From: Chrysemys picta bellii
Taxonomy: Eukaryota; Chordata; Testudines; Emydidae
DNA: 64,000 nucleotides
Assembly (NCBI RefSeq): GCF_011386835.1
Contig: NC_088795.1
Location: 13,435,441 to 13,499,440, forward strand
Reading direction: 5' to 3'
The notes under the pieces: generated by a model
The model's database searches: none
The model's input: only the letters and a program-made list of their open reading frames with translations
Told to the model about the DNA's origin: nothing
In this document: piece after piece, positions 1 through 64,000 of the stretch
How positions within the stretch are numbered: position 1 is the first letter of the stretch
Layout: every line of letters starts with the position of its first letter
Program-made: the position numbers and the translations under genes

Positions 1-321
1 ATTACCATGTGACTTATTGGTATTCTGCATTTCCATCCTTTATTGCCAGTTTTTATTGCTGGTGCTGCACACTGGCAGGTTTGAAAGGTGAGAGGTATGA
101 TCACAACACAAAACTGAAGCTTAGTCCAACAGTTAATTCTCAGAATTACAAGGCCAGAATCAGAAAGGTAGTTGATCTCATGACAAAAGTCCAAATACAT
201 CTTGGGACCTTCAGCAAATATGAAAGGTCCTGCAGTAGTGAGAACTATGCAGTAGCACATGAAAATACTGTTCTAATAAAGTGAAAGAGGTATTGAGAAA
301 GAGTCTTGATTTTAAAATATC
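1..321. other. No gene or repeat recognised
   Basis: AT-moderate single-copy-looking sequence. The open frame at 9-284 has no recognisable domain. I see no repeat signature before the Penelope insertion that follows. Confidence 0.4.
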
Positions 322-333
322 TTTGTGCTAATA

Positions 334-549
334 ACAGGTTTCAGAGTAGCAGCCGTGTTAGTCTGTATCCGCAAAAAGAACAGGAGTACTTGTGGCACCT
401 TAGAGACTAACACATTTATTAGAGCATAAGCTTTCGTGGGCTACTGCCCACTTCTTCGAATGCATCCGAAGAAGTGGGCAGTAGCCCACGAAAGCTTATG
501 CTCTAATAAATGTGTTAGTCTCTAAGGTGCCACAAGTACTCCTGTTCTT
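334..549. mobile_element. Penelope-like retroelement terminus, inverted palindrome
   Basis: Seen: bases 372-553 form a near-perfect inverted repeat centred on ATGCAT at 460-465, with arms of about 91 bp and one mismatch (459/466). The unit begins with a single-copy lead (gtttcagagtagcagc) and then reads into both arms. A 12-bp direct repeat, TTTGTGCTAATA, flanks it at 322-333 and 550-561, which I read as the target-site duplication. Known: this terminal sequence is abundant in turtle and crocodilian genomes, and I recognise it as the end of Penelope-like elements, whose pseudo-LTRs occur in inverted or tandem arrangement. No reverse-transcriptase coding sequence is present, so this is a terminal-only, non-autonomous insertion. 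Confidence 0.75.
466..503 (+). ncRNA. Hammerhead-ribozyme-like motif in Penelope terminus
   Basis: Read as RNA: CCGAAGA (466-472, matching CUGANGA except U4 to C), one unpaired A (473), a six-base stem II GUGGGC/GCCCAC (474-479 with 484-489) closed by AGUA, then GAAA (490-493). Stem III is A-G-C (493-495) pairing with G-C-U (500-502) across the loop UUAU, and the next base, C503, sits where the cleavage-site nucleotide belongs. Because the element is a palindrome, the minus strand carries a similar core with C3 changed. Penelope-like elements are known to encode hammerhead motifs. Here the U4 change and the extra A suggest a decayed or weak ribozyme. Activity is inference. Confidence 0.5.
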
Positions 550-561
550 TTTGTGCTAATA

Positions 562-1098
562 GAAATCTATTAGCAAGCTCTAAGTACATGTAGAAAAAAC
601 ACTGTCCTGCTCTGTTGAAACAAACTGGTCTTCTTAGCAGAGAATAAAAGGTGACTGCAGGGGACTTGTAATCTGGACACGCAGGCTTCTAGGGGCATTT
701 ATAAAATCACCTGAAGTACCGTAAAGCCTGTAGAACAGTGCTCACTCTGCATACAAGTGACTTGGGTGTTCTTCAAAGACATGGTGAAATGCCTTGGGTG
801 ACACTGTGCCTTCTACACAAATAAAAAAATCCCTCTTCTCATATATATATTCTTTATATTTTCAGAGAAGGAGTAAAGAATATCTAGATTAGGAGTTACC
901 TCCACTGCAGTGTTTTCCAGTGCAGAAGCAAAATAATTAGATATTCTAAAAGGAGTTTGCAGTGGGAGAAAACAAGGATGAGGACTTAGCAGCAACGACC
1001 TTTTCAGAAATAGAAGGGAAGACAAGAATATAAGGCCGGATTTTTTTCAGAGGTATGGAATTACATGCTTTCTTTGTCCATTCAGTTACCACAACTAA
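562..1098. other. No gene or repeat recognised
   Basis: Contains a short (TA) run near 840-850 and a few short unconvincing open frames. I recognise no exon, RNA gene or mobile element. Confidence 0.35.
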
Positions 1099-1363
1099 GG
1101 CCTGGTCGATCTAAATTACTCAACTTCAGCTATGTGAATAACGTAGCTGAAGTCGATGTACTTAGATCTACTTACTGCAGTGTCTTCACTACGGTGAGTC
1201 GACTGCTGCCGCTCCCCTGTCAACTCCGCCTGCGCCTCTCGCCGAGCTGGAGTACAGGAGTCGACAGAGAGCGCTTGGGGATCGATTTATGGCGTCTAGA
1301 TAAATCGATCCCCGCTGGATTGATCGCTGCCCCGCCGATCTGGCCGGTAGTGAAGACATATCC
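1099..1363. mobile_element. Harbinger-like MITE (old copy)
   Basis: Starts GGCCTGGTCGAT and ends AGTGAAGACATATCC, degenerate versions of the GGCCTGGTCTACACT-type inverted ends. A TAA-like triplet precedes it. Internally it shares motifs with the MITE at 56904-57197: an inverted AGCTGAAGTCGA block and a GATCGATTTAT...ATAAATCGATC hairpin around 1281-1310. The PIF/Harbinger assignment rests on the 3-bp TTA-type target duplications of the better copies. The ORFs over it on both strands are by-products of base composition. Confidence 0.65.
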
Positions 1364-2229
1364 TCAGTGTATAAACTGGGTAGGTGCAAGTGGAGCTTGC
1401 CAGTTAGATGCATAACTTGACCATTTGTGAGCACAGATCCTTATTTCATGTATATAATGAAAATCGGATGTGTAAAGCCCCCACCAGAACCCAAAAAGAA
1501 GAATGGCTTAGAGGAAGAATGGTAGCATAAGAATGAAGTTGAAAGTGCGGATGACCATCTCTTTGCTAGAGATGAACAGACATCCTCCTTATTAAAAATA
1601 CACACTCAGATCTAGTAAGATGAGGAAAAAAAGAAGGGCGGGATCCAAGATCAGATAGAAGAAGAGGATCATTTATTATATGGAAGCTGTTAGTTTTAAT
1701 ATCATGAGAACACAAGAGAACTAATTTTTCTGGAACAAAGCTGAAGAAGGGGAGGATATCACTAATTTTGAGTATAACAGATTCAATAAACCTCTCGTTC
1801 AGATTATGTGCTGCATGTTAAAGGGCTGTGGTATAGTCTGTGTAGAAAAATCTTAAAAACTCTCTCTAATGGTCATTGTCTTGTAGGTGGATGAAAGCCT
1901 TTCAATGGGTAGATCTGCATTAGAAAATCAGAGATCAAGCACATCACTTTTATTCTAAGCAAACACAGCTATCTTTAGAAATATGTGAAATCATAACCAA
2001 GCCATAGCTGAAAGCAACCTTTTTACATAGCTGCTAACTCTCTTTCAGACTCTCATTATATTGCAAGGGGTAGATAAGCAAGTTAATTGTCAAGACCAAT
2101 TATCTGCTCATTAAAGGCAGAGCCAAAACCAAGAGTAATTAGGATGGGAATAATATTTGCTTTGCAGTTTCAGTTAAGAGAGAAAAAGCAGGATTCCCTG
2201 CTTTGCCACAAACTCCTGGCATGACTTTG
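1364..2229. other. No gene or repeat recognised
   Basis: AT-rich sequence with no long open frame and no recognisable repeat. Confidence 0.35.
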
Positions 2230-2862
2230 GGTAAGTCACTAAGGCCCAAATGTTTAAAGGTTGTTGGCATCCTTTCGTCTGCGAGAGATGGTGGGAATTG
2301 CAGCCTATGATGTAGATGGTTTGCAATGTCTCATGTGACTGAATAGTCCAATCCAAGATTTGCATGATCTTTGGCAGTTATTGCAAATGTACGTATCTTG
2401 GTTGGGAGCTGCTTGCTTTCCTCTTCAAGCTGTAGGACCCAGCTTCTGTCATGGACTTTGATACCCCGACGGAGACAATGGCGCCACTTGTTACGATCAC
2501 TTGCCTAGACTTCCCATTGGTCAGGATCAATTTCAAATTCCTTCATATCTCACTTGCATGTGTCTTTATAGCAAAGCTTGGAACATCCTATTGTTCTTGT
2601 TCCCTCTGATAGCTCCCCGTATACCATGTCCCTGGGTATACGTCCATCTTCCAACCTACTCAGATGGCACCGCCAGTGGAGTCATCTTTGCTTGAGCAGG
2701 GCTGTCACACTGGTAAATTTGCCTTTTGAAGAACTTCTGCGTTGGTGACACTAACTTTCCATTTGGTGTTGAATACATAGCGCAACCAACGTAGGTGGGA
2801 ACTGTTTAATCTTTTCTCCTGACAAGCATAAGTTGTCCATGTTTCCCCCACCCTACATGAGA
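2230..2862 (-). mobile_element. Old LINE 3' end (reverse-transcriptase C-terminal region plus zinc-knuckle)
   Basis: Translating the minus strand across 2862-2230, with stops and frameshifts, gives the characteristic tail of a non-LTR retrotransposon. It runs HLRWLRYVFNTKW...VTNAEVLQKANLP, then LHWRCHLSRLEDGRIPRDMV, YGELSEGTRT, YKDTCK and DPDQWEV, then a late CNNC(x)n..SHMRHC module near 2390-2320. This order (RWxGHxxRMxDxRxPK, YGEL, YKD, a W-rich stretch, then a CCHH finger) is common to a LINE group found in fish and invertebrates. I cannot assign the clade with certainty (RTE/jockey-type possibilities). At least three in-frame stops and one frameshift show it is dead. Confidence 0.6.
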
Positions 2863-2891
2863 GTGCTGAGGACACACACTTGGAACACCAG

Positions 2892-2957
2892 GCTCCAGTG
2901 GCCTAATGGATAAGGCATTGGCCTCCTAAGCCAGTGGGTTCAAGTCCCATCTGGGGT
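2892..2957 (+). pseudogene. tRNA-Arg(CCT) pseudogene lacking the variable loop
   Basis: The sequence folds as a tRNA: acceptor GCTCCAG pairs with CTGGGGT (two G-U), D-arm GCCT...GGC, anticodon stem TTGGC/GCCAG with loop CTCCTAA (anticodon CCT), and T-arm TGGG-TTCAAGT-CCCA. It closely matches the vertebrate tRNA-Arg-CCT sequence known to me, but the 5-6 bases between the anticodon stem and the T stem are missing. A-box (TGGCCTAATGG) and B-box (GGTTCAAGTCC) are intact, so it could still be transcribed by Pol III. No clear T-run terminator follows at once. The missing variable loop should prevent normal tertiary folding, so I call it a pseudogene. It could instead be an unusual SINE head. Confidence 0.75.
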
Positions 2958-2992
2958 TAAAAGTTTATGTTTAAAGGAACAGAGAGTTGCCT

Positions 2993-3080
2993 AGTGGGAT
3001 TTTTAAAACCACCTGGGTACTTAAGTCCCATTGCTTTTAATAGGACTTAGGCACCTAGGCACTTTTGAAAATCTCACTTG
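2993..3080. mobile_element. Short palindromic MITE
   Basis: Imperfect inverted repeat: an arm starting GTGGGATTTTTAAAA and a returning arm ending TTTTGAAAATCTCAC, with internal CTTAAGTCCCATT / AATAGGACTTAG. Related palindromes recur at 44215-44280 and 57594-57665. No coding capacity. Confidence 0.5.
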
Positions 3081-3119
3081 GCACCTATCTTTACCTTGAA
3101 TTACCTAAATACTTTTAAT

Positions 3120-3272
3120 CATCTTGCCTGCTGCCTCAGTTCCACATCTGTACAATGGAAAAAGCAGCACTTCCTGCCACATAGGGGTGTGGTGAGGATA
3201 AATATGTTAAAGATTCTGAGGGGGTCACATATTATAGTAATGGGAGCCATGTAAGTACCATAGATAGGAAGG
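3120..3272 (+). mobile_element. Turtle SINE 3' half (Cry-type)
   Basis: Carries the typical body and tail of the tortoise tRNA-derived SINE: 'cctcagttccacatctgtacaatgg', then 'aggataaatatgttaaag', then the end 'catgtaagtaccatagata'. The tRNA-derived head is absent or replaced by unrelated sequence. Same orientation as the tRNA-Arg pseudogene upstream. Confidence 0.75.
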
Positions 3273-3275
3273 ATG

Positions 3276-4811
3276 GATTATGGGCCATCCTTATGATTGG
3301 TGATACTCAGGTGAGGATGGCGGGATATGATCTATACAAGTTAGAGTGGTGAAGTGAAATCTCTTCAAATATGGAGGCTCTACAAGGAAACAAATGATAT
3401 CAGTCTTGTATTAAAGTGGCAGTTGCAGCTTAGAACAGATTTCTTTGGTTTAAATGAATTGTGGGCTTTAGACATTTGACAGACAGTTGGAATGGTTGTC
3501 CAATTCCAATTGCTCAGTTCCAATAACCAAGGGCTAGATTCTGGCTGGCCTTTATGTAGCTGCATGCTGGGGGTGGGGAGAAAGAGCACAAGGAGCTTTC
3601 CCCATTCTTGCACAGCTTGTGTAAGGGCCAGGCACGGTTTCTGTCCCTGTGCTTAGGGAAGCATTGTCTCCCTATTCCCAGGGGGTGGACCGAGTCCCAA
3701 AGGAGACGGGGGAAATGGAGTCATGCCCCACCCACACCTTGTCCTCCACTGGCCTGTGACGTGAGACTGGAGCAGTAAGCTGTGCTCCATCAGAAGGGCA
3801 GTAGCAGATGCATTATAGCTGTGTGCAGGGGAGGTCCGGGAGGCATTCTTCACCATCCCTTACTCTGGTCTCCGCCTAACATGCACAAGCTAGTCCTAAG
3901 TGAATTACAAATTCAGCGGCAAGCTAGATCCAAAACTAAGTGCTGCCACTGATACGGTTGGTAATGGATCAGTACAAATTTTCTGCTGCTAGAATTCCAC
4001 TCACTTGGGAAGTGCTAGGCCAAATTCTCTCCTGGCACTGAATTTACTAATTCAGCTAAAATCCACAAATAGGCAGGAAATCCCCAATGAATGGAATGTT
4101 TAGGGACAGTATAGAGAATGGCAGAGACTATCAATATTTTTTTTAAAAAGTCATTGACTAAGATTTGGAGAAGACATTACATAAAAACAAAACATCCTTT
4201 TAACTGGAATTGGTGTTTATTGCCTGTCTCAAGGCCTGTCATATAAAACCTATATTAAAAATTAAAAGATGCCTTTTTCAAATAATCTGATGTAGGTTTT
4301 AAACTGGCAAACCTAGAAGCAGGGGATAATTTTTACGAAAGGACTTTGGGATCTGTGGAAACCATGGTTACAGGTCCTTCACATTTGAGAAAGACTGATG
4401 CTGAGTGGGATGCTTAGCTGAGTGGGTCTTTTTAATGGATGGTTTTTGTTTTAGATCTGATGCATTGTAAAATGTGTCCTAAAAACAACACACCTTCACA
4501 CTGCTTTGTCTGTCTTTGCATATACAGATGGCTTTATATGCCTTAGGAGAAATTAGAAAAAGCCTTTCAATACAAGAGTAAGAACTCATGGTGGGTTTTT
4601 TTCCCCCTTTATTTCCAAATAAACCGCAGTTTGCAAGTAGTTACTGTATCACTGCTGGCCTGTGGCAAGCTGGCTGATCATATGGTACAAGCTCATCTTC
4701 ACCTGTTGACTAGCATCCAAAGAAGTGGCAGGCATACTAACTACTTCCTGCAGCAGGGTGGCCTGCCCCTTTATAGGCCAAGAGACCTTGGTCCAGTCAG
4801 CTCTGTTCAGT
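3276..4811. other. No gene recognised; mostly unassigned sequence
   Basis: Includes a moderately GC-rich part (3530-3860) with short open frames on the minus strand and no recognisable domain. The rest is AT-rich. No repeat was identified with confidence. Confidence 0.3.
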
Positions 4812-4816
4812 GAGCC

Positions 4817-5477
4817 TGTAGTGGGGTAGTTACCCCACTCCTGCCCTGAAGGGCTGGGAGAGGGCTGTGGCAGGGAAAAAGCTGGGCTGATTGGGGGAAG
4901 CAGCCACAGCTGGCCCTATAAGAGGTCTGAGGGCCAGAGACTGGGACAGACACACTCTCTCTAGCTTCCTGGAGGGAGAAGGACCTGGCTGCCTGGGAGC
5001 TGACAGGATACCTGAGGTGGAGCTGTGCGGGGGAAGGGCAGAGGGAGCTGGGGAGCTCCAGCCTAGCAAAACCCCAGGCTGCAGGCCTAGTTCAGGGCCC
5101 ACAAAAGGTCCTGGGGCTGCAGAGGGGCAGCCCAGAGATAGGCAGAGGCACCTGGTCCAACCCCTCTTGCCGATGATGAGTGGTTTATAGACTGTAGTCC
5201 GCCCCAGTGAGTGGAGGCCAGATGGCGACTGCCAATAACCACTGAGGCAAGGTGAGGATAGAGAGTTGGGGGTTCCCCTGGGAGGGGAGACCCAGAGATA
5301 GTGGGGGTGCTGTGGTGGGCAGAACCCCTGGGCAAAGGGCACCGGGGTCTGGGAGGGACATGGGGGGGCCTGTGGCAGGCGAGACACCGGCATGCAGAGG
5401 GCGCTCTGGGTTGGAAGAGCTAATTCCCAGGATGACCAGCAGGAGGCGCTGTGCCACTAAGGCATCACCCCACCACA
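4817..5477 (+). mobile_element. Solo LTR with 5-bp target duplication
   Basis: Begins TGTAGTGGGGTAGTTACC and ends ATCACCCCACCACA (TG...CA). The 5-bp direct repeat GAGCC is exact on both sides (4812-4816 and 5478-5482). A TATA box (TATAAG at 4917-4922) lies about 100 bp in, fitting a plus-strand U3. The last 60 bp (agctaattcccagg...accagcaggaggcgc) match the 3' end of the LTR at 16498-17288, so the two belong to one family. No internal retroviral sequence adjoins it. Gypsy versus ERV cannot be decided from the LTR alone. The 187-codon minus and 137-codon plus open frames are shadows of GC-rich LTR sequence. Confidence 0.85.
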
Positions 5478-5482
5478 GAGCC

Positions 5483-6185
5483 CCCACCCTGCTACACCTG
5501 TGCATGGCTGGATTTCAGGTGAGGGAAGCCCACCCTCAGAGCACTGTTCTGGAGAGGAGAGCGGAGTGCTGCAAGGAGCCAGAGGAAAGCACGAGACAGG
5601 AAGAAGCCTGTGGAAAACTCCAGGCAGGAGCAGCAAGCATCACAACAGAGCCCAGGATGGACTGAGGGGAGAAATGAAAAGGAGCCTGGAAAAGGCAAAG
5701 CCTGAGGCCAGAGGGTGGGCAGAAGAGGAGGGAAGACAGACTACTCGTGAAGGAGGGGCTGGGCCCAGTTTGAGAGGCAAAGGTTCTGTGTTTTTGGTCT
5801 TGTATACCCTGGCACGGGTGGACTTTTGTTAATGGATTGGCTGGAGGACCAAGTTACTGAGGGAAAAATGAGTCAGAGATGCTGCAGGGCCACTCCATGC
5901 TACAAGAGGGTGCTCTGGAGTCAGTGATTTTTCTGTGTAAGCAATTTCTACAGTGATATTATGTGACGAGAAAGAGACGTGTCCTGAAGAGTCCCATGTA
6001 GGAGGGGCAATCTGCACAACTCAGTTCCTCTCTACAGTGATGCAGCATTTGAGAAACTCCAGTGATGTTATTCTTTAACAGTGTCTTTGCTGTACCCCCC
6101 AGCTGTCTTTGGGGGCAGAGGGAATGAGAAGCAATTGAATTTGGGGAGGAGGGAGGGAAGGCATGAAATGGAAACAGGTAGGGTA
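5483..6185. other. Unassigned GC-moderate sequence
   Basis: Purine-rich on the plus strand (5520-5800), giving short open frames without recognisable domains. It could be a decayed LTR or internal sequence related to its neighbour, but I see no boundaries. Confidence 0.3.
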
Positions 6186-6610
6186 GGAAGGAGGGTGAAG
6201 TGGGTAGAGATGTGCAAAGGACAGAAGTTCCATTTCACAAAGGATTTAGAGACTTCAAAATTTGGCTTTTTGTTTCAGATCAGAACAAAATCTGAATTTT
6301 TTTAAAATTCTCTGCACAGGAAAATTTGGGGGGGGGGAATGGTTTCAGGTAGATCAGAACTTCATTTTAACAATGATTTTGCTTGGTAATATAGTACAAA
6401 ATATAAATAATGCAAAATGTCAAGATGAAAAGTCATTTCAAAACTAAAAATTGAAACATTTTGTTCCAAAAGTGTCAAAAGGGGATATTTTGACATGGTT
6501 GGAAAAATTTCCAGTTTCCTTCCAAAACAAAATTCTGACAAAATTGTCCCCATCTGCCTGAGGTCACAGAAGCATTTTGACTTTGCCAGGACCACATATT
6601 CCAAAGGAGC
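6186..6610. repeat. AT-rich self-complementary old repeat
   Basis: Repeated short motifs AAATTT, AAAACATTT and CATTTTGA and their complements recur (for example 'ccatttcacaaagg', 'gaaacattttgttcc', 'atattttgacatgg', 'ttctgacaaaattgtcc'), plus a G9 run near 6331. This resembles a widespread old amniote interspersed repeat with many TTTTGAAA/TTTCAAAA words. The family is not assigned. Confidence 0.4.
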
Positions 6611-6689
6611 ATGGTTCTATTGACGTTTCTCTCACCCGCTTTTGTAATGGAGATGCATGGGACTGAAACTCAGAAGATGTCAAGGACAC

Positions 6690-6905
6690 TGAAGTGCTCT
6701 ACCTCAATCCAAGGACAGTGAGAAGGAACTAGATTGGTGGCTAGGTCCCACACCACCATTTGTACCGTTGGTACGGGCACAAGGATAGTTATGGTGCATG
6801 CACAAACCAAATGGACACTGCTAGCATTAATCTCTGATCTCAGGTGCACATCTACAGTGAAATGCACATAGGACAACATATTTCAAAGAACTGCAGTTAC
6901 TGTAC
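6690..6905. mobile_element. Possible terminal part of a DNA-transposon MITE
   Basis: The end 'aagaactgcagttactgtacaggtaagtaa' resembles the conserved terminus of a turtle interspersed family that ends in a GTTACTG...GGTAAGTAAC palindrome. Internal 'ggtgcatgcac' is also family-like. The other end was not found. Confidence 0.35.
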
Positions 6906-6924
6906 AGGTAAGTAATCATTCCTT

Positions 6925-7035
6925 CCTCATCTGTAAAATGGAGATATTCCCCTACCTCACAAGGATACTGAGGATAAAACCTACAAGGAGTGTGAGGCAC
7001 TCAGCTACTATGGTGATAAGTACATAGAATACCAC
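6925..7035 (+). mobile_element. Turtle SINE 3' tail (Cry-type)
   Basis: Shows 'cctcatctgtaaaatggagata', 'ctacctcacaaggatactgagg' and 'gtgaggcactcagctactatgg', the conserved body of the turtle tRNA SINE. The tRNA-derived head is missing (5' truncated). Confidence 0.75.
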
Positions 7036-8522
7036 CTCTGCAACATTGCTCCTCCTCCATCCCTGCAGAAACGTCTCCCCTACTAGTAGTCCTCTCCCGC
7101 TATACAATGCTCAGCTGTCTAGTTACATTAACAGACCTAGTTGGTGTTAATAAGGAAAGCAGGATTGGGCCCTGACTTCCTTAGGGAAATTCAGCAGTTT
7201 TAGGAGATTCTTTCAGATATGTTTTAAACACACAGAAGCCTTTGTTTCTTGAAGCAAGATTAAAAAAAAGTCTTAACTCAAGAACAGACGTCCAAAACCT
7301 ACACCCTTAAAAGATTTTAGTTCATCAACAATTAAAGTGCCCACCGAATAGCCTCACCGAGGCTGCTGCCTGCTGGAAACTGCCTTCATTTACAGTAGTA
7401 GCCTCAACATTTCCATGCATCTTCCTCTTACAACTAGTAAGAGGAAGTAATTTTAATTGAACCACATCTTCTTAATGATGTTTTTTCAAATTGTGTTCTT
7501 TTCAGTCTCATCCTATCCACTACTTGATAAAGTCCTTACATTGTGTATATTTGCAACTTCAGTGATTCCCATTCAGTAGTTTCTATGTAGTGTCTTCAGT
7601 TCATCTTTCCACTGCTGCTTCAGTTTCCCTTCCCAAAGTGATGTTTCCATTTTGTGAATAGGGACCCTCTGTAAGGAAACAAGAGATCTGACCTTTGAAG
7701 TAAGCGCTGTGACTCTGATCTGTGTTGGGGTTAGGTGACCTGGAGCCACTCGTCTGGAGCAGGTACTGTATAGGTTTTATCATACATATTGCTTTAATGG
7801 TGAGGCTCATAACCTGACAATTCAGCAATGGCATTATTAGAAATATTTAAATTTAAGGAGATTTCTAATGCATTAGAGAAGTGGGTTAAGTCCAAGGCCG
7901 GTTATGCCTCATTTTGAACTAAAGCACTCACTGAGAAACCTGTCCATGTCACACAAACAGCCCCCACAGATAAGACAAAATTAACTTTTGATGCCAGGTT
8001 GAAGGTTTGGAAACACTCCAAGGGCCTTAGCCACTCATCTTCCATTCAATTTAGTGTAAGGGTGTGGGAGTGGGGCCATGACTTCATAAAGTGCTCTTTA
8101 TGAATCTCCTTTCCTCAGCCACAGTTACTGGTTGTGCTGAGTCTGTGTAACTGGCCATATTACTATAGATGATAAATTGCTGTTCCTCCAAATCATAATA
8201 AAGTGACTTGAGTTCATGCCATGATAAGAGAAAAATCAAATGTAAAGGCCAATGCCAGCTCTAAAAATTCTTGCTGCCCAAAGCAAACTGCTCACATATA
8301 GGGGAGGGCCAGCCATAGAAGGGATTTAGACATTTTCAGCCCTTACAAAGATTGTTATGAAAAGGAAAAGATAAATCTGTCCTCGGGAAATAATTCCTTC
8401 CAAGGGACCAGAGTAAATTCTGGGAACTGTTCACTGCCGTCCTCTTCTCTTTCATAAATTCATCCTCCTGAAGCAACAACAGTGCAAAGTCTTCAGTTTT
8501 AACAGGTCTTATTGTGTCATTT
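7036..8522. other. No gene recognised; contains a short perfect hairpin
   Basis: AT-rich unassigned sequence. Bases 7421-7431 and 7437-7447 form an 11-bp perfect hairpin (CTTCCTCTTAC / GTAAGAGGAAG, 5-nt loop). No exon or RNA gene recognised. Confidence 0.3.
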
Positions 8523-8527
8523 GGCCC

Positions 8528-9267
8528 TGTCACAGTTTCAGGGATAACCGCACTTTGACGACCCCCCCCCCTTCCCTGAGGGCTCTCACTTAAGAGGTGA
8601 CAACTGGGAGCCTGAAACCTTAGGTGGAGACCTGCATCTCTCTCCCTCAGGACTGGGGTTTGTCTTGCAGTCCCTATGCACCTCCTTGCAATTTCCCCAG
8701 CAGGTCTGACTGAGGTACAGCACCTGTGGTTAGTCTTTCTCCAGGGGCTACAACAGTGTATACCAGTTGCCAACCAGCCTTCACAAAACAAAATACATTT
8801 ATTGGCAAGGTAAAAAGCCGTACAGAGAGAAAAAAGCCTATAGACATTCTTACCTGCATGCTATAAGCTTACCGGAGATCACCCATCAGTATTATGGGGT
8901 CTTAGGAAACTTCAGTCTTTCCAATCCTGCCACAAGTGTTGGAGCTTCCCCTTTGAACAGAAGGTCCTGTCCATTTGCTGAATCAAATGAAGATCCTGTG
9001 GGCAGTTTAAACTCAGCCTTTTTATGCCAAAAGGACTCTGTTGATCTCTGGAAAATGCAGTTTGCACCAATATATGCACCCCTCTCCAAGGGCAGTAACT
9101 CTCTGGGGGTATTTACAAGTCAAGTGATTTGCCTTAATCATTTCCTCCTCTCCACACACCCCATAGGTTTTGGATCCTGGAGCATACAATCCCTGGCCCC
9201 CAGTGATACATAAACCATTCATAAACTTAACACAATATGGCCCCCAACTATATTGCAGGGTGTTATA
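8528..9267 (-). mobile_element. Solo LTR with 5-bp target duplication
   Basis: Begins TGTCACAGTTTCAGGG and ends GCAGGGTGTTATA (terminal CA decayed to TA). The direct repeat GGCCC flanks both sides (8523-8527 and 9268-9272). A TTTATT at 8798-8803 reads as AATAAA on the minus strand, suggesting a minus-strand LTR. A poly-C run near 8562 is probably expanded. No gag, pol or env sequence adjoins it. The open frames on both strands inside it (up to 151 codons) have no retroviral or host domain. Confidence 0.75.
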
Positions 9268-9272
9268 GGCCC

Positions 9273-10805
9273 CATGATATATAGCAGCATGACAGAGACA
9301 ATGAAAGCGTTCTGTCCGGTTGAGATTTTTCAAAGTAGTATGGAGGATTAGCACAGAAATTTAATGAAACATGCTTTCCCCAACACCTTGGGCCAACTAG
9401 GGAGGGACAGACAACTATAGGGAAGTAAACAACTGTTCAATTCAGGCAGCTAGCAGGCCTGTCCCTTGATTAGAGCAGAGGGGCATGCATCCATTCGTTA
9501 CAACTGCAGAGCCTGTTCGAGCCTCTTGTTTTGGCTCCACTGCAGCAAGAAGCCCCGGAAAAGGCTTCAGGTGGGGTAGCAGCAACAGACCAGGGGGACT
9601 CAGTCATTTCTACAGTAGGATGCTGTCCATGCTGCAAGGCTGAGATCTAGCCTGGAGGAAGGGGAGGACATGAGTAGCCCTCTCACACTAGGAGATCATT
9701 CAGTTCTGCTGTTTTGATCAAACCCGGTCTGGAATGAGAGAGTGAGCTTTAAGGAAGAGTGCTGCCGCCGCCACCACCACAAAAACCTTCCGTATTCTGT
9801 ACTTCCTCTAACTCTCCCTAGTCTCCTCCTTGCTAACTATTGTTCTGATGTTAGTGCTGGCATGTAGCTGAGAATGTTCCTTGGAGGACAGTGGATGTAT
9901 GGCCGTTCAGAGTATGAGTATTGCCAACACTTGGATACCAAAAGGTCCTGCTCAATAAACACAAACAAAGTTAAAAATAAATGGTCAGGCACTTACAGCA
10001 TCTTATTAACTGAATGGAGACATTACTGAGGATGTTCCTTGTCTCATGAATTATGACTGAAGGCTTATTAGTGATATAAAATAGCAATCTTTTGTGCAAT
10101 GGCATTTTGGAGATAATTAGTTTGTGTACAATGGTTGAATTTTAAAGTGCATTGGTGGCAGAATGTATGAAAACTAAGAGCTTTCAGAAAAGGAACACAA
10201 CCTTGCCATTAATCAAATGCAATGGATAAACATCACAAAGATTAAAATTATACATTCTGGATGCGCTCTTTTTAATAGAGTAATGCCATATTAAAATATA
10301 GAGAAACCATATCTACCTAAATGACCTGAGATTTTCAGATTAGATTTTGTTTTTATGCATAAATGTGCCTGATGCAGAATATTGTACATTTGCTTAGTCA
10401 GTACCAATTCAGGAAAAACAAAATTCTTGGCTGCCATCTGTTCCTTAGAGCCGATGTAGGTAATAGAGTAAAACTTCTCTCTAAGGGTCTTTGCTTTTAA
10501 AAAAAACGTAGTCAAAGTAATCAGAAAACACTTACTTTTCTCCTCTCAGGGAGGTGTTGCATATTCATCAATTACTCATTCAGAGCCTACCTGCTCTGCC
10601 AGACTGAAGAACCCTCCCTCTCATTGATGGGAACCCACTCATGTGAGTAGCAAGCGCTCACCACTCACCTGGGAATTAAGTGTTCACACAGGAGAGGGAG
10701 AGTTCTAGAATTGTGCCACAAAGTATACAAAGAACACAGAGGACCATCTTGTTTTTAGTGATTCATTTGCTTTTCCAAGAGTAATATGAAGGGATATATG
10801 CCAGG
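9273..10805. other. No gene or repeat recognised
   Basis: Mixed sequence with a small (CCG/CCA) tract near 9763-9781. Mostly AT-rich after 9950, with no convincing coding potential. Confidence 0.3.
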
Positions 10806-10810
10806 GTCAT

Positions 10811-12256
10811 TGTCATGCTGTCTGGAGATGGCTCACGAGCATGACTGCCAACCTCAGGGCAGTCTGCAAAAAAACCCAGGGCAGACACCCCAAACTGGCT
10901 GTATGTTCTATAATTAGATTTCACAAACCCAGTAACAAGTCTGAACTCCTAAAGCACTATAACAGCCTTACCATGGAGTCACAGACTTGGGCATTCCAGG
11001 CTATCTTGCCATCCAGGCAAGCTGGACTATGTGGTGAATGGTCACTTTCCACCAGGGCTTCTCAGACTTTCGTGCTGGTGACCCCTTTCACACAGCAAGC
11101 CTCTGAGTGTGACCCCCCCCCCCCCACTTATACATTTTAAAACTTTTTTATATATATATTTAACACCATTATAAATGTTGGAGGCAAAGTGGGGTTTGGG
11201 GTGGAGGCTGACAGCTCGTTTCAAGGCGGTTCTCCGGGCAGGCTGAATGAGTGCTCCTCCTCCAAACAAAAGAAATAAATTCCCAAACACAAAATAAAGG
11301 GGATATCTTTTCCTACTCCCTTTCTGTGGGTGGAGGGGTTAGTGGCCCCGGGGTGTCAGTCCTTCTCCTAAACAGACTTTCAATGTGGGTGTTTTCCCTG
11401 TAGGGAGGGGAGCAGATTCTCACCAGGGAGAAGTCAATCTCCCGGCTGCCACAAGCCCTACAGCAGCTTGTCTCTCCTCCTTCTCTCTCACCAGAAAGGG
11501 GGGGAGGGCAAGGTCTCAGTCCTTAATTTGACTCAGTTGTCCGTAGTTGACCATAGGTAATTTCTTCTCAGCTTATAGGGAAAAGGGCTTTATCATTCTA
11601 GTGTTAATATACCTGCCTTCCACCACTCTCTTGCAGCTGTCCAGCCAGACTTTGTCACAAATATTATCTGTTCTTTAGGGTTGACCCATGCCAAGCAGCA
11701 TGGGGATCTCTTGTTTATGTTTAGGAATCTTTGCCCCTCTGAGCCCAAACACCATAAAGAGACCCCTGTTTCTCCTTGACAGGCATTTTTATCCCCTTCG
11801 CCCCAGAATCCAAGCTGATGGGATGAGTTCCTGTGCAGGTCTCCCCTTCCTGGAGAGAGTGAGGAATGCAATCAAGTGTATAAAACAGGGTCTCTGTCCT
11901 TTGATGCTACACAATATCTCGTTTGCCTTCAATGGGCCATCTTATGTGCAGGATGAGCACTGTACCTTAATTAATGCTTTTTTTCCTGTTTAGTGAGTTA
12001 CACAATAACAAGGGTTTACAATGCAAACACTCAATATAACTTTATACCATGGGAAACAGATATTATAAGTAAGAGTAATATACGCAGCATCCTACAAGCA
12101 TTCCATAAAGCCGAAACACATTCTTATAATGCTAATATCTATTTTAATGACACTAACCTACAGGTGAGCCAGACTAGTTCCCAGCTATGCATTTGTCAGT
12201 GTTCTGTGAGGCCCTGGGCCTGGGCATGAGTTGGCACCTAGTCTGCCAGCATCACA
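10811..12256. mobile_element. Long solo LTR with 5-bp target duplication, hAT nested
   Basis: Begins TGTCATGCTGTCTGG and ends TGCCAGCATCACA (TG...CA). The 5-bp repeat GTCAT is exact on both sides (10806-10810 and 12257-12261). The 1.4-kb length includes a hAT fragment at 11053-11218. A TATAAAA at about 11879 would suit a plus-strand LTR, but AATAAA-like words lie nearer the left part, so orientation is left open. No internal retroelement genes are attached. The open frames of 75-101 codons within it show no domain. Confidence 0.75.
11053..11218 (+). mobile_element. hAT (Charlie-like) MITE fragment nested in LTR
   Basis: Starts CAGGGCTTCTCAGACTTTCG and continues 'tggtgacccctttcacacagcaagcctctgagtg', a poly-C run and 'atttaacaccattataaatg'. 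This is a familiar hAT non-autonomous consensus in turtles. The right terminal inverted repeat is missing, so the element is truncated inside the LTR. Confidence 0.65.
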
Positions 12257-12504
12257 GTCATGTGTTCTTTGCAGAGATTAACTCATGTCTTCCAGTTTAA
12301 TATTTCAAAGTCTGCTGCTGCTGAAAGCACCTTGTTAATGTTGTTCAAACTTGTGCAGTTGAAGTCACCTTGCATGAGACACTGAAGATTAATAAAGCAC
12401 TTTTGGTGAAAGGTGCTCTGATACCACAGTGATGGATGACCTTATAAAAAGCTAGCTAGATAAAATTATACTGAATGATATCAAAGGGAACAATCCTGCA
12501 CTTG

Positions 12505-13505
12505 TGTCAGGGTTCCCTCCCCACTCTAAACTCTAGGGTACAGATGTGGGGACCCGCATGAAAGACCCTCTAAGCTTAATTCTACCAGCTTAGGTTAAAA
12601 CTTCCCCAAGGCACAAATTCTTCCTTGCCCTTGGACGGTATGCTGCCACCACGAAGTGAGTTAGACAAAGCTACAGGAAAAGGACCACTTGGAGTTCCTG
12701 TTTCCCCAAAATATCCCCCCAATCCCCTTCACCCCCTTTCCCGGGGAGGCTTGAGAATAATATACCAACCAAATAGGTAACCAAGGTGAGCACAGACCAG
12801 ATCCTTGGGTTTCTAGGACACTAAAAACCCAATCAGATTCTTAAAAGCAGAACTTTATTATAAAGAAAAAGTAAAAGAAGCACCTCTGTAAAATCAGGAT
12901 GGAAGGTAATTTTACAGGGTAATCAGATTCAAAACACAGATGCTTCCCCTCTAGGCAAAACTTTAAAGTTACAAAAAAAATAAAAAACAGGAATAAACCT
13001 CCCTCTTAGCCTAGGGAAAATTCACAAGCTAAAACAAAAGATAATCTAATGCATTTCCTTCCTATTACTTACAATTTGTAATCTTAGATACACCTCTACC
13101 CCGATATAACGCGACCCGATATAACATGAATTCGGATATATCGCGGTAAAGCAGTGCTCCAGGGGGCGGGGCTGCACACTCCGGTGGATCAAAGCAAGTT
13201 CGATATAACGCAGTTTCACCTATAACACGGTAAGATCTTTTGGCTCCTGAGGACAGCGTTATATCGAGGTAGAGGTGTACTTAGTTCAGGTATGGCGTTA
13301 GTAGATGTATTTTCCCTGCCCTGGTTCCTTGCTGTCCCGGAGAGAACACACAAAGAGAGCACAAAACAAAAACCTTCCCCCACAGATTTGAAAGTAGCCC
13401 CTTATTGGTCCTTTTGGTCAGGTGCCAACCAGGGTATTTGAGCTTCTTAACCCTTTACAGGTAAAGGAGGGATTTTATGCTACCCTTAGCTGTATATTTA
13501 TTACA
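12505..13505 (-). mobile_element. Solo LTR with 5-bp target duplication, mariner nested
   Basis: Begins TGTCAGGGTTCCCTCC and ends GCTGTATATTTATTACA. The exact 5-bp repeat ACTTG flanks it (12500-12504 and 13506-13510). TTTATT at about 12853-12858 gives AATAAA on the minus strand, consistent with a minus-strand LTR. A 187-bp mariner-type element at 13091-13277 splits the LTR, so it is younger. I know this LTR as an abundant turtle repeat. No internal coding region is present, hence solo. Confidence 0.85.
13091..13277. mobile_element. Tc1/mariner-type MITE (family 1, copy A)
   Basis: Terminal inverted repeats CACCTCTACCCCGATATAAC / GTTATATCGAGGTAGAGGTG, flanked by TA (13089-13090 and 13278-13279), the mariner/pogo target. 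A second copy lies at 48471-48667. No transposase frame; it would need enzyme from elsewhere. Confidence 0.9.
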
Positions 13506-13510
13506 ACTTG

Positions 13511-14197
13511 TGGGAATGGGAGTGGAACGGGCCTAATATAACTGTTTATCATCTTTACTATCTTCTGGGTATTTTCTTACAACAATCTGTTGCTGTCTGA
13601 GAAATGTAAGCTCCATTCAGATTCCCAGCATATACCATTTGGAAAGAGAGGCATTTGTTTAATTAAGCATTTCAGCATCTATTTTCTTTCTACTCACTTC
13701 CAAAAGGCTTTGACTGTTGTACACCTCCATCGCACTTTACACAGTCCCTTCCACCTATGTACAATCCCACTGTCGCCAGCACACAATACTGCTACTAAAA
13801 CAATACTGTATGAATAGACATAAGCTTTTCCCACACAGGCTGGCTATTCTAACTCTCTTTTCATCCTGCTGCTCCTTATCATTTTATGGGTGGGTAGGGC
13901 CGGTATTAACAAGTAATGTTTTACTGCTCTTGGGGTGCCTGCTGAAAACGTTTGGGCTCTACTAGTTCTCCAAGTTCAGCCTCCTGTGCAGCATTACAGT
14001 GGGTGGCATTACACCACTCGTGAAATGTTTATTAATTATATTGACAAACCACCGATCTGTGTTTATTTTTATGACAGCAGATCCTAGAAGCGCCCATCAG
14101 GGAGCATTGACCTATGGTAGGAGACTCTGTACAAATCCAAAGAGGATTCCTGCTTTGAAGGCTTATCATAGAGGCTGACTCCTTGAATTAAAGAATT
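13511..14197. other. No gene or repeat recognised
   Basis: AT-rich. Short open frames at 13590-13965 show no domain. Confidence 0.3.
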
Positions 14198-14463
14198 AGC
14201 GGGTGCTTAGCACCCACTGGCAGCCAGCTCCTCCCAAACCCCCCAATGCCTCCCGCCCCACCGACAAAAGCAATCAGCTGTTTTGCGGCGTGCAGGAGGC
14301 TCTGGGAGTAGGGGGGACAGTGCGTGCTCAGGGAAGGGGGTGGAACTGGGTGAGAAGACATGGGGCAGGGGTGGGAAGAGGCAGGGAAGGGATGGGGACT
14401 TGGGGGAGAGGTGGGAGGAGAGGTGGGGCCTGAAGCAGAGCAGAGGGTTGAGCATCCCCCAGG
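14198..14463. mobile_element. GC-rich hAT-like MITE
   Basis: Begins 'agcgggtgcttagcacccactggcagccagctcc' and ends 'gggttgagcatcccccagg'. The TGCT.AGCACCC / TTGAGCATCCCC ends are imperfect inverted repeats. The interior is G-rich (ggggcaggggtggg). It resembles a common turtle non-autonomous element. An 8-bp target repeat was not found, so the superfamily is tentative. Confidence 0.5.
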
Positions 14464-15319
14464 CCCAGAGGAAGCTGGTGCCTATGAGGTTTACTCTCTT
14501 GGTTTCTAACCAGATGGATGAAACAAACAGATGAGAGCAGGAAAAGGAAAATGTAACAGTGAAAGCACATTTTTCATACTAAACAGTAGTTTCAGCTCAC
14601 CCTCTGTCTAGCCATGATCAGGCTGTCAGGGTTTGCAGATATTTTAGCAGAGATGAGCCTGAGGAGAGATTTGAGGAAGGATAAAGTAGTGGCTTTACTG
14701 ATTTCCTCATACCCCTATGAGATTTCCACATGCACACAGGGCAGCATGGGAGAAAGCCAGATGGTGTTTGAAGGAGAATGATGGGAGCTTGGCAACGTGA
14801 AAGTGGGGGTTGCTGTAATAATATGTTCATACAGCAACAGAGAAACAGTAAGCAATTTATCTTAAAGATAAGGAAAGGAAAATATGGATGACTGGAAAAA
14901 ATGCCTGGTCTCACTTTATATTCAGGGCAAATGAGGAGCATAAGGAAAAGATGTGATATGTCTGGTAAAGATTGCACCAGCATATAATGAATATTAAGGA
15001 GAAATTATATATTCTTTAAACTATAAGAAAATGTCATTTAATATTGATTCTTGAAACTGCAGCACCTAGGTAAGATCTTATGACATTTTCACCATGATTT
15101 ATATAGATGATGGAGGTAATTCAAAGACAATTAGTCAAACTAAGGGACACTAAAATCTTCAAAGGAGGAAATATATGCTGGATTTTTCATCTCTCAAAAC
15201 AATCTGTTAAAATGTTCAGAAGGAGGTCACTTCCTTATGTGCTTGTATTAAGGTTATACACACTTGATGACTTAAGCCTACGTGTGGGTATTACATCACT
15301 AAGTGTATGTGTAGGGTGA
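14464..15319. other. No gene or repeat recognised
   Basis: Unassigned sequence. The 121-codon minus-strand open frame at 14618-14983 shows no recognisable domain. Confidence 0.3.
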
Positions 15320-15327
15320 CATTAGTA

Positions 15328-16112
15328 CAGGGCTGGCTCTAGGATTTGTGCCGCCCCAAGCAAAAAAATTTTTGGCTGCCCGCCGCCCCCACCCCTGGGC
15401 TCTCAGCCCCACCCCACCCACACCCCGTGCCGCCCCAGCCCTGGGCTCCCCCCACCAGTGCTGACTCTGCCCGCTCCCCCCTCGCCTCCAGCCAGTCCGG
15501 CACTGGCAGGGTCAGGGTAAGCAGCGGGGCTCCTGGGCCGCGCCTCAGCCCAGGGTCCCTCCAGCCAGGGCTCCCACCTCCAGGACCGGCTGGGACCCAG
15601 GAGGGCAGAGCTGGGGGACTGCCCCGGCAGGGGGCTGAGAAGCCGGGGCAGGGTAGTCCCAGAGGGAGTGGAGGCCCGGAGAGCGGGACGCGGGCCCCGC
15701 ATGGCAGCGTCCCGCCCTCTATGGCCCTGCTGCTGCTGCTGCTGCTGCTGCTCCTGGCCATCCTGCCGCAGTCCCTGGGCGGCTCGGGCTCCTTCGCCCA
15801 GCCCCGGCTGTGGTGCTGGGGGGCGGCCGCCCTGCGGCATCTTCAGGCGGCTCCATGTGTCCCCAGGGGCGGCCCGCAGCCCGAGTGTCCCCCGCTAGGA
15901 GCCTGCCCAGCCCAGCCACAAGGTGCAGGCGCTGCTCCCCCACGCCGCGAATCGCAGCGGCCCCAGGGCAACACACTGCTTTTACTTAGGCTTTTGCCAC
16001 CCGAAGCAGAAAAAGAAAAAGAAAAAGGAAAAAAAGACGTCCAGAATGTCGCCCTTGAAAATATGCCGCCCCAAGCACGTGCTTGGTTTGCTGGTGCCTA
16101 GAGCTGGCCCTG
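15328..16112. mobile_element. hAT MITE, CAGGGCYGGCTC family, copy 1 (long, GC-rich)
   Basis: Terminal inverted repeats CAGGGCTGGCTCTAG / CTAGAGCTGGCCCTG, flanked by an 8-bp duplication with one difference: CATTAGTA (15320-15327) and CATCAGTA (16113-16120). Both are hAT hallmarks. Inside is very GC-rich, CpG-bearing sequence with a (CTG)8 tract at 15727-15750, which makes a spurious 251-codon frame with a poly-Leu stretch. Next to each end is the motif GCCGCCCCAAGC, shared with copies at 27573-27967 and 57876-58104. No transposase. Confidence 0.85.
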
Positions 16113-16120
16113 CATCAGTA

Positions 16121-16492
16121 ATATCTATTGTACAAAGGGGGGGGGGGGGATCTTGAAAAATTTGGCATTCAGAGAAACACAAGTTAAGAAGTTTCTCTAA
16201 ATAATTTGAACATTCTGAGACTTCCAAAACATCCCAGGAAGTGTTCTTAAAACAGTCTGTTTAGTGAGACTTGCAGTAATTCCTGCTTCCATTCTGACAG
16301 CCTGTGCTTGAACAAGTACTCTCCTGTATTTCACCAAATTTGTTTCTGAGAGTGATCAAACTCCAGGAGTGCAGAGAATGTGCAAAATTTAAAAATCATG
16401 AACTAATCAATCAGATGGCAGTACCTGAACTCACTGGTGAATAAAATTAAGATGTCAATTAATGAGTAATTTCCATGCTTTCTATATGTAAT
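16121..16492. other. No gene recognised
   Basis: A G13 homopolymer at about 16137-16149 adjoins the hAT element. The rest is AT-rich unassigned sequence. Confidence 0.35.
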
Positions 16493-16497
16493 GTAAT

Positions 16498-17288
16498 TGT
16501 GGTGGGCTGGTTGCTCCACACAGGTAGATGGAGGATTAAAGCAGCCCTCAGGGAGGCTGTGCAAAACCCAACCAGTGGGAGGAGGGCTTGTAGAGAGCCA
16601 GTCAGGAAAGGTTTGTTGAAGCAGCCAATCAGGACCGGGGAGGGCCATATAAGAAGGGCTGCTCAACAGAGCAGAGTCAGTCTCTTCTTGGAGTGCAAGG
16701 GAGAAGGACTGGCTGCCTTAGAGGAGTACCTTAGATAGAGCAGGGCTGGGCAGGGTCAGGAGAGCAATAGGGAGCTCCAGCCTAAGGACTGCCAGACTGA
16801 GGACCCGAATACAAAGGGCCGGGAAGGTGCTAGGGCTATGGGGAAGTGGCCCAAGGAAATAGGTGGTGGGAGTTGGAGGAGCAGCAGTATGTGATTGCTG
16901 GCTATAGGGTCCCTGGGTTGCAGCCTGGAGTAGCAGATGGGCCCGTTCCCTCTCTTCCCCCCCGCCCCTCCCAACGTGCCACAATGGGGGTGGCCAGTAT
17001 TTGGACTGCAGTTTACCCCTTGAGGTGAGGGGCTAGACCAAAGGCTACAGCAGGCCACAGCAGCAAGGGGATGGACTAGAAACAGCCGGTTCCCCCGGAA
17101 GGGGGAGAAAGTGGAGTGGGGGCTGTGCCCAGAAGAGGATGCCATGGTGCGGGGAGCGACGCAGGTCTTGGAGGTGGAGCAGAAGTGATGGCAGTGAGAC
17201 ACCACTAGAGGAAGGTGCACCAGCAAATGAGCTAATTCCTAGCACGACCAGCAGGAGGCGCCGCGGTGGTGAGTCCCACCCCATCATA
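16498..17288 (+). mobile_element. Solo LTR, same family as 4817-5477
   Basis: Begins TGTGGTGGGCTGGTTGCTCC and ends GTCCCACCCCATCATA (last CA decayed). Near-perfect 5-bp repeats GTAAT (16493-16497) and GTGAT (17289-17293). A CCAAT box (near 16625) and TATAAG (16648-16653) mark a plus-strand U3 promoter. The 3' end 'gagctaattcctag..cgaccagcaggaggcgc' matches the LTR at 4817-5477. I see no internal region. The open frames of 154-156 codons on the minus strand are chance frames in the LTR. Confidence 0.8.
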
Positions 17289-17293
17289 GTGAT

Positions 17294-18276
17294 ATAGATA
17301 TTATTGCTTTCTGCATACAAACATGCCCGATCTTCCTGTGCCCCCTTTCTTGTTGAAACGTTGCCAACTTTTGAGATTTTTATTGTTAATATTGTGATTT
17401 CTGGTGTTTTTCTGAAAACACCATTTCCTGGCGGCAGGTGACTATATGAGAAGCTCAGCTTTTTTTTTTTAAAGGGTGTTTCTGAGACCCAGGAACATCT
17501 TGGTGGCACCTAGCAGAGGGCACAGGGAGCTGGGGGGAAGGGGCATAGGGCTTATTTTGTGCCAGGGATGAACGCAGGCACCTCTGGGCTTGGCAGTTCA
17601 TAGCCCTGGCACCTCTGAGCTTGCTGCATTATGAATGTAAAAGAATGGCTTGAGCCCCGGCAGCTTTTTCATTACAAATTAAGCACAAGGGGGCATACAC
17701 TCTTACAGGGATCCCTGGGTCAAATATATGCACAATAATTCACCAAAATGTAAGGTTTCTACTGAGAGCCAGTAGCCCATTGGCCATTATATGACATGTA
17801 AGTATGGAGAATAGTTAAGAAGTTATGTATCTGCACTGGAAATCATATTCTTAGAGCCTTGAAGTGAAAGACAGATCACTAGGAGGTGACTTGCCTTGGA
17901 TGGGGTCTATTCAGGCAGCGGGTAGTAGATGTTTCTCTCTCTGTTTGTGTATTGTTTCTCACAACAGTGAGACACCCTCTAATCAAGATTGTGAAATTGA
18001 CAAAAGATCAGAAGGAACATACAGCAGGAGGGTGTCCAGTTTATGAGTAAAGATGAAAGGGCTTTTTTGATAGATAGATAGATATGGGGATGCAAAAAGA
18101 ATACTGTGTGTCTTTTATCTAGGGTACAAGCTGGCAGCATGCTTGGTCTCATGAAAAAAGGATCACATCCAGGCTTGGTTGAAAAAATGCTGGAAGGACT
18201 CTGGGTCCACTTTGCTCTATATGTAGGATTGGCAGAATTAATTTTTTTAAAATTTTGTGACGTATAAAATTGATTA
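17294..18276. other. No gene recognised
   Basis: Contains a T10 run near 17461, a short (TAGA) microsatellite at about 18072-18084, and otherwise unassigned sequence. Confidence 0.3.
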
Positions 18277-18681
18277 CAGTCTCTACTCGTTCATTAGCCC
18301 GATCATTTATAAGCCGACCTCCCACCCCCCAAGATGGTTAGGTAAAAATAGCAAAAACTGTATGACCTTTTCATAAGCCGACCCTATATTTCAGGGGTTG
18401 GCAAACTTTGGCTCCTGGTCTGTTAGGGTAAGCTGCTAGTGTAAGCCGTTCCCAGCCAATGGCACTTCCCGCAGCTCCCATCGCTGGGAACGGCGAACCG
18501 CGGCCACAGGGAGCTGAGGGGATCCATGCCTGCAGACACGCCAGGTAAACAAAATGACAATGTATTAGATATTCAATGCAATGATCTAATTTTGGTGTAG
18601 ATCCGTTTACAACCCAACCCCCGCTCTTCGATGCGTCACTTTTTTACCAAAAATATTTGGCTTATGAACGAGTGTATACAG
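18277..18681. mobile_element. Tc1/mariner-type MITE (family 2), with nested element
   Basis: Ends CAGTCTCTACTCGTTCAT and ATGAACGAGTGTATACAG are imperfect inverted repeats, flanked by TA on both sides (18275-18276 and 18682-18683). Internal repeats 'ataagccgacc' recur at 18310 and 18375. A separate GC-rich hAT-like piece at 18392-18552 interrupts it. Non-coding. Confidence 0.8.
18392..18552. mobile_element. hAT-like MITE fragment nested in mariner
   Basis: Starts CAGGGGTTGGCAAACTTTGG, the typical 5' end of a turtle hAT non-autonomous family, followed by 'gttcccagccaatggc', 'gcagctcccat' and 'gggaacggcgaaccgcgg'. The 3' terminus is lost and no clean 8-bp repeat is visible. Confidence 0.65.
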
Positions 18682-18683
18682 TA

Positions 18684-19241
18684 TTTTTAAGCATTTTTTA
18701 AAATTCTCATTGATTTTACATTTTTAGTTGCGCAAAATTATGGGTTTTATTTGTATTGATTTAAATGTTCACAGTTGCGGGAAATTCTGAAGTACGCGGG
18801 TCAGACAATAATTATTTAATGACAAACATTGAGATTCAAAAAGTTAAAGCTTCATAGCAACTAAAACACAAACTGCCAACAACATATGTCCAAATATTCA
18901 CAGTAAATATCTTTAAACTCTAAGTTTTCAAGCAGCATTTGTCTTATTTTGCCTATCTGTAAATTTGTTTGTGTGTGAATGGTGAAACTGCCATTTACCA
19001 ACATTAACTGATAAAAATCTAATTCTTCCAAGCCTATGCATATGAAATGAAAGTATCTATTAAGCCTAAGTTCTAGAATGCATATTAGATTTTATTTTAC
19101 ACATTTGTTTCCAACATTTCTACTTGCTACCATTTAAATATATTGTCTTTATTAAATAAACTTGATTTTACTATAAGCATATCTAAATGTTGTGTATTAA
19201 ATGGAGTGGTGATCTGAGGTGAATCTGGTAAGATGGCATGT
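18684..19241. other. No gene or repeat recognised
   Basis: Strongly AT-rich. No open frame of note. Confidence 0.35.
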
Positions 19242-19379
19242 AGTCATAGGTGCGAGAACTGGGGGGGGGGGTGCTGCTGCACCCCCGTCTTGCAGTGGTT
19301 ACCATTCTATTTCTGGGGTTACAGTTTGGTTCAATGGCTCTCAGCGCCCCCACTATAGAAATTGTTCCAGCACCCCTGT
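19242..19379. mobile_element. Short hAT-like MITE
   Basis: Reads 'cataggtgcgagaactgggg' at the left and 'attgttccagcacccctg' at the right, which are imperfect inverted ends. The middle 'acagtttggttcaatggctctcag' matches a familiar turtle MITE body. A G11 run follows the left end. Confidence 0.6.
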
Positions 19380-19737
19380 ATCTACTACTTCTTTGGGAGT
19401 AGTAAATCTGTGAATACTGTGAGCATCCAGTGGACCAGGGGCTGGGCACTCTTGGGAGATGCTTGGAGGGCTCAGGAGGTTGGAACGTATCCCTCTCTCT
19501 AACTTTCAGAGGGACAGCAAAGCCTGCATAGGCTGAGAGGGGAATGCTTGTGTTGCCAGAGGAGTCAAGGAGCTGACCCATACCAGGTGCACACAAGGCT
19601 TCCTCATGCTCTGGGCAGATGGTATCAAGATGTCTCTCAACCCTTGGGAAGCGTCACAATTTCTATCCCTAACAATTGTGGAGAAATGCCTGAACATGAG
19701 AACTGAGCACACCCAAAATGAGGGATTTTTTGTTGAC

Positions 19738-19768
19738 AATTTTTATTTATTTATTTATTTATTTTTGA
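19738..19768. repeat. (TTTA)n microsatellite
   Basis: About seven TTTA units in a row, 20 bp upstream of the following LTR. Confidence 0.9.
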
Positions 19769-19791
19769 CAAATTGAAAAGTCAATTGGGTC

Positions 19792-20824
19792 TGTACAGAG
19801 GCAAAGTGACCTTACTCGGTACAGAGGAGGTTAACTCACCCTATTGGGTGCAGGTAACCCCCTCTTCCCCCCCCTTCGCAGGAAGTGCCAGAGCAGGACA
19901 GGAAGCATAAAAGCAGAGCCCTGGAGCTCAGTTGGGGCTAAACCAGGGAAGGAGGCAGACATCCCTCCCAGGGAGCTGAGCCACCAGCAGAGTCTGCAAC
20001 CAGTAGTGGGGAGAAAACGCAAGACACCGCCTGGGAGGTGGATGGAGGGAGTGGAAGAAGGACCACCCGACAATGATCTTGGGAGCCAGCCCCACCAAGA
20101 ACTGGTAGAAAGTAGCCCAGGGAAATAAGGCCATGACCCCATTTTTCCTGTGCTGACTCTGTGACTGGTCCGCCCATCACTTCAAGGGCCCTGGGCTGGG
20201 ACCCAGTGGAGCAAGGTGGGACCCCTAACCATGGCCCACAGGCAGGGCTGGGGGTGCATGAACCTTTAGGCTAGAGAGACAGACTGTTTGCTCGGTCCTC
20301 AACCAAGTGGCCCAAGCCATGGACTGTTGTTGGCTCAGCCCTCGTACTAGAAGGCCAGAGCTATAGACTATTGTTGTGTGCTCCAGCTAGGAGGCCGGAG
20401 CCAAAGACTGTTTCAGGGCTCAGCCCATCCAGAAAGCCTGAGCCCCAGATGGAGTTGCTTAATCTGTACTCTCTCCTCTGGGATGTCTGAGCTATAGACT
20501 TTAGCTGAACAACTCCCTACCTGGAGGCCAGAGCCATCGACCACAGTTGTTTACTATGGAGGCCTGAGAGAGAGAGACTGTTTAATCACAGCCCCCACCT
20601 AGAAGGCCAGGGCACAGATGGCTTGACTGCACAGTCCTCGGTCAAGAGGTTGGAGCTGTAGACTACCTATTTATTTGTTGAACCCTCACCTAGGAGGTTT
20701 TACCTGCCATTTGCACAGTTGCATAATCACCAGCAAGGCTGCCCGACAGCTTCGTCCAGTGAGCACCCCGATCCCCTGACGCTGCCACAGGAGGTGCCCT
20801 GGCCCTGAGCTGCAGAACATTACA
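19792..20824 (+). mobile_element. Solo LTR with internal minisatellite and 5-bp target duplication
   Basis: Begins TGTACAGAGGCAAAGTG and ends GAGCTGCAGAACATTACA. The exact 5-bp duplication GGGTC flanks it (19787-19791 and 20825-20829). A TATA-like CATAAAAG (19906-19913) supports plus orientation. The 3' half is a degenerate tandem repeat (20282-20700). No internal retroelement genes adjoin it. The 94-103 codon frames around 19831-20142 are overlapping shadows on both strands. Confidence 0.85.
20282..20700 (+). repeat. Minisatellite of about 42 bp inside LTR
   Basis: About ten degenerate units of 38-50 bp. A unit runs roughly 'actgttt..gctcagccctca', then 'cctagaaggccagagc', then 'catag'. Landmarks: 'ccagagctatagact', 'ccggagccaaagact', 'ctgagctatagact', 'ccagagccatcgacc', 'ccagggcacagatgg', 'ttggagctgtagact'. 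Confidence 0.8.
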
Positions 20825-20829
20825 GGGTC

Positions 20830-22487
20830 AAACAAAACCTTCCATTCTGACAGACAGTTTTGTTTGTATTTCAACCATTTTACAATGTTTACTTTTATTT
20901 TTTTTAAAAATCATAAAGGAAATTTTGCAGTGGTGGGATGGGCTGTGTCCCAGGAACCATACTTCTAGTCTCAGGTGGGATCCTACTCGGGGCAGCTAGT
21001 CCCTTCCACTGCTCATGATGCTACAGCTACATACCTGTTTTCTAGCGCTGATCAAGCTAGCATGGGTGTGTCGCCTCAAGCTGGAATTTACACCTTCCAG
21101 CTCTAGTGCAGACACACCCTAAGGCAGGTGACTTGTCATTCCCACCTGACTAGAAGGGACATGGAGGGGCTCTCTAGAAGGAGATGATACAGTGTCATTT
21201 GAGCACTTCTGAGATAAGACACCTAGGAACAGCCTTTGGGGGGAATCCTTAAGCTGAATTTTTTTTCTTTGTTAATAAAACCAAACCCTGGAAGGTGGTG
21301 AGATTTTGGAGTTTTACAGCAGTCGGCGAAAGGCTCCACAGATCTATTTACAGGACTCAGGATTTGTTCATGAATGATCTACAGAGAAAACAATATTGCA
21401 AAGATTTACTGACAAAGAACAGTTTGAGCAGCTGCATCTAGCATAACAAGATGAAGACTCGAGATTGAGCTAGAGTTTTAGAAAAATCCCCCGGGAGCTG
21501 AATCCACAGCACTTCTGTTCAGCTCACAGGCTTTAGAGAGAGGCATGTATAATGATGCAAAAAAAACAATATTCCCTTTTCCAACACAAAAATGTACAGA
21601 TCCCTGTGAGACGCAGCACTATACAAAAACAGATGCTTACCTTGATGGTATGCCAGACATACCACCACCCAAAGAGAACCTCTGAACAGCTGGGGTTCAG
21701 TGTGTACTTTATGACACTCTTTTTTTCTAATTTGGAATATTGGCATTGGGTGAGATTTTCAAGTGTCTTGGGTATTTAGGCACTCAGCTCCCAGTCAGTG
21801 TCTCCTGGTGCCTGATCCCCTTAGACACCTGTGGAAAATCTCAGCCCCTGTGATTCGAGGCCAGTGACGCATGCTAATCCACTTGAAAGATAAAAATGAT
21901 CAACCTGTCCTGGTAAATCAACAGAGCAGACCCTCCTCTGCTCTAATGCCTATTCAGCTCAGTGGGAGTCTTTCCGTTGACCTGAATGGGAGCTGGGTCA
22001 GATTCTTACCCTGGTCCTGCTATTTTAACGAGTTCCTCAGCATTGGCCTAGCTGTGCAAGATTTCACTGGGAGATTTTACCAGTGACTTCTCAGGGAGCG
22101 GAATTAGGCCATCTCCATGGATTCGTTTGTTTTTTATTTTCTCTCTTCCATTTTTCTCCTCTGTTGCGCTGCCACTGCTTTCCCATTTTTATGGCAAGTG
22201 CAGAGCTTGTAAGTTACTGGAGTAGGGGTGCTTTGTTTGGCTGTGCTGTTTGTCAAAGACTGTCAAAAGGCCATTTAAATCATGTTTTGTATCCCCAGCA
22301 GAGCTGAATTGGCTCTGAAGTCTGTCCGTAAAATATGTGCTCCAGCAATTCCCTACAGCTTAACTGACTATGTTCTGCATTCCCAATACCTTTTACTCCT
22401 TCATTCAAATAACAAGTAGTGACTGGCAAGCACTTCTTATCGTTATGCAAACAAATGAACATTTAGGAAAATAAAGCAAACTCTGCC

Positions 22488-22490
<3 letters not shown>
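20830..22490. other. Mostly unassigned; one MITE end
   Basis: At about 20965-21122 the block 'ctagcgctgatcaagctagcatgggtg' followed by 'agtgcagacacaccctaag' resembles the right end of a Harbinger-like MITE. At 21748-21850 there is a decayed palindromic MITE ('gagattttcaagtg...cctgtggaaaatctc'). No gene recognised. Confidence 0.4.
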
Positions 22491-22524
<34 letters not shown>

Positions 22525-22850
22525 CAGCCACAAATCTGTTGTATTTATCAAAGCTGTACAGCTTTCAGAAGGATTGTCTTTACACAGGACACCATGACAA
22601 TGGGAATATTTACTGTCCTGGGCACCAGCAGTAACTTCAGTAGCTGCTTCTACCAATAGAATAAGAGGTACTGTGCTCCCACACCCGCAGCAGAGCAACA
22701 AGTGGTGAGTTCCTAACTGTCTGGTGTATCGTATTGAATGCACTTCTGACACTAGAGGAAAATAGCTCCCCTTGTGCACATCAGTAGCCAATGCTCTGTC
22801 CATTGACAATTGGGCCCCAGCATGAGCAAGGTAGATGTATACTGAGGAAT
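22491..22850 (-). other. Candidate poly(A)-tailed retrocopy or SINE, minus strand
   Basis: A T-run of about 30 bases (22491-22522) reads as a poly(A) tail on the minus strand. Just before it on that strand is GATAAATA, a poor polyadenylation-signal lookalike. The minus strand stays open for about 120 codons from 22875 up to the tail, without a recognisable domain. A tRNA-like piece, 'gtcaatggacagagcattgg', lies at about 22786-22805 (minus). I found no target-site duplication. It could be a processed pseudogene, a SINE, or a plain poly(T) expansion. Confidence 0.3.
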
Positions 22851-23256
22851 AAGCAGAGGCAGAACTAGAAACCACCAGCCTTTACATTGATAGAGGAGGA
22901 CACGCTGCAACCATAGCATGCACCTATGGAGTGGATCTATCAGGGGCCATGCATCTCAAAAGCAAGTCTGCTAAGTGAGAGCCTCACCCTCTGCACCACC
23001 ACACTGCAAAGTCAGCTGAGGGAACTGCAGCTAATAACCCAACACCAGAGGTTTACACCCGCTGACTCAGCAATGTCCGATGACTAGCACCAGAGTGCTG
23101 GTTGGACAGCACCAGGTACACAGATTCCTGTATCTGTCCACCCTTCGTTTGAGAAGCTAGTTGTTATGACAGCTGCTGCCCAGATCACTGAGACCAAGTC
23201 CCTGGTTCCTGCTACCCTACCTCCTCCCTACTCCTGTTAACATGCGTGGTTCCTAC
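22851..23256. other. No gene or repeat recognised
   Basis: Unassigned sequence between the poly(T) tract and the LTR. Confidence 0.3.
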
Positions 23257-24931
23257 GGTGATGGGTTGGGTCACAGAAACTCCCTCAAGACTGTCACTAG
23301 ATAGTCTAAGGTCAGAAGGGACCATTATGATCATCTAGTCTGACCTACCGCATGATGCGGGCCACAAAACCTGACCCACCCACTCCTGGAAGAATTCTCT
23401 CCCTTGACTTAGCTGTTGAACTCCCCAAATCATTATTTAAAGACTTCAAGTCACTGAGAATCCTCCTGCAAGCGACCCCTGCCCCATGCTGCGGAGGAAG
23501 GCGAAAAACCTCCAGGGCCTCTGCCAATCTACCCTGGAGGAAAATTCCTTCCCGACCCCAAATATGGCGATCAGCTGAACCCCGAGCATGCAGGCAAGAT
23601 TCTCTAGCCAGACTGTCTGGAAAAGTTCTCTGTAGTAACTTTTAATATCCCATCATTAGTCACTAGATGTGCTGGGATACCACTGAGAACAAACGCCCCT
23701 GCCAGAGAAGGCTTCCTTCCACTCCCATCTTGCTGAGTTAGACACTCCAGTCAGTTACAGCACAGACCAAGAGGTTGGGCCATGCCCCCCTGCAGTTCAC
23801 TGAAACTGAGATCCACTCAGCTCAGGGGCTTCTTAGTCAACAGAGACTTTCCTAGCACCCAGTATCCCATTTTCCCTGCCAGCTTGGTACTTCAGAACCC
23901 TGCCTTGTTGAGCCAAACATGCTAGCCTGCTGCAAAGAGAGAGCCAGGTCTGACCCATGTCCCCCAAAGCTGCAGGCTTTAACTGAAAACCACTTAGCTG
24001 GTATTCCTATCTCCAGCACCCAGTTACCCAGTTCCCAATGGGATCCAAACCACAAATAAATCCATTTTACTCTATATAAAGCTTATACAGGGTAAACTCA
24101 AATTGTCCTCCCTCTATAACACTGATAGAGATGTACAGCTGTTTGCTCCCCCAAGTATTAATTACTTTGGGTTAATTAATAAAACAAAGTGATTTTATTA
24201 AGTATAAAAAGTAGGATTTAAGTGGTTCCAAGTAATAACAGACAGAACAAAGTAAGTTACCAAGCAAAATAAAACAAAACATGCAAGTCGAAGCTTAATA
24301 CATTAAGAAAGTGTTTACAGGTACAATCTCACCCTCAGATGGTCCAATAAGCTTTCACAGACTAGACTCCTTCCTAGTCTGGGCCAATCCTTTCCCCTGG
24401 TACAGTTCTTGTTAGCTAAGGTAGTAACTAGGGCATTTCTCATGACTGCAACCTCCTTTGTTCTGTTCCACCCCCTTATATGGCTTTGGCACAAGGCAGG
24501 AATCTTTTCTCTCTGGGTCCCCATCCCTCCTTCTAAATGGAAAAGCACCAGGTTTAAGATGGCTTCCAATACCAGGTGAGACCCCCTACTCTCCATTCTT
24601 TCTGGCCTGACTCATAGGAAATAGGAAGGCTTACAGGTAAACAGGGCCATTTACAGACAATTGTCCTGGTTAATGGGAGCCATCAAGATTCCAAACCACC
24701 ATTAATGGCCCACACTTTGCATAATTACAATAAAACCTCAGTTATATTTCATATGTCTAGTTTCAGATACAAGAATGATACATTTATACAAATAGGATGA
24801 CTATATTCAGTAGATTATAAGCTTTGTAATGATACCTTACAAGAGACCTTTTGTTTGAAGCATATTCCAGTTACATTATATTCAAACTCATTAGCATATT
24901 TTCATAAAATCATATGGAGTGCAACATCACA
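23257..24931 (-). mobile_element. Long solo LTR (minus strand), CR1 nested
   Basis: On the minus strand it begins TGTGATGTTGCACTCC and ends near GGTTGGATCACA-like sequence at 23257-23280. I recognise it as a very common turtle LTR. On that strand ATATAAGGGGG (TATA box, about 24473-24483) and AATAAAATCAC (polyadenylation signal, about 24190-24200) lie in the right order. The target duplication is not clean: GTTCC/CTTCC at best. A CR1 fragment at 23303-23658 interrupts it. No internal retroviral region is adjacent. Confidence 0.8.
23303..23658 (-). mobile_element. CR1 LINE 3' end nested in LTR, 10-bp target duplication
   Basis: Contains the CR1 3' untranslated signature 'aggtcagaagggaccattat' with 'gatcatctagtctgacct' (minus orientation), then 'tcctccaggg..aaaacc'-type UTR sequence. 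The flanks carry an exact 10-bp repeat GTCACTAGAT (23293-23302 and 23659-23668). 5' truncated, no coding sequence kept. Confidence 0.85.
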
Positions 24932-26045
24932 CTTCCTTCCTTGCTCTGACTCACGTTGCTGATTCCAGCTTGACTCTTGGTGTGATCTCTGGCTCCAACC
25001 ACTAGGAAAGACTGCCCATTATGGGTCCTGACAGGCTGTGCAGCAGCTATGAAGCCTGATGCAGAGGATTCTTTCTTCCTCTGCCTTCCACGTGTCTTCT
25101 CTTTGCACCGACTGTGCCTTTCAGGCAGGGTGTGAGCCTGAGTGCTTCTCTAAACTGGGCTTTGCACCTCAAGAAAAAAAATCTGAACTAGCCATGTCAG
25201 ACTCAGTCTTGCATCTACCATTACCAAGGGCTGGGAGAGGTGTACATGGCTAATCGAAAAGGAATTTGGTTTGTCTCAATCATGGATGAGCTTCCACTGT
25301 TTGCAGGGCAGGTATGAAGACTGTGATCGAAGGGGACAGCCTTCCATGAAGAGGAAGGAAGGAAGCAAGTTCCCCAGTGCAAGTGGTCCTATCTATTGCT
25401 CGTTGGTCTCCTCATAATGCACTTTTCTCAGATAAGGTTCTTTACCATTATAGAGCATAAAATGGTTATTCTCACCTTCTGAGTTCAGATTGTCAGCAAC
25501 ACACACTCTGTTTATTGGAGAGTCTCCTCAGCTAAATATCAAGGATCTTGTTTTATTGAGTGTATATAATCCGGGCACATGGTAACACTTATTATAGTTT
25601 TGGTTTTATCTATTTTATGCTGTTATGAGCTCCGGCATAGCTAATCTGCAAACTATAGCAATATAGTTGGGCTTCTAGAACTGCATTGTGCAGTTATTAA
25701 GCTTGGTCGGCACTTAGGATCCCTTGCTGTGTCTCACTGGAGGACAATAATCAATCACTTATATTAAAATAAAAACCTGTGTTAATCCATGGACATGGAA
25801 GATAATAAAACTTCAGCCGGGCTTGCAGTATGCAAGGGAAGAATGTAATTTATTGACCTGAGTGAGAGATGAGCCTGGATATTAGCAGAACAATTATAAC
25901 CCTACTAAGCCAGTAGGTTTCTGCGTCTAAGCTAGTGGGAGGAATTCAGCCAAGTTCAGGGGGCCTGTACAAGGCCCTGTGGACTGCTACAGTTCCACTT
26001 ATGCCCTGCTTCAAGGGCTGAACCAGCACACAATCTGACTTGCTG
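24932..26045. other. No gene or repeat recognised
   Basis: Unassigned. The open frame at 25059-25253 begins with a plausible ATG but shows no domain and no splice context. Confidence 0.3.
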
Positions 26046-26053
26046 GACATACC

Positions 26054-27189
26054 TAGGGTTACCATATTTGAACATTCAAAAAAGAGGACACTCCACGGGG
26101 GGTGTTGGCCCCGCCCGCAGTCCACCCCCGCTCCTCCCACACTCTGCCCCCACTCTGCTCGACCCCCGCCACCGCACCCCTCCTCACCCCCTGGCCCGCC
26201 GCTGGCTTGCTGCGTCCCTCCTCAGTCCTCCACCCACCGCTCGCCTCCACCCACCGGCCACTCACCTCCTCACTCCCCTGCCAGAAACCCCCATGCCCAC
26301 CCCGAAAACCCCCGCCTGCCGCTGGCTCGCCGCTTGCCTCCTCACCCCCACCTGCCCACCCGCCCGCCTCTGGCTCCCTCACAGCTCACCTCTTCAACCC
26401 CCGCTGCCCGCTGCTGGCTTTTTCACCCCCCTCCCTGCCCGCTGCCCGCCTCCTCACCCTCCCTGCCCGCTGGCTCGCCTCCTCACCCTCCCCGCCCGCT
26501 GCTGGCTCCCTCGCTGCTCATCTCCTCACCCTCCCTGCCCGCTGGCTCGCCTCCTCACCCTCCCGCCCACTGCTGGCTCCCTCGCTGCTCGCCTCTTCAC
26601 CGCCTGCTGGCTCACCGCTCGCCTCTTCACCCCGCCCCGCTCACCTACTCACCTCTCCTGCCGCAGGTCCCTCTGGCTCCCAGGATCAGGGGCAGCCGAG
26701 GGGTCTCCACGTGCTGCTCCCACCACAAGTGGTTCCCATTGGCCAGGAAAAGCACCAATGGGAGCTGCTGGAGCCGCAGAGCAGGGCTTGCAGGTGCCGG
26801 CAGCACGCAGAGAGCCCTCTGCCCCCGTGACCCGATCCAACCCAGAGGGACCTGCCGAGGGTCAAGGGGGGGGGGGGGGGAGTCCCGTGGTGCTTACCTG
26901 GGGCAGCTCCCGGGAATCATCTGGCAGGTTCCTCTGGCTCTTAGGGTCAGGGAGGGGTGGGGGGTGCGGAGGGCTCTCTGCTGGTGCCTGCAAGCCCTGC
27001 CCCCGCAGCGCTGCTTGGGCAGGAAGGAGCCGGTGCAGCACGTGGAGACCCCCTCCGCCTCTGTGCATAGGTTATCATATGTCCATATTTTCCCGGACGT
27101 TTTTAGATATTTAAAAATTCCTCCTGGACGGCGATTAAGAACTAAAAAGAAGGAAATGTCCAGGAAAATACGGACGTATGGTAACCCTA
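26054..27189. mobile_element. 1.1-kb GC-rich hAT element with 8-bp target duplication
   Basis: Terminal inverted repeats TAGGGTTACCATA / TATGGTAACCCTA. Exact 8-bp duplication GACATACC at 26046-26053 and 27190-27197. Sub-terminal ends both contain AAAAAG/GGACA-type sequence (ends of related copies read like 'cggacgtatggtaaccc'). The interior has a C-rich minisatellite (26395-26640) and inverted blocks (GGGGTCTCCACGTGCTGC near 26700 and its complement near 27035). Three-frame open reading of up to 408 codons is due to stop-poor C-rich DNA. No hAT transposase motif is present, so it is non-autonomous. Confidence 0.9.
26395..26640. repeat. C-rich minisatellite inside hAT
   Basis: Degenerate tandem units built on 'ctccctgcccgctggctcgc' and 'ctcctcaccctcc', about 30-60 bp each. 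Responsible for overlapping long open frames. Confidence 0.75.
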
Positions 27190-27197
27190 GACATACC

Positions 27198-27564
27198 CTC
27201 TCCTCCGCCACTGTCCCCTGTTTTTGCAGCTCAGCTGGTTTCCTTTCTGTTCAAATCTCAGTATAAAACCCCCATGCGTAGAGCCCTCAGTGCACTCTGT
27301 TCTGAAGGAGCTGCCCTCAGACACTGTCTGCCACTCTGCTTGCAGTGGGACAGCTCTGCACCACACCCGGCCCAGGGCAATGGCTAAAAAAGCCTCTCTC
27401 TGGCCCAGTTTTGAGCCCATCATTCTAAGTGTTTTCTACTCATTTGCCATCCCCAATTCAATTTATGTCCTTGAACAAATAAACTGCGCTACTAACGTTT
27501 GCTCACCTCTGAGTGGGTAGGCCTCAGGGCTTTCTTCTTGATGTATGCCAGCTCTGTCACAGTA
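27198..27564. other. No gene recognised
   Basis: Short segment between two hAT elements. Open frames without domains; no repeat identified. Confidence 0.35.
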
Positions 27565-27572
27565 GGACTATG

Positions 27573-27967
27573 CAGGGCCGGCTCTAACTTTTTTGCTGCC
27601 CCAAGCAGCAAAAAAAGCGCCACCCCCCTGAGTCCCGTCCCGCGCCGCGCCACCCCCCCAGCGCTGCCCCCCGCGCCGAGCGCTGCACTGCCGGAGCCCG
27701 CCCCCCCGCCGAGCGCCGCCGGAACACCCCCCCCCCAGCGCTGCGCCCCGCGCCACCCCCTCTGCTGCCGGAGCCCACCCCCCCCGCCGAGCGCTGCCGG
27801 AACCCCCCCCCCCCGAGTGCCGGAGCCCACCCCCCTCGCCGAACGCCGCCGGAACCTCCCCCGCCGGAGCCCCCCCCGCCGAGCGCCGCGCCGCACTCAC
27901 CCCGCCGCCCCTTACCAGGTGCCGCCCCAAGCATGTGCTTGGGTGCCTGGTTCCTGGAGCCGGCCCT
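27573..27967. mobile_element. hAT MITE, CAGGGCYGGCTC family, copy 2
   Basis: Ends CAGGGCCGGCTCTA and GGAGCCGGCCCT. Exact 8-bp duplication GGACTATG at 27565-27572 and 27968-27975. Contains C-rich runs and repeated 'gagcgctgc/gccggagcc' units that open several frames. Same sub-terminal GCCCCAAGCA motif as copies 1 and 3. Confidence 0.9.
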
Positions 27968-27991
27968 GGACTATGTGATCATGTGGTGTTT

Positions 27992-28202
27992 AGAGAGACA
28001 AGGAGAGTGAGGTAAAATCTTTTATTGGCCCAACTTCTATTGGTGAGAGAGACGAGTGTTCAGGCTTGCATAGAGCTGCTGTTCAAGTCTGAAGAAGAGC
28101 GCTGTGAAAGCTTGTCTCTTTCGTTCTATGAAAATATTGCTTCACCCAACTTGTCTCTGTAATCTCCTGGGACCTGGCACGGCTCCAACCACACTGCATA
28201 CA
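27992..28202. mobile_element. Penelope-like terminus, second family, palindromic
   Basis: Left arm 'gtaaaatcttttattggccc', 'aacttctattggtgagagag'. Right arm 'aaagcttgtctctttcg', 'cacccaacttgtctctgtaa', 'ggctccaaccacactgcata'. These are the two ends of a Penelope-like pseudo-LTR in inverted arrangement. An 11-bp duplication ATGTGGTGTTT flanks it (27981-27991 and 28203-28213). A hammerhead-like core CTGAAGA (28089-28095) and GAAA (28106-28109) is present, but the intervening stem is decayed. Confidence 0.75.
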
Positions 28203-28213
28203 ATGTGGTGTTT

Positions 28214-28847
28214 CGGTTCATACAGACTCAGTGGCTGGCACACAGCTAGTTGCCTTCCCAGCTGAGAGTTTAGCCGGAGTTACTGGACCTCTGATGTGCT
28301 TTGTTATTCTGTGTGCTTCATTAAACATCTTGCAGCCCAAAGCTGTGCTTCCTTGGTGAAGCCTTTGCAATGCATTAGCAAAGAGAGAGAAAGGAATCTT
28401 CAGTGTCACCAAAACAGAGCCAACCTTAAGGAACAGCAGCATAAACCACTCCCTGGGGATCTGTGCTTCTCGAGACCCCTGTTAGATATGTAGCTCAGGA
28501 GCCAGTTAGATCTCTCTTCAGCACTGGAATTAGAGGGAATGCTCATATCCCTGCCCAGCATCCTCTTTTGCAGGTACTTCTTGTATCAACCAGGCAAGGT
28601 ACTAACAAGCTTCAACAGGACTTTATTTTTACAGTGGAAACCTCTTTACCAAGCTGCAGCCGCACCCTCTGTAACTCTCCCTCAGCCTCCTCAACTCCTC
28701 TCCCCTCCTTCCTGTTTTCTGTCCTTTCAGACTCCCAACAGCCAGTGCTCCCAGTTCTAATAATACAAGCCGCATCTAAACACCACAGTACTCTTGAGAG
28801 TATCACAAATTGTAAACCTTGCTTTTCATTACAACCGAAGAGTCTGA
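28214..28847. other. No gene recognised
   Basis: The 135-codon plus-strand frame at 28463-28870 runs into the neighbouring MITE and shows no domain. Nothing else identified. Confidence 0.35.
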
Positions 28848-29127
28848 GGGTATGTCTACACAGCCAGTGAAGGTGTGTAATAAAGATAGGTACACCTGTG
28901 GTAGCTTCAATCTAGCTAGTTCAGGTAACAACAGTAGTGAAGATGTGGCATCAAGGACTTCTGTGGGCTAGCAACCTGAGACTGCATGCCAGGGTCCCCA
29001 GCAGCTGTGCTGAAGCCTGTGCCATCTCAGCTTCATTGCTATTGTTACCTGTCTTATCTAGATTAAAGCTCGCAAGTATATCTCCCTGCACTATAATGAC
29101 ACCTTTAGTTGCTGTGTAGACATATTG
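28848..29127. mobile_element. Harbinger-like MITE with TGA flanks
   Basis: Ends GGGTATGTCTACACAGC and GCTGTGTAGACATATTG are inverted repeats. The triplet TGA flanks both sides (28845-28847 and 29128-29130), a variant of the 3-bp TWA target. Non-coding. Confidence 0.75.
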
Positions 29128-29130
29128 TGA

Positions 29131-29637
29131 GTGGAGAATAGGCATTTAACAGAATATACTGCAGAACAATTAATGGGATTTTTCAAGTGTTGTAAAACTC
29201 TGCTCCTGTACAGCCAATGGTAAAACTCGCATTGACTGCAATGTTCAGCTGCACTTTTAAAAATCCTAATAGTTACAGAACATTTTTCATAACTTTTTCC
29301 AGTGCCTCAGGTTCTGTTGTTACTCATGAATTTTTCTTTCCATTTACCCGTAAGCATATCAGACTAATCGGGGCTGCAGGAGATCTGCAAATACTTCAGA
29401 AAGAAATGAGGGAAATTCAGTAGGAGGGTTTTTTTAACTTTGTTTTTAATTTTCAGAAACAATCCAGTTGCCTGAAAAGTTTCAAGGAGAGGGGCTTCTG
29501 GTCCTTTACAGCCTGCTTGCGCCAGGAGAATAGCTTTGGTTGTGTCTGAAGAATATACTGTGGAAGGGCCTGAACAGACTTTGGCTGGGGCGTTAATCCT
29601 TCCTGGGTTTGAGAAAGAGGCCAGCAACCCTACAGGA
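29131..29637. other. Mostly unassigned; decayed palindromic MITE
   Basis: At 29160-29265 'tttttcaagtgttgtaaaac...ttgactgcaatgttcagctg' looks like an old palindromic MITE. No gene. Confidence 0.3.
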
Positions 29638-29715
29638 CAATTATAATTATCTAGTCTGGCTTCCTGTGTAACACTGGCCTTGGAATTTCATCCAGTGATT
29701 GCTGTTGTGGTGGGA
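29638..29715 (-). mobile_element. CR1 3' end fragment
   Basis: 'aattatctagtctggcttcc' and 'tgtgtaacactggcc..ggaatttcatcc' match the minus-strand CR1 3' untranslated region of a turtle subfamily. Confidence 0.65.
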
Positions 29716-30049
29716 AACTTTTCCCTGCTATGTAAATGAAGTTCTCTACTTTGTAGCGATGTGAAATGACCCATGCACTAGGCCACGCACCTCAGGTCTT
29801 CCACAAATGTGGAAGTACTGCTTCTGGTACTTCATGTGAGTTACTGGGTCTTGCAGCTAGTCACATGATGGTTGCAGTGTTTGTTTTATCAGTCACTCCT
29901 GCAGTCTAAGTTGTAAATCCATGTCAGCAGAAGACTAGAGGTGCCAAATGGAAGCCATCTCACTCAGGAACCTCCCAGACGACTGCTGGTGACTCCACTT
30001 AGAGGTCATAACTTATGCTGAAAATCCTTGCTTTATACTGAAATAAGGG

Positions 30050-30170
30050 AGGCCCTGATCCTGTAAACACTTAGAAATGTGAGTAACTTGACATATATGA
30101 GTGGTCTCATTGAAATTAATGGGACTACTCTTGTGTGTAAAAATACTACCTGCCTGTGGGATCAGGGCCT
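30050..30170. mobile_element. Palindromic MITE
   Basis: Ends AGGCCCTGATCCTG and GTGGGATCAGGGCCT are inverted repeats. The interior 'gagtggtctcattgaaatta' with 'atgggactactcttgtg' continues the fold. This matches a widespread palindromic amniote element. Confidence 0.75.
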
Positions 30171-30574
30171 TTGTTATGCAGTGATTATTGTCACTTGGCT
30201 AGCTACAGCAAGCTATATGCACCTGAAACCCAGCTAGTGGAGGTGGTATAAACTGAGAGAGGGACTGGGGGACTCGAATTGAATCAAAGCATTCGTTTGC
30301 TGCCTCTTTCCAGCTCTAGAGGCGGCAGGCGCTGCTGTGTCAGGACTCTGGCTGCATTCAACAGTTTGGAATTTTTGATAATGTGGCCTTGCCTCAGCCC
30401 TGATACTACAGTACTATCCAAAGGCATATCTGATTTCTAAATATCTAGTCCATGTCTGACTTGCAGTTGGAGGTCTAGCAATACTAGTTGTGTGGTGTGC
30501 CTATTTCAGACACTTCAAATATTCGGTCTGAGGGCTATCTGTTGCACCCTTTCTTCACAAATCATTGAGGACAT

Positions 30575-30662
30575 GGAACGAAATTTATCCCTGGTTTAGC
30601 AGGTGCATCTCCCATTCCCTTCAATGGGAGTTGCACTAGATTATCCCAGAGCTGTATTTGCC
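30575..30662. mobile_element. Palindromic MITE (short)
   Basis: Imperfect inverted repeat 'aatttatccctggtttagca' ... 'tgcactagattatcccagag', centred on 'cattcccttcaatggg'. Confidence 0.5.
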
Positions 30663-33030
30663 CATAGACTCAGTGAACAGCCTATAGAGTTGTCAATGTC
30701 TGAGCAAGAGGTGTTGTGGTTGTATAATTAAGAAAATATGCAAGGCATTTCAATCTGTTACTACAACCAGGCTCAAGAACAATTATTCTTAATTTTTTTT
30801 TGTCCATTTACTTTTCCCTCAAGGCTACATTTAAGTCATCATACATAGATGACAGTCAATATAGAAAAAAGAAACTGCAATACAATGGGGGGAAAAGCAA
30901 ATTTCTATGCAAACAAGTTTCTATGCAAATATCTCCATATCTTGCCAAATTAGATGAAACTCCATCGTTATGCTGCAGGAAAGATATACAGCTTTACTCT
31001 ACTGAGAGATTTCCTACACATCAAAAATTCCATTACACTGTTAAATACCTACGACTTGGGCTCCAAGAAGTGAGGGATTCCATTTGTCTCTATTAAGACC
31101 AGAAGCATTAGTAGCTTGAAAAAACTGATCATTCTTAAAAGCTGTTTTTTCAGAAGCTTTGAAAATTAAAAAAGCTTTGGACCTTAGAGGGTTTTATTGT
31201 CATTATTCCCCTCAAACGTAATCCAAAGCTTTGTGGGATAAAATATTGCCATTTGAGCACCTGTTTTTATCAACATCTTGTTTTAAGGACTTAAACTTCA
31301 GAGAAACTTCAACAAGAATTTGTACAGGGTGATGATGATGATTTTCCTGTAACCTTATCATTGACCTGAACTACAAAACACCGGGATGAGTGGAATCAGC
31401 ATTAGAGATTGCAGTATGCTGGCTAAAGTGTGTGTGTACACATGTTGGATGGACTGTCAAACTGGCTTAAGTATGTGTGATAAGGTTGCCCTTATCTCTG
31501 CAACTCAGAGAGGCCATACATCCTAATACAACTGCAGCTAAGCGAGATTCTCTGTAGCTTGGGTCAGGCTGCAGGGACTGAAAGGAAAGAGATGACATTT
31601 CTAGCATGGGAGTGACCACACGAATGTCTAAGCATCTGATCAGGCTCAGCATGACCTGGATGTTTCCAGAAGCCTTAGCAGAGTCCAAATGAACTGGGTG
31701 CTTGTGCAGTTCATAAGAATGGGCCTTTAGCAAATGTTACAGGTGCCTGTGTCTCTGTAGTTGAAGACCCCCCAAGTTTGGTTCCAACTAATGACACTAC
31801 AGTCTACCTAGGTTGTAACTCTCTTGGCAATGTATGGTATAGCTGATTGCTTTGTTTGTGTCCAGGGAATATTTACATGGTGTGTTAATAGAATGGTTGT
31901 TTCTCACTCCTCCAGATACAATGACTGTATCAGTGGCTGCAATGTGTCTGCTTGCCAGTGTAAATACTGGCATTCTATTTTACAGAAATCTGCGCTGGGG
32001 AACTTATGCCTTTCACTCGTGCGGGTAACTGAAAGAATCTGGCCCCTGTGTGCTAGTTTCAGTGCTGAATGGACAGTTATAATAGAACACTTGAGCCTGG
32101 AATTGAGCAGCCTTTTCACTAGAACCTAAAAAAGACACCGTATTACAGAAGAATAAAGTCTTCCTCATGACTCCTGGCCCCGTGCCATCCTGGATGATGT
32201 ATTATCCATGCTGTCAGTGAACATCTCAGAACATGAAATCACTGCTGTACTCGGCCAAGTTAGGGATCTGCTATCTCCTGCCCAAATCCAAACTCGCATT
32301 GTTGCATTTCACTAAATTACTGCTACTGCACTTTTTGGAGAGGAACATTAGGGGTTTCTTCCCTGCTAGGAACTAAGTTTGAGAGCTGAGTTGTGTTTGT
32401 CATAAAACCAGCATGTTCGTTTAGATACACATCCAAATGTTATCTCTGTAGGTGGGTTTTGTAAAGGCAAGCATGGATTTTAATTTTAATTCTGTCACCT
32501 GCTTGATTTGTTCACATAAAATGAACACAAATTTACAATATTTTGACACATTTTTAAAATCATTCTTCTAATTCTATGCATAATCCTTTTGTTTCATTGA
32601 TTCAGTCTCATACTGTTTGGTTGCATACACCAGCTGCTACAAAGCAATAAAGCATCCAGATAGTTTCAGACAGAAACCAACAATGTGAAATATAAAGCAT
32701 CTGTTCTGTTTAAATAATGCAGAGAAACACACTAAATTATAGGGCTAAAATGAGATAATGAAACTGTTATCAGGAAAGACCACAAGACAAACTAACATGT
32801 TGCCACCTCTGTTTCCAGTGGGATTATTCAGACTATGAGCCACAATATTGACTTTCAACATTAAGGTGCATAGCATTACTAATGGGTTCCATGCTACTAC
32901 TGATGTGAGGGAGGGCAGCAGAATCTAGCCCTCAGGTTGCCCTTCTTCCATATGTAAGTAATCTTGTGGATCAATGTACCACGCTACTTAACATGTGCAA
33001 GGGTGGCCAAAGCTGGCTATTTCAAATGAC
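30663..33030. other. No gene or repeat recognised (2.4 kb)
   Basis: AT-rich sequence with open frames of up to 101 codons on both strands that show no domain and overlap each other antisense (31824-32129). No repeat assigned. Confidence 0.3.
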
Positions 33031-33165
33031 GGGCTTAGTGGTCTAAGCATTTAGATTTAGAAGCTCTGGCTTGGGATGCTTAGATTACTTCTAGCTACAA
33101 GTTCAAATACAGGAAGGCTTGAGTGGCCTCTCTTCCAAGGCAGCTAAAATGAGTATCCCATATTT
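33031..33165 (+). mobile_element. Degraded tRNA-derived SINE
   Basis: A-box-like GGCTTAGTGGTCTAAG at 33032-33047 and B-box-like AAGTTCAAATAC near 33101-33112. They are followed by 'ttgagtggcctctcttccaagg' and 'gctaaaatgagtatccc', typical of the post-tRNA body of old turtle SINEs. Confidence 0.5.
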
Positions 33166-34110
33166 CACTGTCAATTGCTGAGATCAGAGGAGTTGTTCCC
33201 ATGCAGGAGGAGCATAATCTGGCCCATGATGCTGTGGCAGATATTTTCCACAGCACTCAGCATTGGCCTAACGCTGCTCCTGTTGGGTTCGATGGAAGTG
33301 CTACCAAGTACTTGACAGTTGTGCTGTTTGTGTCTCCATTTTACATATTTTCATCAGAACTCGTCCACAGTCAGCCAATAATAAACACTGGAATACTATT
33401 GCTACCATGAGACTCATTTCCTTGGATCTCTCCCACCATGAACCAGAGCCACCTCTAGCGTTCTGTGTGGCTACTGTAGTATTTCTTATTAGGGTCGAAT
33501 CCAAATGGCGCATGTACTAATGCACACAAGGGCCAATATACACAGCCATATTCTACGCAAGTCATGAATTACTCCTATCTCTGGTCCATCCTGAAGTACA
33601 CTAAGTCCCCCACGTCTACACCAATATCTGCTGTGGTCCCCAGTGTACACTGTGGGAAGTTAAGGCGGTCATGCAATTTTAGCATACTCCTTTTTATACA
33701 TTGCTTTTGAAGGGGAATATGCTAAGGAATCTGTTCATGACCTTGCCTCCTTTTGGAAGGCCACGCTCATATCTTGTTCAGAACAAACACACTCATGACA
33801 GAAGCACGGGATGGCTCTTCTTTAGTGTCATGTCCCCCCAATAAGTGTATCTTGCATCCTTTCATCCATTGCCCACTGCATACCAGACAGGACAATCAGA
33901 ATCTCTGAGAATTCAAAAGAGCATCACCAGGCAATTTGATACTGCTTTTTGCAGAGAGAAAGTTCTGTCAGCTTCTGTACTCAATTTTTAATGTTTAATT
34001 CAGTCAGATTTTGGTCCTAAGTATTCAAATTTCTTTTCAGATCAATCCTAATGTAAAGGAAGAAGTAAATGACATCTTATGGATACTGACAGGTGCTTGA
34101 AAATGCTTTA
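33166..34110. other. No gene or repeat recognised
   Basis: A 7-bp hairpin (GCTGTGG/CCACAGC) at about 33230-33255. Otherwise unassigned. Confidence 0.3.
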
Positions 34111-34118
34111 GTTTAGGG

Positions 34119-34432
34119 CAGTAGTGCCCAACCTTTTCAGTGTGGCGGGCGCCTGATGACTAGCTGCTGAGGAGTGCGGCCGCCTGACAAGCAGCCGCCG
34201 AAATGCCTCCGAGAAGCAGCGTCATCAAGAGGCGTCGCCACCGAAATGCCGCCGAGAATCAGCCGCATTTCGGCGGCAACGCTTCTTGACGTTGCCGCTT
34301 CTCGGCGGCATTTCGGCGGCTGCTTGTCCGGCAGCCAGTAGGTGGGTGCACATAGATGCCCCGGCGGGTGCCATGGCGCCCGCGGGCACTGCGTTGCCAT
34401 GGCGCCCGCGGGCACCGCGTTGGGGACCACTG
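34119..34432. mobile_element. hAT MITE with large GC-rich hairpin
   Basis: Ends CAGTAGTGCCCAACC and GTTGGGGACCACTG. Exact 8-bp duplication GTTTAGGG at 34111-34118 and 34433-34440. Inside, 34191-34249 pairs with 34265-34323 as an imperfect hairpin with about 59-base arms built on GCCGCCGAAATGCC / GGCATTTCGGCGGC. Close tandem copies of ATGGCGCCCGCGGGCAC lie near the right end (34372-34415). Non-coding. Confidence 0.9.
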
Positions 34433-34437
34433 GTTTA

Positions 34438-35098
34438 GGGTATGTCTACACTGGCAAGTTTCTGCGCCACAAGTTATGCCACTTTTATTAAAACATTGGA
34501 ATTAAACTGCTGTTGCCTGTCCACGCCGTGCTCCTTCTGACGCTGGAGCGCATCCACATTAGCAGCTCTTGCAACGGCAAGGACAGCAGTGCATTGTGGT
34601 AGCTATCCCACTGTGCAACTGTCCAGAGGGTGCTTTGGGAAGGGTTTGCAATGCCTCATGGGGGCAGGCACAGCATCACATGATGCAGGTTTCCTAATCC
34701 CATTGTTCCATGGACATCCTACTATATTGCCAGCTGCTTTTCAACTGAAGAGGGGGGGGAAGTGTGTGACAGGGAGTGTGTGTATGGGGGGGGGGGAGAG
34801 ACAGTGTGTTTTGGGGGACAGAGAGTGTCAGCATGCTGTCTTGTAACTTCAGACAGCGGCAGGAGGCAACCAGTCCTGAGGCCAATGACAGCGCAGAAAG
34901 CAATCAAGTGTCTACACTGGCACTAGAGCACTGGAGCCTCTGTGCAAACAGCCTTATGACTCTCATCGAGGTGGTTTTTTGCAGCGCTGCAACTGAGGAG
35001 TTTCTGTGCACCAAGTGGCTTGGCAGTGTGCACACGTTCGCAGTTTGAGCACAAAAAGCCTCTTTACGGCGCAGAAACTTGCCAGTGTAGACAAGCCC
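34438..35098. mobile_element. Harbinger-like MITE with TTA target duplication
   Basis: Inverted ends of about 30 bp with two mismatches (GGGTATGTCTACACTGGCAA / rc of TTGCCAGTGTAGACAAGCCC), continuing into AGTTTCTGCGCC. TTA on both sides (34435-34437 and 35099-35101). 661 bp, no transposase. The short frames inside on both strands are not genes. Its left tip abuts the hAT insertion just upstream. Confidence 0.9.
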
Positions 35099-35101
35099 TT
35101 A

Positions 35102-35752
35102 GACTGTAAGCTCTTCGGCTTCACTGTTTCTAAAATGTATTTGCCCCATGCTTAGAATGGGACCTTGCTCCTGATTAAGATTTCTGGGGGTGACTGCAAT
35201 GCAAGTATCCAAAACTGCCTTCTTATTCTTTCCTTAGTCAACCATTCAGAATGCAAAGAGACTTTTTTTTACATTAGCATAATAAATCAAAGGTTATGTT
35301 GCATATGACAGTGTTAAAACTGGACAATAATGGACCGGGTGAGGGGGGGGGGGAATCTATTACTTCCTTTCACTGCGTCGTATATCTAATTTCTTTAGAA
35401 CAGAATTCTTTACAAGGCAATTAAATTAAAAAGCTGCAGGGTTTTGTCTTAACTGTTCATTGTTCTTGGCAACCATTTTTCAAGAACATTATAATACTTT
35501 AAACAGTGCTAACCTTGCTTGCTGTTTCAGTTGAAAGCAGCCAGACTATTGATAGAGAGAAATGATAGATACTGCTACCTCTCCCATCAATCAAGTGTTC
35601 TTCACTTGATTTATGTTGAAAGCATAGCTTGTCAGACCCTTTTTTTAAAGTAGGGTCTGCATTATTAAAATGCAGACCCTACTTCACCACCTTCTTTTTT
35701 ACTATAACCAAATCCCCACCCATGCCTCTAAGTCCTGATGCTATTCTCATTG
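35102..35752. other. No gene recognised; perfect 14-bp hairpin
   Basis: AT-rich. GTAGGGTCTGCATT (35650-35663) and AATGCAGACCCTAC (35669-35682) form a perfect hairpin with a 5-base loop. A third partial copy, 'cagaccct', lies at 35633. A poly-G run sits at about 35343-35352. Confidence 0.4.
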
Positions 35753-35761
35753 CAGGCCCTA

Positions 35762-36329
35762 CTAAAACTCCCTGCAACAAGGCGGCTCGTTCCTTAATAG
35801 CTGGAGAGCTGGTGCTAGCCAGCCCTGATTACAGAATGAGCCCCACCTGCGAGAAATCAGGTGATTCCAAAGCAGGGGAAGGGAGGCTAGGAAGTTATGG
35901 TTATGCCTGCCAAGAGTAGGAAGCCTCTTGCAGAGCTCTGAGTCAGCAGAGGGGAAAGGCCTGTAAAGAAGGAGAAACTCCAGGTAGGAGGTGCTGGGAT
36001 GCAGAAAGACTGACTCTCACAAGGAGGAGTGTGCCCTGCTGAGATGAAGGCTGTGTGAGCTTGTGTTTGATTTTGAAAGTCTTTGTGTTCTTTTTGGATT
36101 ATTGGGTAGCAGAGAGACATAGAACTGGGGTTGGGCCTGAAGGCCTAGTGGACCTGAGTGCTGAATTAATGGGACCCCAGGTAGGGAATGTTTAACTTCT
36201 TTTGGACTGTGGAGTCTAAGAAACCCTGAAGAAGAGGAAAACAGGCTGGGTACTGCAGACACACGCCTGACCATGAGGGGGTGCTCTGGAGGTTCTATTG
36301 CACCCCCACTCTCTGCAATGAGACAGGAT
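35762..36329. mobile_element. LTR-like interspersed repeat flanked by 9-bp direct repeat
   Basis: The interval lies between two exact copies of CAGGCCCTA (35753-35761 and 36330-36338). Its style (G/A-rich lead, 'gagagacatagaactgggg', end 'gcaatgagacaggat') resembles the turtle LTRs in this window, but the ends are not TG...CA. It may be an LTR fragment, a different retroelement, or a chance pairing of short repeats. Confidence 0.35.
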
Positions 36330-36469
36330 CAGGCCCTAACTTAGTAACTTTTTTATAGAAGTGTAACAAATACTTGTTTAAAACAGTAAGTATTGTTCTG
36401 GATTATACTAGCAGCTACTTGGCTGTGCATTCTCAAATCTCTTGGATTTCAGCATGAAAATAACATGAA

Positions 36470-37214
36470 GTAATTCTTCCACTCTACTCTGTGCTGATTA
36501 GGCCTCAACTGGAGCATTGTGTCCAGTTCTGGGCACCACTCTTCAGGAAAGATATGGACAAATTAGAGACAGTCCAGAGAAGAGCAACAAAAATGATTAC
36601 AAGTCTAGAAAACATGACCTATGAGGGAAGAATGGGGAAAAAATTGGGTTTGTTTAGCCTGGAGAAGAGAAGATCTGAGTGGGGGCCTAACAGTTTTCAA
36701 GTAATAAAAGGTTGTTACAAGGAGGAGGGAGAAAAATTGTTCTCTTTAAACTCTGAAGATAGGAGAAGAAGCAATGGGCTTAAATTGCAGGAAGGGTGGT
36801 TTCGGTTGACATCAGGAAAGATCTTCCTAACTCTCAGAGTGGTTAAGTACTGGAATAAATTGCCTAGGGAGGTTGTGGAATCTCCATCATTGGAGATTTT
36901 AAAGAGCAGGTTACACAAACACCTGTCAGGGATGGTCTAGATAATACTTAGGGCATGTCTTCACTAGCAATGTTAAAGCGCTGCCATGGCAACGCTTTAA
37001 CGTGGCTGTGTAGTCGCGGCACCTGTGTTGAGAGAGAGAGCTCTCCCAGTGCTACAAAAAACCCACCTCCACGAGGGGTGTAGCTACCAGTGCTGGTGCA
37101 TTGTCTATACTGGTGCTTTACAGTGCTGAAACTTGCAGCGCTCAGGGGTGTGCCATGAGTGCAGGGGACTGGACTAGATGACCTTTTGAGGTCCCTTCCA
37201 GTCCTATGATTCTA
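36470..37214 (+). mobile_element. CR1 LINE 3' end (reverse-transcriptase C-terminus and 3' UTR)
   Basis: The frame 36491-36940 (149 codons, intact) encodes the end of the CR1 ORF2 protein: RPQLEHCVQFWAPLF, VQRRATKMI, LGLFSLEKRR and a final YWNKLPREVVESPSLEIL. The stop lies at the usual position, followed by 3' UTR and the terminal 'tcctatgattcta'. It is 5' truncated: all of the endonuclease and the catalytic part of the reverse transcriptase are missing. A MITE interrupts the UTR (36951-37151). Confidence 0.9.
36951..37151. mobile_element. Harbinger-like MITE fragment nested in CR1 UTR
   Basis: Begins GGGCATGTCTTCACTAGC immediately after CTTA of the CR1 UTR, and contains 'taaagcgctgccatggcaac' and 'gaaacttgcagcgctcaggg'. 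The right terminus and the second TTA are lost, together with a few CR1 bases. Confidence 0.75.
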
Positions 37215-37282
37215 AGCATATAAGCAATTAGCTAATAGCAGATCCACATCAGTAGCATCACATGAGAAATATCTTTTTTTAA

Positions 37283-37548
37283 GAAAGACAAGGTGGGTAG
37301 GGTGACCAGATGTCCTGGTTTTTCTAAGGACAGTCCTGATATTTGGGGCTTTGATAATAGGCGCCTATTCGCTCCCTCCCCCCGTCCTGATTTTTTCACA
37401 CGTGCTCTTTGGTCAACCTAAAGGTGGCAATGGCAAAATCTTTTACTGGACTAACTTCTGTTTGGTGAGAGAGACAATAAGGTGGCAGAGCTAATATATT
37501 TTGTGTCTCTAATATTTTGGGACCAAGATGGCTACAACTCTGCATACC
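37283..37548. mobile_element. Penelope-like terminus (second family), interrupted by hAT
   Basis: Left piece 'agacaaggtggg' before the hAT, then 'caaaatcttttactggacta' and 'tggtgagagagacaa'. Right piece 'tgtctctaatattttgggac', 'ggctacaactctgcata'. Both termini match the copy at 27992-28202. The central palindrome with the hammerhead-like core is missing. Confidence 0.65.
37298..37420. mobile_element. Short hAT MITE nested in Penelope-like copy
   Basis: Ends TAGGGTGACCAGATGTCC and a decayed TTGGTCAACCTA. 8-bp duplication AAGGTGGG (37290-37297) / AAGGTGGC (37421-37428). The interior 'gacagtcctgatatttgggg' is a familiar turtle hAT body. Confidence 0.85.
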
Positions 37549-37729
37549 TTTAAAATAAAGGCATGACTGTCTTATTCTGCTGACAGTGTTGTGCAAGACA
37601 CTGAAAGCAAATGGAAGGACCCTGATGTAGTATGTATGCTTTGTTTGTACTGCACGTAACATAATTTATGATGCTGTTAAATATCATAAAATTGACTTTT
37701 TTTTTCTGTTTTTGTATTTTTCTTCCAAG
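37549..37729. other. No gene recognised
   Basis: AT-rich sequence with a long pyrimidine tract at 37697-37726 that could act as a splice acceptor tract (see next entry). Confidence 0.35.
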
Positions 37730-37897
37730 GTATAGTGCCCTGTGCTTTATCCTTGATCTTTTTTCTCTGCGATGAAAACTGCCTCGCTTGAGCACAAAGA
37801 AAGAAGCATGAATTCCTTGCTGCTGGAACAGGTTTATCAGAAGGGTCACAGAAAATGCACCCAGATAACCAGTGGTAGCACAGAAAGTACCACAGAG
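37730..37897 (+). other. Candidate exon (speculative)
   Basis: Preceded by a 30-base pyrimidine-rich tract ending TTCTTCCAAG and followed by GAG|GTGAGT, a consensus splice donor. Inside, an ATG at 37772 opens 42 codons that end exactly at the donor (phase 0), beginning MKTASLEHKERSMN. Two in-frame stops precede the ATG, so it would be a first coding exon with 42 bases of leader. I recognise no protein family. The minus strand is also open here, which weakens the case. Could be chance. Confidence 0.2.
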
Positions 37898-38282
37898 GTG
37901 AGTGAGGCAAAAATAAACAATATTCCTAGTGAACAGAAAGGAAAGATTTTTTTTTTTCAAAATCTGCTTTAAAGAGGAGCAGTAGATAAATAAAAATGTC
38001 AGATTCTGTCACTGTACAAAACCATAACTCAACCCAAAAGTGTTCCTCCTTTAGTAAAATCTAAGGCTCCTGTTACCAAAATGGAACAAATTTAAAGGTC
38101 ACTTTTCATCATTTATACTGTTAGTTTATTTTTGCATTTCATTTAGCTTGTGGAATGGAACTAGTCTCTAATGCATAGTTGCATGCTATCATGTTTGTGA
38201 TTCAAGCTCTGCGGGGGAAATTACCCCCCCCCCCACTGTCTTTACAAAATATTGTGCACACTTCTATTCGCACTAGAGAATC
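37898..38282. other. No gene or repeat recognised
   Basis: AT-rich. C11 run near 38225. Confidence 0.35.
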
Positions 38283-38465
38283 AGTGCAATCTAGTGGTTA
38301 GTGCAGAGGACTGGGAGTCCCACTAGAACACCTGGGTTCTGTTTCCAGGTATGTGGGTAGCTTGCTCAATTGCCTTGAGTGTGTCCCTTACACTCTGTGC
38401 TTCCAGTTTAGATCTATAGAACTGATTAATCCTTACCTCTGAGGATTATAAACATTAATTCAGAT
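38283..38465 (+). mobile_element. Turtle tRNA-derived SINE (Cry-type)
   Basis: Head 'gcaatctagtggttagtgcagaggactggg' with A-box and 'acctgggttctgtttcc' in B-box position, then the body 'cttgagtgtgtcccttacactctgtgcttcc'. The tail is decayed. Confidence 0.7.
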
Positions 38466-41400
38466 TAATATTCCTGGAGATTTTTGGATGGAAACTTTTC
38501 AGTAGCTGCAAAGTACTTGCAAGCTCCTCTTTCTCCCCCTCCTCTCCCCCTTTTTAACATCGGAGCCTAAATTGCCTGTTTTAAATGAAAGCATCTGTCA
38601 TTTGGGCTTGGGAGACTTTCTCTCTCCCCCTGCCCGCTTTCCTGAGATGAACACAAATATCTTCCTCCTTCCCAAGTTCTCCCGCTCGTGATCCTATGAA
38701 GCAGGTGATCATACAGGAGAACCAGCTCACAAACATGCATTATTGTGACTGTAAATTCACCCCCATCGCTGACGGCTCCCCTTTCTGCGATGATGAACAA
38801 GTTCCATTGTCTCTAAGTACAGCACCGGTCCATTATGAAGAGCTGCTGCTGGTGTGTGTCACAAAATGCGAGAAACTACACTGGGGATCAGTGCTTCTTT
38901 TTTCTTTGCCTTCCTGCTTTCAGTTTTGCACTTAACCTTGAACCGTCTAGTCTCGGGTGGATTGTACATGGGGACTAGCTGATTCCCTAAGGGTTTTCTG
39001 GCTTCTCAAAGGGATGAGACACTGTGTTCGCTTCAGCCCTCTTCCCCTGGTCTGTGTTCCTGGCATGACCTGCTGGTTCCTGATAGCTTCCTCTGGACCC
39101 CAAAGCAGAAAGGCTGGTAGCACGGAGAGGTCAGGCAGGAACGGAACAGCCTTAGAGAACGGGATGGCTCCAGGCAGAGTTGTGGCTGAGAAGGGTCAGA
39201 GAAGAAGTCTAATGCTGTTTGCTGGCATTGGGTCTCTGGGCTAGACCGAGGGGTAAGGCTGCACCCTATATAAGGAGCAGCCCTAGCAAAGCACAGGGAA
39301 GGCTGTGCAAGTTGTTCACCATTTCTTCCCTACTCCATCCATGCTGTCAGGAGAGAAGGTTAAGCCACTTCACCCCTCTTAAGGGTTACTCCTCCCCAGG
39401 TTCTGGCCCAGCACCAATGGCTGTGAGGGGGAGCACTGGGTCCACCCCTTCCCTTCCCATCCACTTAGGCAGGGGCATCAGACACAGAGCCCCACCCTTC
39501 CCCTGCATGTAGGGGGTGCATTGTAAACAGCCCTCCTCTGGCTGTGCTCATGTGCATATGGGAGGGAATTACTCCTCTGTCTGGCTGCATAAGAGCTGGG
39601 ACAGGCCCTCCCCTAGTGAGGGAGAGAACAGGAATGGGAAGAAGCAGAGCTGTTATTAGTGAGAGTTGAGGCGGGGGGTGAAGGCATAATGGACAGTGTC
39701 TGATTTAAAGCCCGATTCTAGTCCCACTAAGCTAGAATGGGGATTCAGTGGGAGCTGGACAGTGCTTTAGATTCTAAGCAATTCCTGTCCAGAATTAGAA
39801 CGAATGCTGGTAATCCTCTCCAGTTACCCCTGAGGCTATCTGTAAGGATAACTACTGCTATGGTAGCTGGCTAAGTAGAAAATAATCCAAAAAATAAGTT
39901 TAAGTTTGTATCTTCTGTTTTGTGAGGCTGTGCCTGCGGATCTAAATAAAAATATTAAGCATGTTCATTTCCTGTGCTGGTCACTTGTCATTTTCTCTGG
40001 GACTCAATCATTCACTGTCTTACACATGGTGATATCCCACCACAACAACACTACAAGTTTTCCTGAGAAGCAAGTGGGAACAGAGCCCGCTGGGGACTGT
40101 GAAGCCCCAGGTAAAACCTACTGTGATGTCTTCATGTTTGGTTTGCAAATGTCCTCTTAACTGACAAGTCAAACTCTGCCTCAGGGGGAAGCTCTGCTCA
40201 GCCTCCAGACTTCACTTGGAATGGAATTTTCCTAGTAGAAGGCAAAAAAGCTTGAAATAGAAGTCCAAGACCTGCTGTGTAACTCTGCAGGGATGTGCTA
40301 TTTGTTCTTTAAACAAATCAAAACAGTGACACACATGCTCTTGTCTAGGAGTGGAAGGAAGCAAAAAAAATCAGCTGGTCTGAGAAGGGGATTACAGGAG
40401 GATACAGAACCAGGCAGTACCAATTTGGTGGCATTTTCCTCCTCCTTCTGGTGACAGTTCTTGGGGTACCCAGGACTGTGAGTGTACTTAACAAGCTGAC
40501 TAAAAACCAATCAAAATATGAACTTGGTTGTAAACTCAATAGTTTCTTTCCTAGCTAGTCAGGTAGATTCTCTACCCGTTGAGTTCAATCTATTGCAGAG
40601 CTGATGGTTTCTCAAAACCCAGGATCCAAGCCGTTCATGAAAGCATCCTTGCTCCTCAAGAGGTTTCCTCAGTGACTGGATCGAGATCCAGTCTCTCTCC
40701 CTATGTATGCTTTGTTTGCTCTGAAATGAGAGTTTTGTTTCTGTTCACAGGCAGTGTGAAGGTCTGTCAGTTGGAATGTATTTTTTTAATCTTTAAGAGG
40801 CTTTGATTGTGTAATGGTTTCCATTGATAGTTTTGGGATGGAGCAAGGCTGATCAGCCAAGCCTTGCATTCCCTCATTGGGTGGATTGACAACTCCATCT
40901 TGCTAGAAATGGCGTCTGGTGATTGATCTCTGACAGTCCAGAGAGCATACTTTCAGAATAAATACGCTGGTCCTTACAATATTACCTGTAAGTACATCTC
41001 ACCGTGATGGACTGTGGACAAGTTACAAGCTTTCAGTAGACACCTCACACCATATCCCTGATGGATAAATAAACATCTCTCACTGTGTGGGTAATGAGTC
41101 AGGTCTGAGATGAGCTGTTTACAAAGAACAGGAGACGCTTTGCCAAGGGGGTCTCTAGTCTGCCTCCCCCCTCCCCCAACCACCATGGACCTATGAAAAC
41201 CACCTGTGGCTACTCAACAGAGCAGAAGCTCTGCAGTTGGCAAGGAGGTGGGAGAGTCTGGCTGCACCACCCTCCATTTCCCCTATACAATGTTTCCTAC
41301 AGCTCATGCTGAACCAATTTGTCACAGTAAATGTAAGGTAGGGGCGGGGGGGAAGAGCCCTCCCATTGCTGTAGGACAAACCTTGATGGGGAAACTTGTA

Positions 41401-42671
41401 GTAATACCCAGTAAGACACTGCAATGCTGGCAGACCAGGTGCCAGCTCATGCCAAGGTCCTCCTGCCTCAATTGAACATTGACAAATACACAGTTGGAAT
41501 CAGTCTGGCTCACCTGCGTTAGTATTGTTAAAATGGGTCTTAAAATTATAAGAATGTGTTTAATATTTAGACTTGATTGACACTTGTGTTGCTGCATGTA
41601 TTAACTTTACTGATAGCATCTGTCTCCAATACTGTAAAGAAATGTTCGTGGTTGTTTTGTGAGCCTCTGACTGCAAGTCACCAGACAGGAGAGAAACCTC
41701 AATTAGTCTGAAGGTGTTATGCCCTTCCCAACAGATTGAGAACAGATGGACTATTATGGGAGGTTGCAGCTGGAATTTCCCTATAGACCAGCAACAAGAG
41801 GCCTCCTTCCCATGAAGATGTCATGCCAGGGACTCCATTAACTCAGCTTTGCACCTGAAATGATGAGGGAAGAAGAGAATAAAACCCCTATCAAGAAGGA
41901 ACTGATTATCTCTATGCTGCTTGGACTCTGAGGGGCAAGATGCTCCTAGGCATAAGCAAGAGATCCCCAGCTGCTTAGCGCTAAAGGACGCACCAAGCTT
42001 GCTGATTACAGAAGCGTCTATTACCTTTCGTTATAGTGCCTAAAGACTGAGTGGTGACTGATGAAATCCACATATAAACCTTGCAGCCCAATTTGGGGTT
42101 CGTGCCCTGCTTCCTAAGCGTCTGCCCTGAGGTTGGTCCTCATGCTCTTGGTCCAGTGCAGGCAGTATTTCAGATGCTAACATCACTAAAACACTTTAAG
42201 ACCAGAAAGAGCCACTGTTGTCAATTTTTCCATTTGAAGGGCTTCTGGCATCACGTTGTATAATACTTGTCAATAGTAGGTTGCAGGGCTGCTACTAGCA
42301 GTTCAGACTCTTGTACCAGTTATGGACTGGCTACAGAGCTGCTTTTATGGAGTGAGATTCCAGATGTCTCTTCCATGAAATGCTTTAACGCACTGCCGGG
42401 AACGGCTGTTCAGATCTTAAAATGTATATCACCTGGCGCCGCCTAGTGGCTGACCAATATAACAGTTTAACATTCTAGTACAGTTACATTGCTACCCTCC
42501 AGAAAGGTACACTCTAACTTCTGTTTGCCATGAACATAAGAAGCCAAAGAACTTCACCTAGGGGTTCCTGGGAGGGATTATTCTTCGCTCCTCTGTAAGG
42601 AGCTTTTGAGCACAATAACTTGTGGTTGAACTAGAGGATAGCTTTAAGCCAGTTTAGCGACCTCCTAATCT
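38466..42671. other. Longest low-repeat stretch; no gene recognised
   Basis: About 4.2 kb with no firmly recognised element. Open frames of up to 97 codons (38696-38935, 38957-39512, 39906-40160, 41206-41597) lack domains and overlap antisense frames. A TATATAA occurs near 39267. Part of 41650-42200 has the look of LTR-type repeat sequence, but I cannot place its ends. If a host exon exists in the window, this is the likeliest neighbourhood. Confidence 0.3.
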
Positions 42672-43451
42672 TATAGAATCATAAAAATGTAGGACTGGAA
42701 AGGACCTTGATAGGTCATCTAGTCCAGCCCCCTGACTGGAGGCAGGACTAAGTATTATCTAAACCATCCCTGACAGAGGTTTGCCTAATTTATTCCAAAA
42801 AGCCTCTAATGATGGAGATTCCACAACCTCAATCTGTTCCAGTGCTTAACTATTCTGACAGTTTTTCTTAATATCTAATCTAAATCTCCCTTACTGCAAT
42901 TTAAGCCCCTTACCTGTTGTCCTGTCCTCAGTCGTTAAGGAGACCAATTTATCACTCTCCTCTTTATAACAACCTTTTATGTACTAGAAGACTCTTCATG
43001 TCCTTCCTCTGTATTCTCTTCTCCAGACTAAAAAACCTACCCCTTTTGATCTTTCCTCGTAGGTCATATTTTCTAGACCTTTAGTCATTTTTGTTGCTCT
43101 CCTCAGGACTTTCTCCATTTGTCCATGTCATTCCTGAAGGGCGGTGCCCAGAACCAGACAGTGTACTCCAGCTGAGGCCTTATCAGTACTGAGTAGAGCG
43201 GAAGAATTACTTCTCATGTCTTGCTTACAGCTTTCCAGCTAATACATCCCAGAATGATGTTTGCTTTTTTGGCAACAGTTTTACATTGTAGATTCCCATT
43301 TAGTTTGTGATTCACTATAACCCCCAGACCCTTTTCTGCAGTACTCCTTCCTAGGCCATCATTTCCCAGTTTGTATTTGTGCAGTTGATTGTTCCTTCCT
43401 AAGTGTAGTTCTTTGCGTTTGTCCTTATTGAACTTATTTCAGTCCATTCCT
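42672..43451 (-). mobile_element. CR1 LINE 3' end, minus strand
   Basis: Left edge 'tagaatcataaaaatgtagg' and 'ggtcatctagtccagccccc' is the CR1 3' UTR in reverse. It continues into reverse-transcriptase C-terminal sequence, where 'ctccagctgaggccttatcag' and 'ctctgtattctcttctccagac' are reverse complements of the motifs seen at 36491-36650. Many frameshifts; no open frame above 60 codons. Confidence 0.85.
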
Positions 43452-43649
43452 CTCGCAGTCTTGGATTGCTCTGGGAAATGGAGAGTTCCCTGCCATGCGG
43501 TAGACAGTCCCAGGAGCCTTCAGTCACAGCAGCCTACGCAGGCAGCCCTGTAGGACAGCACTGCTTAGACTCGCTAATGCCCCCTTCTGACACACCCCAC
43601 CCTGGCATGCCTCCTTTGTTAACAAGGGAGTCCTGGAAAGGCAGCCTTA

Positions 43650-43800
43650 TAGATTCTAAGGCTGGAAGGGACCTCGAGAGGTCATCAAGTCCAGTCCCCT
43701 GCCCTCATGGCAGGACCAAATACTGTCTAGACCATCCCTGATAGACATTTATCTAATTTACTCTTAAATATCTCCAGAGATGGAGATTCCACAACCTCCC
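43650..43800 (-). mobile_element. CR1 3' fragment, minus strand
   Basis: 'agattctaaggctggaaggg', 'aggtcatcaagtccagtccc' and 'ggagattccacaacctccct' match CR1 3' UTR plus the last coding bases. Confidence 0.85.
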
Positions 43801-44427
43801 TTTCATCAATGTTAAAAAATCCCAGCATACCTACTCAGTTTTCAATGTAGTTCCTATTTGCATGTCATTCTTAAGAACAAGCAAAGGATGTTCTCTTCAT
43901 AATAGATGTAAACAATAAGTGAATAGTTTTGTGATTAAAACCACCTTTATGCCCACCTTCTTCTGGGCCTCTCTAGGGGCTGGTCCAGCCCTCTCTGCAG
44001 AGTAGCCAGGAGCAAGTTTATTTTATAGTAGCCTCTATTCAAGAGGTGCCTCTGGGCTGCTTCACTATCTTGCTAGCACAACACTGAGAGAATATTATCT
44101 GGAATCACAATGCTATGCATACCAATCCACACAAATGGCACGGAAATCTACATGTGGGTATCACTCACATTCTCTTATAGTGACAATCAAATCCTATTTT
44201 GATAATGGGTAAAAAAAACTTCAAAAGCACCTAGGTGATGCTTCATTTTCAGTGAAATGTAGGCAACTGAAGGCCTAAGTCCTAAGCGGCGTGGCCATAT
44301 AGCAGGCTATCAAGGGCCGCACAGGCATGTAGTGGGGAGAGGCGCCTCTCCCCCGGCTCCAGAGCTGCTGTGGTGAGAGAGGGCTGGGGGGAGTATTCTC
44401 TCTTTCCCTCTCCTGCAGCAGCCTTGA
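43801..44427. other. No gene recognised
   Basis: Contains a decayed palindromic MITE around 44210-44285 ('aaaagcacctaggtgatgc ... ggcctaagtcctaa'). Confidence 0.35.
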
Positions 44428-44484
44428 CACCAAACCCCTCATCCCCGACCCCATCCCAGAGCCTGCACTCCCAGCCAGAGCTCA
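44428..44484 (-). mobile_element. Fragment of hAT-associated minisatellite
   Basis: 'caccaaacccctcatccccg' and 'ccagagcctgcactcccagc' are the reverse complement of the unit repeated in the hAT element at 54844-55831. Confidence 0.55.
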
Positions 44485-44502
44485 GTGATTTTGTTGAGTA
44501 TA

Positions 44503-44577
44503 TGGGTGAAATCCTGGCTCCATTTCAGTCAATAGCAAAGCCCCCTTTGACTTATTGGGGTCCGGATTTCACTCTGT
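44503..44577. mobile_element. Palindromic MITE (short)
   Basis: Inverted arms 'gggtgaaatcctggctccat' and 'ggggtccggatttcactct', centre 'aatagcaaagcccc'. Confidence 0.6.
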
Positions 44578-46599
44578 AAGTTTGTACTTTCCTTCCATTG
44601 AAAAGAACATGAGGTCAAAGTAGTCTTCAGAATTTGTAAAATAGTTTGTTCCCATACGTGTTATAACCATTTGAAAGCATGAACCCACTGATGGCGATTG
44701 GAGGGCAGCCTGTGAGTGCTAAGCCACTGGTAGCTTTTTTTGAAAGAGCGCATGGAAAACGTTCCTTCTGACATGGAATCCAGAGGGGACAGATCTTCAG
44801 GTGCTCAGTAATCACTATTGGGGAGGGGGGGCAGATTTTCAAAAGTGCTCTGCACCCCAACTGGCCACTCACTTTTAACAGTGAGGGGTTACTGGGCAAC
44901 ATGAGAGATGAGGGATATATTGGTGATTGAGAATTGGGTCTAAACTAGTCTCTCATTTAAAAAAAACAAAACAAAGGCAGTGACATTTCCAGTAACTCTG
45001 ACTAGTGGCAAAAAGAACAGGAGTACTTGTGGCACCTTAGAGACTAGTGGGTTGTCTTAGACTCCTCTGTGGCATTTTGTGTGAAGTGGGCACCAGCAAA
45101 TAATGAGAGATGGACATAGCAATGATTCACAAGCTTGCTTTAGGTTTCTGCCCCCGTCAGTACAACAAACTCTCTCCTCAGTAGCACTCTTCTGGGGTCC
45201 AAATGGCAGAGGAACCTATTTGTACTGAATGTAGGGCGGCGCACTAATATGGACTGTGATAAGCTGAGAATCCATCATGTCATTTTATGTCAATCTGTAC
45301 ATGTCTCTTTTTAACTACAAACCTCAATGACTAAGAAGAGATTTGAGTACCTGGGGGATTAGTCTTCTGGGATTAAGGCTAGTAAAATGCTCCAGCACTG
45401 TGTACTGACTGGGGAATCAAAACCCCATTAAACCAGAACTTCACCATTACCACTGCACCCCAGCAGCACTCTAAAGTGTCTGTGCTAATATAGGTTCTTG
45501 CAGATCACTGAGTTTTAGGGCAAACTCCTGCCCTGACTCTCCCAAGTTGTACAGGGGGTGGAAAGAAGTTGGGCTGCTGCAGCAGAGTATATGGTTCAGG
45601 ACCCATCCTGCCAAGGGAGGAAATGATCACTCATGAGGGTCCAGAGTTAATACATCTCACCACCTTCCTTACTGCTACTACGAAAGAATGTGCTTCCCTC
45701 CCCCAGTTCCTGCTACCAGCCTCCGTTTTCACCCGTGACGAGGCCTGGGACATGGCCAGGTTCCAAGCTGATTGCCCACCTCTCTGTGGTACTGTGGAGT
45801 GTCAATAGGGTTGTTAGCTGGGCATATTTCCTGGCCCTGAATTGAGCACACAGTCCACAAGCGGCGAGTGGGGTTCTGAGCCCTATTCCTACTCCATACT
45901 CTCATTCACACAGGACTTTGTTCATTGCATCTAACACTGGAATGCAATGCCTAGAACTGTACACAGGACCCCTCAAAACCTTAACACTCATCCTTTATGG
46001 AAGGAGTGAGAACTGAATAAAAATGAGTGTACAGAACAACAGCCAGCGGTTAGATTTCTCTCAGGAGCCTCCTGTTCTATTCCTGAACTGGCCCACAGGC
46101 CTGCTTCACTTGTGAGAGCTGTACAACCGCTTCGAAGCTTGAGGTGGAGTGAGAACTGATGGCGAACAGGTCCTGTCTTCTTCCTGTACTGGGATCCCCT
46201 GAAGCCTTTCTACCAACAGAGGCTGCAGCTTAGATTGTGAACATGAAATTCTGTCCTTTCCAGTTAGGTCACACTGAATGAGTTATGAAGCCACAAAACT
46301 TTATTATAAAAATTGCCTGTCTAAATGAGGAAAGCACATTGTTTCTGAAAATGTGCTAGCTAATATGTTTTAACACCTGCATTTAAAAAACCTTAGCATG
46401 GACAGGGAAAGTCCTGCTTAAACACAAAGTAGTTGAGGTCCATCCTCTCCTCTTACAGCTGACCTCCATTGGCTAACAGGTGAAGAATCAACAGGCCTGT
46501 CGCCAGACCAGATCCAGAGAACAGAAATGTGCTGTCTGACAGGAGCAAGGATATGAGATGGGGACAGGAGACTAAGAGGATCCTGATGGGAGCGGGGAA
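44578..46599. other. No gene recognised, apart from a 33-bp Penelope insertion
   Basis: Unassigned sequence with scattered short frames. The small Penelope piece at 45009-45041 is listed separately. Confidence 0.3.
45009..45041 (+). mobile_element. Minute Penelope-like insertion
   Basis: 'caaaaagaacaggagtactt' followed by 'gtggcaccttaga' is the same terminal sequence as at 372-410. It is flanked by exact 9-bp repeats GACTAGTGG (45000-45008 and 45042-45050), of which GACTA is also element sequence. Confidence 0.65.
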
Positions 46600-48214
46600 A
46601 AAATCCGCTCACTGTGCTGCATGTTGGTATAAATGACATGGCTAGATTCTCACTGAAACAGATCAAGGATGACTATGCTTGGCTGGGTAAGATGCGGACG
46701 GCAGCAAGGGTTTGTAATAATTTTATTCAAGGGTTAACATTTCCTATATTTAAGAAGGGGAGGGAAGGGCATAGTGATCTCGACAACTGCAGACCTGTTA
46801 GTCTGACCTCAGTAGTATGCAAGGTTTTAGAACAACTTGTGAAGGACAATTAACTGTATAGAGGTAAATGGTAAAAAGGGATGTAATAAAACATAGGGTT
46901 ACAAAAGGCAGGTCATGCCAGACTAAAGAGAAAATAACTGATATTTTTACCTAAGGGAAGTGCAGTAGATCTAATATACTTGGGCTTCAGTTAAGCATTT
47001 GATATGGTAGCACATGGGGAAATTTAGTTAAATTAGGGAAGATGGGGATCAGTACAAGGATTGTAAAGCGGATAAGGAACTGGCTAAAGGGGAAAAGGCA
47101 ACAGGTTGTGCTGAAAGGTGAATTATTGCACTGGAGGGAGGTTATTAGTGGAGTTCCTCAAGGCTCATTCTTGGGACCCATCTTAATCAATATTTTTATT
47201 AATGACCTTGGTACAAAAAGTAAGTGTGTGCTAATGAAATACGCTGATACAAAGTAGGGAGGTTTGGAATAATTCAGATCTTCTGGTATAATATCTTGAA
47301 GACTGGATTGACAGAAATGGGATGAAATTCAATAGTATGAAGTCCAAGGTCATGCACTTAAGATCTAATAATTTGTGCTACAAATTGGGGGTTCACCAAC
47401 TGGAAGAGACAGAGGAGGAGAAACCTCCGGGTATGTGAATCAATCACAGGAAGACAATAAGACACCAGCTGTGAAAACAGGCAAATGCAATCCTAGGATG
47501 GATTAGCTGAGGCACTTCCAGTAGAGATGAAGTATTAATGCTGTTATACAAGCCTGATAAGATCTCTGGAATACTGGTGCACAGTTCTGGTCATCCATGT
47601 TGAAGAAAAGTTAAATTGGAACAGGTGCAGAGAAGTGCTACTAGGATGGTTGAGGGAATGGAGGGCCTATCTCCTGAGAGGAGACTGGGGCCAAAAAGGA
47701 ATTTCCCCTCTTCCCCAGTGTAGTCAGGAAGGGTTTTTATCTCCTTTCTCTGAAGCATCAGGGATGGTGATGGCTGGAGAGAGTAAGATGGGGGAGGGTT
47801 CTGCGGTGGCACTGAGCATTCTCTGTCATAAGCGATTGGCTGACTCATTCTTACTCACATGCTTGGGGTCGAACTGATCCCCATATGTGGGGTTGGAAAG
47901 GAATTTCCCCCACATCAGATTGGCAGTGACCTTGGGGTTTTTTGCCTTCCTCTGCAGCGTGTGGGTGCAGGTCACTTGCCAGAATTACCTGGGTATGTCT
48001 CACTTAATTATTTCCCTGCCATTGTGGGGCCCTCAAGCACTGGTGGTTGTCTGCCTGTGATGCACAACAGCCCAGCAGCCTGTGGGCTGTAATACTTCGG
48101 TCTGAGTTTGGTTGTTAGGTTTAGTGTGCAGCTGTTGGGTGGTGCAGGTGGCCTGTGAGAGAGAGATGCAGGAGGTCAGACTAGATGATCTGGTGGTCCC
48201 TTCTCACCTTAAAC
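46600..48214 (+). mobile_element. CR1 LINE, internally deleted, plus strand
   Basis: The frame at 46614-46853 begins LHVGINDMARFSL, resembling the CR1 ORF1 esterase motif (GTND type). It then jumps to reverse-transcriptase sequence FPIFKKGREGHSDLDNCRPVSLTS. Further on, 47042-47257 has RIRNWLKGKRQQVVLKG, VISGVPQGS.LGP and FINDL; the catalytic box is degraded to KYADTK. From about 47690 the 3' UTR follows ('ccttggggttttttgccttc', 'aggaggtcagactagatgat'). Frameshifts and stops throughout; not functional. Confidence 0.85.
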
Positions 48215-48470
48215 TCTGTTTAAACTCAACTTACCCTGTCTGCACGATGAATTTAAAATGTGTGTATTGAAGCATATTAGCTAGCGCTCTTACAAATTAT
48301 TTTCATGCTGTATGTGGAGGTGGTGTCCTCCCATGGCATCTGTGGTCCCCCATTACCTGCCAGGATAGCCAATAGCAAGGAAAAGGAAATTAAATTGCTA
48401 GAAAAGAGAAACTGAGAAAACATGACAAGAAGCTAGAGGTAAAACAAACCTAAGCACAGATAAATAAATA
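48215..48470. other. No gene recognised
   Basis: Short unassigned interval. Confidence 0.3.
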
Positions 48471-48667
48471 CACCTCTACCCCCGATATAATGCGACCCAA
48501 TCTAACATGAATTCTGATATAACGCGGTAAAACAGTGCTCCAGGGTGGCGGGGCTGCGCAGTCCAGCGGATCAAAGCAAGTTCAATATAACGCGGTCTCA
48601 CGTATAACGCGGTAAGATTTTTTTTTTTTTTGGCTCCCGAGGACAGTGTTATATCGAGGTAGAGGTG
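48471..48667. mobile_element. Tc1/mariner-type MITE (family 1, copy B)
   Basis: Ends CACCTCTACCCCCGATATAA / TTATATCGAGGTAGAGGTG with TA on both sides (48469-48470 and 48668-48669). Shares its body ('cggatcaaagcaagttc', 'gctcc.gaggacag') with copy A at 13091-13277. A T12 tract is expanded near 48620. Confidence 0.9.
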
Positions 48668-48681
48668 TAAATCCAGCAGCA

Positions 48682-48703
48682 TTTTTGTTGTTGTTGTTGT
48701 TTT
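48682..48703. repeat. (GTT)n microsatellite
   Basis: About seven GTT units immediately right of the mariner copy. Confidence 0.8.
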
Positions 48704-49540
48704 TTGCTATTTCATGCCAAGTATAAAGGCAGTTTTTGCCTGAAGTGAACTGCCCACTTACGCTGACTGAAGATCTATAGAACAGCAAGCAGTAAAAAGT
48801 GCTCTTTCATACTTACTTTTTCCTCTTCTTCTTCTTCTGGTGAGCCTAGAAAGTCCATTAAATGCAATGAAGATATGGGGATGTTTACTTCTGTCTTTTT
48901 TTGGTATAGCTCAAGTCAGACTTTGGAACCCTGCTTCTTCTGCAGTCTACAAAAAGTTCTCTGTACTCTACTACAGCTGGGGTGCTAGCGAATGCTACAG
49001 CTCAACGATGCAGGAGCGTTTCCATTATAGTTTTCTGTTGCTCGTCACTTGAAACACTTATCTGTCAAGATTACATCTTCTAGGCTTGTTCCTTACCAGA
49101 GGGGTGGTTTTATTTGAAAGTCTGAAAATGAGTCAGCCATTTTTCAGTATCAGAACACAGGTGGTGAAAGGAATATATTTTTCCCATTATAAAAAAAAAT
49201 CTTACACTGTTTTCCTGAAGAGTCTTAACACTGAGATGGCTGGAATAGAAAGATGGAAACTGGCAGGGGTGTGTGTAACAAGCATGTTAGACATGTGGCT
49301 AGTCACCAGTGGAGGGTTACCATGTAGGCAGTAATTTTGCTCAGGTAGAGTTCTCCTCATAAGGGCAGGCTCAAACACTACAGGCATCTCATTGTGTCAT
49401 AGCACATGCAGCCTTATTTCTTGCATCTCCCAGCTCTCAAGTGCTTGAACATGCAACCTTAGCATTGTCTTCAAACACATTTTTAATGGCATGTGTGGTG
49501 TAGGGGTGATTCTTAGATGCCAGCTGCTGTTTGAAGTTCA
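48704..49540. other. No gene or repeat recognised
   Basis: Includes a (TTC)n-like tract at about 48825-48838. Open frames have no domains. Confidence 0.3.
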
Positions 49541-50300
49541 GATTGCAACAGGAAACCAGTGGGCTTTTTACTATCTGAGTCTGGCTAAGGGGTTGCAAAC
49601 TTGCCATTTGAAAGCAGCCTTTGACACTGTTGTCCATGCTTTTGTTACCTCAAGATTATCGTCTTACATACCCTGTATGTGGGGTTACACCTTCAAACCA
49701 TTTGGTGATTGAAGCCGTTGCGTTCTGCACCAGCTCGCTTATTGAGTGGGACCCCTTTGGCACACATGACCCTGGTGCTCTCTGATCTGCACTGGTGCCC
49801 ACTGGCCTCCAGGAGGAGCATAAGACGTTGGTTATGAATGATAAAGCCCTAAATGACCTGGGACTGGCTGACCTGAAGGAAACCCCTCTCCTGAGGCTGT
49901 ACTTCCACAGCGGTCAGAAGGGGTATCCAAGCTGGATCCCTCTTCTTATACAAGAGAAGATAGGGTTCCCACTGGGTTTTCTACGTGGGATCAGACTGTG
50001 GAACTTGCTCACCCTGCAGTTTGAAGGATCCCAAATTTGGCAACCCTTCAAGCTTATCTGATAGAGGTTTTGGGGAGGGCTGAGGGTAAGCGTCCCACAC
50101 CAATGAATGGGCAGAGAAGAGTGTTTTTTAGGAGGATGGCTGGTTGATTTGCTGTTGGAATTATTATAGCGCTGCTGGGATTTTGTTGTATTCCTGATTG
50201 TTAGAGTCCCTAAAGCATTATCTTTATTCTCTAAATACTGGAAATATATATTTGAAAGGAGGCCCAACATGATCCTGGATGTTTCAGAGAACAGGAACTT
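49541..50300 (+). mobile_element. L2-like LINE 3' region
   Basis: 'gctctctgatctgcactgg', 'gatgataaagccctaaatg'-type sequence and 'cctgggactggctgacctga' encode LHW.P..., NDKALNDLGLADL and the following RLYF stretch, the C-terminal reverse-transcriptase region of L2-type elements. The frame 49795-50061 is the surviving piece. Heavily decayed. Confidence 0.65.
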
Positions 50301-50394
50301 CCAAAATTTACTAACCAAACAGCCTCATTGACAACCTGACAGGAGCCAGAGTTCTGCACCTTATACCAGATAAACTGCACCTGCCTTCATAGGA

Positions 50395-50470
50395 AGGCTG
50401 GCCTAGGGCTTGGCAGTTCTGTTCTCAGCTCTGTCATGCACTCTGTGTGTGACCCTCTGTTAATCTCTCT
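50395..50470 (+). mobile_element. SINE fragment (tRNA-type body)
   Basis: 'ttctcagctctgtcatgcac' then 'tgtgtgtgaccctctgttaatctc' resembles the middle of a MIR/Cry-type SINE. Confidence 0.4.
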
Positions 50471-50473
50471 TGA

Positions 50474-52839
50474 ACATAACATAAGAATGGCCCTACTGGG
50501 TCAGACCAAAGGTCCATCTAGCCTAGTATCCTGTCTTCCAACAGTGGCCAGTGCCAGGTGCCCCAGAGGGAATGAACAGTACAGGTTATCATCAAGTGAT
50601 CCATCCCCTGTCGCTCATTCCCAGCTTCTGGCAAACCGAGGCTAGGGACACCATTCCTGCCCATCCTGGCTAATAGCCATTGATGGACCTATCCTCCATG
50701 AATTTATCTAGTTCTTTTTTGAACCCTGTTATGGTCTTGGCCTTCACAACATCCTCTGGCAAGGAGTTCCACAGGTTGACTGTGCATTGTGTGAAGAAAT
50801 ACTTCCTTTTATTTGTTTTAAACTTGCTGCCTATTAATTTCATTTGGTGCCCCCTAGTTCTTGTGTTATGAGGAGGAGTAAACAACATTTCCTTATCTAC
50901 TTTCTCTACACCAGTCATGATTTTATAGACCTCAATCATATCTCCCCTTAGCTGTCTCTTTTTTCAAGCTGAAAAGTCCCAGTCTTTTAAATCTCTCCTC
51001 ATACAGAAGCCGTTCCAGACTCCTAATCTTCTTTGTTGCCCTTTTCTGAACCTTTTCCAATTCCAATCTTTTTTGAGATGGGGCAACCACATCTGCACAC
51101 AGTATTCAAGATGTGGGCATACCATGGATTTATATAGAGGCAACATGATATTTTCTGTCCTATTATCTATCCCTTTCTTAATTATTCCCAGCATTCTGTT
51201 CGCTTTTTTTGACTGCCGCTGCACACTGAGTGGATGTTTTCAGAGAACTATCCACAATGACTCCAAGATCTTTCTTGAGTGGTAACAACTAATTTAGACC
51301 CCATCATTTTATATGTATAGTTGGGATTATGCTTTCCAACGTGCATTACTTTGCATTTATCAACATTAAATTTCATCTGTCGTTTTGTTGCCCAGTCACC
51401 CAGTTTTGAGAGATCCTTTTGTAGCCCTTCGTAGTCTGCCTGGATCTTAATTATCTTTAGTAATTTTGTATCATCTGCAAATTTTGCCACCTCACTGTTT
51501 ACCCCTTTTTCCAGATCATTTATGAATATGTTGAATAGGACTGTTCCCAGAACAGACCTCTGGGGGACACCACTATTTACCTCTCTCCATTCTGAAAACT
51601 GACTATTTATACCTACCCTTTGTTTCCTATCTTTTAACCAGTTATCAATCCATGAGAGCACCTTCCCTCTTATCCCATGGCACCCTACTTTGTGTAAGTG
51701 CCTTTGGTGAGGGACCTTGTCAAGGGCTTTCTGGAAAATTTAAGTACACTTGGTCCACATGCTTGTTGACTCCCTCAAAGAATTCTAGTAGATTGGTGAC
51801 GCATGCTTTCCCTTTATTAAAACCATGTTGACTCTTCTTCAACAAATTGTTTATCTATATGTCTGACACTATTGTCCTTTATTTTAGTTTTCCTGGTATT
51901 GAAGTCAGGCTTACAAGCCTGTAATTGCCAGGGTCACCTCTGGAGCCCTTTTAAAAAATTGGCGTCACATTAGCTATCCTCCAGTCATCTGGTACAGAAG
52001 CTGATTTAAATGATAGGTTACAGACGACCGTTAGTAGTTCTGAAGGAACTCAAATGTGAAATTGCAGAACTCTTGGGTGAATACCATCTGGTCCTGGTGA
52101 CTTATTGCTGTTTAATTTATCAATTTGTTCCAAAACCTTCTCTAAAGATACCTCAATCTGGGACAGTTCCTCAGATCTGTCACCTAAAAAGAATGGGTGA
52201 GCTTTGCGAATCTCCCTCACATCCTCAGCCATGAAGACTGATGCAAATAATTCATTTAGTTTCTCCGCAATGGCCTTATCCTTGAATGCTCCTTTAGCAC
52301 CTCGATCGTGATTGGCCCCACATGTTGTTTAGCAGGCTTCCTGCTTCTGATGTACTTTAAAAAAAAAATTGCTATTACTTTTTAAGTCTTTGGCTAACTG
52401 TTCCTCAAATTCTTTTTTTGGCCTTCCTAATTGTATTTTTACACTTCATTTGCCAGTGTTTATGCTCCTTTCTATTTTCCGCGGTAGGATTTAACTTCCA
52501 CTTTTTAAAGGATGCCTTTTTGCCTCTCACTGCTTCTTTTACTTTGTTGTTTAACCACAATGGCTCTCTTTTTGGTTCTCTGACTATGTTTATTAATTTG
52601 GGGTATACATTTAAGTTGAGCCTCTATTACGGTGTCTTTTAAAAAGTTTCCATGCAGCTTGCAGAGATTTCACTTTTGGCACTGTGCCTTTTAATTTCTG
52701 TTTAACTGACCTCCTCATTTTTGTGTAGTTCCCCTTTCTGAAATTAAATGCTACCATGTTGGGCCACTGAGGTGTTTTTCTTGTCACAGGGATGTTAAAT
52801 TCAATTATATTATGGTCACTAATTATATTATTGGCCTTA
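50474..52839 (-). mobile_element. CR1 LINE, 2.4 kb, minus strand (ORF2 end plus 3' UTR)
   Basis: On the minus strand, in order: endonuclease end (SDHNIIEFNIPV at about 52810-52790), linker, SNKSPGPDGIHPRVL (near 52090), reverse-transcriptase blocks SWIDNWLKDRKQRVGINS, NSGVPQRSVLGTVLFNIFINDL and the catalytic box KFADDTKLL (about 51470-51484), then YKSMVCPHLEYCVQMW, and the end [21 protein letters not shown]. The 3' UTR ends 'catctagcctag...' near 50510. The catalytic aspartates are kept, but frameshifts split the protein into at least five frames. The 5' end is cut by the MITE at 52840. Confidence 0.92.
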
Positions 52840-53110
52840 GGATATGTCTGCACAGCAGCTGTGAGGTGTAAATCCTTGTGCATCTAGGCAGAAGTGCACG
52901 ATAATGTCACTGCAGCCGGGGTGCAATGGGTGGTAGCTCAGGTTAGCCACCCAAATATCTACTCGTTGGGTTTGGTGGGATTGTACTCAGCTGGCTAGCC
53001 CAACCTGCTGTTTTTGCCACTGTGGCCACGCTACTATTTTTGGGTGCTACCCTGAGCAGAACTAGTGCATGTCTGTCTAGCTGTGCTGGGAATTACACTG
53101 CCCAGCTGGG
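52840..53110. mobile_element. Harbinger-like MITE at the CR1 5' edge
   Basis: Begins GGATATGTCTGCACAGC right after TTA (52837-52839), the same end as the MITE at 28848. The body 'ctgtctagctgtgctgggaattacac' is family-like. The right terminus is degraded. Confidence 0.65.
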
Positions 53111-53704
53111 GATGCTAATGCTGCCTTATCTCACAGGCGAGGCATGAGATTAATGGTTGTGAGGTACTCACACTATAGTGATTAGCGCTTGAGAAGTCTG
53201 GAAACTAATAATAATTTAAGACCGAGGCAGAGCCAGCTGAGATCTCTGGTCCCAGCATGTAAAGGGGCCAAGGTGCTGGAATTGAAGTCCCTGGGGCTGC
53301 ATGCTTGCAGGTAGGGTGAGGGTGGCAACATTTTGAGATTAATAGAGCAGGTTTGTAGACAGTCCTGCTAGGGAAACAGTACTGAGATGGAAAAAGAACT
53401 GACATTCTGACCTGTTTCTCTGCAGAAATGCAATTTGGGAATAAATAATGTGCCTGAAGTGAAGAGTTCTTTATAATCATGGAAGCCAAGAGGAAAGAGC
53501 ACTTGGACCCCAGGCTGGCTTACAATAGGCTGAATTCTGGTGCCTGAAACTACAAAATGTTGGGTTTTCTGTTTGTTTTTTTTAAACTTATAACTAAAGC
53601 ACAGTGTGTTAAAGTACATGTCTACTCTGAAAAATGACCCTGTGAAAATGGGACAGTGGGGCACCATATCTCATGGTGTTTTCTGAATCAAATATACTTG
53701 GGAG
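53111..53704. other. No gene or repeat recognised
   Basis: Unassigned. The minus-strand frames (94 and 99 codons) have no domain. Confidence 0.3.
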
Positions 53705-53905
53705 TGGGGAGGGATAGCACAGTGGTTTGAGTATTGACCTGCTAAACCCAGGGTTGTAAATTCAATCCTTGAGGGGGCCATTTAGGGATCTGGGGCAAAA
53801 ATCAGTACTTGGTCCTGCTAGTGAAGGCAGGGGGCTGGACTTGATGACCTTTCAAGGTCCCTTCCAGTTCTAGGAGATGGGCTATCTCCATTAATTTCTA
53901 ATTTC
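53705..53905 (+). mobile_element. tRNA-headed SINE with CR1-type tail
   Basis: tRNA-derived head 'gggatagcacagtggtttgagtattgac' with A-box and 'ggttgtaaattcaatcc' as B-box (anticodon-loop region CTGCTAA). The tail 'ggactt.gatgacctttcaaggtcccttccag' is the CR1 3' end, which would let CR1 machinery mobilise it. Confidence 0.85.
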
Positions 53906-54202
53906 TTGGTTTACAAGGGGAAAAAAGGGGGGGGGGGGGGAAGTATGACTGCCATCTGTCCATACTGCACAGCCTCACCTGTGAGAGATTTTGCAGGCCA
54001 AGTTAATCCATGGGACTGCATAGGCATTGGTGAGGGTCTGTCTGTGTAATTGGAACTTGGTAAATGTTTTGATTCACAAGAAGGAATCCAATCTAGCTCA
54101 GTCTCCCGAAGTTGTTGCCTTTTGCAGAGCTAATGGCAGTAACAAACAGTAAAAGTTTTATTTTTAAAATTCTAGTCAGAACAGGACAAATGCTGAGTGT
54201 TT

Positions 54203-54412
54203 GGCAGCATAGGGCAGTGGTTAGGAAACTAGCTTGGGACTTCAGACCTGGGTTCAATTACCTGCTGTACTCCCCCAATTCCTGTGTAACTTCCCCCTCT
54301 GTACAATGCGGATAATAGCACTGCTCTGCCCCATAAGGGGAGTGGTAAGATAAAGGTAAAGATTGACACCGTATCCGAGCACTTTAATGGTGGTCATAAG
54401 TGCTTCTTCAAA
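54203..54412 (+). mobile_element. Turtle tRNA-derived SINE (Cry-type)
   Basis: 'gggcagtggttaggaaactagcttggga' (A-box), 'gacctgggttcaattacc' (B-box), then 'cctctgtacaatgcggataatagcactg' and 'aaagattgacaccgtatccgagcac'. Nearly full length. Confidence 0.85.
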
Positions 54413-54835
54413 GCAATGCACAAAATAAACTAACCCTCAGAGCACCCTGTGAAGAAGGTAACTACAGATGTGACCCAACTCAAAACCCTGTATCCCAGTG
54501 CTCTTCGGGGTGAGGGCGGAGTTTAGACCCAAATAAGAACTTCTCAGGAGGTCCCTGTCTCCATGATGTAGCAAACAAAACTCAAACTCTGGGGATATTT
54601 GGTTCCACACACTGTGGCTTAGACCCACTTCTATTTATCATCTACCATGTTACTGATGGGGAAACTAGACAGGGAGCCTTCAGTCTCTTACCTGAGATCA
54701 TACAGCAGATATGTAGCAGAGCCAGGGTTAGCCTTCAGTCCTTTGTTTTCAGCCCTGTGCTCGGCTCCTACTGCCTCGCGTGGAATGATTAGGGCCAGTT
54801 TCTGGATCCGAATGGGGGGCTGGAAGGGAAGAGGG
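54413..54835. other. No gene recognised
   Basis: Short unassigned interval between a SINE and a hAT element. It includes a SINE-like scrap 'ctgatggggaaactagacag'. Confidence 0.35.
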
Positions 54836-54843
54836 GTGTCTGG

Positions 54844-55831
54844 TAGGGTTGCCAACTTTCTAATCGCACAAAACCGAACACCCTAGCCCCTTCCCTGAGG
54901 CTCTGCCCCCACTTACTACATTCCCCCTCCGTTTGGGGGCTTGCTCTAGGGCAGGGGGTTGGGGTGTGGAAGGGGGTGAGGGTTCTAACTTGGAGTGTGG
55001 GTGCTGGGGAGGGGCCAGAAATGAGGGGTTCAGGGTGTGGGAGGGGGCTCCAGGCTGGGGCAGGGGGTTCGGGTGTGGGAGGTGGTGATGGATCTGGCTG
55101 GGGGTGTGGGCTCTAGGGTGGGGCCAGGGATGAGGGGTTTAGGGTGCAGGAGGGGGCTCCAGGCTGGGGGGTGGGGCAGAGGAATTCAGGGTGTGAGGGG
55201 AGGTTCTGAACTGGGGCAGGGTTTGGGGTGGAGGAGGGGGTAAGGGCTCCATCTGGGGGTGCAGGCTCTGGGGTGGGGCTGGGGATGAAAGGTTCAGGCT
55301 GAGGGAGGGGGCTGTGGGTTGAGTTGGGGGTTAGGGTGCAGGGGGGTGAGGCCTCCGGGGTGGGGATGAAGGGTTTGGGGTGCAGGAGGGGGTTCCAGGT
55401 TTGGAGGGGCTCAGGGCTGGGGCAGGGGGGTTTGGACTCGGAGTTTGGGTGTGGACTTACCTGTGTTAGCTCCCAGTCAGCAGCACAGTGAGGATAAGGC
55501 AGGCTTCCTGCTTGTCCTGACTCCACACTGCACCACGGAAGCGGCCGGCAGGACTGGCTCCTAGGCGGAGGTGCAGCAGGCGTCTCTGCGTGCTGCTCTT
55601 GCCTGCAGGCACCGCCCCCGCAGCTCCCATTGGCCATGGTTCCCGGCTAATGGGAGTGCAGAGCCAGGACAGGGCACAGCATGGAGCCAGGACAGGTAGG
55701 GACTAGCCTGCCTTAGCTCCGCAGCACCACCAACTGGACTTTTAACAGCCCAGTCGGCGGTGCTGACCATAGTCGCCAGGGTCCCTTTTTGACTGGGTGT
55801 TCCAGTCAAAAACCAGACACCTGGTCACCTA
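54844..55831. mobile_element. 1-kb G-rich hAT element with 8-bp target duplication
   Basis: Left end TAGGGTTGCCAAC, right end decayed to CTGGTCACCTA. Exact 8-bp duplication GTGTCTGG (54836-54843 and 55832-55839). The body is a tandem array of a G-rich unit (about 54950-55440) followed by unique sequence with 'cgacc/gactggg' blocks. Overlapping frames of up to 174 codons arise from stop-poor composition. No transposase. Confidence 0.9.
54950..55440 (+). repeat. G-rich minisatellite inside hAT
   Basis: Degenerate units of very roughly 95 bp built on 'gggtgtgggctct.ggggtgg', 'ggccagggatgaggggtt' and 'aggagggggctccaggctgg'. A single unit in reverse occurs at 44428-44484. Confidence 0.75.
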
Positions 55832-55839
55832 GTGTCTGG

Positions 55840-56733
55840 CATGCTCCTTTCTGTTGCAAACTGTGATGGGGTATAGGCCCTAAGACTCCTGTTACCCCTT
55901 GCCAGTGTGAGGCCCGTTAGCTCATCAGACTATGCCTGGTGGTGGGGGTGAGTCAGACCCAAGTTTTAGTATCAGCCCCAGCAGAAGAGGGCGAGGGGAG
56001 GCAGAGGCTGTCAGTGGCTTTGAGGAAGCCATACAAGAAGGAGCGGCAGTAGTGGAGGCTGCAGCTCTGTGACAGACACTGGCAAACAGGGAAAAGGTGG
56101 GAAAAGCCTGGGGAGGTGCTGAGGGATTGTAAGGAGTGCTGCTGAGCTGTCTAAGGGGGCTGCAACCCAGGGCAGGGGGCAGGCCTGGGTGGCTCTCCTG
56201 CCCCTCCCCCACCTCGAGGTGAGAAGTACAAACTAAGGGGAGTTCCATAGGGGATCAGGGTGTAGTCTCAGTGCAGGAACTGAAGGGTCATGATCTAAAG
56301 TTTGCATAATGTTGCAAGCTGCAACCTCTTCTCATGGTGCGTTCGCAGCGGTGAGTCAGACAATTCTAGCCTACTTCAGATTGGGCAGAGCTGCCAAGTT
56401 TGTGAATTGTCAGTGATAGCTTTAATTGAAGCAATTCATTATAACACAAGCAAAAGCCCAAAGCAAGTTACAGACAAGGGGGGGGGGGAGGTATGCAAAC
56501 ACGGGAGAGCAAAGACTTCATTACACTCAAGCCTCCAGCAGCTCTGTAAATGTTCCTGTAATTAAAACACATTATCATTTCTTTTTATCTCCCAACAGTT
56601 GTATGGATTTAGAGCGCTATGCACCAATTAAATCTAGAGAGTGAGTTAACAAAGCACTTGGCTTTGGGGTAAATTTGCTAGACTAGTATCTGGAGCAGTG
56701 AACAACCAGTTACACAGCTTGGGAAGAAATTCC
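55840..56733. other. Unassigned; possible LTR fragment
   Basis: 55860-56250 is GC-rich with an LTR-like texture ('gtgaggcccgttagctcatc', 'aggcagaggctg'), but no paired ends or target repeat were found. 56250-56733 is unassigned, with a G10 run near 56479. Confidence 0.3.
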
Positions 56734-56828
56734 TTATAGGTGAAATTATCAGGGGGTAGCAGTGTTAGTCTGTATCCACAAAAACAACAAGGAGTCCGGT
56801 AGCACCTTAAAGACTAACAGATTTATTT

Positions 56829-56867
56829 GGGCATAAGCTTTCATGGGTAAAAAAACCCCTTCTTCAG
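56829..56867 (-). ncRNA. Hammerhead-ribozyme-like motif, minus strand
   Basis: On the minus strand: CUGAAGA (867-861, all conserved core positions present), a short stem II GGGU/ACCC with a U-rich loop, then GAAA (842-839). Stem III is reduced to G-C/G-C around the loop UUAU, because the closing U16.1 has become C. The next base is C (complement of 56829), the possible cleavage position. Better core but weaker stems than the motif at 466-503. Confidence 0.45.
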
Positions 56868-56903
56868 GTGCATCTGAAAGCTTATGCCCAAATAAATCTG
56901 TTA

Positions 56904-57197
56904 GGGCTGGTCCACACTATCCCCCCAGTTTGAATTATATACGCAACTTCAGCTGCGTGAATAACTTAGCTGAAGTCGAAGTACCTTAGTTCGAACTACA
57001 AAGTACTTACCGCGGGTCCACACGCGGCAGGCAGGCTCCCCCGTCAACTCCGCGTACTCCTCTCGCGGAGCAGGAGTACCAGCGTCGACGGCGAGCACTT
57101 CCGGGATCGATTTATCGCGTCTAGACAAGACGCGATAAATCGATCCCTGAAGATGGATTGCTTACTGCCGAACCCGGAGGTAAGTATAGACGTACCC
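56904..57197. mobile_element. Harbinger-like MITE nested in Penelope-like copy
   Basis: Ends GGGCTGGTCCACACT and AGTATAGACGTACCC. Exact TTA on both sides (56901-56903 and 57198-57200). Removing it rejoins the Penelope arm 'ctgttagtctttaagg'. The interior has 'gtcgacggcgagc' and the hairpin 'gatcgatttatcgcgtc...gacgcgataaatcgatc' (57106-57146). Confidence 0.9.
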
Positions 57198-57247
57198 TTA
57201 GTCTTTAAGGTGCCACCGGACTCCTTGTTGTTGTTATGGGTGAAATT

Positions 57248-57875
57248 CACTCCTGTGCAGAAACACAAAAACAAGACCTAAACATCACTTAACCCCTCAA
57301 AAGAGAATTGCTAACTCTCAATTTTTTTGGCCACCTTTTATCATTGAGGAAAGGGCTGAAACTTGGGTAAAATACCACCAGTTCATCTAATAATGCTGCG
57401 AAAAAGCATGGGGAAGAGGGGCTGAGTAGTTTGGCACTATTTATAATACAAGTAAATAATAGTTTAGGGATCCATTCTGTAAATATGTATGTAGCTTTAT
57501 TCATGAGCTGTCCCATTGAACTGAATGTGACTATTCACATACACAGAAATATTCATGTACAGAAGTGTTTGCAGGTTAGGTCCGTAGGCCCAGGTATTTA
57601 GGCATTGCTATGCTCAGCATTGCAATGTTGGATTTAGGAGCCTAATACCTTTTTAAAAAATCTGGGCCTTAGGCCTTTTAATAAACACCAGTGTTGTTTA
57701 CTCTTGTATTGTGGTAGCACCTAATAGGGCCCCAATCCATGATTGTAGTCTTTGTGCAAAGCCTTGTACACACACAAGGAAAAGAAAGTCCATGTCCTAC
57801 ACAGCTTACCATGTCGGTCTCCATTGTAATTGGAGGTGTGATTTGCTGTTCAGGCTAGGCAGGCAACCCTTTATC
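57248..57875. other. Unassigned, with SINE and MITE scraps
   Basis: 57594-57665 is a decayed palindromic MITE ('gtatttaggcattgc...taggagcctaatacc'). 57700-57815 ('gtattgtggtagcacctaat', 'aaagccttgtacacacac', 'gtcctacacagcttacc') resembles the tail of an old amniote SINE. Confidence 0.4.
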
Positions 57876-58104
57876 CAGGGCCGGCTCCAGCTTTTTTGCT
57901 GCCCCAAGGGGGAAAAAAAAAAGAGAGAGAAAAGAAAAACCCAATTGAGCTGCCACCGAAAAGGAGGAGAGGGAGTGAAGGACCCGCCGCCGAATTGCTG
58001 CTGCAGACCCAGACGTGCCGCCCCAAAAACAGATGGAGCGTCGTTCCTTTCTATTGGCCGCCCCAGGCACCTGCTTCCTTCACTGGTGCCTGGAGCCGGC
58101 CCTG
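57876..58104. mobile_element. hAT MITE, CAGGGCYGGCTC family, copy 3
   Basis: Ends CAGGGCCGGCTCCAG / CTGGAGCCGGCCCTG. 8-bp duplication CCTTTATC (57868-57875) / CCTTTTTC (58105-58112). Shortest copy of the family (229 bp). GCCGCCCC.. motifs at both sub-ends. Confidence 0.9.
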
Positions 58105-58112
58105 CCTTTTTC

Positions 58113-59924
58113 CAGTTTGAAGCCGGCCAGGCCTGTTTTTTGTAAGGCTTGTCCCTGTCTGGTACAGATCTAAAACCAGATGTGATTTTTGTCCGGTATC
58201 ACCATGGATGTACAGAGGATGCCATTTTGCAGAGCTTGCGGCTTCACCCCCACTGGCAAGGTGCATGTGAGGTCATGCTGATGGGGTCGGGGTCACGACA
58301 TTCCAGAAGTTCATATAGCTCTGGGGATGTGTTGGTGGCCAGCCTAGTTCAGGGAGGCATGAGCCTCAGCAACACAAGTATGTACTTTCCTAAGGGAACT
58401 GGGTGGGCTTGCACAGCCCATGCTGTTGCATCGTCACTATTTTTAGCATGCTAGCCAGATTAAAGCTAGCATGGGCTCAGTCGTGCAAAGGCTTGTCTGC
58501 ATGGTGCTGCCATCTGGACTATGGGAGAGGTGAATTGTGGAGCACCGTAACATGTTGGGCTCCAAGTGCCCTGCATATATCCTGCTGGGAGAGACTAAAA
58601 CGTATAGTCCTGTTCCCAACAGGACTGCATTAGAAACAGGGCTACATCAATGTGACCTAGCTACCTTTTAGTTTGTCAGCAGGGTCCACGGGGGCACCTT
58701 GAGCATAACATTTTAGAGTGCTCTACAGTTCATACCCTCCTAGCCCAGATTGTGTGTCATGTCACCAAGCCCTTAGGTAAGAGACAACCGGTGGATACAA
58801 CAAACAGATGGTGAAGCACAAGGTAATAGACAATTATTGATGCACAAAGCACTGATTACAGCACACCAGCTGTCTAGCTCTTGCAGTATTTTGTAGTCAT
58901 TATGGCATAGGTGATTCTAAGGAGAGATCTGAAGGAAATTAATGTAGTGGCCTCTAGATTTTTATTGCTTGTTCCTCTCATCCATAAGGAAGCAGGCAAG
59001 AAGATGCTTCTTATTATTCAATTAAATTAATTGTTTGTATACTGTTTTGAAAATGTGAAGTTCTAAATAAATGCTGGGAACTATCCTTATGCTTATTCTT
59101 TTAATTTTCTACTTGTTGAGGGGTTTGAATGCCCAGTCTCTTCTGAGATGAAAAACAACTCCAGTTCCACAGCTAGTTTGATCATCATCAGATGATGACT
59201 CTATTCAGAACCATGAATAGGGGAGATACTGAGTGAGAAATGTGAGCCGTACAACAACAAAAAGACCCTTGATAGGAGAGTTAGTTCAAGTGCATAAATC
59301 TCATTTATGTACTTATCCCTCTCAACGTTATCAGTTAGCCTCTGTATGTTCTTCCTTACTAAGTGTTATCAGCTGAAAGTGGTGATATCACTCTTGTCAA
59401 AAAACCCTTAAAGCCTAATCATAGACACTGATCAAGTTGGAAAGGGTACTTTAATTTCCTTATTAAAATCAACTCTTTGCACCTGCTGTCCAAGATTTCG
59501 CATCCACCCTGATGAGTGCTCTTAACATCAGTGTAATTTGACTGCGTCCTTAGTCATGGTAGGCAATAAAATTATGAATGGCAGAACCCCAGGGATAAAA
59601 TGAGGTCTGACTTGTAATTTCACTCAGAACTCAACATGAAACACTTTTGATGATCCGAAATGTCTGAATAACATTCACTCTCACAAATCTGGTTTTCACT
59701 TCTGGGGATCTCTGTACTTAGTTCCTGGCACAAGTTATGGAGTAAGGCTGTATTTGCAGTAGTTCTGGCCCCACTGAAAAGAGGAAGGAACCTCTGATCT
59801 TGGTAGCTCAGCACTGCAGTCCCAAATGGTTCAGACACTAGAGGCTCAGACAGCTACAAACTTTGGGATATTTGCAAAATCCACTGGGTATAGACTCCTT
59901 GCCAATGGTTCCCCTGTTAATACC
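58113..59924. other. Mostly unassigned; MITE scrap near 58430
   Basis: 'tagcatgctagccagatta' to 'aggcttgtctgcat' at about 58443-58503 resembles a Harbinger-like MITE interior. The rest is AT-rich with no gene. Confidence 0.3.
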
Positions 59925-60300
59925 TGTAGACCTTGCTGGAGCCCTAGGCATAACTAACAGCAGGAAACAGAGTAGGCCTGACCTTGGCAAAATAACACAC
60001 TAGGTATTGGCTAACCAAGTAAGCACATTCCTGACCAGAGAGGATGGTACAAAAACATCCAGAGTTCTCAAGTAACTATGTGAACACATTCTTAAGAGGT
60101 GGTACTGGAATACACTGACCCCTCATAGAGTAAGGATGGGATGACCGGATAATGGATGGGGATGTTTTGTTCAAACTTGTAGGTACAAGGATAAGGGTGG
60201 TGACTAACCATGCTAGGAGTGTAGTATGTAACTTGTTTGTATCAATGTATAAAAGGAGAAGTCAAAGGAGGGCCATCTTAGTCCAGCCTAGGAGGCAGGA
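59925..60300 (+). mobile_element. Truncated LTR (U3 part)
   Basis: Begins TGTAGACCTTGCTGGAGC and continues through 'gtattggctaaccaagtaag' and 'gatgaccggataatggatgg' to TATAAAAG at 60248-60255, a likely U3 promoter. It then runs into CR1 sequence at about 60300-60320 and the rest of the LTR was not found, so it appears truncated by, or joined to, the CR1. The frame at 60152-60412 crosses this junction. Confidence 0.55.
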
Positions 60301-63110
60301 GCCTGGTGCACTGACTGAGCAGGTTGACCATCGTCTGGCTAACCTGATAAGGAGAACTTTAAACAAGACCCTATGGGGGATGGTGACAAAAATCTGGCCA
60401 ATGCGCATTTAGGCTCAAGTAACGAAGATAAGGGGAAGGGGCTTGTTTCTGGAGAAGGGACTAGAAATCACAACTGCATTAAAAAAGCAAGAAGGAAAAC
60501 AGGGCAGTCTGCAACATATCTTTGATGCCTGTATACAAATGCAAGGCATATGGAGAACACACAGGATGAAATGGAAATCATGGTATATGAAGAAAATTAT
60601 GACCTAATTGGCATTAGAGACTTGGTGGGACAGCTCCCATGATTGGAGTACCAACATAGAGGGATATAGCTTGTTCCGAAAGGATAGATATGGGGAAAAA
60701 GGCGGAGGTGTTGCACAGTATGTCAAGAATGTATCGACTTGCTCTGAGGTCCAAGAGGAAGTAAGAGACAGACCTACTGAAAGTCTCTGGGTAAGGATAA
60801 AGAAGGAAAAAAACAGTAATGATGTTGCAGTGGGGGGTCTATTACAGATCACCACATCGGGAAGAGTAAGTGGATTAGTCATTTTACAAGCAGGAAACAA
60901 GATGAAATAACACGGAGCTAGTAGTAATGGGGGATTTTAACTTCCCTGATATCTGTTGGAAGACTATTACAGCAAAACATAATACATCTTGCAAATTCTT
61001 AGCATGTGTAAGGGATAACTTTCGGATTCTGAAACAACTAGGGGCTCCTCCATTTTGGATCTGGATTTGACCAACAGGGATGAATTATTTGCGAACGTGA
61101 AGGTGGTTGGGAACTTGGGAGGAAGTGAAGATGAACTGATAGAATTCAAGATCCTATGGAAAGGAGGACATAAGAACAGCAAAACAAGGACACTGGACTT
61201 CAGAATGGTGGATTTCAACCAATCCAGACAAATAGTAGGCAAGGTCCCATGGAAAGACCAGTTAGGAAGAAAAGGAGTCGAAGGGGACTGGCAGTTCCAA
61301 AAAATGTAATACTTGAGATTCAATATCAAGCTGTTTCAACGCAGAGGAAAGATAAGAAGAGCCACAGGAGGCCAATATGGCTTCACAAGGAGCTCTTTAG
61401 CTATCTTAAAAACCAAAAGGGATACATACAGGGAATGGAAGGAGGGGCATGTCTCCAAGGAAGCATACATGGGAATAGCGTGAGTGCGTAGGGACAAAAT
61501 CAGCTGTTAAGGAATGTTAAACAACAAGCAGTTGTTCTACAAATATGTCAGACAAAAAAGAAAGATCAGAGGTGGTGTGGGTCCACTGCTCAATGGAGAA
61601 GGTGAGCTGGTAATGGAAAATGACAGGAAGTCAGAGCTGCTCAATGCCTTCTTTGCTTCAATCTTCTCACAAAAAAAATAACTTGACTAGACGACTAGCA
61701 AAGTTACTATAGACAATAAAGAGGAAGGGATGCAGCTCGGGATAAGTAAAGAATATGTCTGAGATCTTCTGACCAATGTTAATGAATTAAAATCAGTGGG
61801 ACCTGCTGCTATGCACCCCAAGCTATTGAAGGAATTAGCTGAAGAAATCTTGACACCACTGGCAATAATATTTGCAAACTCATGGATGACCAGAGAGGTC
61901 CCAGAAGACTGGAGAAAGGCTAATGTAGAGCCCATCTTTAACAAGGGGGAAAAAAGGAGGAGCCGTGGAACTATAGACCAGTCATCCTGACTTCAATAAC
62001 TGGAAAGCTACTGGAGCAATGTATGAAACATTAAATTTGCAAATACCTGGAGGATGAAGGGGTGATCACTAGCAGCTAGCATGGCTTTTCCAAGAACAAA
62101 TCATGCAAAACCAGCCTGATTTCCTTCTTTGACAAGGTAACTTGTTTGATGGATAGGGGGAATGCAGTGGACATAATACACCTGGACTTCATCAAGGCTT
62201 TTAACGCTGTCCCACATGACATTCTGATAAGTAAGCTGGAGAAAGCAGCTTGGCAAACTACCATTAAGTGGTTACATAATTTTGTTAAACAACTTCAAAC
62301 AAAGAGTAGCCATTAATGGAATGATATCAGATTGGAGGGAGGTCTCAAGTGGGGTTCCATGGGGATCTGTTCTGGGTCTGGTGTTCTTTAACATCTTTAT
62401 TAATAACCTGAGTGTAGGAATAGACAGCCTACTGTTCAAATTTACAGATGACAAAGCTGGGTGGAAGGGTTACCAACACTTTAGAGGATAGAGCTAAAAC
62501 TCAGAGGGATGTTGATAAATTGGAGAACTGGGCTATAGATAATAAATGGAAATTCAGCAAAGACGATGTAAGGTGCTACACTTAGGAAGGAAAACCAAAT
62601 GCCTGAATATAAAATGGGGGATAACGGGGATGGCAGCAGCACTGCTGAGAAGGATCTGGGAGTTGTCATGGATTACATCCTTAACATGAGTCAGCAATGC
62701 AATCCTGTTGCGGAAAAAAAAAAAAAGCGCAAATGCAACTGTAGGTTGCATTAACACAGAGGCATAGCATGGAATCTACAGGAGGTGATAGTACCTCTCT
62801 GCTTGGTGCTGGTTAGGCCTCAGCTGGAGTACTGTGTCCAGTTTTGGTCACCAGTGTATAGAAAGGATGTGGAAAAACTGGAAAAGGATCCAAAGGCAAG
62901 CAACAAAGATGATCAAAGGAAGGGAATGCAGCCACATGAGCGAAGGCCAAAGGAACTGGGTATATTTACAGGGGATGGATCATTTGATGATTATCTGTTC
63001 TGTTCATTCCCTCTGAAGCACCTGGCATTGGCCACTGTCAGAAGACAGGATACTGGGCTAGATGGTCCATTGGTCTGAGGCTGTATGGCTGGTCTTATGT
63101 TCCTGTGGTT
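60300..63110 (+). mobile_element. CR1 LINE, 2.8 kb (end of ORF1, ORF2, 3' UTR)
   Basis: Order on the plus strand: ORF1 end (LTEQVDHRLANLIRRTLN, about 60317-60366); ORF2 endonuclease start DLIGIR..WWDSSHDWSTNIEGYSLFRKDR (60600-60690); endonuclease end LDLDLTNRDELFANVKVVG...GGSEDEL (61050-61135), where the usual S-D-H catalytic triplet is lost; GPAAMHPKLLKELA and PIFNKGE (61796-61950); AVDIIHLDFIKAFNAVPHDIL (about 62168-62225); SSGVPWGSVLGLVFFNIFINNL and the catalytic box as KFTDDKAG (about 62437-62460, A to T); then RPQLEYCVQFWSPVYRKDVEKLEK (62818-62885). The 3' end 'ggatactgggctagatggtc...cttatgttcc' is the UTR terminus. Many stops and shifts; inactive. Confidence 0.92.
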
Positions 63111-64000
63111 TTTGAAAGAGGAGATTAAGGAGATCTAGGTCAGGATCGTGCTCCTCTGCATTCAGACAACCATGAGTCAAAAAAGGTGACGGGGTGTTAA
63201 AGGGACAGCAACGCACTTCCTGGACGTTTGTTTTGTTTCTCCGCAGACTGCAGATTTTTAGGTGATATTTAGGCTGCAGGACTCCACAAAGAACCAGTCA
63301 AATGAACGTGTGGGTGACTCAGGAGATGATCACAAGATGCTGTGAAAATGAATGGAACTGGCAGTCTTCGGTATTTCACCTGCTGTCCTTGGGAGTCTTG
63401 TTACTAACAAATTCTATTTTGTTAGCAGCTCCAGGGGCACTAGCTGAATGTTACTTTGCAGAAGACTCACCAGTGAAGAATGGGATTTAATTCTGAGAAA
63501 TTCTTATAATACAGAAACTGAGTATTAAAAAAAGAGACTCTCACTAGTTACAACTCTGATCTATCAATAAACATCTGCAATAAAAAATGTGGCTCAAAAC
63601 AATAAGGTATAATGATGTGTTAATTTAGGAGGGAAACGGTTATTGACACCTGTGTGTCTTTGTCTCTTCTACGTAGAGTTAATTTGACATTAACACTGCA
63701 TCAATTAGAACTAGATCTACACCTGTATCTATTGGGGCTGGGAGGGTATAGTGAAAGAGAACAGATTTCAGCATAGTGAGGCAACTTCTGCTCTCATTTA
63801 CAACGATGTAATAAATCCAGAATAAGGGAGAGCAGAATTTGGCTTCATCTTTGACACCATTGTAAAATATTTACATAGAAGTGGAGCCTTCTTTTATTAA
63901 GAAATCCTACAGCTTTTGTAGCTCAAATATATGCAAGCTACAAATCCCTGAACAGAAATAGGCTTTTGGAATGTTTACAGGCACCGGGTCATCCTCCGGC
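63111..64000. other. No gene recognised; palindromic MITE at 63785-63845
   Basis: 'cttctgctctcatttacaac' and 'agggagagcagaatttggc' are the inverted ends of a short palindromic MITE. A 62-codon frame at 63302-63490 has a hydrophobic stretch (see findings) but no domain. The window ends in unassigned sequence. Confidence 0.35.

Follow-up and report, generated by a model that had tools for sequence, protein, structure and literature searches.

How Penelope-like elements complete their insertion is an unsolved question. The later steps of the process have been called not yet validated (PMC11167929), and two ideas bear on the palindromes that these elements leave behind, namely self-priming, which is a published account, and the extension of both target strands from two start sites, which comes from newer biochemistry. 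A short palindromic insertion in the genome of the turtle Chrysemys picta bellii, close to the beginning of a stretch of 64,000 nucleotides (NC_088795.1, 13,435,441 to 13,499,440; hereafter the window), raises this question anew. It had been read from its letters as a Penelope insertion with a hammerhead-like core on both strands. Here we ask what kind of element it is, whether a ribozyme is at work in it, and how a palindrome of this shape might be formed. The three related insertions in the window bear marks that separate the two ideas, i.e., unequal outer ends, a shared tail-less end, and a fixed self-complementary seam, and a genome-wide count in C. picta bellii could directly test self-priming against two-sided priming. 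The remaining interest of the locus is mechanistic; as a ribozyme find it adds little.

Architecture of the Palindromic Insertion

The insertion, referred to as copy 1, consists of the following features. For the arms and the tail, the strand is the one on which the element reads in RNA sense.

322..333, no strand: left target site duplication of 12 bp (TTTGTGCTAATA); direct-repeat search and random-flank test
334..371, minus strand: one-sided “tail” of 38 nt, the RNA-sense 3′ end of arm 1; repeat search and flank comparison
372..462, minus strand: arm 1, a pseudo-LTR unit; inverted-repeat search and alignments
460..465, no strand: seam, self-complementary ATGCAT, at which the units meet head to head with 0 spacer; inverted-repeat search and alignments
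463..553, plus strand: arm 2, the pseudo-LTR unit of arm 1 without the tail, ending in ...GTTCTTTTTG; inverted-repeat search and alignments
550..561, no strand: right target site duplication (TTTGTGCTAATA); direct-repeat search and random-flank test

An inverted-repeat search gives two arms of 91 nt each that are alike at 90 of 91 positions (99% complementary), with 0 nt between them. The target site duplication is exact (12/12 bp, 322-333 versus 550-561), and an exact 12-mer was common to 1 of 5000 pairs of random 24-nt flanks drawn from the window. The inverted repeat with 91-bp arms inside a 12-bp target duplication, as described in the original prediction, is confirmed by these analyses. 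The span given there (334-561) contains a real insertion but takes in the right target site duplication, which arm 2 overlaps by 4 nt (TTTG, 550-553). Copy 1 is asymmetric, as 334-371 lengthens arm 1 by 38 nt, or by 33 nt if the outer ACAGG is left uncounted. These five bases (334-338) separate the target duplication from the portion of the tail that recurs in a second copy described below, and are either the end of the element or bases added at the junction. An AC-rich stretch of the tail, AGACUAACAC, is able to pair with GUGUUAGUCU in the arm, that is, within the unit.

The longest stop-free stretch overlapping 334-553 in any frame comprises 57 codons (518-688, mostly outside of the element), and an ORF for reverse transcriptase and GIY-YIG endonuclease is absent from 334-553. 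Such a maximum excludes an autonomous element, leaves room for a pseudo-LTR fragment, and is what would be expected of a non-autonomous copy. Together with the exact 12-bp repeat, it bears out the earlier description of a short non-coding insertion with a target duplication.

Two Further Insertions in the Window

Searches with BLAST and nhmmer within the window identify two insertions besides copy 1, i.e., a total of three from one window. When a profile built from the window's own copies was used, nhmmer reported six hits above the inclusion threshold, all of them inside the three copies, and two further hits below that threshold (E 3.1 and 8). Exact unit patterns gave 0 matches in viral and prokaryotic contigs, where none are expected, and the element had no match among phage records, a collection not expected to hold host sequence.

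56734..57247, no strand: copy 2, a second palindromic insertion; BLAST, nhmmer, alignments and flank test
56734-56747 and 57234-57247, no strand: target site duplication of copy 2, 13/14 matching; flank test
56748-56778, minus strand: tail of copy 2, 31 nt, on arm 1 only; flank comparison
56779-56870, minus strand: arm 1 of copy 2; alignment
56868-56873, no strand: seam of copy 2, RTGCAY, as in copy 1; alignment
56871-57233, plus strand: arm 2 of copy 2, without tail and with stem II of the hammerhead-like motif (see below) deleted; alignment
56905-57197, no strand: later insertion of about 293 bp inside arm 2 of copy 2, with TTAG on both sides; nhmmer and alignment
45000..45050, minus strand: copy 3, a single-sided, non-palindromic 35-nt piece of the 3′ part of the unit (45009-45043); BLAST and alignment
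45000-45008 and 45042-45050, no strand: target site duplication of copy 3 (GACTAGTGG), 9/9; flank test

Copy 2 repeats the layout of copy 1 (head-to-head units, the same seam, a one-sided tail) at about 81% identity and at a different site, and a match of 13/14 as in its target duplication was reached by 3 of 5000 random flank pairs. Where the tail-less end of copy 2 has GTTGTTG, its other arm has GTTGTTTTTG, a difference of 3 nt. In both palindromes the tail is present on one arm only, with 38 nt in copy 1 and 31 nt in copy 2. Copy 3 is identical to copy 1 over 35/35 nt, and both end at the same base (TTTTTG; ...GTTCTTTTTG), which in copy 1 is the end of the tail-less arm 2; a shared word of at least 9 nt, as in the target duplication of copy 3, was encountered in 12 of 5000 random flank pairs. 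At the other end of copy 3, GACTA is common to unit and target; judged from these letters, the 5′ junction looks like microhomology joining, and copy 3 looks single-primed.

The arms are more alike within than between copies. In addition to the 90/91 of copy 1, the arms of copy 2 agree at 65/67 positions over three pieces (5/6 in the seam, 30/30, and 30/31), a count in which neither the stem II deletion nor the 3 nt by which the right ends differ in length is included. Local alignments between copies give 75/93 for arm 2 of copy 1 versus arm 1 of copy 2, 93/114 for arm 1 versus arm 1 with the tail included, and 26/29 and 30/34 for the remaining ones.

A Hammerhead-Like Stretch That Is Most Likely Inactive

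The conserved core of a type I hammerhead consists of CUGANGA ... GAAA ... UH. Two stretches of copy 1 resemble it.

466..503, plus strand: hammerhead-like core of arm 2, with CCGAAGA (466-472), an unpaired A473, stem II (474-489), GAAA (490-493), stem III (493-502), and C503; descriptor and base-by-base folding check
422..459, minus strand: hammerhead-like motif of arm 1, UCGAAGA, with two core changes; descriptor and folding check

The letters to which the original prediction drew attention are present as it stated, C503 at the presumed cleavage position included, but their reading as a ribozyme is weak. Copy 1 retains the greater part of the core, arm 2 departing from it at U4 alone. Both of its arms carry C in place of U4, and arm 1 has in addition U in place of C3. 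Stem II, of 6 bp in arm 2, starts one base late and is out of register at its base, leaving A473 unpaired. Stem III of arm 2 comprises 3 bp (AGC/UUAU/GCU) and is followed by C503, and the first three positions of stem I are unpaired in all three arms that were checked. Arm 1 of copy 2 has a full CUGAAGA...GAAA, but carries C at position 16.1, and in arm 2 of copy 2 stem II and the bulk of the core are missing.

No Rfam hammerhead was found in the whole window at the gathering score, the one level at which copy 2 was covered. The Rfam hammerhead search on both strands, which had been proposed as a check on the prediction, gave no match on either strand of 300-620 at E ≤ 10; as the run included no positive control from a known minimal Penelope hammerhead, this counts as weak evidence where the family is concerned. 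A home-made hammerhead descriptor, lenient enough to accept the extra A, was compared with 40 dinucleotide shuffles. With at most one core mismatch it reports two sites in the window versus 0.68 expected (maximum of 2 in shuffles), and with at most two core mismatches seven sites versus 4.4 expected (maximum of 9), while missing copy 2. As these counts are within the range of the shuffles, the motif alone is not above chance, and its occurrence on both strands follows from the palindrome and does not constitute independent evidence.

The predicted cleavage site is crossed unbroken by all four arms of the two palindromes, copy 3 stopping short of the site, so that the template RNA was intact at this position. 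Uncut arms fit the results for PAc, a Poseidon-type Penelope-like element of Anolis carolinensis, the hammerhead of which is protein-dependent; mutating the PAc hammerhead leaves insertion normal, and the substrate is mainly RNA that has not been processed (PMC11167929). Minimal type I hammerheads, usually lacking helix III, are conserved in Penelope pseudo-LTRs, where their role is described as unknown (PMC6155905; PMC7761336), and this conservation, the core letters kept in copy 1, and the CUGAAGA...GAAA of copy 2 are what would speak for processing of the element RNA by an active type I hammerhead on both strands. However, those published minimal forms may cleave as direct tandem dimers (PMC7761336), an arrangement that a head-to-head pair does not offer. 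Considering also the missing Rfam match, a descriptor that is not above chance and blind to copy 2, the absent stem I, the shifted stem II, U4C, the four uncut arms, and the protein dependence and dispensability of the PAc hammerhead, we regard a working ribozyme as very improbable. The hammerhead-like stretch was plausibly inherited from a pseudo-LTR and has decayed, and in copy 1 it is most likely inactive. The hammerhead was rejected as the main feature of the locus on account of the Rfam result, the chance-level descriptor counts, and the lack of stem I in three arms; neither was the element placed among type I hammerheads, from which it departs in its core and its helices as well as in having no Rfam match.

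Folding calculations agree with one further point of the original prediction, i.e., that a full-length transcript would form a duplex of about 90 bp competing with the ribozyme fold. As a single strand the palindrome is predicted to fold at -183.8 kcal/mol, versus a shuffle mean of -57.1 (z -29.5). The pair probabilities of stems II and III are 0.84-1.0 in one arm alone versus 0.0 in the full palindrome, and forcing these stems in arm 2 within the palindrome costs 42 kcal/mol (-141.5 versus -183.8). Three other Rfam matches were discarded. The match to mir-569 at 418-507 (40.8 bits, E 6e-07, gathering score 110) was taken as a long-hairpin effect, and matches in the element region to SSRC38 (22.6 bits versus a gathering score of 80) and FTX_2 (15.5 bits versus 48) were taken as chance. 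The mir-569 case illustrates that long perfect palindromes may raise the scores of miRNA models.

Relationship to Known Penelope-Like Elements

We file copy 1 as a non-autonomous, coding-free Penelope-like pseudo-LTR insertion in the form of a head-to-head duplicate, a class assigned from its architecture and not from a sequence match. The family name Penelope is one that we assume for this element. What had been called a Penelope insertion agrees with that name in its head-to-head pseudo-LTRs, its one-sided tail, and its target duplication. Penelope-like pseudo-LTRs occur as inverted or tandem units with a tail of 30-40 bp on some copies; here the units are inverted, and tails of 38 and 31 nt are found on one arm each. 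Short target site duplications accompany all three insertions (12/12, 13/14, and 9/9). Copy 1 is a tidy example of an insertion kind that has already been described.

In Adineta vaga, Penelope elements (Pen2a_Av and others) are reported to possess inverted pseudo-LTRs arranged head to head. Their junctions are palindromic, one member of the inverted pair bears a 31-bp tail, and the target duplications measure 8-10 bp; solo pseudo-LTRs, pseudo-LTR structures without a Penelope ORF, and pseudo-LTR structures that moved other sequences are known as well (PMC3846280). The insertions in the window share with them the inverted head-to-head units, the junction palindrome, the tail on one copy, and a short target duplication, which here measures 9-14 bp. 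In contrast to the A. vaga elements described there, nothing lies between or beside the two units, and there is no ORF and no third pseudo-LTR. The seam is the 6-bp ATGCAT versus palindromes of 18 and 38 bp in two families (PMC3846280), and the host is a vertebrate.

The purified protein of PAc cuts and extends both target strands, and its reverse transcription begins internally at two adjacent sites, the stretch between them being the tail, which has 30-40 bp and is present in a fraction of copies (PMC11167929). No difference in start sites between the two target strands and no palindromic product are reported in the main text of that study. PAc most often starts within an AC-rich stem-loop, at +111 to +118 as counted in nt along the ORF, and the cut by its hammerhead lies at +26 (PMC11167929). 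Similarly, in the present insertions two start sites would bound the tail, an AC-rich stem-loop would lie at the main start, and a hammerhead motif is situated 5′ of it. In PAc a coding ORF runs through the region, whereas here stop-free stretches do not surpass the 57 codons given above, and the PAc hammerhead has stems I and II, whereas stem I is lacking here and a short stem III hairpin is found instead (PMC11167929). The distance from cut to start in PAc, 85-92 nt by subtraction, fits the outer end of the tail (83-88 nt in copy 1 and 81 nt in copy 2, as measured from predicted cuts at C422 on the minus strand and at 56829, respectively) but not the tail-less end (50 nt). As PMC11167929 does not say which of the starts lies at +111, this agreement is ambiguous and suggestive only.

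Metazoan retrozymes, described as small direct tandem repeats with canonical type I hammerheads and circular RNAs (PMC7229834), resemble the element in being short non-coding retroelements with a type I hammerhead motif that are possibly moved by Penelope proteins. They differ in their repeats and in their hammerheads from the single inverted pair and the degenerate motif found here, and an assignment of the element to retrozymes was rejected on these two points.

Proposed Two-Sided Priming and the Origin of the Palindrome

The explanation that we prefer, and hold to be somewhat more probable than an even chance, is that copy 1 is a head-to-head pseudo-LTR duplicate made by two-sided priming and the joining of two cDNAs. 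The element protein, presumably a GIY-YIG Penelope polyprotein supplied in trans, would cut both target strands 12 nt apart and leave two 3′ ends, each of which would prime reverse transcription on a pseudo-LTR RNA. One side might start at the distal site, thereby keeping the tail, and the other at the proximal site, ending in ...TTTTTG. Both cDNAs would run to the same RNA 5′ end, to which the seam would correspond, and their 3′ ends would anneal via the self-complementary ATGCAT and be filled in and sealed, giving a spacer-free palindrome within a target duplication. In terms of DNA strands, the left outer end corresponds to antisense cDNA extended from the 3′ end of the top strand, following the target duplication. 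Its counterpart on the right corresponds to antisense cDNA extended from the 3′ end of the bottom strand, and the two together argue for 12-nt 3′ overhangs and for priming on both sides.

Two-sided priming is favored by the palindromes, the target duplications, the seam shared at two sites, the one-sided tails, and the likeness of arms within copies. It is also favored by the agreement of copies 1 and 3 in their tail-less end, from which copy 2 deviates by 3 nt, and by the ability of the PAc protein to cut and extend both target strands from two starts (PMC11167929). The scheme is drawn from three insertions in one window. Against it speaks that start sites on the two target strands of PAc do not differ and that the main text of PMC11167929 mentions no palindromic product. 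Its extension to Penelope-like palindromes at large, i.e., two-sided target-primed reverse transcription that begins at both known start sites, each side using its own pseudo-LTR RNA, with the 6-nt ATGCAT at the RNA 5′ end joining the cDNAs and so programming head-to-head insertions of a short non-autonomous family, is put forward tentatively, with a chance that we place below even. No earlier statement of two-sided priming with cDNA-cDNA joining for Penelope-like elements was found in a limited literature search, largely of titles and abstract openings.

In the self-priming account (Arkhipova et al., 2013), the self-complementary end of an antisense pseudo-LTR RNA or of the first cDNA folds back and serves as primer for copying the same molecule, and the resulting palindrome is then integrated. 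This model has been published for head-to-head pseudo-LTRs with junction palindromes (PMC3846280) and would account for both the identity of arms within a copy and the fixed seam. However, it predicts equal outer extents, whereas each of the palindromes has a tail at just one of its ends. Moreover, the arm of copy 1 that lacks the tail and the single-sided copy 3 terminate at exactly the same base, an indication of a second initiation. In addition, a strand folding back on itself at ATGCAT alone would have no nucleotides to spare for a hairpin loop. We consider self-priming possible but unlikely for these insertions.

The original prediction suggested instead that the ribozyme-bearing palindrome itself had moved, so that a transcript across both arms would be reverse transcribed and inserted and palindromes would breed palindromes. 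That layout and seam are common to two of the three insertions in the window agrees with this idea. But inheritance of the palindrome as a unit would lead one to expect arms about as divergent as the copies, unless conversion homogenizes them, and the better match of arms within copies would therefore require homogenizing in each cycle; the tail is one-sided in both palindromes, and a transcript folding into a duplex of about 90 bp would presumably be a poor template. The comparison of arms favors a single event in which two cDNAs were made from the same or a similar RNA. Arms would likewise be kept alike by gene conversion within a palindrome, and a conversion-prone palindrome lineage is an alternative to two-sided priming that has to be kept in mind; palindromes that multiply as such seem improbable to us. 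We consider it extremely unlikely that the pair arose from two independent insertions into one site, from an inverted duplication at a later time, or as an artifact of assembly. A Penelope-like protein may in one scenario also target its own pseudo-LTR (PMC11167929), but a single target duplication encloses the pair, there is neither a spacer nor an inner duplication at the seam, the arms differ in length by exactly the tail, and copy 2 repeats the design in spite of the divergence between copies.

Other Elements in the Window

Copy 2 harbors the element at 56905-57197, which lies within TTAG/TTA and must have arrived after the insertion of copy 2. A relative of it is located at 1117-1331 (72% over 236 nt), and both are partly self-complementary and DNA-transposon-like. 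A tRNA-like sequence at 2892-2958 scores 42.2 bits, above the Rfam gathering score, and is not called by ARAGORN (bacterial code); it resembles a tRNA-Arg(CCT) in which the variable region is shortened, and is probably a pseudogene. Pfam searches covered 4 of the 46 listed frames. A reverse transcriptase fragment (RVT_1, E 5e-16), which we assume to be CR1-like, is encoded at 51248-51739 on the minus strand. This fragment and the low CpG ratio of the window (0.25) are in keeping with a vertebrate host, but indicate nothing narrower. The frame at 36464-36940 (plus strand) had no Pfam match, and we take it to be the end of a CR1 element.
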